From NCBI RefSeq assembly GCF_000377945.1, contig NZ_KB898925.1:1-64000 (forward strand): DNA of 64,000 bases, in the 5' to 3' direction. Shown one piece after another: positions 1 through 64,000 of this stretch. The notes under the pieces were generated by a model, which saw only the letters and a list, made by a program, of their open reading frames with translations, ran no database searches and was not told where the DNA came from. Made by a program: the position numbers and the translations under genes. The stretch comes from Thioalkalivibrio sulfidiphilus. Its GTDB lineage: Bacteria > Pseudomonadota > Gammaproteobacteria > Ectothiorhodospirales > Ectothiorhodospiraceae. Every line of letters begins with the position of its first letter. Position 1 is the stretch's first letter.

Positions 1-1
1 C

Positions 2-574
2 GGCTGGTGGGCGCTGGAGCCGGGCTTGGAGCTGACCGAGCTGCGCTATCGGGCCGCCGGCTGGGAATGTGAGCGACGCCTGATCGTGGTGCGCCAATCG
101 GTCAAGCGCAAAACGGCGCCGGGCAAGACGCTGTCGCTGTTTGCGGATGACCCGGACATTCAGGGCTGGCGCTATGGCGCTTTCGTCACCAGCCTCGATC
201 TGCCGATGGTGGAGGTCTGGCGCACTTACCGTGGGCGGGCGGACTGTGAGAATCGGATCAAGGAGCTGAAGGCGGATTTCGGTTTGGACGCGTTCAACAT
301 GCGGGACTTCTGGGCGACGGAAGCCGCCTTGAGCTTTGCGATGCTGGCCTACAACTTGATGAGCCTGTTTCGTCAGGCCGTGTTGCGTTCCCGAATCCAG
401 CATACCCTCTCCACTCTGCATGGCCTGGTGTTGGCCATCGGCGGCTCTTGGCACCCGGATGTCAAACAGAACAAGCTGATGCTATCCGTACCCCGTCGAA
501 AACGTGCTTGGTTCGCGGGTCTCTGGGCCAATGCATCCGCCCCGCCCGTCATTCATGGGCTGCATGCCGGCTAA
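2..574 (+). mobile_element. IS1380-type transposase, 3' end (cut by window edge)
   Basis: The open frame runs in from the left edge and stops at 574, so only the C-terminal ~190 residues are seen. The segment YRGRADCENRIKELKADFG (about codons 75-95 of the visible part) has the Y-x2-R-x3-E-x3-I-x2-LK form of DDE transposases, where the Glu is the last catalytic residue; the following FNMRDFWATEAAL stretch fits the IS1380 family. It would cut and join the insertion sequence ends. The left end and the other catalytic Asp residues lie outside the window, so I cannot say whether the element is intact. No terminal inverted repeat was recognised after the stop codon. Confidence 0.75.
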
Positions 575-608
575 TGGACAATCTGGGTTGAAAAAAGAGA
601 AACCGACT

Positions 609-698
609 AAATCCTGTAGATCATGTGAATCCTGTCTGATGTTTTCCATTGGTCTCGCATCCTGTAAATCCTGAAAAATCCTGTTCATCCTGTCCATT
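609..698. repeat. Short-unit array, single arm (ATCCTGT, period 9)
   Basis: Degenerate tandem copies of ATCCTGTNN between the transposase stop and the HAD gene stop. It is the same sequence family as the right arm of the paired repeat at 43834-43993, but no complementary left arm is present here. The missing arm may have been lost when the adjacent insertion sequence arrived. Confidence 0.7.
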
Positions 699-704
699 AG
701 GTGT

Positions 705-1634
705 TCAGTCCGACAAATGCCGCGGGGCCTTGCCGACCTTGTCGCCCAGGGCCCTTTCGCGGTCGGTGACGATGCGTTCGGCGATCTCGCGCACGGCGTC
801 GGTGAGCCACATGTAGGTCTGGGAGCCTTCACGGTAGTCCGCCGGACCGAAGGCCTGCACGCGGCCCTGGCGCTGCAGCTCGTTCACCTGGCTGAATTCC
901 TTGCGCTGGCCCGGGTTGTACACGCCGTAGGTCCGCCCGCCGTTGCGCTTGACCACGGAGAACACCGGCACGTCGGAGGGACCGTCGGCCACGTAGATCA
1001 TGTTCTGGAACGGGATGCGCCGCTCCGCTTCCGGTACGGCCGCATTCACCTCGATCTGGTTCGGGTGCTTGTTCACACCCTTGTTGATCTCGAACACCGC
1101 GCGGGTCTTGGTGGTGTTGTCCAGCACGTAACCGATCTGTGAGATCACCGATGAATCCCCGTCCGGATCCTCCACGAACTCGCAACCCCAGACCCCGTCC
1201 AGGAAAGGCGCGATCGCACTGCCGCGGATGGTGCGCGTGAAGCCGGTGCTGACCACGTAGTGTTCCAGGGTGATGTCGTGGTGGGCGAAGCGCGGCTCGC
1301 GCTCCACCGCAGCCTTCAGTTCACCGAAGAAATCCGGCAGGCCCGGATAGAATTGCAGGCGCGCGCCCAGCTCGCCCAGCTTCTGGTTGCTCAGGTCCTT
1401 GAAGATGCCCCGGCGCACATAGGCCAGCACGTGGTTGAGGTAGTTCATCTCCCCGGAGACCTGCTCGGAACCACGCTTGCGGAAGACCTCGGCCAGTTCG
1501 TTCACCTCGGTCCAGAAGGCACGCTCGTCCACCCCGTATTCCTCGAACAGGGGCCGCTGCATGTACCCGGGGATCAGGGTCTTGTCGAAGTCCCAGACCA
1601 CCGCGATGATCGTCTGGGTGAACAATGTGGTCAT
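705..1634 (-). CDS. HAD-superfamily hydrolase / phosphatase-like protein
   Basis: The protein has 309 residues. The HAD motif I is near the N-terminus as WDFDKTL (about residues 13-19), giving the nucleophile Asp and the acid/base Asp. The later YVADGPSDVPVF (about 220-231) fits motif IV, the Mg-binding acidic pair. The family hydrolyses phosphate esters through an aspartyl-phosphate; the substrate cannot be told from sequence. No signal peptide or membrane segment is seen, so it is probably cytosolic. I start at ATG 1634 because the extra N-terminal codons upstream have no HAD similarity. It stands alone between an insertion sequence and a toxin-antitoxin pair. Confidence 0.75.
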   Translation of the reverse strand: MTTLFTQTIIAVVWDFDKTLIPGYMQRPLFEEYGVDERAFWTEVNELAEVFRKRGSEQVSGEMNYLNHVLAYVRRGIFKDLSNQKLGELGARLQFYPGLPDFFGELKAAVEREPRFAHHDITLEHYVVSTGFTRTIRGSAIAPFLDGVWGCEFVEDPDGDSSVISQIGYVLDNTTKTRAVFEINKGVNKHPNQIEVNAAVPEAERRIPFQNMIYVADGPSDVPVFSVVKRNGGRTYGVYNPGQRKEFSQVNELQRQGRVQAFGPADYREGSQTYMWLTDAVREIAERIVTDRERALGDKVGKAPRHLSD

Positions 1635-1668
1635 GTGCGTGCCCTCGCATGAGCGCGATGGAAAATCC

Positions 1669-1764
1669 AACGCAAAGACGCGAAGACGCAAAGGGCGCGA
1701 AGATTTCTGAAATTTTCATTCCCGATTTTTTGCGTCCTTGGCGTCTTTGCGCCTTTGCGTTGAA
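1669..1764. repeat. Paired short-unit inverted repeat (ACGCAAAG, period 8)
   Basis: The left arm is ACGCAAAG / ACGCGAAG / ACGCAAAG in tandem. The right arm carries the complement (GTCTTTGCGCCTTTGCGTT). They flank an AT-rich spacer between the HAD gene start and the antitoxin gene end. Same family as 2535-2580, 54827-54926 and 60390-60530. Confidence 0.85.
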
Positions 1765-1791
1765 GGCCCTTCATACGTTGCGACTCATAAA

Positions 1792-2118
1792 TCAGGCGGC
1801 CTCGGACTTCAAACGCACCTTCAGCTGCTGCCCTTCCTGTTCCTGCAGGACCCGCAGTATGGCGAACAGGTTCTCCGCCGTGGGATTTCCGGCCGGGCCC
1901 AGCATACGTTGCAGGCTTTTGGAAGAGCGTCCCAACTCCTTGCCCAATGCCTCGAACCCCAGGGTCGCGTTGACGTAGTCCCGAAGCAGGGACTTGCCGG
2001 AACCCAATTCACCGGCCAGAAGTTCATTGACCGCTTCAGTCAACAAGGCACGGCGATAGGCGGCATCCCGCCGGACACGGGCCTGCACCGTTTGCCTGAA
2101 CTCCCGGGTGAGTGCCAT
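1792..2118 (-). CDS. HigA-like antitoxin (XRE-type DNA-binding)
   Basis: 108 residues from ATG 2118. The C-terminal half (GFEALGKELGRSSKSLQRML followed by GNPTAENLFAILRVL) has the helix-turn-helix layout of the addiction-module antidote family that pairs with Gp49/HigB-like toxins. It should bind and neutralise the toxin encoded just upstream and repress the shared promoter. The toxin gene ends at 2130, 11 bp before this start, so the two are co-transcribed in toxin-first order, typical of higBA. ATG 2118 is preferred to the start five codons upstream because family members begin at this methionine. Confidence 0.8.
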   Translation of the reverse strand: MALTREFRQTVQARVRRDAAYRRALLTEAVNELLAGELGSGKSLLRDYVNATLGFEALGKELGRSSKSLQRMLGPAGNPTAENLFAILRVLQEQEGQQLKVRLKSEAA

Positions 2119-2129
2119 GGATGAACCCC

Positions 2130-2450
2130 TCATAGTCGCTGTTTGTAAGCACGCCAGCAGGATTTGGCGGCCTCAATGTCCGTCTGCTGACCCTTCTTCG
2201 TTCCACCACCCAGCAGGATCACCAGCTCGGGGCCATCCAGCCCCAGATAGACCCTGTATCCGGGTCCGAAAGCGATGCGAAGCTCGTGGACCCCCTGGCC
2301 TACCGACTTGAGCCCCGAGACGTTGCCCTGCTCAAGGCGGGCCAGCGCCGTGGTGATCCGGGCAGCAGCCGGTGCATTGAGCCCATTGAACCAGCGCTCA
2401 AACGGCGCCCGACCCGCCGCGTCCACGAAGACGTCCAACTTCCTTGTCAT
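2130..2450 (-). CDS. HigB/Gp49-like toxin of a type II toxin-antitoxin module
   Basis: 106 residues (MTRKLDVFVDAAGRAPFERWF...). The LEQGNVSGLKSVGQGVHELRI and GPGYRVYLG segments are those of the RelE/HigB-type 'addiction module killer' family, ribosome-dependent mRNA interferases that slow translation when the antitoxin is degraded. The gene is short, basic and first in a two-gene operon, with the antitoxin following. A perfect dyad lies 10 bp upstream of the start codon (2461-2482). The toxic activity is inferred from the family and not visible as a single catalytic motif. Confidence 0.8.
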   Translation of the reverse strand: MTRKLDVFVDAAGRAPFERWFNGLNAPAAARITTALARLEQGNVSGLKSVGQGVHELRIAFGPGYRVYLGLDGPELVILLGGGTKKGQQTDIEAAKSCWRAYKQRL

Positions 2451-2460
2451 CAGCACTCCT

Positions 2461-2482
2461 ATGGTAACATATTAGTTACCAT
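2461..2482 (-). promoter_or_regulatory. Candidate operator of the toxin-antitoxin operon
   Basis: A perfect inverted repeat, ATGGTAAC-N6-GTTACCAT, 10 bp upstream of the toxin start codon. Type II modules are usually self-repressed by the antitoxin or the complex at such a dyad. This assignment is by position and symmetry only. Confidence 0.6.
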
Positions 2483-2534
2483 TTGTCCTCGTTCATTCTC
2501 CAGAAGCGAGGAGGTTTATTCGTTCCAGACTAAA

Positions 2535-2580
2535 CCTTTGCGCTTCTTTGCGTCTTTGCGCCTTTGCGTTGAAGGCTTTT
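2535..2580. repeat. Short-unit array, single arm (CTTTGCGN, period 8)
   Basis: Tandem CTTTGCGT/CTTTGCGC units ending just before the parE stop codon. They match the right arm of the paired repeat at 1669-1764, including the TGAAGG tail, but there is no left arm here. Confidence 0.75.
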
Positions 2581-2584
2581 CAAG

Positions 2585-4645
<2,061 letters not shown>

Positions 4646-4647
4646 TC

Positions 4648-7600
4648 ATGCTTGCTACCGACCCCAGCCTCAACATCTCCGTCTTCGCCTCCGCCGGCTC
4701 CGGCAAGACCTACCTGCTGGTGACCCGCATCCTGCGTCTGCTGCTGGCCGGGGCCCGGCCCGACGGCATCCTGGCGGTGACCTTCACCCGCCTGGCGGCC
4801 GGCGAGATGCAGAGCCGGCTCACGGAACGGCTGCGGGAATGGCAGACGCTGGACGATGCGGCCTTGGACGGGGCACTGGCGGACATGGGTGTGAGCGTGG
4901 ACGATGCCGTGCGGGAACGGGCCCGGCGGCTGTTCGAGCAGACCCTGCTGGCGGACCGCCCGGTGCGCACCACCACCTTCCATGCCTTCTGCCAGGACCT
5001 GCTGGCCCGTTTCCCCCTGGAGGCCCGGGTGCCGCCCGGGTTTGAACTGGCGGACAACGAGCGGGAGTTGCAGGACCGGGCCTGGGACGCCCTGGTGAGC
5101 GAGGCCACCCGGGCGCCGGACGCCCCTCTGGCGCAGGCCCTGGAGGCCCTGATCGGTGCACTCAACGGTGTGGACAGCGTGCGCAAGGCCCTGGACGGCT
5201 TCCTGTCCCACCGGGAGGACTGGTGGGCCTGGACGGAACACGAGGCCGATCCCCTCGCCTTCGCCCGGGCACGCATCACCGAGGCCCTGGCGGCGGACCC
5301 GGACGCCGACCCCCGGGCCGACTGCCTGGACCCGGCCACGCGCGCAGACCTGGCCGATCTCGCACAGCTGCTGGCGCGCAACACCAACACGGACAAGCCC
5401 CTCGGCCAGGCCCTGGCCGATGCCCTGGCCGTCGGGGATACCGGCGTCCTCTTCGATGCCGCCCGGGCCGCCCTGCTCACCCAGAAGAACACCCCCCGGG
5501 CCCGTAAGCAGAGCGCGGCCCAGGCCAAGCGCCTGGGCGGCGAGGCCGCCGAGGACCGCTTGCTGGAACTCCATGGCAGGCTTGGCGAACGCCTGCTGGC
5601 GGCCCTGGACGGGCTCGCCCGCCAGCACAGCCTGCGCCTCAACGGCGCCTGGTTCACCGCCGGCCTGCGCTATCTGGAACACTACCAGGCCCTCAAGGAG
5701 GAGTTGCGCACCCTGGACTTCACGGACCTGGAGTGGCGCGCCTACCAGCTGCTCAACCACGGCGATCATGCCCTGTGGGTGCAGTACCGCCTGGACAGCC
5801 GCATCGAGCACCTGCTCATCGACGAGTTCCAGGACACCAACCCCACCCAGTGGCGCCTGATCCTGCCCCTGCTGGAGGAACTGGCCGCCCACGGGGACCG
5901 CCAGGGCCGCAGCGTGTTCCTGGTGGGGGACACCAAGCAGTCCATCTACAGCTTCCGCCGCGCCGACCCCCGGCTGCAGGAGATCGCCGCCCGCTGGGTC
6001 GAGGAGCGGCTGAACGGCCGGCCCGAGACCCTGGACTGGTCCTGGCGCTCGAGCCCCGCGGTGATGGACTTCGTCAACCGGGTGTTCACCGCCTGCCCCG
6101 CCCTGCACGCAGCCCTGCCCGGCTTCCACCCCCACGACACCCACCTCAAGGACCTCTGGGGCCGGGTGGAGGTCTGGCCGCTGATCCAGGCGGACAAGGA
6201 AACCGAGGAGGACACGCCGGCATCCCAGGGCCTGCGCGACCCGCTCACCACCCCCCGACCCGACCCGGGCGAAAGCCTGCACGCCCGGGAGGGGGCGCGT
6301 ATCGCCGCGCGCATCCGGGAGATGGTCGACGGCGGACAGGTGGTGGGCCGGGGCACGTCGGCCCGGCCCATGCATTTCGGCGACGTCACCATCCTGGTGC
6401 GCAACCGCACCCACGTGGGCGCCATCGAGGACGCTCTGCGGGATGCGGGCATCCCCTACCTGAGCGCCGCCCGGGGCGAACTGCTGGATCACTTGGAGGT
6501 GCGTGACCTGGAGGCCCTGCTGCGGGTGCTCATCACGCCCCATGACGACCTGGCCCTGGCCCAGGTGCTGCGCTCGCCCCTGTTCGACGTGACGCACCCG
6601 GAACTGGAGCGCCTGGCGGATGCCGGACCCGGTCCCTGGCACGAGCGCCTGGAGCGGCTGGCCCCGGAGCTGCCGCCCGGCAGCGCCCTGAAACGGGCGG
6701 CCGACAAACTCACCCGGTGGCGGGGATGGAGCGGCGCCCTGCCGGTGCACGACCTGCTGGACCGCATCTTCCTGGACGGCAACGTGCTCGCCCGTTACCA
6801 GGCCGGCAGCCGGGCGGACCGGGTGCCCACGGTGATGGCGAGCCTGATCCGCTTCCTGGAACTGGCCCTGGAGGTGGACAGCGGCCGCTACCCCAGCCTG
6901 GTGCATTTCCTGGCCCGGCTGCGGGGCCTGCGTGACCGGTCGGATGCGGCGCCCGACACCCCGCCGGTGCGCGGCGCCGAGCAGCGGGTACGCATCATGA
7001 CCATCCACGCCTCCAAGGGCCTGGAGGCCCCGGTGATATTCCTGGCCGATGCCGCCGCCGTGCCCAGGGACCACAAGACCTACGAACCCCTGGTGCACTG
7101 GCCCGCCGGGGAACCCCGGCCCCGGCTCATGCAGCTGCTGCCCAAGAGCGATGACGTGGACAGCCTCACCCGGCAGGCACTGGCGCATCACCAGACCGCC
7201 CGCGAGCGGGAGGAGGCCAACCTGCTCTACGTGGCCCTGACCCGGGCCCGGCAGGTCCTGATCGTCAGCGCCAGCGCCCGCGGCAAGGGCGACGGCGGCT
7301 GGTACGGCCGCATTCGCGAGGCCATTGCCCCGGAGGCGGTCAGCGAAGAGCTGGATACGGGTGTGCCCGGCCGCTTCGCGGAGGACGGCAGCTGGGTGCA
7401 CGAGGTCGGCACGCCGCCCGTGGCCGCGGAGCAGGCGGCCGCGACACCGCCGCCGGTGCAGGTCCCCGAGGGCCTCAACCGGCGCCTGGATTGCGCCGCG
7501 CCGGAACGGGAGATCGCCCCCAGCCGGGCGGCCGCGGGCTATGCCGAGGGGGAACGGGAGGATGGTGACGAGGACGCCCGCCTGCGGGGCGTGGGCATTC

Positions 7601-8049
7601 ACCGCTTGCTGGAATGGCTGGCAGGAGGCACGCGGGACAGCGACGCGTCCCTGATCCGGCGCCTGGCCGCCGAACTGGGCCTGGACCCCGGGCATCCCGA
7701 TCTGGGGGAATGGCTTGCCGAGGCCCGCGCGGTGCTGGCCGAGCCCGGCCTCGCGGCGGTGTTCGGCCCCGCGCCCGACTGTGTCGATTACTGCGAGGTC
7801 CCCCTGCAGTACACCGCCGCCGACGGACGCACCGTGTATGGCATCATCGACCGCCTGCGGGTGGGCCCCGAGCGCATCCTGCTCGTCGACTACAAGACCC
7901 ACCGGGTGGCCGACCAGGCCGCCGCCCGGCAGGTGGCCGAGGCCTATGCCGCCCCCATGGCGCTGTACGCCGAGGGCGTGCGCAGGCTCTGGCCCGGCAG
8001 GACGGTGGAGGCCCGGCTGCTGTTCACCCACCTGCGGGCGCTCGTATGA
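4648..8049 (+). CDS. UvrD-family helicase-nuclease, AddA/RecB-like
   Basis: 1133 residues. The Walker A motif ASAGSGKT lies near the N-terminus (about 14-21). Motif II is DEFQDTNPTQW (about 392), followed by the GDTKQSIYSFRRA motif and a late helicase motif around VALTRARQ (about 866). The C-terminal part has LLVDYKTHRVA (about 1078), the PD-(D/E)xK nuclease core of the AddA/RecB type. It should unwind and degrade DNA ends to start recombination repair. No addB or recC/recD gene is nearby. ATG 4648 is chosen because MLATDPSLNISVFASAGSGKT is the family's normal N-terminus and the preceding codons are repeat DNA. Confidence 0.85.
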   Translation: MLATDPSLNISVFASAGSGKTYLLVTRILRLLLAGARPDGILAVTFTRLAAGEMQSRLTERLREWQTLDDAALDGALADMGVSVDDAVRERARRLFEQTLLADRPVRTTTFHAFCQDLLARFPLEARVPPGFELADNERELQDRAWDALVSEATRAPDAPLAQALEALIGALNGVDSVRKALDGFLSHREDWWAWTEHEADPLAFARARITEALAADPDADPRADCLDPATRADLADLAQLLARNTNTDKPLGQALADALAVGDTGVLFDAARAALLTQKNTPRARKQSAAQAKRLGGEAAEDRLLELHGRLGERLLAALDGLARQHSLRLNGAWFTAGLRYLEHYQALKEELRTLDFTDLEWRAYQLLNHGDHALWVQYRLDSRIEHLLIDEFQDTNPTQWRLILPLLEELAAHGDRQGRSVFLVGDTKQSIYSFRRADPRLQEIAARWVEERLNGRPETLDWSWRSSPAVMDFVNRVFTACPALHAALPGFHPHDTHLKDLWGRVEVWPLIQADKETEEDTPASQGLRDPLTTPRPDPGESLHAREGARIAARIREMVDGGQVVGRGTSARPMHFGDVTILVRNRTHVGAIEDALRDAGIPYLSAARGELLDHLEVRDLEALLRVLITPHDDLALAQVLRSPLFDVTHPELERLADAGPGPWHERLERLAPELPPGSALKRAADKLTRWRGWSGALPVHDLLDRIFLDGNVLARYQAGSRADRVPTVMASLIRFLELALEVDSGRYPSLVHFLARLRGLRDRSDAAPDTPPVRGAEQRVRIMTIHASKGLEAPVIFLADAAAVPRDHKTYEPLVHWPAGEPRPRLMQLLPKSDDVDSLTRQALAHHQTAREREEANLLYVALTRARQVLIVSASARGKGDGGWYGRIREAIAPEAVSEELDTGVPGRFAEDGSWVHEVGTPPVAAEQAAATPPPVQVPEGLNRRLDCAAPEREIAPSRAAAGYAEGEREDGDEDARLRGVGIHRLLEWLAGGTRDSDASLIRRLAAELGLDPGHPDLGEWLAEARAVLAEPGLAAVFGPAPDCVDYCEVPLQYTAADGRTVYGIIDRLRVGPERILLVDYKTHRVADQAAARQVAEAYAAPMALYAEGVRRLWPGRTVEARLLFTHLRALV

Positions 8050-8053
8050 GCGA

Positions 8054-8145
8054 ATTCAATATTCAAGATTCAAAATTCAAAGGGAACACGGCTGTAGACG
8101 ACTTGGCCCATCGCCCCTTTGAATTTTGAATCTTGAATATTGAAT
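8054..8145. repeat. Paired short-unit inverted repeat (ATTCAAN, period 7)
   Basis: Left arm 8054-8084 (four ATTCAAN units plus GGG) and right arm 8115-8145 are perfect 31-bp complements around a 30-bp spacer. It lies between two rightward genes and starts 5 bp after the addA-like stop codon. Confidence 0.9.
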
Positions 8146-8212
8146 CATCCCTCACCCGTCCCAATCTATCCGGATTGACCCACTTCATCCCGAACCCGGA
8201 GGAACCACCCCC

Positions 8213-9073
8213 ATGTCCGACTCCCCTTACATCTTCGACGTCACCCAGGCCAACTTCGACCAGGTGGTGCTGGAGGGTTCACGGGAACGGCCGGTGCTGG
8301 TGGACTTCTGGGCCGCCTGGTGCCAGCCCTGCCAGATGCTCATGCCGGTGCTGGCGAAGCTGGCCGAGGCCTACGGTGGACGCTTCATCCTGGCCAAGGT
8401 CAATTCCGACGAGCAACAGGCCCTGGCGAGCCGCTACGGCATCCGCAGCCTGCCCACGGTGATGCTGTTCCGCCACGGCAAGCCCGTGGACCAGTTCATG
8501 GGGGTGCAGCCGGAATCCACCATCCGCGCCCTGCTGGAAAAGCACCTGCCCCGCCCCTCGGACAAGCAGCGCGCGACCGCCCAGGCCCAGCTGGCGGCCG
8601 GTGATGCCCAGGGTGCGCTCGCGACCCTTCAGGCGGCCCTGGCAGAGGACGCGGACAACCAGGCCATCAAGATCGACATCGCCCGGGCCCTGATGGCCCT
8701 GGGACGGGCCGACGAGGCGGACGAGACCCTGAAGACCCTGCCCATGGACCTGCACCAGGAGGAGGAGGTCCAGCGCCTGGAGGCGTTGGTGCAGTTCGCC
8801 CGGGTGGCGGCACGGGGCGAGGAATTGCAGACACTGGAGGCGCAGGTCGAGGCCGGCGACAACCCGGAGGCCCTGCACCGGGTGGCGGCGGCCAGGATCC
8901 TCTCGGAAGACTACGAGGCGGCGCTGTCCCTGCTGCTCAAGCTCATGCAGAAACACCGCAAGTACGCCGACGAGGCCGGCCACAAGGGCCTGCTGGCCGC
9001 CTTCGAACTGCTGGGCGCCCAGCACCCGCTGGTGAAGGAATACCGGAGGAAGATGGTGAGCCTGCTCTATTGA
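8213..9073 (+). CDS. cnoX: Thioredoxin-TPR protein, CnoX/YbbN type
   Basis: 286 residues. The N-terminal thioredoxin domain (about 1-110) keeps an active-site-like WCQPC (Cys37 and Cys40) and the cis-Pro segment SLPTV. The rest is tetratricopeptide-like helical repeats rich in Ala and Leu. E. coli CnoX is a chaperedoxin that protects proteins from hypochlorous acid and delivers them to GroEL. E. coli CnoX lacks the full CxxC, whereas this one has it and may be redox-active. There is no signal peptide, so it is cytosolic. It is a single gene with its own start after a repeat. Confidence 0.85.
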   Translation: MSDSPYIFDVTQANFDQVVLEGSRERPVLVDFWAAWCQPCQMLMPVLAKLAEAYGGRFILAKVNSDEQQALASRYGIRSLPTVMLFRHGKPVDQFMGVQPESTIRALLEKHLPRPSDKQRATAQAQLAAGDAQGALATLQAALAEDADNQAIKIDIARALMALGRADEADETLKTLPMDLHQEEEVQRLEALVQFARVAARGEELQTLEAQVEAGDNPEALHRVAAARILSEDYEAALSLLLKLMQKHRKYADEAGHKGLLAAFELLGAQHPLVKEYRRKMVSLLY

Positions 9074-9077
9074 GCAG

Positions 9078-9154
9078 GCGTGAGGGGTGAGGTGCCCGGG
9101 GTGAGGCGTGCCGGGTTGATTTCACGCCTTTCACCTCACACCTCCCGCATCACC
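9078..9154. repeat. Paired short-unit inverted repeat (GTGAGGN, period 7)
   Basis: GTGAGGG/GTGAGGT/GTGAGGC units on the left and imperfect CCTCACACCTCCC units on the right, between the convergent cnoX and dsbC genes. The right arm runs over the dsbC stop codon. Confidence 0.65.
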
Positions 9155-9878
9155 GGCCGTTCTTGACCTGCTCCAGGATCGCCGCCAGCTCGTTGGCCGG
9201 GCGGTAGCCGGGCAGCATCTGGCCGCCTTCCAGGACGATGGCCGGGGTACCCTGCACGCCGACCTGTTCACCCAGGAGCATGTGGGCCTGCACCGGGTTG
9301 TCGCAGTTCTTCACCGGGATGTCCCTGCCCAGCTTGGCCTCGTCCATGGCGTGGTTGCGGTCGTCGGCACACCAGATGCCCACCGCCTTGCGGTAGCTGG
9401 GGGAGTCCACACCGGTGCGCGGGAACAGCAGGTAGCGCACCTTGATGCCCAGGTCGTTGATCTGCTCCATCTCCGCGTGCATGCGGCGGCAGAAGGTGCA
9501 GTCGGCATCGGTGAACACCGTGATGGTGTGTTTCACCTCGCCCTTGGGGGCGTAGACCACCATGCGGGACTCGTCCTGGGCCTCCATCACCACCTTGCGG
9601 GCCTCGGTCCGGCTGGCCTCGGTGAGGTTGGTGCGGCTGGCCATCTCCACCAGGTTGCCCTGCAGGACGTACTGGCCATCGCCGGTGGCATAGAAGATCT
9701 GGGTGCCATAGCGGATCTCGTAGAGGCCGGGCACCGGGCTTTCCAGCACGGCATCGGCGGTGACACCGGGGATCAGGTCCTTGAGGCGCTCCTGCGCAGT
9801 CTGGGCCAGGGCGGCATGGGACACCACGGCCAGGGACAGGGCCACGGCCGGCAAGCGTTTGGACAGGGTCTTGAGCAT
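9150..9878 (-). CDS. dsbC: Thiol:disulfide interchange protein DsbC
   Basis: 242 residues. A signal peptide (about 1-25, ending HAALA) sends it to the periplasm. An N-terminal dimerisation domain (about 27-90) is followed by a thioredoxin fold with the active-site CTFC (Cys127, Cys130; E. coli DsbC has CGYC) and a cis-Pro loop GVQGTPAIV. It should isomerise wrong disulfides in secreted proteins, recharged by DsbD. ATG 9878 is preferred because the hydrophobic signal follows directly; codons further upstream are repeat DNA. It lies just downstream of xerD in the same direction. Confidence 0.9.
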   Translation of the reverse strand: MLKTLSKRLPAVALSLAVVSHAALAQTAQERLKDLIPGVTADAVLESPVPGLYEIRYGTQIFYATGDGQYVLQGNLVEMASRTNLTEASRTEARKVVMEAQDESRMVVYAPKGEVKHTITVFTDADCTFCRRMHAEMEQINDLGIKVRYLLFPRTGVDSPSYRKAVGIWCADDRNHAMDEAKLGRDIPVKNCDNPVQAHMLLGEQVGVQGTPAIVLEGGQMLPGYRPANELAAILEQVKNGR

Positions 9879-9956
9879 GAAATGAAACCTTGAGTGGGGG
9901 TCAAAAAGAGGATCGGATGCGTATAAGACGCGCCATGATGACAAAAATTCACTCCG

Positions 9957-10027
9957 AAGTGAGAAGTGCGAATTGAGAAGTGGGAAATAGGCCCAACTTC
10001 TCACTTCCCAATTCACACTTCCCACTT
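9957..10027. repeat. Paired short-unit inverted repeat (AAGTGNG, period 7)
   Basis: AAGTGAG/AAGTGCG/AATTGAG/AAGTGGG units followed by complementary CTTCTCACTTCCC units, between xerD and dsbC. Same family as 49719-49784. The right arm reaches the xerD stop codon. Confidence 0.8.
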
Positions 10028-10952
10028 ATCCTCTCGGGTGGTGTTTGCCGTGCAGCTCCTTGAGCCTTGCCCGGGCCACGTGGGTGTAGATCTGGGTGGT
10101 GGAGAGGTCGCTGTGACCGAGCAGCATCTGCACCACGCGCAGGTCGGCGCCGTGGTTGAGCAGGTGGGTGGCGAAGGCGTGGCGCAGGGTATGGGGGGAG
10201 AGGTGCTTGTGAATGCCGGCCTGGGCGGCGTAGCGGCGCAGCAGGTGCCAGAAGGCCTGACGGGTCATGGCCCCGCCCCGGCGGGTGACGAACAGGTCGT
10301 CACTGGCCCCCTGCCCTGCCAGCAACGCCGGGCGGGCAGCACCGAGGTAACGCTCCACCCAGAGGGAGGCCTCCTCGCCCAGGGGCACCAGGCGCTCCTT
10401 GCTGCCCTTGCCCAGGGTGCGCACCACCCCGTGGCGCAGGTTCACCTGGTCCACCCTGAGCCCAACCAGCTCCGAGACCCGAAGCCCGGTGGCGTAGAGC
10501 AGTTCGAGCATGGCCCGGTCGCGCAACCCCAGGTCGGTGCCGGTATCCGGCGCTGCCAGCAGGGCCTCCACGTCCGCCTCGCTCAGGGTGTCCGGCAGGG
10601 GCCGGCCCAGCTTGGGGGAATCGATCTGGGCGGTGGGGTCGTCCTGGCGCCGCCCGTCGCGCACCTGGTGGCGGTAAAAACGCCTCAGGCTGGACAGCAG
10701 CCGCGCCGTGGACCGGGGCCGGGCGCCACCGGCCACCCGGTGTGACAGGTAGGCCAGCAGGTCGCCACGGTCCGCCTGCTCCACCCGCTTGCCCCGGGGC
10801 CCCAGCCAGCGGGCCAGGGCCATGAGATCTGCCCGGTAGGCGGCCAGGGTGTGATCGCTCAGGCCGTGCTCCGCCCAGATGGCGTCGAGGAAGGCGTCGA
10901 TGGCGGCCGTGGATGGATCGGCGATCTTTCCGGCCGTTGGGGCTGAGTTCAC
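10026..10952 (-). CDS. xerD: Site-specific tyrosine recombinase XerD
   Basis: 308 residues. The core-binding SAM-like domain is about 15-100. The catalytic domain carries ATGLRVSEL (Arg), GKGSKER (Lys), SPHTLRHAFATHLL (His-x2-Arg), LLGHSDLSTTQIYTHV (His and the nucleophile Tyr). With XerC it resolves chromosome dimers at dif, activated by FtsK. The position directly upstream of dsbC is the classical xerD-dsbC order, which favours XerD over XerC. The start is a GTG at 10952; no better ATG is available without cutting the N-terminal domain. Confidence 0.9.
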   Translation of the reverse strand: MNSAPTAGKIADPSTAAIDAFLDAIWAEHGLSDHTLAAYRADLMALARWLGPRGKRVEQADRGDLLAYLSHRVAGGARPRSTARLLSSLRRFYRHQVRDGRRQDDPTAQIDSPKLGRPLPDTLSEADVEALLAAPDTGTDLGLRDRAMLELLYATGLRVSELVGLRVDQVNLRHGVVRTLGKGSKERLVPLGEEASLWVERYLGAARPALLAGQGASDDLFVTRRGGAMTRQAFWHLLRRYAAQAGIHKHLSPHTLRHAFATHLLNHGADLRVVQMLLGHSDLSTTQIYTHVARARLKELHGKHHPRG

Positions 10953-10973
10953 GTACGCTGGCGAGGGTTTGAG

Positions 10974-11080
10974 TGTGAGGCGTTAGGGGATAGGCGTGCT
11001 GAACCACCCTCACCCCGGCCCTCTCCCTGAGGGAGAGGGAGGTATCCTTGTCGCCTCCCGCCTGTCCCCTCACCCCTCAC
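10974..11080. repeat. Paired short-unit inverted repeat (GTGAGGN, period 7)
   Basis: GTGAGGC/GTTAGGG/GATAGGC on the left and CGCCTGTCCCCTCACCCCTCAC on the right (11059-11080), enclosing the 21-bp palindrome at 11019-11039. It lies between the SPFH gene and xerD and touches the SPFH stop codon. Confidence 0.65.
11019..11039. repeat. Palindrome CCCTCTCCC-TGA-GGGAGAGGG
   Basis: Perfect 9-bp arms with a TGA centre. An identical copy is at 47649-47669. This sequence resembles the short palindromes dispersed in many proteobacterial genomes. It could form a strong hairpin at the end of the SPFH transcript. Confidence 0.85.
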
Positions 11081-11829
11081 GATTTCTTGCCCAGCACCTT
11101 GAATATGTCCCCCAACTCCATGGGCAGCGGGAAGAACACCGTGGAGGAGCCGGTCTTGGTGGACATGTCGCTCATGGTCTGCAGGTAACGCAGCTGCAGC
11201 GCGGTGGGGTTCTGGCTAATGATCTGGGCGGCCTCGGAAAGCTTCTCGGCGGCCTGCAGTTCGCCCTCGGCATGGATCACCTTGGCGCGACGTTCACGCT
11301 CGGCCTCGGCCTGGCGGGCGATGGCGCGGATCATGCTCTCGTTGAGGTCCACGTGTTTGATCTCCACGTTGGTGACCTTGATGCCCCAAGCGTCGGTCTG
11401 GGCATCCAGGATGTCCTGGATGTCCTGATTCAGCTTGTCCCGTTCGGAAAGCATCTCATCCAGATCGTGCTTGCCGAGCACCGAACGCAGGGTGGTCTGG
11501 GCCAGCTGGCTGGTGGCGGCATAGTAGTCCTCCACCTGGATGATGGCCTTTGCCGGATCGATGACCCGGAAGTACAGCACCGCGTTGACCCGCACGGTCA
11601 CGTTGTCCTGGGAGATCACGTCCTGGCTGGGCACGTCCAGGGTGATGATGCGCAGGTCCACCCGCACCATCTGCTGGATGCCCGGGATGACGATGATCAG
11701 GCCCGGCCCCTTCACACCCTGAAACCGTCCCAGGAAAAAGATCACGCCACGCTCGTACTCCGGAAGGATCCGGATGGACATGACCAGCAGGCCCAGTACC
11801 AGGGCCAGGGGTACCAGATAGGCAATCAT
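11077..11829 (-). CDS. SPFH-domain membrane protein (slipin/stomatin type)
   Basis: 250 residues. One N-terminal hydrophobic segment (about 2-22) anchors it. The SPFH/Band-7 domain follows, with [20 protein letters not shown] and [15 protein letters not shown], then a long charged coiled coil (about 165-215). Bacterial slipins form large membrane rings and organise lipid microdomains. Its start overlaps the stop of the NfeD gene by 4 bp, the standard NfeD-slipin operon, so the two proteins are expected to act together. The precise role in the cell is not known from sequence. Confidence 0.88.
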
Positions 11830-13307
11830 GTGGCAGCTCCTTTGTGGGTTTCAGTGTGTTCGGTGATCGGTTCGACTTTCAGCTGCAGGCCCTTCATGCC
11901 GATGACCCGCACCGCATCGCCCTTGCTGACGGGCAGAGCAGATTCGGCGGACCAGGACTCGCTGTGCAGCCAGACGCGGCCGCGGTTGGCGGAAAATTCC
12001 TCCAGGGCCGTGCCTTCCATGCCGATCAGTTCTTCCTGCCCCGTCTCGACCTTGCGCCGGCGGATACGTACCAGGCGGCTCAGCACCCAGATGAAGAAGG
12101 CGGCGGAGACCAGGGCCGTGCCGCCGATCAGGGGTATGGAGATGTTGAGTGTTGCCTCGTCCATCAGAATGATCGATCCCACCACGAAGGCGGCGATGCC
12201 GCCGAATCCGAGTATGCCGAAACTGGGCACGAAGGCCTCGGCGATCATCAATACGACGCCGAGGATGATGAGCGCAAGGCCTGCATAGTTGATGGGCAGC
12301 ACCTGGAAGGCGTAGAGCGCCAGCACCAGGCAGATGGCACCCACCACGCCGGGAAAGATGTTGCCGGGATTGGCCAGCTCGAAGATGATGCCGTAGATGC
12401 CTACCATCATCAGGATGTAGGCGATGTTGGGGTTGGTGATCACCGACAACAGGCGGCTGCGCCAGTCGGGCTCCACCTGGATCACCTGCAGGTTTTCCGT
12501 ATTCAGCACCCGGGTGCCCACGTCCATCTTCACGGTGCGGCCGTGGATCTGCTTGAGCAGGTCCTCCACGCTCTCGGCCACCACGTCGATGACATTGAGT
12601 GCCAGGGCCTCGGAGTAGGTCAGGTTGACGGCCTCGCGCACCGCCTGCTCGGCCCACTCGGCGTTTCGCCCGTGGCGCTCCGCCAGTCCCTTGATGTAGG
12701 CCACGGCGTCTTCCAGCACCTTGCGCTCCATGGGGCTGGTGCCGCGCCGGGGCTCCGCGGGTCTTTCCTCGGCGGCATCGTCTGCCTCGGCCTCCTTGTC
12801 CCTGGTCTCCTTGTCGTCCCTGTCGCGACTCCTGTCATCGCGCGGCGGCTGCTCGTCGGGCATGCCGGGCATACCGCCGATGGCCACCGGGGTGGCGGAA
12901 CCCAGGTTGGTGGCGGGCGCCATGGCAGCGATGTGGCTGGCGTAGAGGATGTAGGTGCCCGCACTGGCGGCGCGGGAGCCGGCGGGGGCCACGTAGGTGG
13001 CCACGGGCACCGGGGATGACAGGATCTCCTTGATCATCTCGCGCATGGCGGTGTCCAGACCGCCCGGCGTGTCCATGCGCAGGATCACCAGTTCGGCGCC
13101 CTCGTCCCGGGCCTGCTTCAGACCACGCACGACATAGTCGCTGGTGGCCGGGCCGATGGCCCCGTCGATGTCCAGCAGCAGCGCGGTGCGCTGGCGATCC
13201 TCGCCAGTGGCGGCAAACGCAAGCACCGCCCCCAGGATGAGCAACAGGGCCCAGACCCCCAGGCGGAACATCCGTGCGTATCGATTGGCACCCATGGCAG
13301 TTATCAT
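11826..13307 (-). CDS. NfeD-family membrane protease with ClpP-like domain
   Basis: 493 residues. A signal segment (about 8-30) is followed by a ClpP-class serine protease domain: [14 protein letters not shown] and the [13 protein letters not shown] segment, where the conserved SAG serine is the likely nucleophile. A low-complexity, highly charged insert (about 150-185, rich in D, R and E) follows. Then come several membrane helices (about 285-400) and a C-terminal NfeD OB-fold domain. This long form is paired with slipins and in archaeal homologues cuts the stomatin partner. ATG 13307 has GGAGG about 9 bp upstream, which decides the start. It is divergent from mobA. Confidence 0.85.
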
Positions 13308-13336
13308 AGCATCCCCTCCGTGAACCACTTCTGACC

Positions 13337-13942
13337 ATGTCTGCAGAGAATCATTCCATGTCCGACATCACCGGCGCCATCCTGGCCGGCGGCCGGGGCA
13401 TGCGCATGGGTGGGGAAGACAAGGGTCTGCTGATGCTCAGGGAAAGACCCCTGGCGGAATACGTGATCAAGGCCCTGAAACCCCAGGTCACGAAGCTGAT
13501 CATCAACGCCAACCGCAACCGCGAGCGCTACGCGGCGTTCGGATATCCGGTGGTGACGGATCACCACGACGACTATCCCGGCCCCCTGGCGGGCATGGCC
13601 GCCGCCCTGCGTCACGCTGCCACGGACTGGGTGCAATGCGTGCCCTGCGACACGCCGGACCTGCCGGCAGACCTGGTGCGGCGCCTGAGCGCCGCGCTGG
13701 CGGATCACCAAGCCCGCATCGCCCTGCCCTTCGACGGTGAGCGCATCCAGCCCCTGTTCGCGCTGATCCACCGCAGCTTGCTGCCGGAACTGGACGCCGA
13801 CATCGCCGCCGGTCGCCTGGCGGTGGGCCGCTGGATGCGGGATCACCCCCACGTGGAAGTGGACTTTTCCGATTGCCCCGAGGCCTTCGCCAACCTCAAC
13901 ACGCCCGAGGAGCTGGCGGCGCATCAGTCTTGTGGTGATTAG
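13337..13942 (+). CDS. mobA: Molybdenum cofactor guanylyltransferase MobA
   Basis: 201 residues. The N-terminal nucleotidyltransferase signature GAILAGGRGMRMGGEDKGLL binds GTP, and CDTPDLP follows at about residue 112. MobA joins GMP to molybdopterin to make the MGD cofactor used by DMSO-reductase-family enzymes, such as ArxA encoded 6 kb downstream. Two ATG codons are possible (13337 and 13358); neither has a strong ribosome site, so the first is kept. The gene ends GAT-TAG, where the TAG lies in a paired repeat shared with arxR. Confidence 0.9.
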   Translation: MSAENHSMSDITGAILAGGRGMRMGGEDKGLLMLRERPLAEYVIKALKPQVTKLIINANRNRERYAAFGYPVVTDHHDDYPGPLAGMAAALRHAATDWVQCVPCDTPDLPADLVRRLSAALADHQARIALPFDGERIQPLFALIHRSLLPELDADIAAGRLAVGRWMRDHPHVEVDFSDCPEAFANLNTPEELAAHQSCGD

Positions 13943-14027
13943 TCAGTTGTCAGTTGTTGGAAAAGCCTTTGATAGCCCCTCTGCCGGATTCAGACTCCGA
14001 CCACTGACAACTGACAATTGACTAATC
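13937..14027. repeat. Paired inverted repeat (GTCAGTT units) holding two stop codons
   Basis: Left arm GATTAGTCAGTTGTCAGTTG and right arm complement ending TGACTAATC. The outermost GATTAG of each arm is read by the gene on that side, so mobA (+) and arxR (-) both end Asp-TAG inside the repeat. A hairpin here could terminate transcription from both sides. Confidence 0.85.
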
Positions 14028-15350
14028 AGACATCCCAAGGCGCTTCATGCGCTCCCAGAGATTCTTGCGGCTGATGCCCAGGTTGGCCGCGGTATGGCCG
14101 ATGTGGCCGTCGTGCAGGTCCAGGGCTCGGCGGATGTAGCTCTCCTCGCAGGCGCGCAGATAATGACTGAGCCGGGCGGCACCCTCGTCGTCGGCCTCGG
14201 CGTGCTCCCCGGGTTCGTCGAACAGGGCCTCGGCCTGCAGCAGCGGGCCTGGGCTCAGGATGCAGGCGCGCTCGATGGCGTGCTTGAGTTCGCGGATGTT
14301 GCCGGGCCAGGGGTGACGCAGAAGGGCCTGTTCTGCACTGGCGGACAACTGCTTGCGAGGCTCGCCCTGTACCCTTGCATGCTCGTCCAGGAACTGGCGC
14401 ACCAGCCAGGGGATGTCCTCGCGTCGCTCCCGCAGCGGCGGGATGCGCAGGTGGATCACGTGAATGCGGTAGTAGAGGTCCTCGCGGAAGCTGCCTTCCT
14501 TGACCATCTCCAGCAGATCCCGGTGGGTGGCACAGATCAGCCGCAACTGCACCGGGATGGGCCGCTCGCCGCCCACGCGCACGATCTGGCGTTCCTGGAT
14601 GGCACGCAGCAGCTTCACCTGCATCACCATGGGCATGTCGCCCACCTCGTCCAGGAACAGGGTGCCGCCATGGGCCTGCTCGAACACACCGGCCCGGGAG
14701 CGCACCGCGCCGGTGAAGGCACCCTTCTCGTGGCCGAACAGTTCCGCCTCCAGCAGGGTCTCGGTGAGCCCGCCGCAGTTGACCGCCACGAAGGGCTTGC
14801 CGGCATTGGCAGGATCCGCCCGGTGCAGCGCCCGGGCCACCGCCTCCTTGCCCGCACCGGACTCGCCGGTGATCAGTATCGTGCCCGCCTGGGCGGCGAG
14901 ACGCGGCAGCAGGGCCTCGATGCGCCGCATGGCGGGCGAGACCCCGAGAGAGCCGGAGCGAAGCCCCTCCCCTTCACCGTTGCGGGAAACCAGTTCCCAG
15001 AGCTTGTCCACCAGCTGGTCCAGGTCGAAGGGCTTGGTGATGTAGTCGGTGGCGCCCCGCTTGAGCAGGGCCACCGCCCGGTCCACGGCCCCGTAGCCTG
15101 TGATGAACAGCCAGGGGCAGCTCACCTTGCCCACGGCCATGAGTTCGTCGAACAAGGCATCGCCGTCGCCATCGGGCAGCCGGATATCGCTGATCACCAC
15201 GTCGTGCTCGCTCCCGGCAAGCCGGGTGCGTGCCTCGCGGACACTGCGACACCAGGTGACCTCGAAGCCTTCCAGGCTGAAACGGTCATGCAGGGATTCG
15301 CCCATGATGGGATCGTCTTCCACCAGACACATGCGCGGCTTGAGACTCAT
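14022..15350 (-). CDS. arxR: Sigma-54-dependent response regulator, ArxR
   Basis: 442 residues. The receiver domain (about 5-120) has the acidic pair EDD and phospho-acceptor Asp55 in VVISDIRLP. The AAA+ domain has Walker A GESGAGKE (about 162-169) and GAFTGA (210-215), the loop that contacts sigma-54. A Fis-type helix-turn-helix closes the protein (HTAANLGISRKNLWERMKRLG). It should bind upstream DNA when phosphorylated by ArxS and drive the sigma-54 promoter at 17875-17890. It overlaps arxS by 4 bp. The name rests on its place in an arxXSR set next to arxB'ABCD. Confidence 0.88.
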   Translation of the reverse strand: MSLKPRMCLVEDDPIMGESLHDRFSLEGFEVTWCRSVREARTRLAGSEHDVVISDIRLPDGDGDALFDELMAVGKVSCPWLFITGYGAVDRAVALLKRGATDYITKPFDLDQLVDKLWELVSRNGEGEGLRSGSLGVSPAMRRIEALLPRLAAQAGTILITGESGAGKEAVARALHRADPANAGKPFVAVNCGGLTETLLEAELFGHEKGAFTGAVRSRAGVFEQAHGGTLFLDEVGDMPMVMQVKLLRAIQERQIVRVGGERPIPVQLRLICATHRDLLEMVKEGSFREDLYYRIHVIHLRIPPLRERREDIPWLVRQFLDEHARVQGEPRKQLSASAEQALLRHPWPGNIRELKHAIERACILSPGPLLQAEALFDEPGEHAEADDEGAARLSHYLRACEESYIRRALDLHDGHIGHTAANLGISRKNLWERMKRLGMSD

Positions 15351-16801
15351 GCCGCCTCCCGATCACGCAGGGGCAGGACCACACGAAAGAGGGTCCGGTG
15401 CTCGCTGCTTTCCACCTCGATGCGCCCATCCATCTGCTGCACCAGCTGGTAAGTGACCCAGAGACCGAGTCCGTGTCCACGCCCGGATGAGCCGGAGAAG
15501 GGTTCGAACAGGTGCGCCATCTTCTCCGCGGGGATCGGGTCGCCGTGATTGATCACTTCCACACACAGGCCCTGCCGGGTCACCCCCAGATCACAGCTCA
15601 CCCGTCCCCCGGGGTGACTGGCCTGAAGGGCGTTGAGCAGAAGATTGAGCATGATCTGGCGCACCTGGGTGGACGGCAGAGCGACGGGCTCCACCAGCCG
15701 GACCGCCCAGTCCAGCTCCAGGGACTTGGCATGCACGTCGGGCAGGATGAGCGTGTGGATATCGTGGATGTCCTGGGGCGTCAGCGCGTGGCTTTCCAGA
15801 CGCGTCTCCACCAACAAGGCGCCGACCGTTTCCTTGATCTGCAACAGGCCACGCTCCAGCAGTGACAGGGTGCGCGCGGTGATCGCATCGGGTGTGCCAT
15901 GACGTCGATGCGTGCTCAGGGCATTGAGCATGCCGCCCAGGGGATTGTTGATCTCGTGGGCGATGCCGGCAGTCAGGCGCCCCACTGCGGCCAGGCGTTC
16001 GGAGGCCATGACGCCGCGCTCGAGTTGTTCCTTCTCGCGAAGATCCTCCAGCATGCGGCGGAACCGGGCGGACAGCAGTCCGATCTCGTCACCACCATCG
16101 TACAGATCGCATTGTATGTCGTCTGGGGGCTCACTACCCACGCGGGCCATGCAGGTGGACAGTTTCACCATGGGATCCGTCATGCGCTTGCCCCAGAACC
16201 AGCCCAGGGGAAGCAGGACGGCGAGCACGAACAGGGTGGCCAGAATCACCCGCTCCACCGTGTCCAGAAAACGGGGCAGCAGCAAGGCCCGCGCATAGCT
16301 CAGGATCAGGGTACCCATGGGACTGCCATCCTCGGCCAGGATAGGGACCACCATGACGAAACGAGCCGGGTCCACCCCCTCGGCCAGGTACGGGGAATCC
16401 CCCTGCCTGGTCCCGATCAGCGCTTGCAGCCGGCTGTAGGATTCACCCAACTCCTCGAGCGGCGTCAGCATGGGATGGGCCGATGGTTGGGATGACACAA
16501 AAATCGACCCTGAACGATCCAGCACCATGATCAGACGTTCATGGCCGTCGTCCGCCAGGCTGCGCTCAAGGGGTGTCATGATGGTCTCGTAGGCCTGCCA
16601 GACCTCGTCCCGGGTCAGGGCCGGGCGCAGGGTGCGGGCCAGCACCTTGCCCAGGTTCAGGGTATTGTCGATGAGATCCTGACGGCTGTCCTGGTAGGCA
16701 CGCACCAGCAGCACACTGGACAGGATCACCGCCGTGAGGATGATGACCAGGACCACACTCAAGGGCGTCTTGACTCGATAGCTGATGTCCCGCAAGCGCA
16801 T
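15347..16801 (-). CDS. arxS: Sensor histidine kinase, ArxS
   Basis: 484 residues. Two membrane helices (about 13-34 and 183-204) enclose a ~150-residue periplasmic sensing region. A HAMP-like linker follows, then the dimerisation box with phospho-His282 in AGIAHEINNPLGGML. The HATPase domain has N-box LNLLLNALQAS and a G-box near RGHGLGLWVTYQLV. It should phosphorylate ArxR, coded 4 bp overlapping downstream. ArxX, a periplasmic binding protein coded just upstream, is the likely partner that presents the ligand. The ligand (arsenite) is inferred from context only. Confidence 0.87.
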   Translation of the reverse strand: MRLRDISYRVKTPLSVVLVIILTAVILSSVLLVRAYQDSRQDLIDNTLNLGKVLARTLRPALTRDEVWQAYETIMTPLERSLADDGHERLIMVLDRSGSIFVSSQPSAHPMLTPLEELGESYSRLQALIGTRQGDSPYLAEGVDPARFVMVVPILAEDGSPMGTLILSYARALLLPRFLDTVERVILATLFVLAVLLPLGWFWGKRMTDPMVKLSTCMARVGSEPPDDIQCDLYDGGDEIGLLSARFRRMLEDLREKEQLERGVMASERLAAVGRLTAGIAHEINNPLGGMLNALSTHRRHGTPDAITARTLSLLERGLLQIKETVGALLVETRLESHALTPQDIHDIHTLILPDVHAKSLELDWAVRLVEPVALPSTQVRQIMLNLLLNALQASHPGGRVSCDLGVTRQGLCVEVINHGDPIPAEKMAHLFEPFSGSSGRGHGLGLWVTYQLVQQMDGRIEVESSEHRTLFRVVLPLRDREAA

Positions 16802-16802
16802 C

Positions 16803-17666
16803 TCAGGACAACCCGGCCTGCTGCATCAAGGCGCGGATCCCTTCATACAAATCCTGATCAGGCGATGTGAAGGCATCCAGAAAGAGTTCATTCAGCAGTG
16901 CCCGGCCTGTGTCGGTTTCACTCATGGCCATGAGTACACACTTGAACTCCCGCAAAGCGAGGGCATCCAGGTCCTGCCGTGCCACGATGGGCGGAAAGCC
17001 GAAGGCGTCGGATCGCTGCACCACCCGGGTCCGGGAGGTGAGTTCGGGATGAAGCACCTCCAGGGCCTCCCAGACGTAGCTGTCCACGGCCCCCCCATCG
17101 GCCAAGCCGACCGCCACGGCCTCCACCACATTGCGATGTGACCAGGCGAAGAAACTGCGACGGAAGAAGAAGGCCGGATCTTTGCCATAGAGACGGATCT
17201 GAGCCTGTGGCACCAGCCAGCCTGAATTGGACAGCGGATCGGCGTAGGCAAAGACCCGTCCTTCCAGATCCGGCAACTCGCGGGTGCGGCGGTCCCGCTC
17301 ACCCACGATCAGCAGGGATTGGTACTGCGGCCTGCCCCGATATAGGGGGGTGACCACAAGCTGCAGGCGTTCCCGGTGACGAACGTAGGGGTATCCGCAC
17401 AGCCAGGCACAGTCCAGCCCGCCCGTCAGGAGCAACTCGGTGATCTCCCGGTAGCTGCTGCGCTGCACGAAAGCGACGGGGCGCTCCATCTGTCGTTCCA
17501 GATAGGCGCGCCAACGTTCCAGGAAGGCGAGTTGATCGTCCAGGAAGACCGGCGTAAGCCCGATGCGCAGACTGTCATGGCCGATCGCGGCTGCAACAGG
17601 GGCACCGCCCAGGAGACTGGCCCCCAGGCCCGCGGCCAGACCCCGCAGCAGGGTTCGTCGATTCAT
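16803..17666 (-). CDS. arxX: Periplasmic oxyanion-binding protein, PhnD-like, ArxX
   Basis: 287 residues. The N-terminus MNRRTLLRGLAAGLGASLLGG is a twin-arginine-like signal peptide. The rest is a PhnD-type substrate-binding fold (RIGLTPVFLDDQ, then GGLDCAWLCGYPYV and GRVFAYADPLSNSG), a family that holds phosphonate or phosphate-like oxyanions. There is no transporter gene beside it. Instead the kinase gene arxS follows after one base, so it is a sensor subunit rather than an uptake protein. It is the first gene of the leftward arxXSR operon. Confidence 0.83.
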   Translation of the reverse strand: MNRRTLLRGLAAGLGASLLGGAPVAAAIGHDSLRIGLTPVFLDDQLAFLERWRAYLERQMERPVAFVQRSSYREITELLLTGGLDCAWLCGYPYVRHRERLQLVVTPLYRGRPQYQSLLIVGERDRRTRELPDLEGRVFAYADPLSNSGWLVPQAQIRLYGKDPAFFFRRSFFAWSHRNVVEAVAVGLADGGAVDSYVWEALEVLHPELTSRTRVVQRSDAFGFPPIVARQDLDALALREFKCVLMAMSETDTGRALLNELFLDAFTSPDQDLYEGIRALMQQAGLS

Positions 17667-17704
17667 AACATGCGTGTTCCAGGTCCGATCGGCATCATGA
17701 TTTT

Positions 17705-17734
17705 AGTTTATTGAGCTCATCGGCGCTGACACAA
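17705..17734 (-). promoter_or_regulatory. Candidate sigma-70 promoter of arxXSR
   Basis: On the minus strand TTGTGT (17734-17729), an 18-bp spacer and TAAACT (17710-17705) precede arxX by about 38 bp. The match is moderate. The dyad at 17761-17776 sits about 27 bp upstream of its -35 box, so ArxR could also affect its own operon. Confidence 0.35.
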
Positions 17735-17760
17735 CGCCGATCCTTGCCTTCCAGACCTGC

Positions 17761-17776
17761 GTTACCAGCTGGTAAC
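17761..17776. promoter_or_regulatory. Candidate ArxR enhancer site 1 (GTTAC-N6-GTAAC)
   Basis: A perfect 16-bp palindrome in the arxX-arxB' gap. It has the same half-sites and spacing as site 2, whose centre is 43 bp away (about four helical turns). It lies about 99 bp upstream of the sigma-54 promoter, a usual distance for an enhancer-binding protein. Confidence 0.65.
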
Positions 17777-17801
17777 CCGCAGCATCTCGCCAAGCCCGGA
17801 C

Positions 17802-17821
17802 GTGTTACTGACCGGTAACAC
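17802..17821. promoter_or_regulatory. Candidate ArxR enhancer site 2 (GTGTTAC-N6-GTAACAC)
   Basis: A perfect 7-bp-arm dyad whose inner part repeats the GTTAC-N6-GTAAC pattern of site 1. It ends 53 bp before the -24 box. The two sites share phase on the helix, which fits cooperative binding by a Fis-type dimer such as ArxR. Confidence 0.65.
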
Positions 17822-17874
17822 AGAACACCCTTCTGTAAGCCAGATGATCGCCGCAGTCCGGGAAAATCGGTCGC

Positions 17875-17890
17875 TGGCACGGTTCCCGCA
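17875..17890 (+). promoter_or_regulatory. Sigma-54 (-24/-12) promoter of the arx operon
   Basis: TGGCACGGTTCCCGCA carries the invariant GG and GC elements with the correct 12-bp offset, and TGGCACG is a perfect -24 box. The -12 box is CCGCA rather than TTGCA. It lies 123 bp upstream of arxB' and is the only such match seen in the gap. ArxR, coded divergently, has the GAFTGA loop needed to activate it. The rest of 17667-18012 (346 bp) holds the sites listed here and no gene. Confidence 0.78.
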
Positions 17891-18012
17891 TAGCTCTCTC
17901 ATACAAAGCCACAGGAGACAGGCAACGGCCATCTCCGAGGCACATAAAGAGGCAATCGACCCATGCCATTGGTCGGGAGTCATTGCCCCACCACTGGAGG
18001 AACCCACGCGTC

Positions 18013-19251
18013 ATGGCGATCAGCGCCAAGCCCGTGTCTCGATATGCGCGTCTGTCCGACCATCCCGGGCCGTGGATCGACGCGGATGCCTGCCTGTCCG
18101 TTCGCTTCCCGGACACCGCCTGCCGGGCATGCCAGGACCGTTGTCCCGCAGACGTGCTGCGAGTGGATCATGAGGGTGTTCACCTGTCCGAGGGCTGCGT
18201 CCGCTGCGGCCGTTGCGCGGCTGGGTGCCCCACCCACGCCCTGTCCCTGCCCGGCTGGCGCCTGGATCTGCCGGCCTCTGCCCCGCCACGGCTGACCCTG
18301 GACTGCGCCAAGGTCCCGGACAGCCTGGGTGCACCGGATGCCTTGCGTGTCCCCTGTTTGGGGGGCATCCGTCCCAGCCGCCTGTTGCAATGGCTGCAGG
18401 ACCATCCCACGGGACACATCACCCTGATGGATCGGGGATGGTGCGAAGACTGCGAGGCCGGCGGCTGCGACCATCCGGCAGGTGAAGCGGCACAGCGGGT
18501 CAACGATTGGCTGGGCCAAATGGGCGTTGACGGGGACCGCCATGTCCGGGTGGTACGCAGCCCCTTGCCCTCGCATCAAAGGCCTGCGCAAATCCCGGAC
18601 CCGAATACCCGGCAGTCGGTCAGCCGCAGAGGCTTCCTGCGCCAGCTGGCCGGCCAGGTCGCCGTGGCCGTACAGGGCATGGACGCCCATCTGGAACAGA
18701 CCGGGCCAGCCCCGCTTCGCGACGGATCCGCACGGATTCATCCCGCCGAACGGGTCGCCGTCCTGACACGCCTGTCCGCGATCGCGCCGGACAGGGCCCT
18801 GCCTGCCGAATTGTTCACCCGGGTTCACATCGATCAGCGTCGCTGCCATCACGATGCCCTGTGTGCCCGGGCCTGCCCGACCGCCGCCCTGGCCGAATGG
18901 CAGGGCGGCGGAGATGTCGGGATCCAGTTCGATCCCGCCCGTTGCATCGGCTGCGGCGAATGCCAGCGTCTCTGCCCGCAACAGGCCATCAGCCTGACGC
19001 CCGGCGACGACGAACCCTTGCCCATCCGGCCGCGCATCCTGAGCCGCCACGGCCAGCGCACCTGCGGCCACTGCCATTCTGCCTTCGTACCCAGAGAGGA
19101 TCTCGAAGACGACGAGACACTACCCCTGTGTCCGGATTGCGGGAAATCACAAGGACTCATGCGACATGAGTTCAATCGGCTGTTCGGCCCGGGGAATGGG
19201 CCTGCGGCCATCCAAACCAAGCGAGGAGAGAGAGCGTATGAATGTCCTTAA
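18013..19251 (+). CDS. arxB': Polyferredoxin-like iron-sulfur protein ArxB' (ArxB2)
   Basis: 412 residues, first gene of the arx operon. The N-terminal part has two ferredoxin-type clusters (CRACQDRCP near 37, CVRCGRCAAGCP near 62). A CEDCEAGGC group lies near 144. After an SRRGFLRQLAGQ segment (near 205), which looks like an internal twin-arginine motif, there are two more [4Fe-4S] motifs (CHHDALCARACP and CIGCGECQRLCP). A zinc-ribbon-like CGHC...CPDC is near the end. It probably carries electrons for or helps assemble the Arx complex. ATG 18013 with upstream GGAGG is preferred to TTG 17983. It overlaps arxA by 14 bp. Confidence 0.8.
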   Translation: MAISAKPVSRYARLSDHPGPWIDADACLSVRFPDTACRACQDRCPADVLRVDHEGVHLSEGCVRCGRCAAGCPTHALSLPGWRLDLPASAPPRLTLDCAKVPDSLGAPDALRVPCLGGIRPSRLLQWLQDHPTGHITLMDRGWCEDCEAGGCDHPAGEAAQRVNDWLGQMGVDGDRHVRVVRSPLPSHQRPAQIPDPNTRQSVSRRGFLRQLAGQVAVAVQGMDAHLEQTGPAPLRDGSARIHPAERVAVLTRLSAIAPDRALPAELFTRVHIDQRRCHHDALCARACPTAALAEWQGGGDVGIQFDPARCIGCGECQRLCPQQAISLTPGDDEPLPIRPRILSRHGQRTCGHCHSAFVPREDLEDDETLPLCPDCGKSQGLMRHEFNRLFGPGNGPAAIQTKRGERAYECP

Positions 19252-21730
19252 GGCACTCATGTCACGCCGCCGGTTCCTGAAACTCAGCGGCGCCGCGGGC
19301 GTTGCGGGCGCCAGCGCGGCCAAGCTGGGCGGCTTCACAGCCGCCGGCACGGCCAGCAAACCCGCGGGCGCCCAGATCCGTGGCGAGACCCGGATCACCA
19401 AGAACATCTGCGCCCAGTGTCCCGCCCGCTGCGGGATTGACGTCTACACCACCAACGGCAGGGTCCATGCCATCTACGGCGACAGGGGCAACCCGATCGC
19501 CAACGGAAAGCTCTGTCCCAAGGGGCATCTGGGCACCTATTTCCTCTACGACCCCGACCGTTTCAAGGGCCCGATGAAGCGCACCAACCCGCGCAAGGGG
19601 CGCAACGAGGACCCGGGTTTTGTGCCCATTTCCTGGGACGAGGCCCTGGACACCGTGGCACAACGCATCAACCGCCTGCGCGAGGCGGGCGAGGCCCATC
19701 GATTCGCCCACTTCTACGGCCGGGGATGGGGCTCCTCCGACGCCGGCCTGTATGGAGACTTCGGCAAGCTCATCGGCACACCCAATTCCGCCATCGGCCA
19801 TGCCTCCATCTGTGCCGAGGGCTCCAAGCGCGCGAAACGGGCCACCGACGGCAATGACTCCTACAACGCCTACGACTACCGCAACACCAACTACATCCTG
19901 TCTTTCGGTGCCTCCTTCCTGGAGGCCTTCCGGCCCTACAACTACCTGATGCAGGTCTGGGGCCACATGCGCAGCAAGAGCCCCATGACCCGGATCACCG
20001 CGGTAGACGTGCGCATGAACCCCACCCTGGCCGCCGCCGACCGAGCCCTCATGGTCAAGCCCGGCACCGACGGTGCACTGGCCCTGGCCATCGCCCACGT
20101 GATGCTGGTCGAGGGACTCTGGGAAAAGAGCTTCGTGGGTGATTTCCACGACGGACGCAACCGTTTCCGCACCGGCCAGCGTGTGGACGAGGACAGTTTC
20201 CACGAGAAATGGACCCACGGGCTGGTGCAATGGTGGAACGAGGAACTCAAGGACCGGACCCCCGAATGGGCCGAGCAGGTGACCGGGGTGCCGGCCCGGC
20301 AGACCGTGACCGTGGCCCGGGAGTTCGGCACCACGCGGCCCGCCATGGCCATCATGGAACGGGGCCCCACGGCCCACACCAACGGCGTCTACAACGGCAT
20401 GGCGATCCATGCACTGAACGCCCTGTCCGGCGCCATGTTTGCCGAGGGTGGCCTGTTCTACCAGATGGGTGTGCCTTACGGTGCCCTGCCGGCCAATGCC
20501 GACGACTTCATGGACGACATCGCCCGCGGGATGGCCGGCAGGTATCCGCGCATCGATATGGCGCGCACGGAGCGCTGGCCTATGACCGGCCACATGATGC
20601 AGGAGACGGCCAGAAACCACGTGAAGGGGGATCCCTACAAGCTGGATACGGCCATGTTTTTCTACACCAACCCGGTGTGGACCGCGCCGGACACCGCCGA
20701 CTGGGAAAAGATGCTGAGCGAGATCTTCGTGATCGACACCTCGCCTTTCCCCGGCGAGACCGCCATGTTCGCGGACCTGATCCTGCCGGACCATACCTAT
20801 CTGGAGCGCCTGCAGGATTCCCCCACCTACCCCTTCGAGGGCTGGCCCATGACCGCGCTGCGGGTGCCCGCCATCGATCCCGTCTACGACACCAAGCACT
20901 TCGGTGACACGATCATCGAGATCGGCAAACGGATCAACGGCCCCACCGGCGAGTTCTACCGCCGGCTGGACAACGTGGAGAACTGTCTGCGCCACCGGGC
21001 CGAGGGTTTTCGCAACAATCCCGGCGACAACGGCGTGGTGGATTTCGAGACCTGGAAGGCCAAGGGCGTCTGGTACAAGAAGCCCTATCACTGGCGCCAG
21101 GTGCGGGGCGAGTTCTACGAGTGGGACGGCGAGGGCTACAACCGCCTCATGACACCCGAGCAGGTCAAGGACAGGCTACTGCGCACGCCATCCGGGAAAT
21201 TCGAGTTCAAGTCCGGCTTCCTGGAGGGCCATGCGGACTACATCCACGCACAACTGGGCGTGGACCGGCGTCGGGTGGGCTATCCCCAGTGGCTGGAGCC
21301 GCGCCATACGGGCGGCAACCGCGACCTGCATTTCGTGACACCCAAGACCCCCCTGACCGCGGAAGGCCGGGGCGGCAACATCCCCCATGCAACCGCCCTG
21401 TTCCAGCCCAGCGTGGGCGGGCGGCGCACGGTCTATCTGGAGATCCATCCCCAGACAGCGCGGGCCAGGGGTATTCGCAACGGAGACCTGGTGAAGATCA
21501 CCTCGGACCTGGGCAGCATCCACGCCTACTGTCGCTTCACCGCAGCGAACCGCCCCGACACGGTGGTCCTGCCCTACGAACACGGCCACTGGGCACAGGG
21601 CCGCTGGGCTACGGCGCAGGAGCGCAGCACACACCCCGGCAACCCCAGTGACATCACCGCCAACGTCTCGGACCCGATCTCCGGTCTTGCCTGTTACTAC
21701 ACGGGCAAAGTCACCGTCGAGCGGGCCTGA
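19238..21730 (+). CDS. arxA: Arsenite oxidase catalytic subunit ArxA (DMSO reductase family)
   Basis: 830 residues. A twin-arginine signal SRRRFLK (about 9-15) sends the folded enzyme to the periplasm. A [4Fe-4S] site is Cys58-x2-Cys61-x3-Cys65-x27-Cys93. YGRGWG at about 160-165 is the motif I recall as typical of ArxA, where ArrA arsenate reductases have an RGRYWG-like sequence. Cys192 in HASICAEG is the probable molybdenum ligand. It binds bis-MGD and should oxidise arsenite to arsenate, feeding electrons through ArxB and ArxC to quinones. ATG 19238 has GAGGAGAG upstream and starts inside arxB'. Direction of catalysis in vivo is inferred from family and motif. Confidence 0.88.
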   Translation: MNVLKALMSRRRFLKLSGAAGVAGASAAKLGGFTAAGTASKPAGAQIRGETRITKNICAQCPARCGIDVYTTNGRVHAIYGDRGNPIANGKLCPKGHLGTYFLYDPDRFKGPMKRTNPRKGRNEDPGFVPISWDEALDTVAQRINRLREAGEAHRFAHFYGRGWGSSDAGLYGDFGKLIGTPNSAIGHASICAEGSKRAKRATDGNDSYNAYDYRNTNYILSFGASFLEAFRPYNYLMQVWGHMRSKSPMTRITAVDVRMNPTLAAADRALMVKPGTDGALALAIAHVMLVEGLWEKSFVGDFHDGRNRFRTGQRVDEDSFHEKWTHGLVQWWNEELKDRTPEWAEQVTGVPARQTVTVAREFGTTRPAMAIMERGPTAHTNGVYNGMAIHALNALSGAMFAEGGLFYQMGVPYGALPANADDFMDDIARGMAGRYPRIDMARTERWPMTGHMMQETARNHVKGDPYKLDTAMFFYTNPVWTAPDTADWEKMLSEIFVIDTSPFPGETAMFADLILPDHTYLERLQDSPTYPFEGWPMTALRVPAIDPVYDTKHFGDTIIEIGKRINGPTGEFYRRLDNVENCLRHRAEGFRNNPGDNGVVDFETWKAKGVWYKKPYHWRQVRGEFYEWDGEGYNRLMTPEQVKDRLLRTPSGKFEFKSGFLEGHADYIHAQLGVDRRRVGYPQWLEPRHTGGNRDLHFVTPKTPLTAEGRGGNIPHATALFQPSVGGRRTVYLEIHPQTARARGIRNGDLVKITSDLGSIHAYCRFTAANRPDTVVLPYEHGHWAQGRWATAQERSTHPGNPSDITANVSDPISGLACYYTGKVTVERA

Positions 21731-21756
21731 ACCGGATCATCGAGAGGAGTTGAATC

Positions 21757-22509
21757 ATGGCAAAGTGGGGAATGGTCATCGACCTGGACAAGTGCACCGG
21801 CTGCCAGGCCTGCACCACCGCCTGCGGCATGGAGAACAACACCCTGCCCGGGGAAAACTGGCAGGACGTGCTCTACTACACCGAGGGCGAATATCCCAGC
21901 GCCCAGATGAAGTGGCTGCCGCGGCCGTGCATGCAGTGTGAAAACCCGTCCTGCGTGCACGTCTGCCCGACTCGGGCCACCTACAAGGACATGGATGCCG
22001 GCGGCATCGTGTTCGTGGACTGGAACAAGTGCATCGGTTGCAAGTACTGCATGATCGCCTGTCCTTACGGCGTGCGCTTCTACACCGACGAATCACCGCT
22101 CCTGGAGCCGAATCTCACCAAGGTATTCCCCGGGCGGGACGGCCAGCAATGGAGTCCGCCCTATCAGAATCCCAACGTGGACTGGCGCCGCGGCATCGGC
22201 ATCCAGCCCAAGGGCGTCGTCTCCAAGTGCACCTTCTGCTACCACAAGGTCAGCAAGGCCCCCGAGGGTGTCGCCGACCTGGACGAGGACAATCCGGAAC
22301 TGGTGGAGTACGTGCCCGCCTGCGTGCGCACCTGCCCGCCCAAGGCCCGCTATTTCGGTGATCTGGACAACCCCGGCTCGAACGTCAACAAGCTCGTGGC
22401 CGATCGCAAGGGCGTGAGACTGCTGGACCACACCGGAAACCGTCCCCAGGTCTACTACCTGGGCTCCGGTGCCAGCATCCCGGCCTTCAGACCCGCGCCC
22501 AAGGCGTGA
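21757..22509 (+). CDS. arxB: Iron-sulfur electron-transfer subunit ArxB
   Basis: 250 residues. Four ferredoxin-like clusters are visible: CTGCQACTTAC (about 13-23), CMQCENPSCVHVCP (about 54-67), CIGCKYCMIACP (about 92-103) and CTFC with the late CVRTCPPKA. This is the DmsB/PsrB/ArrB type of subunit, which carries electrons between the Mo subunit and the membrane anchor. It has no signal peptide of its own and is probably exported with the TAT-tagged ArxA. A GAGAGGAG ribosome site precedes it, 26 bp after arxA. Confidence 0.9.
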   Translation: MAKWGMVIDLDKCTGCQACTTACGMENNTLPGENWQDVLYYTEGEYPSAQMKWLPRPCMQCENPSCVHVCPTRATYKDMDAGGIVFVDWNKCIGCKYCMIACPYGVRFYTDESPLLEPNLTKVFPGRDGQQWSPPYQNPNVDWRRGIGIQPKGVVSKCTFCYHKVSKAPEGVADLDEDNPELVEYVPACVRTCPPKARYFGDLDNPGSNVNKLVADRKGVRLLDHTGNRPQVYYLGSGASIPAFRPAPKA

Positions 22510-22538
22510 ACCCAAACTCGGCATAAGGAGTTCTCATC

Positions 22539-23711
22539 ATGAGCACACGCGCAGAAAGCGTACTCCCGGAACATTCCCCGGGCAGCCTGCCCATCGGCAT
22601 CCTGTTGGCGGGCCTTGTTCTGGTGGCCATTGGGCTGGTCGGCGTCAGCAACCTGCTGACCCAGGGCCATTCCGCCTTCAACACCGGTAGCAGCGGTGTG
22701 GTGTGGGGCCTGCCGGTCTCGGCCTATGTGTTTTTCGTCCTGTCCTCCACGGGCCTGACCTTCGTGGCCTCGGTGGCCATGGTATTCGGCATCAAGGCCT
22801 TCTACCCCATCGCCAAGCGTTGCGTCTGGCTGGCACTGGCCACCCTCATCGCGGGGTTCATCTCGCTGGGTCTGGAGATCGGCCATCCGTTGCGCATGAT
22901 CTGGGCCATCCCGCTGAACCTTCAGGTCCGCTCACCCATGTTCTGGATGGGCGCGTTCTACTTCCTGTACATGTTCTTTCTGATCTGGAAGTTCAGCTAT
23001 CTGCAACGCAACGACTGGGACAGCCCCGCCAGCCGCAATGTCGGCATCGCCTCCTTCGTGACCGTGATCATCGCCCACGCCACCCTGGGCCTGGTCTTCG
23101 GCATGATGGCCATGCGACCCTTCTGGTACGGCTCCTTCGTGCCGGTGTACTTCCTGGCCACGGCGGCCCTCTCCGGGCTGGCCTTCGCCGTCCTGTTCAC
23201 CTACCTGTCCCACGGCACGGACACCTCTCGCATGGAACCCACCCTCCGGGAACTGATGGAACGCTTCATCCCCAAGATCTTCGCCCTGGTGCTGGGCGTG
23301 GTGCTGGTGTTCCACTTGAGCCGGACCATCACCGGCCTGTGGAGCAACAACCCGGAGATCAGCCTGGTCATGGAATACCAGGTGGGCACCTGGCTGTTTC
23401 ACCTGGAACTCTGGCTGGGCATGGTGCTGCCCTTCATCCTGCTGCTGCTTCCCGGCATGCGGGTCCAGCCCATGATCCAGGTGTTGAGCGCTGTGCTGGT
23501 GCTGATGGCGGTGTTCATCGGCCGGTATGAATACGTGGTCGGTGGGCAGATCATTCCGCTCTGGAAGGGCACCTGGTATCCGGACTTCATTGCCTACACC
23601 CCCTCCTTCACCGAATGGGGCCTGGTGGCGCTGGGGGGCGGAATAGGCCTGCTGATCTACGCCTTCGGTTCCTGGAAATTCAACCTGCGGGAACAACCCA
23701 GGCACCTGTGA
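22539..23711 (+). CDS. arxC: NrfD-type membrane anchor ArxC
   Basis: 390 residues with about ten hydrophobic helices spread over the whole length (for example 18-40, 60-85 and 90-110). It is of the NrfD/PsrC family, which binds quinone and links periplasmic Fe-S subunits to the quinone pool. In an arsenite oxidase it should accept electrons from ArxB and reduce quinone. AAGGAG lies 7 bp before the start codon. A terminator-like hairpin follows it at 23754-23787, before arxD. Confidence 0.88.
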   Translation: MSTRAESVLPEHSPGSLPIGILLAGLVLVAIGLVGVSNLLTQGHSAFNTGSSGVVWGLPVSAYVFFVLSSTGLTFVASVAMVFGIKAFYPIAKRCVWLALATLIAGFISLGLEIGHPLRMIWAIPLNLQVRSPMFWMGAFYFLYMFFLIWKFSYLQRNDWDSPASRNVGIASFVTVIIAHATLGLVFGMMAMRPFWYGSFVPVYFLATAALSGLAFAVLFTYLSHGTDTSRMEPTLRELMERFIPKIFALVLGVVLVFHLSRTITGLWSNNPEISLVMEYQVGTWLFHLELWLGMVLPFILLLLPGMRVQPMIQVLSAVLVLMAVFIGRYEYVVGGQIIPLWKGTWYPDFIAYTPSFTEWGLVALGGGIGLLIYAFGSWKFNLREQPRHL

Positions 23712-23753
23712 TGCGCCGAGCCCTGTGCCCGGGTGCGTGAACACCCTCCCCTG

Positions 23754-23787
23754 GACCCCGGCGTCCGGCTGACCCGGGGTCATTTTT
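23754..23787 (+). terminator. Rho-independent-type terminator between arxC and arxD
   Basis: GACCCCGG (23754-23761) pairs with CCGGGGTC (23774-23781) and is followed by ATTTTT. It would lower transcription into arxD and the FKBP gene relative to the structural genes, or act as an attenuator. Confidence 0.65.
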
Positions 23788-23806
23788 CATGGCAGCGGCT
23801 GCCATG
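23788..23806 (+). promoter_or_regulatory. Hairpin next to the arxD ribosome site
   Basis: CATGGCAGC-G-GCTGCCATG, a perfect palindrome whose last base is the first G of the arxD Shine-Dalgarno GAGGAG. In RNA it could affect access of ribosomes to arxD. Confidence 0.4.
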
Positions 23807-23816
23807 AGGAGCGACG

Positions 23817-24734
23817 ATGAATCACATGACCATGGCGACCCGCCTGGAATCACCGACCCCTGAGATCCTCCAGGCAATGGCCGAGTTGTGCCTGTGTCTG
23901 GGCAACGCCTTCCTGCCGCCCCGTGATGCGGATTTCAGGCTCGGCATGATCGATGCCCTGTGCGACGACCTGCGGGAACTGGACGGGATTCTGGCATTCG
24001 CCGGGCCCGGCCAGATCGAGCATCTGAGCGAACGGCTGCGCAGTCTGCCCCCGGAACAGGAAGACCTGCTGCGCATCTACAGCCGTCTGTTTCTGTCCCC
24101 GCCCACACCCGCCACTCTGAATGCCGGCGTGTTCCTGGACGGCAATATCATGGGACAGGCCGCTCTGGGCATGGAGTCCCTGTACCAGAAGTACCAGCTG
24201 GCCAAGGACAGCGGGTTTCGTGACCTGCCGGACCACCTGTCGCTGCAATTGCAGTTCATCGCCTATCTGCTTGCCCTGCCCGTGGAGAAAGATGCCCCTG
24301 GAGATGCGCTGTTGGATGCCAGCGAGTTCATCTCGGCCTACATGACCCCCTGGCTGCCTGCCCTGGCCGAACAGTGTGCGAGGGCCGAGCATGACCACCA
24401 CCTGCCGGACATCTACAGCCGGCTGGCCGAACTGGTGCATCGGGCTCTGGATCGCATCCGGCCCGATCTTCCCCTGCCCCGCGCGGCAGGCGTCGTCCAG
24501 GCCGGAGCAGACCTGCACAGACCGACCATGGAGCCCCCCCAGGGCGAGCCCGTCGCCTGCTGTCGGTGCGGCAAACCCTTCCTGGTGGACAATGAACTCT
24601 CCAACCTGATCTCCAGGCTGACATCCCAGGGACTCGATGCGAGCCACCTCAGCGTCTGCGCGCAATGCAGGACCGGATCCCTGGGTCTGCATCCCATGAC
24701 ACCGCCCCAGGCCAAGAAACCCGGCAGGGGATGA
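23817..24734 (+). CDS. arxD: TorD-family molybdoenzyme chaperone ArxD
   Basis: 305 residues. The all-helical N-terminal ~210 residues fit the TorD/DmsD/NarJ chaperone family (EQEDLLRIYSRLFLSPPTPATLNAG... and PDHLSLQLQFIAYLL). These proteins hold the TAT signal of the Mo subunit until the cofactor is in. It has an unusual C-terminal extension with CCRCGKPF...CAQC (about 243-283), a zinc-ribbon-like module that plain TorD proteins lack. GAGGAG precedes ATG 23817. Expression may be set separately by the hairpins just upstream. Confidence 0.83.
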   Translation: MNHMTMATRLESPTPEILQAMAELCLCLGNAFLPPRDADFRLGMIDALCDDLRELDGILAFAGPGQIEHLSERLRSLPPEQEDLLRIYSRLFLSPPTPATLNAGVFLDGNIMGQAALGMESLYQKYQLAKDSGFRDLPDHLSLQLQFIAYLLALPVEKDAPGDALLDASEFISAYMTPWLPALAEQCARAEHDHHLPDIYSRLAELVHRALDRIRPDLPLPRAAGVVQAGADLHRPTMEPPQGEPVACCRCGKPFLVDNELSNLISRLTSQGLDASHLSVCAQCRTGSLGLHPMTPPQAKKPGRG

Positions 24735-24778
24735 TGTCCGTCCCGGGCAGGATCCTGTTCCTGCGGAGGAACACACCC

Positions 24779-25267
24779 ATGAAGATCGAGACCGGATCCC
24801 TGGTCACCCTGACTTGCCACGTGAGCGACGACGAGACGGGGGAGGACCTGCACCCGATATTGAACCTCGATCCCGGAGAGACCCTGCGCTATTTACACGG
24901 CAAGACGACGCCTCCCGTGCCCGGATTGGCTCAGGCCCTGCAAGGACTGGAGGCAGGTTTCGAGGGCGTGGTAACCATACCACCGGTCCTGGCCTTCGGT
25001 GATTACCGTCCCGAACTGGTCTTCGAGGCAGTCCGGGAGAATCTGCCCGATGTGCCGCTGGAACCGGGACAGCCCCTGTATACCCGGGGACAAACCGGTG
25101 TATTCAGCCTGCGTGTGGTGCGGCTCACGGACAAAGGTGCGATTCTGGATGGCAACCATCCCCTGGCTGGGCGCACCCTGAGAATGACGGTCAAAATCAT
25201 GGAGGTGCGGATGGCAACTCCCGAGGAACTCCGCACAGCACATGGGCAAGAGACCCTGGATGCCTGA
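24779..25267 (+). CDS. FKBP-type peptidyl-prolyl isomerase, SlyD-like
   Basis: 162 residues from ATG 24779, with GCGGAGGA 8 bp upstream. The order of elements (SLVTLTCHVSDDETGE, then VPGLAQALQGLEAGFEGVVTIPPVLAFGDY, then VLDGNHPLAGRTL-like ILDGNHPLAGRTLRM) is that of SlyD: FKBP core with an inserted IF domain. It would help proline isomerisation and chaperone folding. The His/Cys-rich metal-binding tail of E. coli SlyD is absent. It is the last gene of the arx operon, 44 bp after arxD, so it may assist maturation of Arx subunits; that role is inferred from position. Confidence 0.8.
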   Translation: MKIETGSLVTLTCHVSDDETGEDLHPILNLDPGETLRYLHGKTTPPVPGLAQALQGLEAGFEGVVTIPPVLAFGDYRPELVFEAVRENLPDVPLEPGQPLYTRGQTGVFSLRVVRLTDKGAILDGNHPLAGRTLRMTVKIMEVRMATPEELRTAHGQETLDA

Positions 25268-25300
25268 ACAGGGACGAACACGTCCTTCCTGCCGCTGTGA

Positions 25301-25915
25301 TCACTGCCGAGACGGCACCAGCAACACCAGCCGCCTCGCGCTGCGGCAGAGTGCCTCGGCGGTACTGCCCAGCAGCAGCACCACGATGGGCGCGAAGGCG
25401 AATAGCATGATGATGTCGTTCACCGCCACCTGCACCAGGGTGTAGGCGGCATCGCCGCGAGTCAGGTAGCTCCACACGAAGACCATGGCGGTACAGGGCG
25501 CGGCGCCCAGCAGGATCGCCCCTGCCAGGTACTCGCGGCCCAGATCCTCGGGGATCCATGGAGCGAACACCACCATGAGAAAGAACCAGGCGATGGCGAA
25601 CATGGTGAAGGGCTTGATCAGCCAGTTGACCGTGGTGGTGATGCCGAGCCCCCTGGGCTCCCGGCGTACCCCCAGGATGGCGGAGAAATCGATCTGCACC
25701 ATCATGGGATAGATCATGGCCCAGATGAGGATCGCCACCGGGATGGACACCGAGGCGTACTCCCAGCGCGCCAGGGTCTCGGGCACCACCGGTAAGAGCT
25801 GCCCCAGGGCCACGCCCGCGATGATGCACAGGGCGACCCACACGGTCAGGTAACGTTCGAAGAACCCCATGCCTTCACTGGGGGAGATCTCGGCTGTGTC
25901 AGCGGCTCGGTTCAT
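25301..25915 (-). pseudogene. acr3: Truncated arsenite efflux permease Acr3
   Basis: 204 residues where Acr3 normally has about 350 and ten membrane helices. The N-terminal ~185 residues match Acr3 well, including YPMMVQIDFSAI and the AILLGAAPCTAMVFVWSYL segment with its conserved Cys. After VVLLLGST the match stops and the frame ends 17 codons later with unrelated sequence (ALCRSARRLVLLVPSRQ). About five helices and the rest of the transport path are gone, so export of arsenite by this copy is unlikely. It overlaps arsC by 4 bp as third gene of an arsR-arsC-acr3 operon. Confidence 0.8.
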
Positions 25916-26391
25916 ACGTCCATACCTCCGACGCGCTCCAGTTCCGATTCAAGACGATGAGGATCCCGCTCCAGCTCATCCAGGGGCAGTGCCAGCAGCG
26001 CCTCGATGCGACGGCGCAGAATCCGGTAGGCCCGTTCGAAGGCCGCCTCGATCTCGGCCTCGCTGCCCATGGCCCTGGCGGGGTCATCCATACCCCAGTG
26101 GACCCTGAGGACAGGCCCCAAATACGCGGGACAGGCCTCACCAGCCGCATCCGCACACGTGGTGATGATGATGTCCGGTGTTTCCGGCAAGGTGTCCCAG
26201 GACTTGGTGTACAGACCTTCCGTGGAGATGCCCTCCCGTTTCAGCAGAGCCAGCGCACGGGGGTTGACCTGGTCCGCAGGTTGACTGCCGGCACTCAGGG
26301 CGCGCCACCCCGGCGGCGCCAGGTGGTTGAACACCGCCTCGGCGAGGATGGAACGGCAGGAATTGCCGGTGCACAGATACAGGATATTCAT
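25912..26391 (-). CDS. arsC: Arsenate reductase ArsC, low-molecular-weight phosphatase type
   Basis: 159 residues. It begins MNILYLCTGNSCRSILAEA; the CTGNSCRS loop is the C-x5-R oxyanion site of the phosphatase-like ArsC family. GAGEACPAYLGP carries a further Cys and SWDTLPETPDIIITTCAD another, the pattern of enzymes that pass a disulfide along to thioredoxin or glutaredoxin. It reduces arsenate to arsenite in the cytosol. The start ATG 26391 overlaps the arsR stop (ATGA) and its own stop overlaps acr3. The gene looks intact although both neighbours are damaged. Confidence 0.87.
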   Translation of the reverse strand: MNILYLCTGNSCRSILAEAVFNHLAPPGWRALSAGSQPADQVNPRALALLKREGISTEGLYTKSWDTLPETPDIIITTCADAAGEACPAYLGPVLRVHWGMDDPARAMGSEAEIEAAFERAYRILRRRIEALLALPLDELERDPHRLESELERVGGMDV

Positions 26392-26687
26392 GGCTTGACC
26401 GCTTCGGGGCCGGCTGCGGCACAAGCGCCGCCGACACAGCCCGACAGTTCGGACAGATCGGTGCACTCCTCCGGGTGCCCGGCACAGCATTCCTCGGTGA
26501 GGTAGGCCACCAGATCGAGCATCGCGGGAAGATTGGCCCGGTAGCGCTGGTAGCGTCCCTCCTGGGTGACCGACAGCAGGCCCGCCCGGGTCAGGGTCTT
26601 GAGATGGAAGGACAGATTGGTGGGCGGCAGGTCCAGCGCGGCTGATATCTCCCCGGCCACCATGCCTTCCGGCCCCTGGCGTACCAA
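26388..26687 (-). pseudogene. arsR: ArsR-family repressor lacking its N-terminus
   Basis: About 99 residues remain: LVRQGPEGMVAGEIS, the winged helix (LDLPPTNLSFHLKTLTRAGLLS) and a Cys-rich tail (ECCAGHPEEC...CVGGAC) able to bind As(III). Normal ArsR proteins have ~20 more residues in front, with the first helices and the start codon. Upstream of codon TTG 26687 the reading frame stays open but is antisense to a VOC gene, so the long open frame there is not arsR. The junction suggests a deletion. Use of TTG 26687 or ATG 26663 as a start is conceivable but would give a shortened protein. Confidence 0.75.
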
Positions 26688-27017
26688 TGGACCCACCGCT
26701 ACGTGACCTTCCTGCGGTCCGACACCCATACCAACTTCGTGCTGTTGGTGAGCGATGATCTGACCCTGCACCACGACACCCTGTACCACCTGGGGATGGG
26801 CGTCGCCGGCAAGGCCGAGGTCATCGAGGCCTACCGCTCCGCACTGGAGAATGGCTTCCACGTGGAGAAACCGCCGCGCACCACCTGGCGGGGAACGCCG
26901 CTGCACGAACTCTGGCTCAAGGACCCGGACGGCACCCTGATCGAGATCTATGCCCTGCTGACGGATGAGGAACTGGCGCAGATGCCCGCTGATCAGGAGC
27001 CGGTATTCCTGGTGTAA
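26688..27017 (+). pseudogene. VOC-family (glyoxalase/dioxygenase-like) gene lacking its 5' end
   Basis: The frame reads YVTFLRSDTHTNFVLLVSDD, then HLGMGVAGKAEVIEAYR, then ELWLKDPDGTLIEIYALLTDEEL. The last has the DPDGxxIEIY strand with the metal-ligand Glu of the vicinal oxygen chelate fold. The first beta strand and start codon (about 30 residues, with the first metal ligand) are missing. The sequence begins exactly where the divergent arsR remnant ends. VOC proteins are often found in arsenic-resistance operons, which fits an original divergent arsR / VOC pair. Confidence 0.7.
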
Positions 27018-27100
27018 TGGGAAGAAAAAACTGACCGCGAAGGGCGCAATGGTCCCGCCCTTCGCGTTCCAATCTCGACTGGTGAGGACCAATCAGTCAA

Positions 27101-27688
27101 TCACTGATAGTCATCGACTGCGATCACACCCAGCACCTCGAACATGCCGGTGCCATCGGGCTGCAGGATCACCAGGCTGCCCGCCTCCACGTTCTGGAAG
27201 GTGATGGTGTTGATGTTGGGGCGGTGCGAGACCATGAAGAGGTTGCCCTCACCGCTGAAGCCGCCGATGCGGTCACGCACGTCTTCCATGAGGAAGTCCG
27301 CATCCGCCGCCGGCATGGCATTGACCAGGTTCAGGGCATTCCAGGCCTCCACCTCACCGAAGGCCAGTTCGGCCGTCTCCCGGGCCCGGCAGAACTCGCT
27401 GCTCAGCACGCCGGCCACCTGTATGCCGTGCTTTTCAATGGCGGCCTTCAGCTGCCGCGCCTGCTCGCGACCTTCGTCGGTGAGATTGACCTCCTGGCTG
27501 CAATCCCCCGGGGCCAGGCGCATGGAACGCTCAGCCTCCGCCTCCTCGGAGACGGTGTGGCGGATCATCACCACCTTGCCGCCCTCTTTCAGACTGGTCC
27601 ACAGGGCTTCGTCTGCCAGGGCAAGGTTGCCGACCAGGGACAGGGAAAACATCAGGGTCGCAGTGCCGATCAACTGTCTGATACGCAT
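27101..27688 (-). CDS. Secreted histidine-phosphatase-family protein
   Basis: 195 residues. A signal peptide (about 1-25, ending NLALA) predicts export. The catalytic RHT motif is VVMIRHTVSEE (about 40-50) and the second His is in FMVSHRPNINTI (about 154-165). SSEFCRARETAELAF contains the conserved Arg. These are the phosphohistidine-intermediate residues of the phosphoglycerate-mutase-like phosphatases. The closest arrangement is that of small SixA/Ais-like members. The natural substrate is unknown. It stands alone between the arsenic remnants and mobB. Confidence 0.8.
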   Translation of the reverse strand: MRIRQLIGTATLMFSLSLVGNLALADEALWTSLKEGGKVVMIRHTVSEEAEAERSMRLAPGDCSQEVNLTDEGREQARQLKAAIEKHGIQVAGVLSSEFCRARETAELAFGEVEAWNALNLVNAMPAADADFLMEDVRDRIGGFSGEGNLFMVSHRPNINTITFQNVEAGSLVILQPDGTGMFEVLGVIAVDDYQ

Positions 27689-27864
27689 TCGGGTCTTTCC
27701 TCTTCCAAGAATGATGGTCGCATGCCGGCCTGTGGGTTGTTTTCCTTGAAACCAGCCGGTCTGTGATGTCCTGACCTTAGTTTATCGTTATCCTTGCCCG
27801 GTGTAATGACATCGGTCAGCTATCGCGACGAACACGGACCTATCCACCCAGAGACAGGCACATC

Positions 27865-28410
27865 ATGGCCCAGGAAGTCACCACCCGCGTCGAGCACGCA
27901 CTCCCAGTACTCGGCTTCGCTGCCTACAGCGGCACCGGCAAGACCACCCTGCTGACACAACTCATTCCCATGCTGCGGGAACAGGGCCTGCGCATCAGCA
28001 TGGTCAAGCACGCCCATCACGACTTCGACGTGGACAAGCCGGGCAAGGACAGCTACGAACTGCGCAAGGCGGGGGCCGCTCAGATGCTGATCGCATCGGA
28101 CCGGCGCATGGCGCTGATGACCGAGTTCGATCCGCCCGCCGATCCGCGCCTGAAGGATCTGCTGGCACAACTGGATCCGCAACGCGCCGACCTGGTGCTG
28201 GTGGAGGGTTTCAAGCATGAACACTTTCCAAAGATCGAACTGCACCGACCGAGCCTCGGCAAGCCGCTGATGTTCCCCGAAGACACGGACATCATCGCCG
28301 TGGCCTGCGACGCGCCCCTGGACCGGGACTGTGACCGTCCGCTGCTGGATCTGAACGACCTCGGGGCGATCCGGGACTTTGTTCTACAATGGCACCGCGA
28401 ACTGACCTGA
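27865..28410 (+). CDS. mobB: Molybdopterin-guanine dinucleotide biosynthesis adapter MobB
   Basis: 181 residues. The P-loop is GFAAYSGTGKTTLLTQLIP (about 17-35). VKHAHHDFDVDKPGKDSYELRKAGA is the conserved MobB core and LVLVEGFKHEHFPKIELHR the later signature. It binds GTP and assists MobA in attaching GMP to molybdopterin. The gene is followed by moeA after 19 bp, so the two form an operon. Together with mobA at 13.3 kb they bracket the arx genes, whose ArxA needs the MGD cofactor. Confidence 0.92.
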   Translation: MAQEVTTRVEHALPVLGFAAYSGTGKTTLLTQLIPMLREQGLRISMVKHAHHDFDVDKPGKDSYELRKAGAAQMLIASDRRMALMTEFDPPADPRLKDLLAQLDPQRADLVLVEGFKHEHFPKIELHRPSLGKPLMFPEDTDIIAVACDAPLDRDCDRPLLDLNDLGAIRDFVLQWHRELT

Positions 28411-28429
28411 CCCACCCAGACGACCTGCC

Positions 28430-29698
28430 ATGACCGAGACCAGAACCCAACCCGCCCCGTCCTGTATGGACGAGTTCGATCCCCACTCCCAGACCGTGGA
28501 GCAGGCCCTGGCCAACATCCAGGCCCTGTGCCGGCCCGTGACGGGCAGCGAGCGGGTCCTGCTGCGCGACGCTTTGGACCGGGTCCTGGCCCGGGATGTG
28601 CTCGCCGCCCTGGACGTGCCGCCGGAACGCAATGCAGCCATGGACGGCTATGCCTTCGCCGCCAGTGAGCTCATGGCGCAGGCGCCAATACGGCTGCGGG
28701 TTGTCGGTCAGTCCCTGGCGGGCCACCCCTATCCGGGCACGGTCAGGTCCGGCGAGTGCGTGCGCATCATGACCGGGGCGGTGGTCCCGGAGGGCGCGGA
28801 TACGGTGGTGATGCAGGAACGGGTGAGCGTCGAGGGAGACCAGGTCACGCTGCTGGCCGACACCCAGGCGGGCGACAACGTGCGCCTGCCCGGTCAGGAC
28901 GTGAAGCGGGGCGATGTGGTGCTCGCGGCCGGGCGGCGGGTGAACGCCGCAGACCTGGGCCTGCTGGCCTCCCAGGGCATCGCCGAGGTGGACGTGCGCC
29001 GGCGTCCGGTGGTGGCCTATTTCTCCACCGGCGACGAGCTCTGCGGCATCGGTCAGCCCCTGGGGCCCGGACAGATCTACGACAGTAACCGGCACACCCT
29101 CTACGCCCTGCTCAGGCGCCTGGACGTGGAGATCCGCGACCTGGGCGTGATCCCCGACCGGCCCGAGGCCATCCTGCAGGCCTTCCAGGAGGCCCGGGAC
29201 ATGGCGGACATGGTGATCACCACCGGCGGTGTGTCGGTGGGGGATGCGGACTTCGTCAAGCAGACCCTGGAAAACCTGGGGCGCATCGATTTCTGGAAGA
29301 TCGCCATGAAGCCCGGCCGGCCGCTCGCCTTCGGCAGCCTGGGCAAGGCCGTGTTCTTCGGCCTGCCCGGCAACCCGGTGTCCACCATGGCCACCTTCAT
29401 CCTGTTCGTGCGCCCTGCCCTGCAGCAGCTCATGGGCATGGCGCCCGTGGCGCCGCTCACGGTACGCGCCCGCTGCGAAAACCGCCTGCGCAAGGTGCCG
29501 GGCCGCACCGACTACCAGCGGGGCATCCTGTCCCGGGACGCGCACGGCGAACTGGTGGTAGGCACCACGGGCCTGCAGGGCTCCCACGTGCTCAGTTCCA
29601 TGAGCAGGGCCAATGCCTTCATCGTCATTCCCCGGGAAGCGGGGGACGTGGAGGCGGGTGAGATGGTGGAGGTGATGCCGCTGGAGGGGCACCTTTGA
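28430..29698 (+). CDS. moeA: Molybdopterin molybdenumtransferase MoeA
   Basis: 422 residues. MDGYAFA (about 67) and the GEC-x-RIMTGAVVPEGADTVVMQE block are the MoeA N-terminal signature. PVVAYFSTGDELC and TTGGVSVGDADFVKQTL form the MogA-like catalytic domain, and the GLPGNPVSTMATF loop follows. MoeA inserts molybdate into adenylylated molybdopterin. It is second in the mobB-moeA operon and ends at a convergent border with the PilZ gene, in which a paired repeat lies. Confidence 0.93.
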   Translation: MTETRTQPAPSCMDEFDPHSQTVEQALANIQALCRPVTGSERVLLRDALDRVLARDVLAALDVPPERNAAMDGYAFAASELMAQAPIRLRVVGQSLAGHPYPGTVRSGECVRIMTGAVVPEGADTVVMQERVSVEGDQVTLLADTQAGDNVRLPGQDVKRGDVVLAAGRRVNAADLGLLASQGIAEVDVRRRPVVAYFSTGDELCGIGQPLGPGQIYDSNRHTLYALLRRLDVEIRDLGVIPDRPEAILQAFQEARDMADMVITTGGVSVGDADFVKQTLENLGRIDFWKIAMKPGRPLAFGSLGKAVFFGLPGNPVSTMATFILFVRPALQQLMGMAPVAPLTVRARCENRLRKVPGRTDYQRGILSRDAHGELVVGTTGLQGSHVLSSMSRANAFIVIPREAGDVEAGEMVEVMPLEGHL

Positions 29699-29703
29699 GG
29701 CTG

Positions 29704-29812
29704 ATTCAAAATTCAAGATTCAAAATTCAAAGATGGGCATGTTTTCCCTTTGAATCTTGAATCTTGAATCTTGAATCTTGAATCTTGAATCTTGAATTTT
29801 GAATCTTGAATT
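29704..29812. repeat. Paired short-unit repeat with unequal arms (ATTCAAN, period 7)
   Basis: The left arm has four ATTCAAN units, the right arm eight GAATCTT-type units in a row. The extra right-hand units look like a recent slippage expansion. It lies between convergent moeA and the PilZ gene, and its right edge supplies the PilZ gene's TAA stop. Confidence 0.9.
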
Positions 29813-30191
29813 AGCTCTCAAACAGCGCCGCCAGGTCCCTGTGCAGCAGCTCGTCATCGCCCAGGTTCAGTTCCACCAGGCGCTTGAGATGCTGGGCGCT
29901 GTCCAGGTCCAGGCGCTCGACCGCCAGTCCCAGCTCACTGCCGGTGACCCGTGCGATGCGGGTGTCGAGATGGATGTCCAGGTCCGGGGAGAGGGGCACA
30001 CGCAGCCGGCAGTGACTGCCTTCCAGTGCCGTGTTGCCCTGCACATCGCTTTCGAGGTTCACCAGGGCGCCATGCAGGGAGAGGTCCAGCAATCGCACCC
30101 GATGCTCACGGCCGTCACATTCGAAATAGGCCACGCCCTCGAAGCTGATGCGGTGGAAATGGCGTCGTTCGCTGCTGTCGGATTGCGTCAC
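29811..30191 (-). CDS. PilZ-domain protein (c-di-GMP receptor candidate)
   Basis: 126 residues. The PilZ hallmark is present as RRHFHRI (about 9-15, the RxxxR loop) and DLSLHGALV (about 36-44, the D/NxSxxG motif), the two elements that clamp cyclic di-GMP. A single domain with no partner domain, so it probably acts by binding another protein. The start is GTG 30191 with GAGGAAG 6 bp upstream. It is the last gene of a leftward group with the three DUF2173-type genes. Confidence 0.85.
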   Translation of the reverse strand: MTQSDSSERRHFHRISFEGVAYFECDGREHRVRLLDLSLHGALVNLESDVQGNTALEGSHCRLRVPLSPDLDIHLDTRIARVTGSELGLAVERLDLDSAQHLKRLVELNLGDDELLHRDLAALFES

Positions 30192-30225
30192 TAGTGGCTT
30201 CCTCTGACATCAGGCCCTGGATGGT

Positions 30226-30558
30226 TCAGAAATGCGACACATCGTCCAGTTCACGCATGACCTCGTTGAGTGAGACCTCGCCGTTGGCCACCAGACAGGC
30301 CACGCTGCCGATGCAGCAGGCGGAGTGGGTGCGCCCGCGCACGATCCAGCCCCGGGGCGGCGTCCAGCCCGGCAGGCGGGTGAACATGGAGAACTGATCG
30401 GCATTGCCCTGGGTGAAGCGCTTGTAATCATGAGCGAAGCGGGCCAGCCGTTGCATGTTCTGGGCGTCCAGCAAACCATACCCCTCTACGAACTGGCCGT
30501 CATCCCTGAATCGCACCACCACCATCACTCCGTCCAGGGCGAGCAGACGCTTGATCAT
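30226..30558 (-). CDS. DUF2173-type protein, paralog 1
   Basis: 110 residues, MIKRLLALDGVMVVVRFRDDG... It follows the DUF2173 plan: an N-terminal 'L-x2-L-x-GV' strand, a helix with LARFAHDYKRFTQG, and the core W-x-P-x-x-GW-x-V motif (WTPPRGWIVRG). The fold is probably roadblock/LC7-like; the function is unknown. It is the third of three tandem paralogs read leftward, 10 bp after paralog 2. I recall the family as common in sulfur- and ammonia-oxidising bacteria, which fits the likely host, but that is from memory. Confidence 0.7.
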   Translation of the reverse strand: MIKRLLALDGVMVVVRFRDDGQFVEGYGLLDAQNMQRLARFAHDYKRFTQGNADQFSMFTRLPGWTPPRGWIVRGRTHSACCIGSVACLVANGEVSLNEVMRELDDVSHF

Positions 30559-30568
30559 GGCGCGTCCC

Positions 30569-30907
30569 TCAACCGGCCAGGGCGGCGTAGGCGGCTTCGA
30601 TGTCGCCCTTGTCGTTGCGCAGCACCACGCCCCGGTGACCGTTGACCACGGCGGTCCAGTCCATGCCAATCAGGGTGAAGCCCTCGATGGGATAGAAGCC
30701 ATTCATGCCCGTGAGCCCCTCCCAGCCCCGCGCCTGCATGGAGGCGAGCGAGATGTTGGCCACGCAGACATGGCTCAGCATGTCCAGGGCGATCTCGTCC
30801 ATCTCGGCGCCCGGGGCGATCTGATGGCTGACCAGTTCGCCCTGATCGGTGAACTGGAACGCGGCGATGGCGCCGGACAGGGTCATGAGCGAAGACAATT
30901 CCTGCAT
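30569..30907 (-). CDS. DUF2173-type protein, paralog 2
   Basis: 112 residues, MQELSSLMTLSGAIAAFQFTDQGELV... GGAGGT lies 6 bp before the ATG. It shares with its neighbours the order short helix, 'GAIAAF' strand, DEIALDMLSHVCVAN helix, a G-F-x-P-x-x-GF strand (NGFYPIEGFTLIG) and a terminal 'GVVLRNDKGDIEAAYAAL' helix. The aromatic Trp motif of paralogs 1 and 3 is changed to Phe/Tyr here. No catalytic residues can be named. Confidence 0.7.
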   Translation of the reverse strand: MQELSSLMTLSGAIAAFQFTDQGELVSHQIAPGAEMDEIALDMLSHVCVANISLASMQARGWEGLTGMNGFYPIEGFTLIGMDWTAVVNGHRGVVLRNDKGDIEAAYAALAG

Positions 30908-30977
30908 GTAAGGACCTCCCGTGGAGTGGCAGAGACAGGGGACTCCGGGTCGCCCCGGTGCATGGCGTTCGAATCCT

Positions 30978-31334
30978 TCAGATCATCTCCCGTGAGGCGT
31001 GATCCAGGGATGCGTGCATGAGCTTGAGGATGCGGTTCATGGAACCCGCCGTGTTGTCCGCGAAGCAGAACACGTTGGCCATGACGCAGACGCTGAAATC
31101 GGGACCCCGGACCGCCCAGCCCCGGGAGGGCACCAGGCCGCAGCCGGGACAGAAGACCCCCAGCATGTCGCACTCCATGTGCACACCCATGTGGGTGGCG
31201 CGGCACATGATCGAGGCCATGCGCGCCATCTCCGGTGTCATCTGTCCTTCGTAGGAGAACCGGTCGCCCCGGTAGGAATACTCCCCCGCCGCCAGGACAC
31301 CCGGCAGCCCCATGAGATCGCCAATCAACCCCAT
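30978..31334 (-). CDS. DUF2173-type protein, paralog 3 (Cys-rich)
   Basis: 118 residues, MGLIGDLMGLPGVLAAGEYSYRGDRFSYEGQMTPEMARMA..., the copy closest to the family consensus at its N-terminus. It has six cysteines, including FCPGCGL and an upstream ECD, not seen in the other two copies; a bound metal or a redox disulfide is possible. The SRGWAVRGPDFSVCV strand corresponds to the core Trp motif. It is the first gene of the leftward group. The function is unknown. Confidence 0.7.
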   Translation of the reverse strand: MGLIGDLMGLPGVLAAGEYSYRGDRFSYEGQMTPEMARMASIMCRATHMGVHMECDMLGVFCPGCGLVPSRGWAVRGPDFSVCVMANVFCFADNTAGSMNRILKLMHASLDHASREMI

Positions 31335-31419
31335 GACTCGTCCCTCCCCCTGTGTGCCTGTCCCTGCACCGTCCGGAGCGTGGTGCCTCCGGGGCGACGC
31401 GGCCCCGGGACACTCTGGG

Positions 31420-31425
31420 TATAAT
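31420..31425 (+). promoter_or_regulatory. Consensus -10 box upstream of the RDD gene
   Basis: TATAAT preceded by CTGGG in the 256-bp gap between the divergent DUF2173 and RDD genes. The -35 region is poor. It would give a leader of about 160 nt with several small dyads, in which I recognise no known RNA. Confidence 0.35.
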
Positions 31426-31590
31426 CTGCGCTCCAAAGCCCCTGGATCGGGGCCGCGATGCGGTTATTGAACCTGCTTGCAACAAGTCTTTAACACAGGT
31501 TCTGGCATCGCGCCATGAAATCCATAGGTTTCATTGAAAAAATTGATGGGGTTCCCGAAGGCGGGCCCCCGAGTTCTTATCGGAGCCTCC

Positions 31591-32088
31591 ATGTCTGCTG
31601 ACGCCCCACTCGTCACCCCGGTCGGACTGCCGCGCCGTTTCGGCGCCATGCTCTACGACGGCCTGCTGCTCATCGCCCTGCTCATGGTGGCGGAGTTCCT
31701 GATCGTGGCGCCCTTCGCCATCACCGAGGAACATCCCCTGTTCATGGCCATTCACCTGTACGTCCCCCTGCTCGCCTTCGCCTTCCTGGGCTGGTTCTGG
31801 ACCCGCCCTGCCGGCCAGACCTTAGGGATGCAGGCCTGGCATGTGCGTCTGGTGGACATGGACGGCGGCCGGGCGGACTGGCGGCAGGCGGCGATCCGTT
31901 TCACCGTGGCCCTGGCCCAGTGGATCGTGGTGCTGGCGGCCATCGCACTCTATGTCAAAGGCTGGTGGCTGGCCGCCCTGCCCCTGGCCGGACTGGTGAT
32001 GGTCGGCCTGATGCTGGCACGGCGGGACCCGCAACGGCTGATGCTGCACGACAGGCTGTCGGGGACGCGGCTGGTGAGGGTAAAATGA
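31591..32088 (+). CDS. RDD-family membrane protein
   Basis: 165 residues. PRRFGAMLYDGLLL (Arg and Asp on the first helix) and the later MLHDRLSGTRLV are the R-D-D residues that name the family. Three or four hydrophobic helices (about 22-42, 50-70, 105-145) place it in the inner membrane. Some RDD proteins act in ion exchange; most are unassigned. I start at ATG 31591, since the upstream codons have no similarity. It converges on lptG with a paired repeat in the gap. Confidence 0.8.
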   Translation: MSADAPLVTPVGLPRRFGAMLYDGLLLIALLMVAEFLIVAPFAITEEHPLFMAIHLYVPLLAFAFLGWFWTRPAGQTLGMQAWHVRLVDMDGGRADWRQAAIRFTVALAQWIVVLAAIALYVKGWWLAALPLAGLVMVGLMLARRDPQRLMLHDRLSGTRLVRVK

Positions 32089-32167
32089 ATTCAAAATTCA
32101 AGATTCAAAATTCAAAGCAAAACTGCCAACCCCTTTGAATTTTGAATCTTGAATTTTGAATGAATTG
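32086..32167. repeat. Paired short-unit inverted repeat (ATTCAAN, period 7)
   Basis: Perfect 29-bp arms (ATTCAAA/ATTCAAG units) around a 17-bp spacer, between convergent RDD and lptG genes. The RDD stop codon TGA is the start of the left arm. Same family as 8054-8145. Confidence 0.9.
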
Positions 32168-32170
32168 ACG

Positions 32171-33232
32171 TCACCTGACCCGCCTCAGCGCCAGCATCGC
32201 CACGGCGAAGAAAATCAGGGTGGGCAGGGTGGCGCTGAGCATGGGCGGCAGGCCGTAGACCAGGCCCATGTGGTTGAGGGTGCGGTTGAGCAGGTGAAAG
32301 CCTACGCCGATGAGCAGGCCGATGAACAGCCGCTGGCCGGCGCCTCCGGTGCGCAGGGAGCCGAACACGAAGGGTACCGCCAGCAGGAGCATCACCAGAC
32401 TGGACAGGGGCGTCGTGAAGCGCATCCAGAAGGCCAGTTCGAAGTGGGCCGAATCCAGGTCGTTCTCGCGCAGGTAGGTCACGTACTGGGCCAGGGTGGT
32501 GGCCGCCATCTGGCGCGGCTCGACGGCCAGCACGTTGAACAGCTCGGGGGCCAGCAGCCGGGGCCAGCGTTCCTCGTCCACGTGCTCAGCATGCACGCCT
32601 GCCTCGTTCAAACGGCTGCGCTCGATGTTCTTGAGGATCCAGGTGCCGTCCTGGTACCGGGCCGAGGCAGCCCGCAGCATGGAGCTCAAGCGCCGCTCCG
32701 CGTCCAGTTCGTAGATGCTCAGGTCCAGCAGCCGCAGGTCCGGCATCACCGCGCCCACCTGGATGAATCGCTGCCCGTCCTTGGCCCACAGACCGGCCGA
32801 CCCCCGGTACATCTCCTCGCCGCTGGCCTGGCTCTTGATGGTCTGGGCACGCTGTTCGCTCACCGGCGCCACCGCCTCGCCCAGCAGGACCACCACCACC
32901 AGCATCATCAGACCCGCGCGCAGCACCGAGCGCACGATGCCCGCGATGGGCACGCCGGCGGCGCGCATGGCGGTCAGTTCGCTGTTGGCGGCCAGGGCGC
33001 CCAGGCTCAGCAGGCTGCCCAGCAGCACGCTGGTGGGGAACAGTTCGTAGACCCGCCTGGGCACCGTCAGCGCCGTGTACACCACCGCCTGGATCAGGCC
33101 GTAATCATTGCGCCCGATCTCGTCCAGCTCCGCGATGAAGGCGAACAGGGTGTCGAGCCCGCCCAGCACCAGCATGGCCAGCAGAGTGCCGCCCATGACA
33201 TTACGGGCGATGTAGGCGTCCAGACGCTTCAT
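32171..33232 (-). CDS. lptG: LPS export permease LptG
   Basis: 353 residues. It begins MKRLDAYIARNVMGGTLLAML, the usual LptG start, with membrane helices near 12-35, 60-85 and 100-120, a periplasmic jellyroll (about 130-265) and three more helices at the end. With LptF and the LptB ATPase it pulls lipopolysaccharide out of the inner membrane. The ATG 33232 overlaps the lptF stop by 4 bp. The last gene of the lptF-lptG operon, next to the divergent pepA as in most gammaproteobacteria. Confidence 0.92.
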   Translation of the reverse strand: MKRLDAYIARNVMGGTLLAMLVLGGLDTLFAFIAELDEIGRNDYGLIQAVVYTALTVPRRVYELFPTSVLLGSLLSLGALAANSELTAMRAAGVPIAGIVRSVLRAGLMMLVVVVLLGEAVAPVSEQRAQTIKSQASGEEMYRGSAGLWAKDGQRFIQVGAVMPDLRLLDLSIYELDAERRLSSMLRAASARYQDGTWILKNIERSRLNEAGVHAEHVDEERWPRLLAPELFNVLAVEPRQMAATTLAQYVTYLRENDLDSAHFELAFWMRFTTPLSSLVMLLLAVPFVFGSLRTGGAGQRLFIGLLIGVGFHLLNRTLNHMGLVYGLPPMLSATLPTLIFFAVAMLALRRVR

Positions 33233-34413
33233 GCCAGGGCCTCGCGACGTCCGCGACGCCGGCCGATCCCCCGCTGACGCCACAGCAGCACCAGGATCAG
33301 CGCCAGCAGCAGGCCGTGCACCCACCACATGCCAAGCCAGGCGGGGGTCTGACCCGAGGCGAACCAGGACTTCGACAGGATCAGGAAATTGGCGTAGAGG
33401 ATGTAGACGCCGATGGCGGCGGTGAGCTTGCCGTAGCGCCCCGAGCGAGGATTGTTGGTGTGGGACAGGGGCAGTGCCAGGGCCGCCAGCAGCACCATGG
33501 ACACGGGCATGGCGATGCGCCAGTGCAGCTCGGCGCGGTGGCTCAGACTCGTGGATCGCCAGAGCTCGGAGGTGGGCAGGCTGTCCACCTTGCCGCGCCG
33601 GGCGGAACCGGTGGGATCCGGCACGCGCACGCCGTGGGTCTCGAAGGCGAGGATATGAAATTCCTGGCTGCCCGGTTCACCCCGGTAGCGGTAACCGTCA
33701 TGGAGCACCAGGTAGCGCTGGCCGGTCAGCGGGTCCACCCGGGTCTCCCCCCGGCGCGCCGTCACCACCTCGTCGCCCTCGGGTCCCCGGGAGCGGATGA
33801 ACACGCCGCGCATGGCGTTGCCGTCCCCGGCCAGGCCCTCGATGAAGAACACCTGGCCGGTGGCCCTGGACTCGGTGAACCGCCCGGGCGCGATGCCCAC
33901 CAGGTCCGAGCGCTGCTCCGCGTCGATGCGGATCTGGTCGATGCCCTGGGAGGCCAGGGGAGAACCCCAGAACACCAGAACCGTGAGCAGCACCACCAGC
34001 GGCGCGGTCATCCACACGATGGCGCTGTAGATCTGCTCGGGCCCGACCCCGCAGGCCTTCATGGCCGCCATCTCGCTGTCCTTGTAGAGCCGCCCCAGGC
34101 TCAGCATCAGGGCCAGGAACAGGGACACCGGCAGCAGCAGGATCAGGCCGCGCACGGAGCCCAGGGCCACCATGGGCAGCAGCACATCGGCAGGGATGCG
34201 CCCCTCGGCGGCCTCGCGCAGCATACGCGCCACGGTACCGCCCACGATGATGAGCAGCAGCACCAGGGTCACCGCCGCCTGGGTCAGCAGCACCTCCCTG
34301 ACCATGTAGCGGGTCAGGATGCTGGGCCGCAACCGGCCGCCGAGCATGCCTGCTGACTGGCTCAAGCACACCCCCGTTGCAGCTCGAAACGGCTGCGGCC
34401 GGTGATCCGCCAT
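33229..34413 (-). CDS. lptF: LPS export permease LptF
   Basis: 394 residues. The YjgP/YjgQ pattern is clear: ILTRYMVREVLLTQAAVTLVLLL at the first helix, LGRLYKDSEMAAMKACGVG (the cytoplasmic coupling segment contacted by LptB), a periplasmic domain (about 155-285) and C-terminal helices. The family normally starts close to the ILTRYM sequence, so the first ~22 codons may not be translated; ATG 34347 is an alternative to ATG 34413. It is divergent from pepA with a 103-bp gap. Confidence 0.9.
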   Translation of the reverse strand: MADHRPQPFRAATGVCLSQSAGMLGGRLRPSILTRYMVREVLLTQAAVTLVLLLIIVGGTVARMLREAAEGRIPADVLLPMVALGSVRGLILLLPVSLFLALMLSLGRLYKDSEMAAMKACGVGPEQIYSAIVWMTAPLVVLLTVLVFWGSPLASQGIDQIRIDAEQRSDLVGIAPGRFTESRATGQVFFIEGLAGDGNAMRGVFIRSRGPEGDEVVTARRGETRVDPLTGQRYLVLHDGYRYRGEPGSQEFHILAFETHGVRVPDPTGSARRGKVDSLPTSELWRSTSLSHRAELHWRIAMPVSMVLLAALALPLSHTNNPRSGRYGKLTAAIGVYILYANFLILSKSWFASGQTPAWLGMWWVHGLLLALILVLLWRQRGIGRRRGRREALA

Positions 34414-34516
34414 GGTGATGCACAGGGAACTTTCATAGAATGATCGGACCTCATTGAGCGAGCCGGCGGTCTAGCGCCGAAGCCGCGAAACCCCACCAGC
34501 ATACCCGAGGAACGGC

Positions 34517-36007
34517 ATGGAATTTTCAGTCAAGAGTGGCAATCCGGAAAAACAGCGCAGCGCCTGCGTGGTCGTGGGCGTATTCGACCGACGCAAGCTG
34601 TCCTCCGCCGCCCGCGTCCTGGACAAGGCCAGCGGCGGGGCCCTGTCCACCATCCTGCGCCGCGGCGACATGGATGGCGAGAAGGGCCAGACCCTGTGGC
34701 TGTACAACCTGCCCAACACCCTGTGCGAGCGCGTCCTGCTGGTGGGCTGCGGCAAGGAACGGGACTTCGACGAACCCGCCTTCCGCAGCGTCATCGCCAC
34801 CGTGGCCCAGACGGTCAACAAGAGCGGCGCCGTGGAAGCGGTGAATTATCTCACGGATCTGCCGGTGAAGGGTCGCGACACCCTGTGGAAAATCAGCCAG
34901 GCAGTGACGATCACCCAGGACAGCCTCTACAGCTTCCAGCAGCTCAAGAGCAAGAAGGAGGACACCCAGCGCCCCCTCAAGCGCATCATCCTGAGCGTAC
35001 CCTCCCGCTCCGACCTGCTACCCGGCGAGGAGGCAGTGCGCGTGGCCACGGCCATCAGCGTGGGCACCAAGCTCACCCGGGACCTCGCCAACCTGCCCGG
35101 CAACATCTGCAACCCCACCTACCTGGCCGAACAGGCCCTGCAGCTCAAGAAGACCTACAAGGGTCTCAAGGTGGAAGTCCTCGAAGAAGCGGACATGGAA
35201 AAGCTGGGCATGGGTGCCCTGCTCTCGGTCTCCCGGGGCAGCGAGCAGCCCGCCAAGCTGATCACCCTGGAATACCGGGGTGGCAAGAAGGACGCCAAGC
35301 CCGTGGTGCTGGTCGGCAAGGGCATCACCTTCGACACCGGCGGCATCTCCCTCAAGCCCGGTGCCGAGATGGACGAGATGAAGTTCGACATGTGCGGTGC
35401 CGCCAGCGTGCTCGGTGTGATGAAGGCCGTGGCCGAGATGATGCTGCCCATCAACCTGGTGGGCGTGGTGGCCGCCGCCGAGAACATGCCCGACGGCAAG
35501 GCCACCCGGCCCGGCGACGTGGTCACCAGCATGTCCGGCCAGACCATCGAGATCCTCAATACCGACGCCGAGGGCCGGCTGGTGCTCTGCGACGCCCTCT
35601 CCTACGTGGAGCGCTTCGACCCGGACGTGGTGATCGACATCGCCACCCTGACCGGCGCCTGCATCATCGCCCTGGGCCACCAGGCCACGGGCCTGCTGAG
35701 CAACCACAGCCCGCTGGCCAATGACCTGCTCGGCGCCGGCAAGCAGAGCTACGACAGGGCCTGGGAACTGCCCCTGTGGGACGAGTACCAGGAGCAGCTC
35801 AAGAGCAACTTCGCCGACATGGCCAACATCGGCGGCCGCCCCGCCGGCACCATCACCGCCGCCTGCTTCCTGTCGCGCTTCACCAAGAAGTACAAGTGGG
35901 CGCACCTGGACATCGCCGGCGTGGCCTGGAAGAGCGGCAAGGAAAAAGGCGCCACCGGCCGCCCCGTCCCCCTGCTGATGCAGTACCTGCTCAACAAGGC
36001 AGCCTGA
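34517..36007 (+). CDS. pepA: Cytosol leucyl aminopeptidase PepA
   Basis: 496 residues. The N-terminal regulatory domain is about 1-165. The metal-binding C-terminal domain has [15 protein letters not shown] (Lys and Asp ligands), [12 protein letters not shown] and the signature NTDAEGRL (about 352-359). It removes N-terminal amino acids with two metal ions; PepA also binds DNA in E. coli as a XerCD accessory factor. It is followed by holC, a small gene, a hydrolase and valS, close to the E. coli pepA-holC-valS order. Confidence 0.94.
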
Positions 36008-36012
36008 GACCT

Positions 36013-36042
36013 CCTTGCCACTCGCCACTTGAGACTTGCCAC
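36013..36042. repeat. Short-unit array, single arm (CTTGCCA/CTTGAGA, period 7)
   Basis: CTTGCCACTCGCCACTTGAG followed by ACTTGCCACT, the same units as the right arm at 56522-56596. It occupies nearly all of the pepA-holC gap. No left arm. Confidence 0.7.
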
Positions 36043-36046
36043 TGAC

Positions 36047-36490
36047 GTGACCCGCATCGACTTCTACGTCCTCGACGACACCGACCCTGGCCAGCGGCTG
36101 CGCACCGCCTGCCGGCTGATCGGCAAGGCCTATGGCCTGGGTCATCGCATCCACGTGCACACCGGCTCCAAGGCCCTGTCCATGCAACTGGATGAACTGC
36201 TGTGGACCTTCCGGGACGTGAGCTTCATCCCTCACCAGGTGGAAGGCGAGGACGCCGACTGCCCGGTGCAGATCTGCCATGAGCAGGAGCCCCAGAACGC
36301 CGGCGACATCCTGGTGAACCTGGACACCCAGGTACCCCTGTTCTTCAGCCGCTTCGAGCGGGTGGCCGAGATCGTCAACCAGGACCCGGCGATCCGGGAC
36401 GCGGGCCGGGAACGCTACCGCTTCTACAAGGACCGGGGCTACGACCTCTCCCACCACCGCCTCGGCGCCTCCGCAGGAACACAGTCATGA
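36047..36490 (+). CDS. holC: DNA polymerase III chi subunit HolC
   Basis: 147 residues, MTRIDFYVLDDTDPGQRLRTACRLIGKAYGLG... The sequence follows the HolC family: the F-Y-V-L start, HTGSKALSMQLDELLWTF and the FFSRFERVAEIV region that contacts SSB. It links the clamp loader to single-strand binding protein. The start is GTG 36047; codons upstream come from repeat DNA. Its stop overlaps the next gene by 4 bp. Confidence 0.88.
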   Translation: MTRIDFYVLDDTDPGQRLRTACRLIGKAYGLGHRIHVHTGSKALSMQLDELLWTFRDVSFIPHQVEGEDADCPVQICHEQEPQNAGDILVNLDTQVPLFFSRFERVAEIVNQDPAIRDAGRERYRFYKDRGYDLSHHRLGASAGTQS

Positions 36491-36915
36491 CCCAGGGACC
36501 GGAAGACCCGCATATCCCCACCCTGACCCAGGTGATCAAACCGGCCGCCCGGCCCAGGACCCAGGACAGCGGCCCGCCGGGCACGCTGCCGCCGCCTACG
36601 GAACCCGTCGTGCCGTCGCCGGGGACCCTGCCCCCGGACCTGGACATCGACTTCTCCCTGGAGGCATTGGACGAACCATCCCTGTCCCTGGCACCGCCGG
36701 GCCTGCTGGAATCCCTGGCCCCCGCAACGACCCCGGCCACAGCCGACACCGCCCCTGAACCGCCGATGCGGGACCTGGAGGCCCTACGGGCAGGCATCGA
36801 ACAGGCCGTGGATGCCGCGCTCTCAGCCCAACTGCCCCAGCTGCGCGAACAGCTGGTGCGTGCCGTGATGGCCCGTCTCACCGAGGCCGATGAGACAGGC
36901 GGCCACCGCGCCTGA
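36487..36915 (+). CDS. Small proline-rich protein of the holC-valS region
   Basis: 142 residues, not recognised with certainty. The first ~90 residues are disordered and Pro-rich (PPGTLPPPTEPVVPSPGTLPP). The last ~45 form an amphipathic helix (LRAGIEQAVDAALSAQLPQLREQLVRAVMARL). The start codon overlaps the holC stop (ATGA), so it is translationally coupled to holC. There is no signal peptide. A similar small gene is often found between holC and valS in gammaproteobacteria, so it may be a conserved partner, but no function is assigned. Confidence 0.65.
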   Translation: MTQGPEDPHIPTLTQVIKPAARPRTQDSGPPGTLPPPTEPVVPSPGTLPPDLDIDFSLEALDEPSLSLAPPGLLESLAPATTPATADTAPEPPMRDLEALRAGIEQAVDAALSAQLPQLREQLVRAVMARLTEADETGGHRA

Positions 36916-37047
36916 TGTCCTGCCACAAATACCTTCCTTCGTCCTCTCACCGCCGCCGATCAGCCTGGGGAACTGCAACCTTCCTGTCATACTCTACACT
37001 TGCAGGTGAGGGTGTGTGCCGAACCAGCCAGGTAGGAGGTGGCGCCC

Positions 37048-38253
37048 ATGTCCAGGCGATGGTACCTGTTGATGTTGTGCCTGTTGCTCGTTCCGGGCCT
37101 TGCCTGGAGCGATACCGACCGGCTTGACCTCGATGAACGCCTGCGCGCCCTCGAGCGTGCCCTGGAGATCGAACGGGTGGCCGAGGGCTACCCAAGCCTG
37201 AGCATCGGCATCGTGCACCGGGGCGCGCCCGTCTACCTGAAAAGCCTGGGCTACGCGGACCAGGAAGCGGGCATCCCGGCCTCCCCCGACACCCTGTATC
37301 GCATCGGCTCACTGACCAAGGTCATTACCGCGTCCCTGATGGTGAGCCTGCGCGACCGGGGCTATCTGTCCCTGGACGACCCGGTGAGCGGCTACCTGCC
37401 CGGCATCATCCACCTGCCCTCGGACCCCCGGGGCGCCCGGCAGATCACCTTCCGGCATCTCGCCACCCATACCTCCGGACTGCCCCGCAACCCGGACAAC
37501 CTGCCCCGCCACGACAACAACCCCTTCGAAGGCTACGATCGCGCCCGCTTCTACGCAGGGGTGAACCAGACCCTGCTCATCTCCCCCACCGGCCGCTGGT
37601 ACAACTACTCCAACGCCGGCTACGGGCTGATCGGCATTGCCCTGGAACAGGCCGGTGGCGCCAGTTACGAGACCCTGCTCAGGCGTCACCTGCTTGAGCC
37701 CCTGGGCATGCACGACACCCTGATGAACGCCCTCGACGTCCATCCCCAGCGTGTCGCGGTGGGCTACAGCCTGCGCGACGGCCGGGTGCGGGAGCGGGAA
37801 TGGGACATGGGCGCCATGGAGGCCGCGGGAGGCCTCTACTCCACCGTGGAGGATCTCGCGCGCTTCCTCGCCCTGCACATGCGGGCCGGCAGCCACGGCA
37901 TCCTGCCCGTGGCCTCCGGCAGTCTCACGGAGATGCAGATGCCCCAGCGGGTACTGGACACCTGGGACCAGGCCGTGGGCATCGGTTGGCACGTGCGCCC
38001 CATGGGTCCCGTGGGCGACGTGGTCTGGCACACCGGCGCCCTGGGGGGCTACTCCAGCTACATGGGCTTCTCGCCAAGGCACGACGTGGGCGTGATCGTG
38101 CTCACCAACCGCTTCCGGAGCGTGGAACACTACGGCAACTGGCTGCTGCGCCGATCAGTGGAACTTTACGGGGAACCGACTCGCGTCGCCCGCCAGCCCG
38201 CCCTGTCCCCGGCATCCCCGGCAGAGTACCGTCTGGCCATCAGCGGCGGCTGA
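37048..38253 (+). CDS. Secreted serine hydrolase, class C beta-lactamase family
   Basis: 401 residues with a signal peptide (about 4-21). The active-site SLTK is Ser88-x2-Lys91, the YSN triad member is in WYNYSNAGYG (about 188) and the third motif is HTGALGG (about 331). These are the residues of class C beta-lactamases, D,D-peptidases and related esterases. The substrate is not clear; a cell-wall peptidase or esterase is as likely as a beta-lactamase. AGGAGGT lies 7 bp before ATG 37048, which settles the start over GTG 37039. Confidence 0.82.
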   Translation: MSRRWYLLMLCLLLVPGLAWSDTDRLDLDERLRALERALEIERVAEGYPSLSIGIVHRGAPVYLKSLGYADQEAGIPASPDTLYRIGSLTKVITASLMVSLRDRGYLSLDDPVSGYLPGIIHLPSDPRGARQITFRHLATHTSGLPRNPDNLPRHDNNPFEGYDRARFYAGVNQTLLISPTGRWYNYSNAGYGLIGIALEQAGGASYETLLRRHLLEPLGMHDTLMNALDVHPQRVAVGYSLRDGRVREREWDMGAMEAAGGLYSTVEDLARFLALHMRAGSHGILPVASGSLTEMQMPQRVLDTWDQAVGIGWHVRPMGPVGDVVWHTGALGGYSSYMGFSPRHDVGVIVLTNRFRSVEHYGNWLLRRSVELYGEPTRVARQPALSPASPAEYRLAISGG

Positions 38254-38280
38254 GCCCGCCAAACCCCGGCAGGCTTTCGC

Positions 38281-38286
38281 TATAAT
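38281..38286 (+). promoter_or_regulatory. Consensus -10 box of valS
   Basis: TATAAT 45 bp before the valS ATG, in a 77-bp gap after the hydrolase gene. A -35 box at the right distance is weak. The perfect -10 and its position make a valS promoter likely. Confidence 0.5.
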
Positions 38287-38330
38287 GGCGGGCTTTCGGC
38301 CCTGAGCTGGCCCCAAGCCCCCGGATCCCC

Positions 38331-41093
38331 ATGGACAAGACCTACGACCCCCGCGCCATCGAACAGTCCCTGTACGAGCAATGGGAGCGCGCCGGCCATT
38401 TCCGCCCCAGCGGCCAGGGCACCCCCTACTGCATCATGCTGCCGCCGCCCAACGTGACCGGCACCCTGCACATGGGCCACGCCTTTCAGCACACCCTCAT
38501 GGACACCCTCATGCGCTACCACCGCATGCGCGGCGACGATGCCCTGTGGCAGGGCGGCACGGACCACGCGGGCATCGCCACCCAGATGGTGGTGGAACGC
38601 CAGTTGGCCGCCGACAAGGTGAGCCGCCACGACCTGGGCCGGGACAAGTTCCTGGAGCGGGTCTGGCAGTGGAAGGAGCAGTCCGGCGGCACCATCACCC
38701 GGCAGATGCGCCGGCTCGGCAACAGCATCGACTGGGAGCGGGAACGCTTCACCATGGACGAGGGCCTGTCCAGGGCGGTGCGCGAGGTGTTCGTGCGCCT
38801 CCATGACGAGGGCCTCATCTACCGGGGCAAGCGCCTGGTGAACTGGGACCCGGTGCTGCACACCGCGGTCTCGGATCTGGAGGTCGTCTCCGAGGAAGAA
38901 CAGGGAAAACTCTGGCACCTGCGCTACCCGCTGGCCGACGGCTCCGGGCACCTGGTGGTGGCCACCACCCGCCCCGAGACCATGCTGGGCGACACCGCCG
39001 TGGCGGTGCACCCGGAGGACGAACGCTACCGGCACCTGATCGGCAAGCAGGTGGCCCTGCCGCTCACCGGCCGCAGCATCCCGGTGATCGCCGACGACTA
39101 CGTGGAACCGGAGTTCGGCTCCGGCTGCGTGAAGATCACCCCGGCCCACGACTTCAACGACTACGCCATGGGACAGCGCCACGGCCTGCCCATGATCAAC
39201 ATCTTCACCGTAGACGCGAAGATCAACGACGAGGCCCCCGAGGCCTACCGGGGCCTGGACCGCTTCGAGGCCCGCAAGCGCATCGTCGCGGACCTGGAGG
39301 CCCAGGGCCTGCTGGAGCGCATCGACGACCACAAGCTCATGGTGCCCCGGGGCGATCGCACCGGCGCGGTCATCGAACCCTTCCTCACCGACCAGTGGTA
39401 CGTGAAGGCCGGCCCCCTGGCCGAGCCCGCCATCGCCGCCGTGGAGGACGGGCGCATCCGCTTCGTGCCCGAGAACTGGAGCAAGACCTACTTCGAGTGG
39501 ATGCGCAACATCGAGGACTGGTGCATCTCCCGCCAGATCTGGTGGGGCCACCGCATCCCCGCCTGGTACGACGCCGACGGCAACATCTACGTGGCCCACG
39601 ACGAGGCCGAGGTGCGCAGTAAATACCAGCTGGGCGATGAGGTCGCACTCACCCAGGACCCGGACGTGCTGGACACCTGGTTCAGCTCGGCGCTGTGGCC
39701 CTTCTCCACCCTGGGCTGGCCGGAGAAGACCCCGGAGCTTGCCCGCTACTACCCCACCAACGTGCTGGTCACGGGCTTTGACATCATCTTCTTCTGGGTC
39801 GCCCGGATGATCATGATGGGGCTCAAGTTCATGGACGACGTGCCCTTCCGTGAGGTCTACATCACCGGGCTGATCCGCGACGCGGAAGGCCAGAAGATGT
39901 CCAAGTCCAAGGGCAACGTGCTCGACCCCATCGATCTCATCGACGGCATCACCCTGGACGCCCTGCTGGAGAAACGCACCCAGGGACTCATGCAGCCCCA
40001 GATGGCCAAGAAGATCGAGCAGGCCACCCGCAAGCAGTTTCCCGACGGCATCCCGCCCTTTGGCACCGACGCCCTGCGCTTCACGCTCGCATCGCTGGCC
40101 TCCACCGGCCGGGACATCAAGTTCGACCTGGGCCGCATCGAGGGCTACCGCAACTTCTGCAACAAGCTGTGGAACGCCGCCCGCTACGTGCTCATGAACA
40201 CCGAGGGCCAGGACACGGGTCTCGGCAACGAGCCGGTGGAACTGTCGCTCGCCGACCGCTGGATCCAGTCCCGCCTGCAGGGCGCCATCGCCCAGGTGCG
40301 CGGCCACCTGGACCAGTACCGCTTCGACCTGGCCGCCCAGGCCCTCTACGAGTTCACCTGGCACGACTACTGCGACTGGTACCTGGAGCTGTCCAAGCCG
40401 GTGCTCACCGGCGACTCCAGCGCAGCGCAGCAGCGCGGCACGCGGCAGACCCTGGTGCGGGTGCTGGATGCCCTGCTGCGCCTCATGCACCCCATCATGC
40501 CCTTCATCACCGAGGCCATCTGGCGCCAGGTGGGCCCGCTGGCGGGAAGCACCGGCGACACCCTCATGCACCTGGCCTACCCGGTGCGGGACGAGGCCCG
40601 TGTGGATGCCCAGGCGGAAAGCGAGATCGAGTGGGTGAAGACCTTCATCCTGGGCATGCGCCGCATCCGCGCCGAGATGGACATCTCCCCGGGCAAGCCC
40701 CTGCCCCTGCTGATCGACAACTGGAAGGACGCCGACCGCGCCCGCTACGCCCAGGCCGAGGCCTTCATCCGCTTCCTGGGCAAGCCCGAGTCAGTCACCT
40801 GGCTCGATGCGGGCACTGAGGCCCCCGAATCCGCCATGGCCCTGGTGGGCGAGATGCGCCTGCTGATCCCGCTCGCGGGTCTGATCGACAAGGACGCCGA
40901 GATCGCCCGCCTGGAAAAGGAACGGGTCAAGGTGCAGAAGAACCTGGAGGTGTGCAGCGCCAAGCTCGCCAACCCCAGCTTCGTGGACCGCGCCCCCGCC
41001 GAGGTGGTGGACAAGGAACGGGCCAGGGTGGCGGAGATGGGCGTGACCCTCAAGGAACTGGAGTCGCAGCTGGAGAAGATACGAAGGCTCTAG
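38331..41093 (+). CDS. valS: Valyl-tRNA synthetase
   Basis: 920 residues. The class I signatures are HMGH in [14 protein letters not shown] (about 33-46) and KMSKSKGN (about 522). The editing (CP1) domain lies between them. The tRNA-binding domain and a C-terminal coiled coil ([20 protein letters not shown]... to the end) complete the protein. It charges tRNA-Val. The gene ends CTC-TAG, immediately joined by GACAAG repeat units. Convergent with the small membrane protein gene at 41.4 kb. Confidence 0.96.
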
Positions 41094-41128
41094 AGACAAG
41101 AGACAAGTGGGCAGAGACAAGAAGGGCA
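41092..41128. repeat. Short-unit array, single arm (AGACAAG, period 7)
   Basis: AGAGACAAGAGACAAGTGGG and AGAGACAAGAAGG directly after valS, the same units as the left arms at 51211 and 52324. No right arm follows. Confidence 0.65.
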
Positions 41129-41145
41129 CGTAAGAGTAAGCATTC

Positions 41146-41220
41146 CTCTCACGGAGCCACGGGGACACGGAGGAGTATCGTGACGATGATATTCTCCGTG
41201 TCTCCGTGGCCCCGTGAGAG
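41146..41220. repeat. Paired short-unit inverted repeat (CCACGGNG, period 8)
   Basis: TCACGGAG/CCACGGGG/ACACGGAG on the left and the near-exact complement on the right (three mismatches over about 27 bp) around a short spacer. It lies between convergent valS and the 41363-41836 gene. The rest of the 269-bp gap holds the single arm at 41092 and nothing else recognised. Confidence 0.85.
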
Positions 41221-41362
41221 CGCGATTCCCGAGGCGTCGGAGAAAAACCCTGAAGGCCTGAGCCTCTACCCAAAGCGCCAAGGCGTAGAGAATGATTCAA
41301 GAATTCATCGACTCTCTGCGTCTCGGCGTCCCTGCGGCCGAACATACCGCGGCGTCAGACAT

Positions 41363-41836
41363 TCACGGCAAGACCAGGGCCAGACTCTCCAGCTCGTCCA
41401 GATGCAGTTCCAGGGCGCGCAGGCGCTCGACCATGAGTTGTCGTTTGTCGGCCGGCAGTTCATTGAGCAACAGGATCAGCTGTTCGACCAGCCGCAGGCG
41501 GTGGGTGTTGTCCTCAAGACCCATCTCCTCCACCAGGGCGGTGATGCGCCCGAAGTCCAGATCGGCTCCGGACAGCAGTTCGAGCAACTCGCCGCTCATG
41601 ATGCGCTGCTGGGCCTGGCGGCGGGCGTCCCGGCCCTCGGCGAAGCGTCCCAGGCTTACCAGGCGGTGCCGCCATTCAGGCTCCGCGTCCAGGTCGGTCA
41701 TGAGTCGTTGCAGGTCCGACACCAGGGCGGCGTCGGGAGGCGGGGGTGGCGCGGGTGCGGCGGCCCGCTGGGCGAACAGGAAACCATTGGCGAACAGGGA
41801 CAGCACCAGCAGTGCCGTCAGGATCCACGTCTGCAT
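41363..41836 (-). CDS. Small membrane-anchored protein, function unknown
   Basis: 157 residues. An N-terminal hydrophobic segment (about 5-22) is a signal anchor, followed by a Pro-rich linker (AAAPAPPPPPDAALV) and a helical domain rich in Leu, Glu and Arg (about 40-157). The layout resembles periplasmic helical-hairpin proteins of the CnrX/ZraP/Spy kind, but no metal-binding or LTxxQ motif is seen, so I do not assign it to them. It is transcribed toward valS and preceded by a MITE-like element. Confidence 0.65.
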   Translation of the reverse strand: MQTWILTALLVLSLFANGFLFAQRAAAPAPPPPPDAALVSDLQRLMTDLDAEPEWRHRLVSLGRFAEGRDARRQAQQRIMSGELLELLSGADLDFGRITALVEEMGLEDNTHRLRLVEQLILLLNELPADKRQLMVERLRALELHLDELESLALVLP

Positions 41837-41887
41837 AAAACCTCCGGTGGCTCAATCGCCGTCTTCTGTGGACGGCTGTGCTCGATC

Positions 41888-42128
41888 ATCCTAGAAACGG
41901 CAGTTGAACGCGCCCGAGTGTGCGGTTTTCGTGTTGTCTGGCAAGGCGCGACGACGAGGAATGGTCGTTCCATTCCGAGGAGTCGCAACGCCGCCAGGCG
42001 ACACGAAAACCGTGCAATCGGGTGCGTAGCGGGGCTCACCCGATGGGTGAGCGTCATCGAAGCCGCGATCGTCAGTGACCATGGGACCTGGCGAAGGAAA
42101 TCGAGCGGTCAACTGCCGTTTCTAGGAT
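41888..42128. mobile_element. 241-bp MITE-like nested inverted-repeat element
   Basis: Perfect 20-bp terminal inverted repeats (41888-41907 and 42109-42128, beginning ATCCTAGAAACGG) flank a non-coding body. Inside is a second, imperfect 23-bp repeat (41920-41942 with 41993-42015, core CGGTTTTCGTGT) and at its centre a 7-bp hairpin GGAATGG-TCGTT-CCATTCC (41958-41976). A further dyad, GCTCACCC-GAT-GGGTGAGC, lies near 42038. There is no open frame. The flanks may share a 3-bp TCA duplication if the outermost A-T pair is not counted. It fills most of the 345-bp gap between prfC and the next gene. Confidence 0.7.
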
Positions 42129-42181
42129 CATATCAAGCCACCGAGCAACGCAGGGACCGGCCGTCGTGGAGCCGAGACCGC

Positions 42182-43777
<1,596 letters not shown>

Positions 43778-43833
43778 GGGAATCTGGGGCTGATGGAAAC
43801 CGGCTATTGTAACCGATTCGGACAGGGCTTATT

Positions 43834-43993
43834 GGACAGGATTGACAGGGTCAAAAGAAGTGCGGTTTCTGACAGGATTAACATGATTCACAGGATTTGA
43901 AAGCAAACGATCCAATCTTGTGAATCATGTTAATCCTGTCAGACCCAGCTTTATATCGCCTCTAAATCCTGAAAAGTCCTGTCAATCCTGTCC
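43834..43993. repeat. Paired short-unit inverted repeat (ACAGGATTN, period 9)
   Basis: Nonamer units GACAGGATT/AACATGATT/CACAGGATT and their complements. The inner arms 43871-43892 and 43919-43940 are perfect 22-bp complements; an outer pair (ACAGGATTGACAGG / CCTGTCAATCCTGT) extends the structure. The right end overlaps the last codons and stop of the gene ending at 43982. Same family as 609-698. Confidence 0.9.
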
Positions 43994-44575
43994 ATCTCTG
44001 TACCCCTGACCCGTCAAAGCATTGCGCATAAACCGTCGCCGCTCCTCCGGTTCCATCTCCCGCAGCCGTTCCCGCAGGGCACGGCGCTCATCCTCGGGCA
44101 GGGTCTTGAGGTGCTCATGCCAGCGGCGGTGACGATCCCGAGCCGCCTCGCGCTCCTCGGGGCTCATGGCCTCCCAGCGCGCGCGCAGGCGTTCGCGCTC
44201 CTCCGGCGGCAGGGCGCGGAAGCGCTCCCAGCGTTCCCGGGTGGCGGCCCGTTCCTCCGGATCCATGCGCTCCAGCCGTTCCAGCCTTTCACTGAAGCGG
44301 GCCTGCTCCTCCGGCCCCATATGCCGCCAGCGTTCCGCCGCCCGCAACAGGCGATGGCGATGGCCGTCCGGCAGTGAATCCCAGGATGCTGCGTAGGGCG
44401 CCAGCAGGGCACGCTGTTCGCGGTTGAGCTCCGACCAGGCCGGTGCCGGCTGCTCCGCCACCTTGTGATAGCCCTGATGGGCGTGATTGCCCTCGTGGTG
44501 CCGATGTCCCGCCCCGGCGGGCGAGGCCGCGAAGGTGAGCGCGCCCAGCAGCAGCATGAGCAGAAGGCTCCGCAT
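43982..44575 (-). CDS. Secreted DUF3106-type protein
   Basis: 197 residues. A signal peptide (about 1-22) is followed by a His-rich stretch (GHRHHEGNHAHQGYH) that could bind metal. The rest is a charged helical repeat in which '(M/L)xPEEReRxRxRWExxxxLxPEER' recurs, the DUF3106 pattern. The segment RARWEAMSPEEREAARDR is almost the same as one in the small secreted protein at 45572-46003. It is the last gene of the sigma / anti-sigma operon and its ATG overlaps the anti-sigma stop (TGATG). The last residues and stop codon (DGQD-TGA) come from repeat DNA. Confidence 0.75.
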   Translation of the reverse strand: MRSLLLMLLLGALTFAASPAGAGHRHHEGNHAHQGYHKVAEQPAPAWSELNREQRALLAPYAASWDSLPDGHRHRLLRAAERWRHMGPEEQARFSERLERLERMDPEERAATRERWERFRALPPEERERLRARWEAMSPEEREAARDRHRRWHEHLKTLPEDERRALRERLREMEPEERRRFMRNALTGQGYRDGQD

Positions 44576-44940
44576 CAGCCCCGCTCCTCCAGGGCCCAGG
44601 CCAGGAATTCCGGGTCGGCGCCGGCATCGCCCTCCTCCAGCACCAGCAGCAGCTCCAGGTCGTCCAGTTGCGCCAGCTGGGCCGGCAGGGGTTCCAGGCC
44701 ATCGGGACGCATGAGCAGCAGGCCGGCCACCAGCATCACCGAGGCGGCCACGGCCAGGCCGTAGGCGGGCATGCGGGACGGCCGGCGGCGGCGCCGTTCA
44801 AAGGCCTCGCGGCGGCCTTGGGCGAGGCGCTGCGCCTCCTCGGCACTCAAACCGCTGTCGCGGTCGAGCCGGTCCCGGACGCGCGCCATCAGGGCGTCAT
44901 CGCGGGGGTTTTCGTGCTGCTCTGTGTCGTTGCGGTTCAT
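44575..44940 (-). CDS. Putative anti-sigma factor (single-pass)
   Basis: 121 residues. The N-terminal ~55 are cytosolic and charged, a single membrane helix (about 58-80, YGLAVAASVMLVAGLLLM) follows and the short periplasmic end is acidic. No zinc-binding ASD motif is visible. The gene overlaps the ECF sigma gene by 4 bp and is followed by DUF3106, so an anti-sigma role is inferred from topology and context rather than from a domain match. Confidence 0.65.
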   Translation of the reverse strand: MNRNDTEQHENPRDDALMARVRDRLDRDSGLSAEEAQRLAQGRREAFERRRRRPSRMPAYGLAVAASVMLVAGLLLMRPDGLEPLPAQLAQLDDLELLLVLEEGDAGADPEFLAWALEERG

Positions 44941-45536
44941 CGGTACGCCTCCAGCCGCTGCCTGAGTGCGGCCATGGCACGGTGCACATGGGTCTTCACG
45001 CTGCCCTCGCTGATGCCCAGGGCCTGGGCCGTCTCGGCGGTGTCCAGTCCTTCCCAGACCCGTAGCAGGAAGGCCTGTTGCTGGCGCAGGGGCAGCGACG
45101 CCAGGGCCCTCTCCAGATCCTCGCCGAAGTGCTCGTCACTCAAGGCCTGGTCCGGTTCCGGGGTGCGGGTGTCGGCCCAGTCGTCCGGCCCCCTGTCCCG
45201 GTCGTCCTCGTCGTGGCCGTTGCCTGCGAAACCGAACAGGGAGACCACTCGGCTGCGCACACTGCGCCGGCGATGGGCATCCATGATACGGCTCTGCAGG
45301 ATGCGCCAGAACAAAGGCTGCCATTCGGACTCCGGCCGGTCAGCGTAGCGGGTGATCAGCTTCTCCATGGCGTCCTGCACCACATCCAGGGCCGCGTCGC
45401 GGTCATTGAGCGCCAGGGCGGCCATGCGCACTGCCCGTGCCTGGACCCCGGACAGGAACCGGTCGAGAGAGACTTCGTTGTCCGTCGCGTTCGTCCGGTC
45501 CAAGCCAGGCGTTCCTTCTCGGGTGTTCGGGTCCAC
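44937..45536 (-). CDS. ECF-family RNA polymerase sigma factor
   Basis: 199 residues. Region 2 is seen as ALNDRDAALDVVQDAMEKLITRY (about 44-66) and PLFWRILQSRIMDAHRR. Region 4 is LASLPLRQQQAFLLRVWEGLDTAETAQALGISEGSVKTHVHRAM with the helix-turn-helix at about 170-190. Between them lies a charged, Asp-rich linker (about 105-130). It should direct transcription of an envelope-related regulon, restrained by the product of the next gene. The secreted protein gene at 45572 lies 35 bp upstream, so all four genes are probably one operon. Confidence 0.88.
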   Translation of the reverse strand: MDPNTREGTPGLDRTNATDNEVSLDRFLSGVQARAVRMAALALNDRDAALDVVQDAMEKLITRYADRPESEWQPLFWRILQSRIMDAHRRRSVRSRVVSLFGFAGNGHDEDDRDRGPDDWADTRTPEPDQALSDEHFGEDLERALASLPLRQQQAFLLRVWEGLDTAETAQALGISEGSVKTHVHRAMAALRQRLEAYR

Positions 45537-45571
45537 CGGGCGGCGGGCCGGCCCGCCGCCCGGGGAGGGGT

Positions 45572-46003
45572 CTATCGGTGGCTGTGGCCACGCATCCCGC
45601 CGCGACGCTCACGCATCTCCTGGCGCTTGGCCTCGCGCTCCTCGGGGCTCATGGCCTCCCAGGCGGCACGGCGCTCGTCCATGCGCATGCGGGCCTGCAC
45701 CCGGTAGTTCTCCTTCTCCGCGTCGGACAGGGTGTTCCAGTGCATGCGCATGGCCATGTGCTGCACCCGTTTCTGCTCGCGGTGGGCCTTGCGCTCCTCA
45801 TCGCTCATGTTGGCAAAGCGCTCGTGGTGACGGCCCTTGTGACCGTAGCCGCCTTCACCCTCGGCACGGGCCATCATCATGTGCCCATGATCTCCGTGCC
45901 GGGCTTCGCGGTCACCGTGAAAACTGTGGGCCAGCACGGGTACCGACAGCGCCATGGTGCCGATGATACCGATCGTGAGAATCGTGCGGGAAAGCTTGCT
46001 CAT
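45572..46003 (-). CDS. Small secreted Spy/CpxP-like protein, His-rich
   Basis: 143 residues. A signal peptide (about 1-24, ending VPVLA) precedes a His-rich region (HSFHGDREARHGDHGHMMM) and helical repeats (NMSDEERKAHREQKRV... and AAWEAMSPEEREAKRQEM). It is similar in kind to periplasmic stress proteins and shares the WEAMSPEEREA segment with the DUF3106 protein at the other end of the operon. AGGAG lies 7 bp before ATG 46003, preferred to ATG 46009. It probably buffers metals or misfolded proteins in the periplasm; this is inferred. Confidence 0.7.
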   Translation of the reverse strand: MSKLSRTILTIGIIGTMALSVPVLAHSFHGDREARHGDHGHMMMARAEGEGGYGHKGRHHERFANMSDEERKAHREQKRVQHMAMRMHWNTLSDAEKENYRVQARMRMDERRAAWEAMSPEEREAKRQEMRERRGGMRGHSHR

Positions 46004-46054
46004 GGTCATGCTCCTGGTGATTCGTGGTCCGGCGGATTACCGGCCTTCAGGAGC

Positions 46055-46081
46055 TAGAACGCGCGAGCGGGGAATCGGTTG
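46055..46081 (-). promoter_or_regulatory. Candidate ECF-type promoter of the sigma operon
   Basis: On the minus strand CAACC (46081-46077), 15 bp, then CGTTCTA (46061-46055), about 50 bp before ATG 46003. An AACC -35 and a CGTnnTA-like -10 are typical of ECF promoters. It would make the operon self-activating. Confidence 0.35.
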
Positions 46082-46091
46082 ACGAAAGGGC

Positions 46092-46164
46092 AATTCAAAA
46101 TTCAAAGATCAAAATTCAAAGGAGACCGCCCACCTTTGAATCTTGAATTTTAAATTTTGAATCA
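46092..46164. repeat. Paired short-unit inverted repeat (ATTCAAA, period 7)
   Basis: ATTCAAA/ATTCAAA/GATCAAA/ATTCAAA and complementary TTTGAAT units around a short spacer, between two leftward genes. The rimI stop codon TGA is in the right arm. Confidence 0.85.
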
Positions 46165-46629
46165 ACCAGATAGGTCCCTGGCCAGCACCAGGGCGTCCTC
46201 CCGGCCGTTGTCCGCGGGATAGTAGCGCTTGCGCAGGCCCACCTCGTTGAAGCCCTCGCTGTAGTAGAGCTGCACAGCCGGGGTGTTGGAGGGGCGCACC
46301 TCCAGGAAGGCGGTCTCCACCTTGTGCCGGCGGGCGTGGTCCAGGAGCCCCCGCAGCAGGATGCGACCGTAGCCCCGTCCCTGGCATTCGGGGCGCACGC
46401 ACAGGTTGAGCACGTGACATTCCCCGACCGCCATGGACATCACACCGTAGCCCACCAGCCGTTGCGCCTCGGTCATCACCCAGCAGGAATAGCCGACACG
46501 CATGCAGTCCCGGAAGATCCCCTCGGTCCAGGGATAGGGATAGGCACTGAGCTCCACGACCATGATCTCGTCCAGATCCTCGTGACGCATGGGGCGAAGC
46601 TGCGGGTTTGTACTGAGAATGGCGCTCAA
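46162..46629 (-). CDS. rimI: Ribosomal-protein-alanine N-acetyltransferase RimI
   Basis: 155 residues of GNAT fold. The acetyl-CoA loop is RPECQGRGYGRILLRGLLDHA (about 79-99), the R/Q-x2-G-x-G/A motif. LEVRPSNTPAVQLYYSEGFNEVGLRKRYY is the RimI-type C-terminal signature. It acetylates the N-terminus of ribosomal protein S18. The start MSAILSTNPQLRPM agrees with the family's position of the first strand. It is flanked on both sides by paired repeats. Confidence 0.88.
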   Translation of the reverse strand: MSAILSTNPQLRPMRHEDLDEIMVVELSAYPYPWTEGIFRDCMRVGYSCWVMTEAQRLVGYGVMSMAVGECHVLNLCVRPECQGRGYGRILLRGLLDHARRHKVETAFLEVRPSNTPAVQLYYSEGFNEVGLRKRYYPADNGREDALVLARDLSG

Positions 46630-46665
46630 GGTCGACTGCTCGCGATATCTCCATGGAAGGGGGAT

Positions 46666-46815
46666 GGGTCCGCGAATGAACGCAAATCAACGCGAATTTA
46701 GGGAAGCAAACCTCAAAGACCGCAAGAGATCCACCTCAGGAGATGGGTTCGTCGCGACTTTCACGCTCTCGCATCTGAACTTCATTCGCGTTGATTTGCG
46801 TTCATTCGCGGACCC
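46666..46815. repeat. Paired inverted repeat with 32-bp perfect arms (period 10)
   Basis: Left arm 46666-46697 (GGGTCCGCGAATGAACGCAA...) and right arm 46784-46815 are exact complements around an 86-bp non-coding spacer. The units CGCGAATGAA/CGCAAATCAA/CGCGAATTTA repeat with period 10. It fills most of the 248-bp gap between rimI and the uracil-DNA glycosylase gene. Confidence 0.9.
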
Positions 46816-46877
46816 CCTGAATGCAAGACCCCAATCTGCCGAAGTCGCTTCTGGGCTTCAAGCCGCATAGGGCGGAT

Positions 46878-47597
46878 TCAGACGCCCATCACACGGCGAG
46901 CCAAGCAGAGGTCGTCCCAGGCCTTGCGCTTGTCCGCGGGCTGGCGCAGCAGATAGGCCGGATGATAGGTAATGACCAGGGGAATGTCTCGGTAGTTCAA
47001 CGGCTTGCCACGCAAACGACCCAGGGGCTCGTCGGTGCCGAGCAGGTTCTGGGCGGCGATGCGGCCCAGGGCGACGATGATGCGCGGCTGGATCAGGTCG
47101 ATCTGCCGGTCCAGGTAGGCCCGGCAGGCCCGGGCCTCCTCAGGCTTCGGGTCCCGGTTGCCCGGGGGCCGGCACTTGAGGATGTTGGCGATGTAGACCC
47201 CTTGGCCCCGCTTGAGCCCGAGGGCGAACAGCATGCTGTCCAGCAGCTGCCCGGCCCGGCCCACGAAGGGCTCGCCCTGACGGTCCTCCTCGGCCCCCGG
47301 GGCCTCGCCGATGAACAGCCAGTCCGCCTGCCGGTCCCCCACGCCGAACACCGTCCGGGTGCGCTTCGCCGCCAATTCCTCGCAGGCGTTGCAGGCAGCC
47401 ACTCGGGCGGCCAGCGCATCCCAGTCCAGATGAGCAACATCACCGACCAAGTCCCCTAAAGCGCCCGCCGGCACCGGGGATGCCACAGGTTCCGGCGGAT
47501 CGACCGGGACGACGGTCGAACCAGCGGCCCCGCCTCTCGGCACCCAACGCTGAATACCCATGGCATCCAGATAGCGTTGGCGCCGCTCGGGGGTCAT
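46878..47597 (-). CDS. Uracil-DNA glycosylase, family 4 (Fe-S)
   Basis: 239 residues. The uracil pocket is [21 protein letters not shown] (about 94-114) and the second catalytic loop is [13 protein letters not shown] (about 208). Four Cys for a [4Fe-4S] cluster are CNACEEL and [11 protein letters not shown]...ARACRAYL. It removes uracil from DNA to start base-excision repair. The N-terminal ~60 residues are a less conserved extension often seen in this family. ATG 47597 is chosen; ATG 47609 is possible and differs by four codons. It is next to rimI, a common neighbour. Confidence 0.88.
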
Positions 47598-47648
47598 GGG
47601 GGACCCCATGCGGAAACCACCCTCATGCGAAAACCACCCTCACCCAGA

Positions 47649-47669
47649 CCCTCTCCCTGAGGGAGAGGG
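47649..47669. repeat. Palindrome CCCTCTCCC-TGA-GGGAGAGGG (second copy)
   Basis: Identical to 11019-11039, and also preceded by CCACCCTCACCC. It lies in the 243-bp gap between leuA and the glycosylase gene, which shows no gene. Confidence 0.85.
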
Positions 47670-47840
47670 AGAAAATCGGGAAAACCGACGGCGAAGTCGG
47701 ACACAGTAGTATGACGTCATCCTCCCGCACCCCCGCTCGCGGGGGTGGGCTAGGGAGGGGGCCCCGCACCGCTTCAGCACTCATGCCCATCCTTCATCCT
47801 TTTCATCTTCCCCCTTCCAAATTCGCACTTCGCCCTTGAC

Positions 47841-49391
47841 CTACACGTCGCCACGCTGGGGATGGGCCCGGCCGGGCGGGTTGGTCAGCCGGTTCAGGGC
47901 ATTGAGATAGGCCTTGGCCGAGGCGATGACGATGTCCGTATCGGCGCCTTGGCCGTTGACCACCCGGCCCGCCTTCTCCAGGCGCACGGTCACCTCGCCC
48001 TGGGCGTCGGTGCCGCTGGTGATGTTGTTCACCGAATAGAGCAGCAGCTCGGTGCCGCTCGGGGCGATGGACTCAATGGCCTTGAAGGCCGCATCCACGG
48101 GGCCGCCGCCCTCGGCGGTGCCGCTCTTTTCCTCGCCGTTGACGTTCAGGGTCACCGAGGCCACGGGCGTCTCGCCGGTCTCGGAACAGACCTTGAGCGC
48201 CACCAGCTTGTAGGTCTCGTCCTCCATGGAGGCGGCGGTCTCGGTCACCAGGGCCTGGAGGTCCTCGTCGTAGATCTCGTGCTTGCGATCGGCCAGGTCC
48301 TTGAACCGGGCGAAGGCCTCGTTCAATTCCTCCTCGGACTCGAACTCGATGCCCAGATCCTTGAGCCGGGTCTTGAAGGCGTTGCGGCCGGAGTGCTTGC
48401 CCAGCACGATGCGGTTGTCTGACCAGCCCACATCCTGGGCACGCATGATCTCGTAGGTATCCCGGTGCTTGAGCACGCCATCCTGGTGGATGCCGGACTC
48501 ATGGGCGAAGGCGTTCGCCCCCACGATGGCCTTGTTGGGCTGCACCGGGAAGCCGGTGATGCCGGAGACCAGGCGCGAGCAGGGCACGATCTGGGTGGTG
48601 TCGAGGGTCGTGTTGCAGGAGAACACGTCCTGGCGGGTGCGCACCGCCATGACGATCTCCTCCAGAGAGGCATTGCCCGCCCGCTCGCCCAGGCCGTTGA
48701 TGGTGCACTCCACCTGCCGGGCACCGTTGAGCACCGCGGACAGGGAGTTGGCCACGGCCAGGCCCAGGTCGTTGTGGCAGTGCACGGAGAACACCGCCTT
48801 GTCGGAATTGGGCACCCGCTCGATGAGGTTCTTGATCAACTCGCCGAACTGCTGGGGGATGTTGTAGCCCACGGTGTCGGGGATGTTGATGGTGCGCGCC
48901 CCGGCGTCGATCACCGCCTCGATCACCCGGCACAGGAAGTCCAGCTCGGAACGCCCGGCGTCCTCGGCGGAGAACTCCACGTTGTCAGTGTGCTGGCGGG
49001 CGCGCTTGACCGCCTTGACCGCCTGCTCCAGCACCTGGTCCGGGCTCATGCGCAGCTTGTGCTGCATGTGGATGGGCGAGGTGGCGATGAAGGTGTGGAT
49101 GCGTGCGGAAGCGGCGTCCTTCAGGGCCTCGCCGGCCCGGTCGATGTCGCTGTCCTTGGCCCGGGCCAGACCGCACACGGTGGAATCCTTCACCGCGCGG
49201 GCCACCGCCTGCACGGACTCGAAGTCGCCGGGGCTGGCGATGGGGAAGCCCGCCTCGATGACGTCCACGCGCATCTTCTCCAGGGCCTTGGCGATGCGCA
49301 CCTTCTCCTCGCGGGTCATGGACGCGCCGGGGCTCTGCTCGCCGTCGCGCAAGGTGGTGTCGAAAATGATGAGCTTGTCACTGCCTGACAT
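47841..49391 (-). CDS. leuA: 2-isopropylmalate synthase
   Basis: 516 residues. The N-terminal catalytic barrel starts with [18 protein letters not shown] (metal-binding Asp and the Arg-Asp pair) and has [18 protein letters not shown] (HxH metal ligands, about 205). The C-terminal regulatory domain (about 390-516) binds leucine for feedback inhibition. It condenses acetyl-CoA with 2-ketoisovalerate, the first step to leucine. It is the last of the leftward ilv-psd-pssA-leuA genes; a possible leader peptide and dyad lie in the 392-bp gap upstream. Confidence 0.95.
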
Positions 49392-49543
49392 GGTTCTCTC
49401 TCCTGCCGGCCGATCCTCTCGGCCTGAAAATCAATTCACGGATTCTAACGGATTCCGCGCCCGCATCGGGGGCTTGCGTCCACGGGGACGACAACACGGA
49501 TCAGGGGTGCGTTTGGCCTCGCCAGGCACAAGGGAGGTAGCCG

Positions 49544-49648
49544 CTAGCGCGGCAGTCGCAGGACGAGCAGGGAAAGACCGCAATAGCCCGCAGCACCCGC
49601 CTGGCGGGGGGCACGAAAGAGACCGAGTTGGCTCCGGGCGATTGGCAT
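49544..49648 (-). CDS. Candidate Leu-rich leader peptide upstream of leuA
   Basis: 34 codons, MPIARSQLGLFRAPRQAGAA... ending GLSLLVLRLPR-stop. Five of the last eleven residues are Leu and one is Val, just before the stop, in the 392-bp untranslated stretch before leuA. That is the form of attenuation leaders whose ribosome stalls when Leu-tRNA is short. I do not see a convincing terminator/antiterminator pair between its stop and leuA, so the mechanism is unproven. The remainder of 49392-49783 holds the dyad at 49675 and the repeat at 49719. Confidence 0.4.
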   Translation of the reverse strand: MPIARSQLGLFRAPRQAGAAGYCGLSLLVLRLPR

Positions 49649-49674
49649 GGTTGCAGGTTCTTGGGTCGAGCGTT

Positions 49675-49695
49675 GATTTAGACTTGGTCTAAATC
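49675..49695 (-). promoter_or_regulatory. Dyad GATTTAGAC-TTG-GTCTAAATC (candidate operator)
   Basis: A perfect inverted repeat with 9-bp arms, 27 bp upstream of the leader ATG. It overlaps a weak -35-like TTGATA and -10-like TAAATC on the minus strand. It is likely to be a repressor or activator site for leuA; the regulator is unknown. Confidence 0.5.
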
Positions 49696-49718
49696 TATCA
49701 AAGGGGAACGAGGCTGAC

Positions 49719-49784
49719 AAGTGGGAAGTGAGAATTGGGAAATGCGAGCGTTTGTTCCAACTTCCCAATTCTCACTTCCCACTT
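49719..49784. repeat. Paired short-unit inverted repeat (AAGTGNG, period 7)
   Basis: Arms 49719-49741 and 49762-49784 are perfect 23-bp complements (AAGTGGG/AAGTGAG/AATTGGG). It lies between pssA and the leuA control region and touches the pssA stop codon. Confidence 0.9.
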
Positions 49785-50569
49785 CAATCCTCCTTCTGCT
49801 CCTCGCCATCCGCCTTGTCCTCACTGCCCCGGGCACGCCGGCGACGCCAGCGGATCACGGTCAGGGTCGGGCCCGACAGGGCGTAGAGCAGGAAGCCGCC
49901 CCAGAGTACCTTGGGGGGATCGATGGCAGTCAACATCAGGGCCACCACGATGACCAGCACCACGAAGAACGGCACCCGGTGGCGGAAATCCATGTCCTTG
50001 AAGCTGAAGTAGGTGACGTTGCTCACCATCAGCGCGCCGGCGATCACGGTCACGATCAGGGCCATGATGCCGAGATCCGTGCCCACGAATTCCAGGTCGT
50101 GCCAGACCCAAACCATGCCCATCACCAGGGCGGCGGCGGAGGGGCTGGGCAGTCCCTGGAAGAAACGCTTGTCGGCCACGCCCACCTTGGTGTTGAAGCG
50201 GGCCAGACGCAGGGCGGCGGCGGCGGCATAGAAGAAGGCCGCCACCCAGCCCACCTGCCCCAGCTCCACCAAGGCCCAGAGATAGACCACCAGGGCCGGC
50301 GCGAGGCCGAAGGAGACCATGTCCGAGAGGCTGTCGTACTCGGCGCCGAAGGCGCTCTGGGTGTTGGTCATGCGCGCCACGCGTCCGTCGATGCCATCCA
50401 GCACCATGGCCACGAACACCGCGATGGCGGCGGCGGTGAACTGATCGTTGATGGCGGCCACGATGGCATAGAAGCCGGCGAACAGGGCCGCCGTGGTGAA
50501 CAGGTTGGGCAGCAGGTAGATGCCGCGGCGGGCCTTGTGGTCGCCCGCCTGGGGTTCGGTGTCCGACAT
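49784..50569 (-). CDS. pssA: CDP-diacylglycerol-serine O-phosphatidyltransferase
   Basis: 261 residues with about eight hydrophobic segments. The CDP-alcohol phosphatidyltransferase signature D-G-x2-A-R-x8-G-x3-D-x3-D is seen as DGIDGRVARMTNTQSAFGAEYDSLSD (about 58-83). It makes phosphatidylserine from CDP-diacylglycerol and serine in the inner membrane. This is the membrane-bound type II enzyme, not the PLD-like one of E. coli. It follows the psd-like gene by 2 bp, so the two are co-translated. Confidence 0.92.
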   Translation of the reverse strand: MSDTEPQAGDHKARRGIYLLPNLFTTAALFAGFYAIVAAINDQFTAAAIAVFVAMVLDGIDGRVARMTNTQSAFGAEYDSLSDMVSFGLAPALVVYLWALVELGQVGWVAAFFYAAAAALRLARFNTKVGVADKRFFQGLPSPSAAALVMGMVWVWHDLEFVGTDLGIMALIVTVIAGALMVSNVTYFSFKDMDFRHRVPFFVVLVIVVALMLTAIDPPKVLWGGFLLYALSGPTLTVIRWRRRRARGSEDKADGEEQKED

Positions 50570-50571
50570 AG

Positions 50572-51204
50572 TCAGGCCTTTTCGCTTTCCTTGTGGACCA
50601 GGATCCCGATGATATCACTGCCCGCCTTCAGGCGTTGCCCCGGCGCCACCTCCACCCGGCTGTTCATGGGCAGGTAGACCTGCACCGGCAGGCCGAAACC
50701 CAGGAAACCGCAGCGCCTGCCCTGCCCCATGCGCTCACCGGACTGCACGTCGCAACGCACCAATCGCAGCCCCCGGATCTGTATGGCGAATACCACCTCG
50801 TCGCCTTCATCGGTCTGCACCTGCAGGGCGAACTCGTCCCCGGGCAGTCCCTCCTTGCCCCCTTCCTTGCCCGGCCACCAGCGCGCCATCACCTTGCCCT
50901 CGATCGGGCTGTGCACGTTGAACTCGCCGAAACGGGACTGGCGCAGGCTCACACGCCGGGCCGGCCGGCCCAGGTAGGGATCACGATGCTCGGCCACCTC
51001 CGTGACCACACCGTCCACGGGGCTCAGCACGGCCAGGGCCCTGGGCGCGACCGTGCGGCTGAAATCACGAAAGATGAAAAACGCCACGGCCAGCAGGATC
51101 CAGCTGGGCCAGGCGATCTCGGCGCCCCAGACCGCATGGGTGCCGGCGACGATGACCGCCGCAGCCGCGACGTAGGGACGACCTTCAGGTGCGAGAGGAA
51201 GCAT
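50572..51204 (-). CDS. psd: Phosphatidylserine-decarboxylase-family protein lacking the pyruvoyl serine
   Basis: 210 residues, the short (archaeal-type) Psd form with an N-terminal hydrophobic hairpin (about 8-45) and the SPVDGVV motif (about 61). The self-cleavage site, where the family normally has F-G-S and the Ser becomes the pyruvoyl cofactor, reads GFLGFGLPVQVYLP (about 168-181). So Leu stands in place of Ser, and the bases GGC-CTG-CCG confirm it. Without this Ser the usual decarboxylation should not work. It is the pssA partner by position; it may be inactive, differently active or replaced by another Psd elsewhere in the genome. Confidence 0.75.
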   Translation of the reverse strand: MLPLAPEGRPYVAAAAVIVAGTHAVWGAEIAWPSWILLAVAFFIFRDFSRTVAPRALAVLSPVDGVVTEVAEHRDPYLGRPARRVSLRQSRFGEFNVHSPIEGKVMARWWPGKEGGKEGLPGDEFALQVQTDEGDEVVFAIQIRGLRLVRCDVQSGERMGQGRRCGFLGFGLPVQVYLPMNSRVEVAPGQRLKAGSDIIGILVHKESEKA

Positions 51205-51210
51205 TTAAAG

Positions 51211-51285
51211 AAGATACAAGTGACAAGAGGCAAGAGACAAGAAAGCCCCCCTTCTTGCCTCTTGCCTCTTGTATCTTGCCTCTAG
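51211..51285. repeat. Paired short-unit inverted repeat (AGACAAG, period 7)
   Basis: ATACAAG/TGACAAG/AGGCAAG/AGACAAG and the complement CTTGCCTCTTGCCTCTTGTAT, between ilvC and the psd-like gene, both leftward. Same family as 4544 and 52324. Confidence 0.85.
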
Positions 51286-51286
51286 A

Positions 51287-52400
<1,114 letters not shown>

Positions 52401-52403
52401 TAA

Positions 52404-52895
52404 CTAAATCTTTAATGCGACATCGCCACGGGCAATGCCCATGACGCCGGAACGCACCACTTCGAGCACCTCGAACGGGCGCAGGGCCTCGATGAAGGCG
52501 TCCAGTTTGCTGCTGTCACCGGTGAGCTCGATCACATAGGTGGCCGGGCTCACGTCGATGATGCGGCCGCGGAAGATATCGGTCAGGCGCTTGACCTCTT
52601 CCCGGTCGTCGCCACCCACCCGCAGCTTGGCCATCATCATCTCGCGCTCGATGTGGCGATACTCGGTCAGGTCCATGAGCTTGACCACGTCGATCAGCTT
52701 GTTGAGCTGCTTGACGATCTGCTCGACGATCTCATCGGAGCCGCTGGTGACCAGCGTCAGGCGCGACAGGGTCGGGTCGTCGGTGGGCGCCACGGTGAGC
52801 GACTCGATGTTGTAGCCGCGCGCCGAGAACAGCCCGGCCACCCGGGACAGGGCGCCGGATTCGTTTTCCATCAGGATTGCAATGATATGTCTCAT
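52404..52895 (-). CDS. ilvN: Acetolactate synthase small (regulatory) subunit
   Basis: 163 residues. The N-terminal ACT domain is HIIAILMENESGALSRVAGLFSARGYNIESLTV (about 3-35), which binds valine for feedback inhibition. The second domain ends VRSGVMGIARGDVALKI. It activates the large subunit coded 13 bp upstream. Length and spacing match the usual ilvI-ilvH (ilvB-ilvN) pair; the symbol ilvH would be equally suitable. Confidence 0.94.
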   Translation of the reverse strand: MRHIIAILMENESGALSRVAGLFSARGYNIESLTVAPTDDPTLSRLTLVTSGSDEIVEQIVKQLNKLIDVVKLMDLTEYRHIEREMMMAKLRVGGDDREEVKRLTDIFRGRIIDVSPATYVIELTGDSSKLDAFIEALRPFEVLEVVRSGVMGIARGDVALKI

Positions 52896-52908
52896 GATGC
52901 CCCCGTCC

Positions 52909-54603
52909 TCACACCAGGATCATTTCGTTCTGGCCGGCACCGGCCGGGATCATGGGATAGACGTTCTCGGACTGATCGGTGATGAAGTCCATGAACACCA
53001 GGCGGTCCTTGAGCTTGAGGGCCTCCTTGATGGCGCCCTCCACGTCACCGGGCTTCTCGATGCGCATGCCCACGTGGCCATAGGCCTGGGCGAGCGCCAT
53101 GAAGTCCGGCAGGGCATCCATGTAGGACATGGCGTAACGGCCCTGATAGAAGAACTCCTGCCACTGACGCACCATACCCATGTAGCGGTTGTTCAGGTTC
53201 ACCACCTTGATGGGCAGATGATACTGCAGGCAGGTGGACAGCTCCTGGATGCACATCTGGATGCTGGCCTCACCGGTGATGCAGGCCACCGTGGCATCCG
53301 GGTGGGCGAGCTGCACGCCCATGGCGGACGGCAGGCCGAAACCCATGGTGCCGAGCCCCCCCGAGTTGATCCAGCGATTGGGCTTGTCGAACTTGTAGAA
53401 CTGCGCCGCCCACATCTGATGCTGGCCCACGTCGGAGGTGACGAAGGCATCCCCCTTGGTGAGCTTCCACAGGGTCTCGATCACGAACTGGGGCTTGATG
53501 AGTTCGGAGTTGCGGTCGAACTTGAGGCAGTCCATAGCGCGCCACTCGTCGATCTGCTTCCACCAGGCCTTGAGCGCGGTGGCGTCAGGCTTGCGCGGGT
53601 CGGCCTTGATCTCCTTGATCATGGCCTTGAGCACGCTGTCCACCTGGCCGACGATGGGCACGTCCACCTTCACGTTCTTGGAGATGGAGGCCGGATCCAC
53701 GTCCACATGCACGATCTTGGCATAGGGGCAGAACTTCTCGATGTTGCCCGTCACCCGGTCGTCGAAGCGGGCGCCGATGGCGATCACCAGATCCGCGTGG
53801 TGCATGGACATATTGGCTTCATAGGTGCCGTGCATGCCAAGCATGCCGATGAACTGCTTGTCGGTGGCCGGGTAGCCGCCCAGGCCCATCAGGGTGTTGG
53901 TGATGGGATAACCGAGCAGCCTGGTGAAGTCGGTCAGGGACTTGGCGGCACGGCCCAGGATCACGCCACCGCCGGTATAGATCACCGGCTGGCGAGCCTC
54001 CAGGATCAGGTCGATGGCCTTCTTGATCTGCCCCGTGTGGCCCTTGACCGTCGGATTGTAGGAACGCATCCGGATGGTCTTGGGATAGCTGAACTCGCAC
54101 TTGTGGGCGGTGACATCCTTGGGGATGTCCACCACCACCGGGCCGGGTCGGCCGGAGGTGGCCACGTAGAAGGCCTTCTTGATGGTGGTGGCCAAGTCCT
54201 TGACGTCCTTGACCAGGAAGTTGTGCTTCACGCAGGGGCGCGTGATACCGACGGTGTCCACTTCCTGGAAGGCGTCGTTGCCGATCAGGCTGGTGGGCAC
54301 CTGGCCGGTGAACACCACCAGGGGCACGGAATCCATGTAGGCGTCGGCGATGCCGGTGATGGCATTGGTGGCGCCGGGACCGGAGGTTACCAGGGCTACA
54401 CCGGGCTTGTCCGTCGACTTGGCATAGCCTTCGGCGGCGTGAATCGCCCCCTGTTCATGCCGCACGAGGATGTGTGCAACCTTATCCTGCTTGTACAGGG
54501 CGTCGTAGATGTGAAGCACGGCGCCACCCGGGTACCCGAAAATAAGATCGACACCTTCCTCCTGCAAGCAGCGGACAAAGATCTCGGCACCGGTCAATTC
54601 CAC
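52909..54603 (-). CDS. ilvI: Acetolactate synthase large (catalytic) subunit
   Basis: 564 residues from a GTG at 54603 with AGGAG 8 bp upstream. The thiamine-diphosphate enzyme features are GYPGGAVLHIYDAL, the catalytic Glu in VRHEQGAIHAAEGYAK (about 48) and a C-terminal cofactor motif that reads TGEASIQM...VNLNN instead of the common GDGS...NN, a variant also met in related enzymes. It joins two pyruvates, or pyruvate and 2-ketobutyrate. It is the first gene of the leftward ilv cluster. A GC-rich hairpin (CCGGGCGC-AGAA-GCGCCCGG, 54657-54676) lies upstream without a T-run. Confidence 0.94.
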   Translation of the reverse strand: MELTGAEIFVRCLQEEGVDLIFGYPGGAVLHIYDALYKQDKVAHILVRHEQGAIHAAEGYAKSTDKPGVALVTSGPGATNAITGIADAYMDSVPLVVFTGQVPTSLIGNDAFQEVDTVGITRPCVKHNFLVKDVKDLATTIKKAFYVATSGRPGPVVVDIPKDVTAHKCEFSYPKTIRMRSYNPTVKGHTGQIKKAIDLILEARQPVIYTGGGVILGRAAKSLTDFTRLLGYPITNTLMGLGGYPATDKQFIGMLGMHGTYEANMSMHHADLVIAIGARFDDRVTGNIEKFCPYAKIVHVDVDPASISKNVKVDVPIVGQVDSVLKAMIKEIKADPRKPDATALKAWWKQIDEWRAMDCLKFDRNSELIKPQFVIETLWKLTKGDAFVTSDVGQHQMWAAQFYKFDKPNRWINSGGLGTMGFGLPSAMGVQLAHPDATVACITGEASIQMCIQELSTCLQYHLPIKVVNLNNRYMGMVRQWQEFFYQGRYAMSYMDALPDFMALAQAYGHVGMRIEKPGDVEGAIKEALKLKDRLVFMDFITDQSENVYPMIPAGAGQNEMILV

Positions 54604-54826
54604 GGCTTGTCTCCTGCGTGTTGCGAGGGTGGTGGGGTTGGCTTCCCCACGCCCGACCGGGCGCAGAAGCGCCCGGAGCCGGAACGGCGGGGAAAGGGTC
54701 CAATAGTAATATGAAGCGGTCGGAATTTCACGAAAACTTGATATTTCAGACACATCCTGTGGTTTTCCTGCCAGCTTCGCCGCCCGCATCCGACGGTCCC
54801 CGTCAGCATGGAAAGTCAAAAGCTGG

Positions 54827-54926
54827 AACGCAAAGGGCGCGAAGGTCTCGCCAAGGACGCCAGGAAAATCTCTTGTAAGACAAAACCCTTGCGTCCTGCG
54901 CGCATCGCTTCGCGCCCTTTGCGGTG
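54827..54926. repeat. Paired short-unit inverted repeat (AACGCAAAG, period about 8)
   Basis: AACGCAAAGGGCGCGAAGG on the left and CTTCGCGCCCTTTGCGG on the right with imperfect inner units. It lies in the 342-bp gap between the ilvI start and the MutS-like gene. The remainder of the gap is the ilvI leader; no gene is seen. Confidence 0.75.
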
Positions 54927-54945
54927 AGCTTCTCGGGTCTGGAGG

Positions 54946-56514
54946 CTAACGCCCCTCCCCGATGATGGCCGCCAGATGCCCCCTCGCCCGCTCCACCAGA
55001 GCCTCGGGCAGGCCATTCTTCTGGGCGATGGTGAGCCCCAGGGACACCCCCGGCTCGCCGATGATCAGCCGGTAGGTGGGCGCCAGGCGCTGGTGGTCGA
55101 ACTGCATGGAGGCGTTGCGGATGCCCGGGTGCCTGGCGGCATAGTCCTTGAGCGGCGAGAGGTGGGTATTGACGATGCCCTGGACCTTGCGGGACAGCAG
55201 CTCGTCCAGCACCGCCATGGCCAGGGCCGCGCCCTCCTCCGGGTCCGTGCCGGTGCCCAGTTCGTCCAGCAGCACCAGGGTCTCGCCGTCCGCCTCGTCC
55301 AGGATGCGCTTGAGCACCTCCACGTGGCCGGCGAAGGTGGACAGGTGATGAAACAGGCTCTGGTGGTCGCCCACGTCCACGATCACCCGGGCATAGCTGC
55401 CGATCTCGCAGTCCTGTTCCGCGGGCACGTGCAGGCCGCACCAGGCCATCACCGTGATCAGGCCCAGGGTCTTGAGCGCCACGGTCTTGCCGCCGGTGTT
55501 GGGACCGGTAACCAGGAGCAGCACGTCGTTGCCGTCCAGGTGAATGGACAGGGGCACGGGTCGGGGTCCGCTGCCGTCGGCGAACTGGATCAGCAGCAGG
55601 GGGTGGTAGGCCTCCGCCAGGCGCACCCGCGGCCCTTCCACCAGGGTGGGGGCGTGGGCGTTCATGTGGTGGGAGAGCTGCCCGGCGGCGAAGGCCAGGT
55701 CCACCCAGGTGAGTGCGGCGAGCATGCCGTTCAGGGCGTCCATGTGCTCGGCGATGCCGGCGGTCAGCTCCCGCAGCACCCGCTGCTGCTCGGCGTTGAT
55801 GCGCCCGTTCAGGGTGTCCAGGCGGTTGTTCAGGGGCACCGCCTCCATGGGTTCCACGATCTGGTCGCGACCACCCATGGCCGATCCCCGGCGCACCCCC
55901 TTGACCTTGTCCGCCTCGGTGCCGCGGATCACGATCACCGCGCGCTCGCTGTTCCACTGCACCTTGCGGTTGTCATCGAGGCAGTCGCGGATGTCGTCAC
56001 GGCCCATGCGCCCGAGCACCACCTGCTCCACCTCGGCACGCAGCTTCGACCGCTCAGCAAAGGCCTCTTCCAGCTCGGTACTGGCGTCCTCGCGCAGGGA
56101 ACCGGCGCCCGCGAGGCTCTTGTCCAGCAGTTCCACCAGCGCCTGGGGCGGCTTCAGTTCATCCAGGCTGCCAGGATAGATATCCGGCGTTTCGTCCAGC
56201 GCCCCGGCCAGCTGGCCGGCGGCACGCATCACCACCTGGATGTTGTGCATGGCCTGGGTGGAGAGCCGCGCGCCCGGAGAAGACGCCTGACGCAGGGCCG
56301 CACGGATGTCCGGCAGCTGTCCCATGAGCGGCATGCGCCCCGCATCGATGCGGGTGCGGGCCGCCGTGACCGCCCGCTGCATCTGACGGGCCACCGCCAG
56401 GGTCGGCGCCGGCTCCAGGGCACGCGCGGCATCGGCCCCATAGGGTGTGTGGGTCAGGCGTTCCAGCAAACGCCGGATGGAGTCGAACTCAAGGGGTTTC
56501 AGATCGGCTTGCAT
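54946..56514 (-). CDS. MutS2-like ATPase without Smr domain
   Basis: 522 residues. The N-terminal core/lever region starts MQADLKPLEFDSIRRLLERL. The ATPase part has Walker A VTGPNTGGKTVALKTLG (about 348-364) and Walker B ETLVLLDELGTGTDPEEGAALA (about 425). This is the MutS2 branch, but MutS2 is usually about 780 residues and ends in a Smr endonuclease domain. Here the sequence ends soon after the ATPase (VERARGHLAAIIGEGR). It may bind branched DNA or collided ribosomes without cutting. Transcribed after ilvI in the same direction, separated by repeat DNA. Confidence 0.78.
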   Translation of the reverse strand: MQADLKPLEFDSIRRLLERLTHTPYGADAARALEPAPTLAVARQMQRAVTAARTRIDAGRMPLMGQLPDIRAALRQASSPGARLSTQAMHNIQVVMRAAGQLAGALDETPDIYPGSLDELKPPQALVELLDKSLAGAGSLREDASTELEEAFAERSKLRAEVEQVVLGRMGRDDIRDCLDDNRKVQWNSERAVIVIRGTEADKVKGVRRGSAMGGRDQIVEPMEAVPLNNRLDTLNGRINAEQQRVLRELTAGIAEHMDALNGMLAALTWVDLAFAAGQLSHHMNAHAPTLVEGPRVRLAEAYHPLLLIQFADGSGPRPVPLSIHLDGNDVLLLVTGPNTGGKTVALKTLGLITVMAWCGLHVPAEQDCEIGSYARVIVDVGDHQSLFHHLSTFAGHVEVLKRILDEADGETLVLLDELGTGTDPEEGAALAMAVLDELLSRKVQGIVNTHLSPLKDYAARHPGIRNASMQFDHQRLAPTYRLIIGEPGVSLGLTIAQKNGLPEALVERARGHLAAIIGEGR

Positions 56515-56521
56515 GAAATCA

Positions 56522-56596
56522 GTCTCAAGTGGCTAGTCTCAAGTGGCAAGGTAGAGCGGCTTTTCCTTGCCACTTGAGACTTACCACTTGCCACTG
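56522..56596. repeat. Paired short-unit inverted repeat (TCTCAAG/TGGCAAG, period 7)
   Basis: TCTCAAG/TGGCTAG/TCTCAAG/TGGCAAG and the complement CTTGCCACTTGAGACTTACC. It occupies the whole gap between the aldo/keto reductase and MutS-like genes. Single-arm relative at 36013. Confidence 0.88.
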
Positions 56597-56599
56597 GTT

Positions 56600-57769
56600 T
56601 TATTCGGCCTTCTTATACATGGACAGGTAATCCTTGCGCTCCAGCGGCGGCAGCTTCGCCACCGCCAGCATGTCGTCCAGGTGCTCGGGCGTGCTCATGC
56701 CCACCAGGGAGGTGCCCAGGCCTGGGGTGGAGCGGTTGAACTGCATGGCCCGCTGGGCAGGGGGCAGGTCCGCGAAACGCTCCGCCACCACGTCCACGGA
56801 CTGGCTGCCCAGGTGACCCTTGAATAGGGTGTGAGAGGCCATCATGTAGACCTCCAGCTGGTGGGCCGCCTGGATGGGGGAGCCCACATTGCCCTGGCCG
56901 GTGGCGGTGTTGAAGCGGGTGAAGCCCTCCAGCATCACCTGGTTGAAGGGCATCATCACGATCTTGAAGTGATGCCGGGCGTGATCGTCTCCGGTCACCT
57001 CCCGGGCGGCACCCTCGGCCAGGCCGATCATGGAGGTGATGGACTGGAACATCTTGGCGTCAGTCTCCACCCTGAAACCCTCGAAGGTGGTGATGCCGTA
57101 GGCGCGGATGCGCTTTTCATTGGCCGCTCTTTCCAGCACCTGGAAGACCTTGGCGAGCTTGCGGTTGGTGACCTCCTTGCCGATCACCGGGATGTGCACC
57201 TCCGGCTGGTCAACCAGGAAGGCGTCCAGGGTCTCCACGCCCATGAGACTGCGCGACAGCTCGATCTGGTAGTTGATGTACTCGGGCGCCAGTAGGTGCG
57301 CGCCCTTGGCCAGGTCGTCCTGGGTACCCAGACCCTGGGCGACGATCTCGGACTCAAACCAGGCGTTCATGTCCGCCGGCGGACCGCCTCGCAGGGTCAG
57401 GAAACCGCCCTTGGACATGAGGAACATGGCCTCCCGTGGCACCCCCACCTCGATGGCCGCGCGCACTCCCGCCCCCACCGCGGCCAGGGAGCGGCCGTAG
57501 CGGTAATGGGCGCCGGTGTCGATGACGTTGATGCCCCGGGTGAGTGCCTTGGTCACGATGGCGCTGATGGCCGCGTCGACCTGCGGGCTCGCCTCGCCGC
57601 CGAAGGTGCCCACACCGAGGCTGGAGAGCTGCATGCGCGCGCGCAGGAATTCACTGTAATGGCCCGGGGAGGCGTCACCGGAGGCGATGTGGGCCTCGGC
57701 GTAGGCGCGCGTGGCCTTGGCATTGGCGTAACCGGGGATCAGGGAGGCTGTGTTCATGGACTGTGACAT
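56600..57769 (-). CDS. Aldo/keto reductase family protein
   Basis: 389 residues. The (beta/alpha)8 reductase pattern is visible: LGVGTFGG (about 51), then NVIDTGAHYRYGRSLAAVGAGV (Asp and Tyr of the catalytic set, about 84-105), MSKGG (Lys, about 121), and LDAFLVDQPEVHI. Compared with the ~320-residue core it carries an N-terminal extension of ~45 residues and inserts. It probably reduces an aldehyde or ketone with NADPH; the substrate is unknown. ATG 57769 is used; ATG 57757 is possible. Confidence 0.78.
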   Translation of the reverse strand: MSQSMNTASLIPGYANAKATRAYAEAHIASGDASPGHYSEFLRARMQLSSLGVGTFGGEASPQVDAAISAIVTKALTRGINVIDTGAHYRYGRSLAAVGAGVRAAIEVGVPREAMFLMSKGGFLTLRGGPPADMNAWFESEIVAQGLGTQDDLAKGAHLLAPEYINYQIELSRSLMGVETLDAFLVDQPEVHIPVIGKEVTNRKLAKVFQVLERAANEKRIRAYGITTFEGFRVETDAKMFQSITSMIGLAEGAAREVTGDDHARHHFKIVMMPFNQVMLEGFTRFNTATGQGNVGSPIQAAHQLEVYMMASHTLFKGHLGSQSVDVVAERFADLPPAQRAMQFNRSTPGLGTSLVGMSTPEHLDDMLAVAKLPPLERKDYLSMYKKAE

Positions 57770-57885
57770 GATTGAGTTCAAAGGTCGGAAATGCTACCAG
57801 AATCCGTGGCGGGACGGCGACCTGCCGGACGTCCCGTAGTACACTTCGAGACATATCGGATCTACGCACACAGCAACAGGATTCC

Positions 57886-59181
57886 ATGTCATCCATCGCC
57901 GGCGAAACCATGCAGGATATCCGGGACTCACTCCCGGAAAACTGCGATGAAATCTACACCCGCCATGTCACGGAACTCGGTGAACAACGCCAGATTCAGG
58001 CCAGCGAGGACATCTTCAGCGCGACGGGGCACAAGCTGCTCGCCCGCCAGGCTCGAATCGACCGGGGCGTATTCGAAAAACTCACGCGTCACAAACTGCT
58101 GCGCCCGCTGGATCACAGCCTGTCCATCGAAGGCGCCGTTCAATCACCGGAACTGGTGACTGTCGGGCAAGAACTGGCGGAGCAGGACCCCCTGCTCCAG
58201 GCCCTCCACACCACCCTGAAAAATCCCCAGGCACCGCTGAATCACCTGGGCAAGGTGATCCTCGTACCGCCCCTGGCCGCGAAACTGACCGTATTCAGGG
58301 AACGGATGCCCGATCACTATCGCCACGCCGTGCGGGTCGCCCTGACCGCCTGTGCGCTGGCGGAGTCCGGCGGCGCCGAGACCGCGGTCCTGTCACGGAC
58401 CGTCTGCACGGCGGGGCTGTTCCATGACCTCGGGGAATTGCACATCAGCCCAGAGATCTTCACCTTGCGTCGCCCCCTTGAACCGTCCGAGGAGCGGCAG
58501 GTGCGTGCCCACCCGGTGATCGCCTACCTGCTGCTCAGGGAGTTTCCGCAATACCACCCCGAAGTCAGCCGGGCCGTGCTGGAACACCACGAACGACTGG
58601 ACGGCAGCGGCTATCCCCAGGGCCGCTCCGGCGACAGGCTGGCCATGGCAGGGCGCATCCTGGCGGTGGCGGAACTGTCCGTGGCCCTTTGCGATCGCGG
58701 CGGTGGAGAAAACCTGGCGGCCATCCTGAAAGGCCAGCCGGAAAAGCTCGATGCCCTGCCAGTGGGGCGTCTGCTGCTGGCCCTGCAGCACTGCCCCACA
58801 TCAAATAAGCAGTCTAAACCTGCCATGCCGGAGATGATCATCGCCGATCTGCGCGAAGTGCTGGATCTGGTCCAGCAGGGCCTTGAGGCGACGCGGACCG
58901 ACACCGGCGCCGCCGCGCGCTTGATCCATGAACGCCTCACGGATCTGGCCCGCTCACTGGATCGTGCGGGGATGCGTGCCGCCGCACCCGATCAGTGGCT
59001 GGAAGATTTACAAGAGTCGCCCGAGTTGAGTGTCGAACTGGCAGCCCTCACCCGCGAAGCGAGCTATCGGCTCAAAGGCATCGCCGCAGAAATCCAGCAT
59101 CAACAGGTGGCAGTCAACGGCGATACCCGTAGTGCCACTCCCGCCCTCTCGGACTGGCTTGATCGCATCAGCCGGCTGTGA
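57886..59181 (+). CDS. HD-GYP domain protein (c-di-GMP phosphodiesterase candidate)
   Basis: 431 residues. The HD motif is in AGLFHDLGELHI (about 179-190) and the GYP signature is HHERLDGSGYPQG (about 235-247), with the further metal ligands in between. HD-GYP enzymes hydrolyse cyclic di-GMP. An N-terminal helical region of ~140 residues and a C-terminal helical region of ~120 residues have no recognised domain. There is no membrane segment. ATG 57886 is selected as the methionine nearest the start of family-like sequence. Its 3' end overlaps the convergent deacetylase gene by 14 bp. Confidence 0.82.
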   Translation: MSSIAGETMQDIRDSLPENCDEIYTRHVTELGEQRQIQASEDIFSATGHKLLARQARIDRGVFEKLTRHKLLRPLDHSLSIEGAVQSPELVTVGQELAEQDPLLQALHTTLKNPQAPLNHLGKVILVPPLAAKLTVFRERMPDHYRHAVRVALTACALAESGGAETAVLSRTVCTAGLFHDLGELHISPEIFTLRRPLEPSEERQVRAHPVIAYLLLREFPQYHPEVSRAVLEHHERLDGSGYPQGRSGDRLAMAGRILAVAELSVALCDRGGGENLAAILKGQPEKLDALPVGRLLLALQHCPTSNKQSKPAMPEMIIADLREVLDLVQQGLEATRTDTGAAARLIHERLTDLARSLDRAGMRAAAPDQWLEDLQESPELSVELAALTREASYRLKGIAAEIQHQQVAVNGDTRSATPALSDWLDRISRL

Positions 59182-60385
59182 CCGTCTTCTCGAGCATGAT
59201 ACCGCCACGGACCAGCGCCGGATGTGCCGACAGGAGGACATCGACACGCTCGCGCACTTCCCGTCGCACCTCCCCTTCCACCGGTCTGTCTAGCCGAGAG
59301 TTGAACAGGCCCTCGAAGTAATCCTCTTCCTCGTCCTGATCCCAGTCCACGGCGCGCAGCAGGGCCTCGCCCTCGGGCGGTATGGCCTCAGGCAGTTCGC
59401 GCCCCGAGAGCAGGCCCCAGACACCGGCCCAGCAGCGGGCGAGCATCAGGGGGTGGTAACCGCCGCCGCCCACCACCAGCAGCCGCGGCGTACCATCGGC
59501 GTGCCTGGGCGCATCGTTGATGACCCGCTCCACCACTTCCAGGAACAGCTGGGTGGAGATGTGGAACTTGCCGAGCGGATCCGGGCCAAGGATGTCGGTG
59601 CCTGCCTGGAGCACGATCACCTCCGGCCGGAAGGCCTCCAGCACCGCGGGCCAGAGGCGCCCGAACACGTGGCGGTACTCGTCGTCGTTCATGCCCTTGG
59701 GCAGGGGCAGGTTCACGGCATTGTTGAGCGGCCCGGTGTCCTCGATGCCACCGCCCTTGAAGGGATAGGCGTAGCTCGTGTCCATGTGCAGGGAACAGGT
59801 CATCACCTGGTCATCGCTGCGGAAAGCCGCCTCCACCCCGTCGCCGTGGTGGGCGTCGATGTCGAGATACAGGACGCGCAGGCCTTCCCGACGCAGCCGC
59901 AGGATGCCCAGCACCGGATCGTTGAAGAAGCAGAAACCCTGGGCCGCGTCCGGCGCCGCGTGGTGCATGCCGCCCGCCGGGTTGAAGGCCATGAAGCCGT
60001 CCAGCACCCGCTCGGCGCCCTGGATGCTGCCGTAGGTGGCGGTGGCGGGGGTGGCGAAGAAACCGGGGAAGTACGGGTTTTCGAAGTTGCCGATGTTGTG
60101 CCGCTGGCGGTAGCGGTCATAGACCTTGCCCAGGGCCTCGCAGCGCTGCATGGCCGAGACGTATTCGCGGGTGTGAAACCACTCAAGCTCTGCCGGCGTG
60201 GCCTTGCGCGAGACCTGGAATTCCTCCTCCGTGAGCGCGCCATAGGCCCGGATCAGATCCAGGGTCAGGGACACGCGCGGGATGCCCAGGGGGTGGTTAT
60301 CCCCGTAGCTATGCCGCCGGTAGCGGGACGCGCCGATCAGCAGTGCCTTGCGGGTGGGTTCGGTGGCTATGGGCACTTGGTTCAA
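59168..60385 (-). CDS. Histone-deacetylase-family (AcuC/HdaH-like) hydrolase
   Basis: 405 residues. The zinc deacetylase core is clear: GGMHHAAPDAAQGFCFFND (His-His pair, about 139-157), LYLDIDAHHGDGVEAAF (Asp and His zinc ligands, about 171), LQAGTDILGPDPLG (second Asp ligand; the family has D in QxGxD), and VVGGGGYHP (Tyr near the end). It removes acetyl groups from protein lysines or from small amides such as acetylpolyamines. The start is uncertain: TTG 60385 or GTG 60376; the latter has GAAGG 10 bp upstream. Confidence 0.82.
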   Translation of the reverse strand: MNQVPIATEPTRKALLIGASRYRRHSYGDNHPLGIPRVSLTLDLIRAYGALTEEEFQVSRKATPAELEWFHTREYVSAMQRCEALGKVYDRYRQRHNIGNFENPYFPGFFATPATATYGSIQGAERVLDGFMAFNPAGGMHHAAPDAAQGFCFFNDPVLGILRLRREGLRVLYLDIDAHHGDGVEAAFRSDDQVMTCSLHMDTSYAYPFKGGGIEDTGPLNNAVNLPLPKGMNDDEYRHVFGRLWPAVLEAFRPEVIVLQAGTDILGPDPLGKFHISTQLFLEVVERVINDAPRHADGTPRLLVVGGGGYHPLMLARCWAGVWGLLSGRELPEAIPPEGEALLRAVDWDQDEEEDYFEGLFNSRLDRPVEGEVRREVRERVDVLLSAHPALVRGGIMLEKTVTAG

Positions 60386-60389
60386 ACCT

Positions 60390-60530
60390 TCAACGCAAAG
60401 GCGCGAAGACGCAAAGGACGCGAAAATTCTTTTGAATGAAAAAAAGCTTCAACATGACTCACCAATACCTGTTCATGAACTTCATACATAGACTTTTTGC
60501 GCCCTTTGCGTCTTCGCGTCTTTGCGTTGA
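60390..60530. repeat. Paired short-unit inverted repeat (ACGCAAAG/GCGCGAAG, period 8)
   Basis: CAACGCAAAGGCGCGAAGAC and the complement GTCTTCGCGTCTTTGCGTTG around an AT-rich 70-bp spacer, between the deacetylase gene and cbbO. Same family as 1669-1764. Confidence 0.88.
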
Positions 60531-60547
60531 AATCTTTTCAACCCCGA

Positions 60548-63076
60548 TCACCGCCGCAGCCGCAGGTAGATCTCCGGCAGCCGCCGCGGCAGGTCGTCCA
60601 CGTTGTCCAGGACCAGGTAGTGTCCCGGGCCGAAGATGGCCGGCAGGTATTCGGAGCCCGAGGTGTCCAGAGTGATGCAGAAGGGATGCACGCCCGCGTC
60701 CACCGCCTCCTTCATGGCCATGCGCGTGTCCTCGTGCAGGTAGCGGGAGTCACCCCCATCGTCGTAGTCCGCCGGTCGTCCGTCGGAGAGGATCAGCAGC
60801 AGGCGGTGATGGGCATCGGCCTGTTCGAAGCGCCGGATGCCGTGGCGGATGGCCGCGCCCATGCGCGAGGCTAGACGACCGGAGACCGCGGCGATACTGG
60901 CACGCACGTCGGGGCCGGTGTGCTCGTGGAAATCCTTGAGCACGTAGAAGTTCACGTTGTCGTGATGGCGCGAGGCGAAGCCGCAGATGGCGTAGGGGTC
61001 GCCCACGCTCTCGATGGCCTCGGCGAACATCATCAGCCCGGCGCGCAGCCGGTCCACCACCTTGCCCTGGCCGCTGGGATGCTTGGCCATGATGGAGGTG
61101 GACATGTCGGCCAGCAGCAGCACAGCGGTGTCCCGGTGCTGCACGGTGCGGCGCCGATAGATGAAGGGTTTGGGCGAGAGACCCGCCTTCTTGTCGGCGA
61201 TGAAGCCGGTGACCGCCTCCAGGTCCAGTTCGTCGCCGTCCAGCTGTTTGCGCAGCGGCGCCACCCGGCTGGGGCGCTGCAGTTCCAGGGCCCGGCGCAG
61301 ACGCTTGAGCATGGGCGCGTGTTCGGCCAGCAGCAGCTCGGCCCGATCCGGGTCGCTTTCCTCCAGGCGCTTCTCGTGCACCCGCGCCCAGTCGCTGAGG
61401 TAGCGCTGCTCGCGATAGTCCCACTCGGGATAGGGCACGCCCTCCAGGGTCTGCTGATGGGCGACGCCGCGCTTGTCCACCTGGGCAGGCATGGGGATGC
61501 CCACGCCGATGCGCCCGCCGCTGCCGGAGGTATTCTCCTGGGGCACGTTGATGTCCGGGTCCGGGTCGTTCTGGCGCTGCTCCGGGGCCTGGGGCGGCGG
61601 CAGCTCCGCCTGCTTCTCCTGCACCGCCTTCTGGTCGGCGTGGGCGTCGGTGTCCTCGTTGTAGCCGCCCACCGGCTCGCCCCGCTTGCGGGGATACACA
61701 GCCCGGGCGGTGTTCATGGACAGGCCCGGCAGGTAGGCCTGCTCCCTGCCCTCCACGTCGATCTCCGGGAAGGCCGCGTCCTCGAACAACGCGCAGGCAA
61801 TGCGGAAACTGTCCTGGATGGTCGCGCCTTCGGACAACAGCGGTTGCAGGCGGGCATCCAGACCCTGCCCCGTGATCAATGACTCGTGCGCGGCCAGGGC
61901 GATCCGGTAGTACTCGCCAGCCGCGCCCTCGGGCGCAGGGTGGTTTCGCGCCAGGCGCAGCAAACGGGACAGGAACCCGGGCACCAGTCCCTGCAGGCGA
62001 TGGTTCACCCGCAGGTCCTCGCACAGGTCGAACAGGAGCTGGAAGCGGAACATGCGCTCGGCGTAGGCGGCGAACAGGGGCCGCCAGGTAATGCGCTGGT
62101 CCTCGTCCAGGGGCGGGTGCGCCATGCCCATCGTTTGGAACAGGGCCTCGATATCCTCGCCGCAGTAGGTGTCGAAGTGCAGATGCCCGGCGGCATGCAG
62201 CACGGAGACCACTGCCTCGTCGCGGCTCTCCAGCACCGCCGGCAGGAACAGGCGCACACCGTCGGTCTCCACCATGGGACGGCCGCGCCCCGGGCGCCAG
62301 TTGCCGTCCTCCAGGGACACGTGGGCGCCGAACCAGGCCACCTGGATCAGGCGCAGGAAACGGCTGTGGGCCCGGGGCCGATAGCCCGGCAGGGTGTCCA
62401 GCAGGTGCTTGAGGCTCTCCTCGCTCTCTAGCCTAAAGTAGGCCTCGCCCCGGGAACGCCCGGTCTGCAGGATGTCGGCGCCGCGCCGCGCCCAGGCCTC
62501 CAGGCCCCGGCTTCCCACCATTGCCCGGGCGATGGTGGCACCGGCCAGGAACACGTCCAGGTTGAGCTTGCGTTCCGTGTACAGGGTCTCGGCGGGTTGC
62601 ATGAGGCCTCTCAAGCCCTCGATGCCCTCGCCCCCGGCCAGCTCCCGGAAACCGGCCTCGAAGTAGGCACGCCCTTCTGGGATGCCCCGCTCACACCAGC
62701 GGATGCCCAGTTGATACCAGGCCTGCTCGCCCTCGGCGCCCCAGGCCTGCCAGACCTCTCCCGCCTGGGCCAGGAAACCCTCCAGGGCCCGCCAGCCGTT
62801 GACCCATTTGCCGAAGGTCGCCGCCTGTTCCACCCAGGGGCGCACCGTGCCGGTCTGTTCCACCATGTGCGGTGTGTGGCGCAGGAAGCTCTTGCCCCCT
62901 TCCCGGTCCCGGAAGAACAGGTCCCGGGCGGTCTCGATCCACAGCAGGGTGTCGGCGGCGCCATGGGGCTCCACCGACGGCATGGCCTCCTTCGTGTCCC
63001 GGTGGGCCACGAAGCTCACATGCTCCAGGTGCTGCAGCACCTCCTGGATCTGGACGAGTGTTTCGGCTTCGGTCAT
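60548..63076 (-). CDS. cbbO: RuBisCO activase subunit CbbO (VWA-domain protein)
   Basis: 842 residues. The C-terminal von Willebrand A domain has the MIDAS metal site DMSTS (about 640) and later LILSDGRPADYDD. The N-terminal ~450 residues are the helical domain of the NorD/CbbO family, and a linker (about 455-530) is Pro-, Gln- and Asp-rich. With the AAA+ ring CbbQ, CbbO docks on inhibited RuBisCO and helps pull out tight-binding sugar phosphates. cbbQ lies upstream in the same direction, 109 bp away. NorD is an alternative name for close relatives, but the CbbQ partner supports CbbO. Start ATG 63076. Confidence 0.87.
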   Translation of the reverse strand: MTEAETLVQIQEVLQHLEHVSFVAHRDTKEAMPSVEPHGAADTLLWIETARDLFFRDREGGKSFLRHTPHMVEQTGTVRPWVEQAATFGKWVNGWRALEGFLAQAGEVWQAWGAEGEQAWYQLGIRWCERGIPEGRAYFEAGFRELAGGEGIEGLRGLMQPAETLYTERKLNLDVFLAGATIARAMVGSRGLEAWARRGADILQTGRSRGEAYFRLESEESLKHLLDTLPGYRPRAHSRFLRLIQVAWFGAHVSLEDGNWRPGRGRPMVETDGVRLFLPAVLESRDEAVVSVLHAAGHLHFDTYCGEDIEALFQTMGMAHPPLDEDQRITWRPLFAAYAERMFRFQLLFDLCEDLRVNHRLQGLVPGFLSRLLRLARNHPAPEGAAGEYYRIALAAHESLITGQGLDARLQPLLSEGATIQDSFRIACALFEDAAFPEIDVEGREQAYLPGLSMNTARAVYPRKRGEPVGGYNEDTDAHADQKAVQEKQAELPPPQAPEQRQNDPDPDINVPQENTSGSGGRIGVGIPMPAQVDKRGVAHQQTLEGVPYPEWDYREQRYLSDWARVHEKRLEESDPDRAELLLAEHAPMLKRLRRALELQRPSRVAPLRKQLDGDELDLEAVTGFIADKKAGLSPKPFIYRRRTVQHRDTAVLLLADMSTSIMAKHPSGQGKVVDRLRAGLMMFAEAIESVGDPYAICGFASRHHDNVNFYVLKDFHEHTGPDVRASIAAVSGRLASRMGAAIRHGIRRFEQADAHHRLLLILSDGRPADYDDGGDSRYLHEDTRMAMKEAVDAGVHPFCITLDTSGSEYLPAIFGPGHYLVLDNVDDLPRRLPEIYLRLRR

Positions 63077-63099
63077 GGATTCAATCCGCAAGGATTTCG

Positions 63100-63174
63100 C
63101 CGCGGAGGCGCGGAGACGCAGAGAAGAACTGAAAGACTTTTCTCCATTTCCTCTGCGCCTCCGCGCCTCTGCGG
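63100..63174. repeat. Paired short-unit inverted repeat (GCGGAG, period 8)
   Basis: CCGCGGAG/GCGCGGAG/ACGCAGAG on the left and CTCTGCGCCTCCGCGCCTCT on the right, in the cbbQ-cbbO gap. Confidence 0.82.
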
Positions 63175-63185
63175 CATGCCGTTTT

Positions 63186-63992
63186 CTACGATTCCGCCCC
63201 GAAGTGCGCCCGGAAGATCTCCTCCAGGGCCTCCACCAGTTCCGGGTCGTCGGTGATGGGGTGGATGAGCGCGGCGCGGCAGGCGTCCATGGGGGAGAGG
63301 CCGGCGTTCATGAGTTCGGCGGCGTAGCACAGGGCGCGGGTGGAGGTGGCCTCTTCGAGACCGTGGTCCTTCAGCCCCCGGGCCTTGCGGCCGGCGGCCA
63401 CCAGCTTGTCCACCAGGGCCTCATCCAGGCCGCCGGACTCGGTCTTGACGATCTGGCGCTCGATATCCTCCTTCGGATAGTCGAACTGCAGGCCCACAAA
63501 GCGCTGCTTGGTGGAGGGTTTCAGGTCCTTCAAGACCGTCTGGTAGCCGGGGTTATAGGAGATCACCAGCATGAAGTCCTCGTGGGCGTCGATGATCTGG
63601 GACTTCTTGTCGATGGGCAGCTGGCGGCGGTGGTCGGTGAGCGGATGGATCACCACGGTGGTGTCGGTGCGCGCCTCGACGATCTCGTCCAGGTAACAGA
63701 TGGCGCCCTCCTTCACCGCCCGGGTCAGCGGTCCGTCCTGCCACACGGTCTCCTCCCCTTCCAGCAGGAAACGGCCCACCAGGTCGGAGCTGGTCAGGTC
63801 CTCGTGGCAGGAGACGGTCACCAGGGGCCGGCCCAGCACGTGGGCCATGTGCTCCAGGAAGCGGGTCTTGCCGCAGCCGGTGGGGCCCTTGAGCATCACC
63901 GGCAGGCGCTTGGCATAGGCGGCCTTGAACACCTCCACCTCGTTGCCCTGGGGCAGGTAGAAGGGGGCCTCGCCCTCGACGGGCTTTTGCAC
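63186..63992 (-). CDS. cbbQ: RuBisCO activase AAA+ subunit CbbQ
   Basis: 268 residues visible. Walker A is [17 protein letters not shown] (about 34-50), Walker [12 protein letters not shown] (about 98-108), followed by the sensor region VISYNPGYQ and [13 protein letters not shown]. This is the MoxR-type hexameric motor that works with CbbO to reactivate RuBisCO. The visible start is a GTG at 63992, 8 bp from the window edge; the true start may lie a few codons beyond. RuBisCO genes would be expected just upstream, outside the window. Confidence 0.9.
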
Positions 63993-64000
63993 GGCGTCCC

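Follow-up and report, generated by a model that had tools for sequence, protein, structure and literature searches.

Enhancers such as those of NtrC at glnA and NifA at nif genes consist of paired sites for activator dimers upstream of a sigma-54 promoter, which act through DNA looping and prefer one face of the helix. A related arrangement is known for aioBA operons.

Two tandem palindromes and a -24/-12 region were found in 12 of 12 aioBA operons accompanied by aioXSR and in none without these genes (Li 2013, PMC3834237). The dependence of aio on RpoN is experimental (PMC2848651), and an AioR site, GTTCGGATTTCCGAAC, was footprinted in A. tumefaciens (Shi 2017, PMC5335332). For the arx genes of Alkalilimnicola ehrlichii MLHE-1, one putative ArxR site together with a promoter for RpoN was proposed (Badilla 2018, PMC5908839). 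Regulation of arx by arxXSR is called undemonstrated in arx papers (PMC6549141, PMC6683785), and induction of arxA requires anaerobiosis besides arsenite (PMC6683785). The literature yielded no footprint, gel shift, mapped start site or mutant for any arx promoter, and the published MLHE-1 promoter sequence has no match in 47 genomes of the order studied here.

The arx locus and its putative enhancer

The window, a stretch of 64,000 nucleotides from Thioalkalivibrio sulfidiphilus, carries an arx gene cluster in which arxXSR is divergent from arxB2ABCD and ArxA falls in the arx clade. Two dyads lie between the two operons. They are, with a probability of roughly 0.92, an upstream activating sequence (enhancer) of arxB2ABCD that would be bound by ArxR and drive a sigma-54 promoter. 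The features are as follows.

14022-15350, minus strand: arxR, regulator with receiver, sigma-54 AAA+ and Fis-type HTH domains
14037-14072, minus strand: recognition-helix region of ArxR, SRKNLWERMKRL, residues 427-438
14706-14723, minus strand: GAFTGA loop (residues 210-215) by which ArxR would contact sigma-54
15347-16801, minus strand: arxS, sensor histidine kinase (open reading frame and synteny; homologues in relatives)
16803-17666, minus strand: arxX, periplasmic arsenite-binding protein (PF12974; family assignment, synteny)
17761-17776, no strand: putative distal ArxR dyad, GTTACCAGCTGGTAAC (sequence, rarity in the genome, conservation across arx loci)
17777-17803, no strand: 27-bp linker between the dyads (length conserved at 26-29 bp, sequence not)
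17804-17819, no strand: putative proximal ArxR dyad, GTTACTGACCGGTAAC (sequence, rarity, 42-45 bp spacing in most loci)
17875-17890, plus strand: predicted sigma-54 -24/-12 box, TGGCACGGTTCCCGCA (GG-N10-GC; same distance class in sister species)
17901, plus strand: predicted transcript start, about +1 (from the -12 position; 112 nt before the arxB2 ATG)
18013-19251, plus strand: arxB2 (ArxB'), 4Fe-4S protein, first gene of the putatively controlled operon
19238-21730, plus strand: arxA, molybdopterin subunit of arsenite oxidase (clusters with arx loci on the ArxA tree)
21757-22509, plus strand: arxB, 4Fe-4S subunit (open reading frame and synteny)
22539-23711, plus strand: arxC, membrane subunit (open reading frame and synteny)
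23817-24734, plus strand: arxD, TorD-like chaperone (open reading frame and synteny)

A sequence-only reading of this DNA had described two perfect GTTAC-N6-GTAAC dyads with centres 43 bp apart, and both are present as described. The distal one is a palindrome across its full 16 bp, and the proximal one is palindromic within its half-sites. The whole 3.05-Mb genome holds only these two perfect matches. With at most one mismatch, 8 dyad sites occur in the genome against 36 for a backward control pattern, and after shuffling 0.00014 perfect dyads are expected per arx-locus upstream region.

The same reading had written the promoter as TGGCACG-N7-GC. The box lies where it was placed and has the canonical 10 bp between GG and GC, but its spacer is N6, so that it reads TGGCACG-N6-GC (17875-17889). 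The dyad centres lie 64.5 and 107.5 bp upstream of the -24 GG, in agreement with an earlier estimate of 60-110 bp, and ArxR does contain the GAFTGA loop ascribed to it. The -12 element of the window is weak, with CCGC in place of TTGC (the base before GC deviates). Loci of the same genus have GTGCA or ATGCA at -12 at an equal distance (63.5-64.5 bp, counted from the centre of the proximal dyad), which supports the position of the window box. No sigma-70-like promoter was recognised in the arxX/arxB2 intergenic region, so the promotion of arxX is unexplained. The arrangement is that of a sigma-54 enhancer: inverted-repeat sites lie 50-200 bp upstream of a GG-N10-GC box and are phased across lineages, and the genome encodes RpoN and a putative cognate activator with GAFTGA, AAA+ and HTH.

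After the arx operon, window positions 25301-26490 contain a fragment of an ACR3-like arsenite transporter together with an arsenate-reductase-like frame of the low-molecular-weight phosphatase type, both named from translations alone. Together with the arx operon, this region is a putative arsenic island.

Distribution of the dyads among arx loci

The comparative set consisted of 80 ArxA loci from GTDB genomes, classed by whether arxR, arxS or arxX was on the fetched DNA; loci with less than 300 bp upstream were left out. In the class without regulator genes, at least 7 kb of upstream DNA was present at each locus. Dyads were searched for in the 600 bp before the operon, and counts of two or more dyads allow one mismatch. 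A perfect dyad was found in 34 of 36 regulator-bearing loci, the window included (35 with imperfect dyads), and at least two dyads in 31 of them. A -24/-12 box follows the dyads in nearly all. No dyad was found in any of the 19 loci without regulator genes, which include close ArxA relatives. The expectation that other genomes would have such dyads and a downstream box before arx thus held. Twelve short contigs fall outside both classes, and one of them (L015) has a dyad pair. GTTAC dyads are absent from four Rhodobacteraceae loci whose regulator is divergent. The dyad is conserved across beta-, gamma- and some alphaproteobacteria.

An unbiased motif search covered all 1,024 five-letter words with gaps of 0-15 (16,384 dyad words). 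GTTAC-N6-GTAAC ranked first: 28 of the 29 lineage representatives have it, and none of the 19 controls does. On the ArxA tree, the regulator state changed six times, and the dyad state changed with it in five of five supported independent pairs, too few pairs for a sign test to reach p 0.05 (median p 0.0625). These contrasts, and a dyad type that follows the regulator type, support the earlier suggestion of a probable ArxR enhancer. Dyads and promoter in a fixed geometry would very probably form the switch from the arsenite signal to expression.

Locus L085 encodes ArxR, yet has no recognisable dyad before arxA; its regulator genes are elsewhere on the contig. In both L070 and L085, a -24/-12 box that is close to perfect, TGGCATGGCTATTGCA, stands about 105 bp ahead of arxA, with only degenerate dyads, GTTACG(A/C)TGCGCTACC, upstream of that gene. 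In Aromatoleum/Azoarcus, a third perfect GTTAC dyad lies within the arxB2 coding region (L077:9281, L076:5279, L080:9278, L084:9276, L087:7939 and L089:9281). It is kept despite diverging flanking codons, and no -24/-12 box comes after it.

Spacing and helical phasing

At most loci, neighbouring dyads have a spacing of 42-45 bp; at some it is 30-34 bp. Spacings of 60 bp and 182 bp occur in one locus each, and some loci have a single dyad. Across 22 lineages with a 42-45 bp pair, the linker of 26-29 bp holds 0.12 bit per column and the half-sites 1.85 bit per column; the half-sites were the selection criterion, so only the linker and flanks are independent. Distances from the proximal centre to the -24 GG fall into classes near 52, 64, 74, 86 and 98-100 bp. 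When each of 29 lineages contributes a single value, the best period is 11.35 bp (p about 5e-5 against jittered distances), and periodicity is also significant at 10.5 bp; with 33 lineages, p is 1e-4. Such phased classes are expected of an activator that binds on one face of the DNA and forms a short loop.

Association of the dyads with operon and regulator type

In three Thioalkalivibrio loci (L016, L019 and L086), arxXSR follows arxD and has the same orientation. The dyad pair is still before arxB2 and none is before arxX, which indicates that the element belongs to the structural operon. In Rhodobacteraceae, the arx regulator is AioR-like (34-37% identical to ArxR), and the arx operons have GTTCG-N6-CGAAC dyads, perfect or nearly so, 33 bp apart. 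Alphaproteobacterial aio loci have GTTCG or GTCCG dyads, 33 bp apart when paired, in agreement with the AioR footprint (PMC5335332). Where operons carry GTTAC dyads, the recognition helix of the regulator reads RK(N/T/S)LWE; where they carry GTTCG dyads, it reads RTT(L/F)W(E/D). This change arose once on the regulator tree; therefore, the link between helix and half-site rests on a single event. The dyad type tracks the regulator type and the dyads are kept at arxB2, suggesting that they accompany the regulator and act for the structural operon.

The GAFTGA loop is wholly absent from the AioR-like regulators encoded with Rhodobacteraceae arx operons and with two aio loci of alphaproteobacteria (L028, L030, L031, L072, L117 and L118 in all). 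AioR-type dyads are still found before most of their operons. These regulators may act with another sigma factor, as Rhodobacter NtrC does.

Genome-wide specificity and a second target system

The motif had been put forward as searchable, and genome scans bore this out by matching only arx or XSR-linked molybdoenzyme loci. In the window's order, the two-dyad pattern occurs in 9 of 47 genomes, all nine of which also encode ArxA; at the order's other three ArxA loci, the dyads are imperfect or spaced differently. In a class sample of Gammaproteobacteria, it occurs in 4 of 369 genomes. Two of these matches (G000 and G079) are arx, and the other two are in one genus without an ArxA match. Throughout the scanned genomes, the perfect pair stands only before arx or XSR-linked molybdoenzyme operons.

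Genomes G087 and G211 of that genus (loci L119, L120, L121 and L122) contain an XSR module whose X and R proteins are each 55% identical to ArxX and ArxR. It is divergent from an operon for an EB_dh cytochrome, an Fe-S protein, NrfD and a PsrA/PhsA-like molybdoenzyme that is 27% identical to ArxA. A second operon encodes a paralogue of the molybdoenzyme, and a double dyad precedes both operons. ArsR-like and ACR3-like genes adjoin the XSR operons. Dyad spacing is 43 or 44 bp, and in three readable cases the -24/-12 box is 73.5-74.5 bp from the proximal centre. The PsrA/PhsA-like enzyme family is present in 12 of the 369 genomes, with the dyad pair in this genus only. We tentatively propose that the XSR module and its double-dyad enhancer could be a cassette for sensing arsenic oxyanions that is transferable and independent of arsenite oxidase, and that the complex of these genomes could be an undescribed arsenic-responsive, perhaps arsenic-metabolising, enzyme system; we consider this possible, but hold the opposite to be somewhat more probable.

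The one-mismatch dyads at other places in the window's genome (L003, L004 and L123-L126) mostly lie unpaired within unrelated genes or next to them, and we therefore claim no wider ArxR regulon. An extra dyad of L012 at 13643 was set aside, as it is inside a diaminopimelate-decarboxylase-like reading frame.

Proposed mechanism and alternative explanations

In the proposed mechanism, arsenite bound by ArxX would activate ArxS, which would phosphorylate ArxR. Each dyad would be occupied by one ArxR dimer, and with four helical turns between them both dimers would sit on one side of the DNA. Once assembled, the AAA+ ring of ArxR would reach the closed sigma-54 polymerase at 17875-17890 through a short DNA loop and its GAFTGA loop, and open this complex, so that transcription would begin near 17901. 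The dyad element does not explain the anaerobic requirement of arxA induction.

The intergenic region is common to both operons, and the dyads could instead be the operator of the divergent arxXSR, for autoregulation or repression, with any effect on arxB2ABCD secondary. The distal dyad is 95 bp from the arxX start, a promoter for arxX was not recognised here, and NT-26 has a predicted AioR site before aioX (PMC6011840). The spacing, however, is phased to the -24/-12 box on the arxB2 side, and the three clusters with relocated arxXSR led us to reject an arxXSR operator as the main role, which is now quite unlikely. The dyads may have an additional autoregulatory role at arxXSR. It is a little less probable still that they bind some other regulator that is simply found together with regulator-bearing arx clusters, for example one of the redox or anaerobic response, or a nucleoid protein. 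The need for anaerobiosis would suit such a protein, and binding of ArxR to the dyads is itself inferred. Against it, the dyads are absent from the 19 arx loci without XSR, the motif type switches with the regulator type, and the geometry class is that of the footprinted AioR site. Two perfect copies in the genome are also fewer than a global regulator would need.

Palindromes that arose by chance close to a fortuitous sigma-54-like match would fit the abundance of loose -24/-12 matches in the GC-rich window (342 against 356 expected, no excess over chance). The minute number of perfect dyads expected per region stands against this, as do conservation in beta-, gamma- and some alphaproteobacteria and the box position kept in the genus. 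Conservation refutes a chance origin of the dyads, which we give almost no weight.

The ArxR enhancer reading provides an exact candidate cis-element, its geometry and a start-site prediction for arsenite induction of arx genes. It also provides a genome-searchable signature that matched only XSR-linked molybdoenzyme loci in the scanned genomes, including an undescribed system. The arx operons under AioR-like regulators amount to a natural exchange: they link the kind of site to the kind of regulator and point to two residues as candidates for specificity.

Comparison with known systems

The arx dyads share with the AioR sites of aioBA a 16-bp 5-6-5 dyad, usually a tandem pair, before a -24/-12 box and upstream of an XSR-controlled molybdoenzyme. 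Both are present only with XSR genes, and both regulators are of the NtrC/AtoC kind. In contrast, the half-sites of the window and of other ArxR loci are GTTAC/GTAAC and not the GTTCG/CGAAC of aio, which makes them an ArxR-type variant rather than an AioR site. The arx dyads are 42-45 bp apart (four turns), whereas aio dyads are 33 bp apart (three turns) where measured here. The recognition helices also differ (RK(N/T/S) in ArxR, RTT in AioR), and arx is a different enzyme.

The putative ArxR site of MLHE-1 agrees in gene position, regulatory model and gtaac half-site. As published, gtaacaattcaagc, it is one non-palindromic 14-mer inferred from NT-26, unlike the perfect, paired and phased dyad found here across many arx loci. 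Compared with the NtrC/glnA and NifA/nif enhancers, the arx motif differs, and the signal is a metalloid sensed via a periplasmic binding protein. The arx dyads are thus a variant of the known AioR/sigma-54 scheme and extend it; what is new is the motif specific to arx, the phased arrangement of its pairs, its link with the type of regulator and a second system as target.
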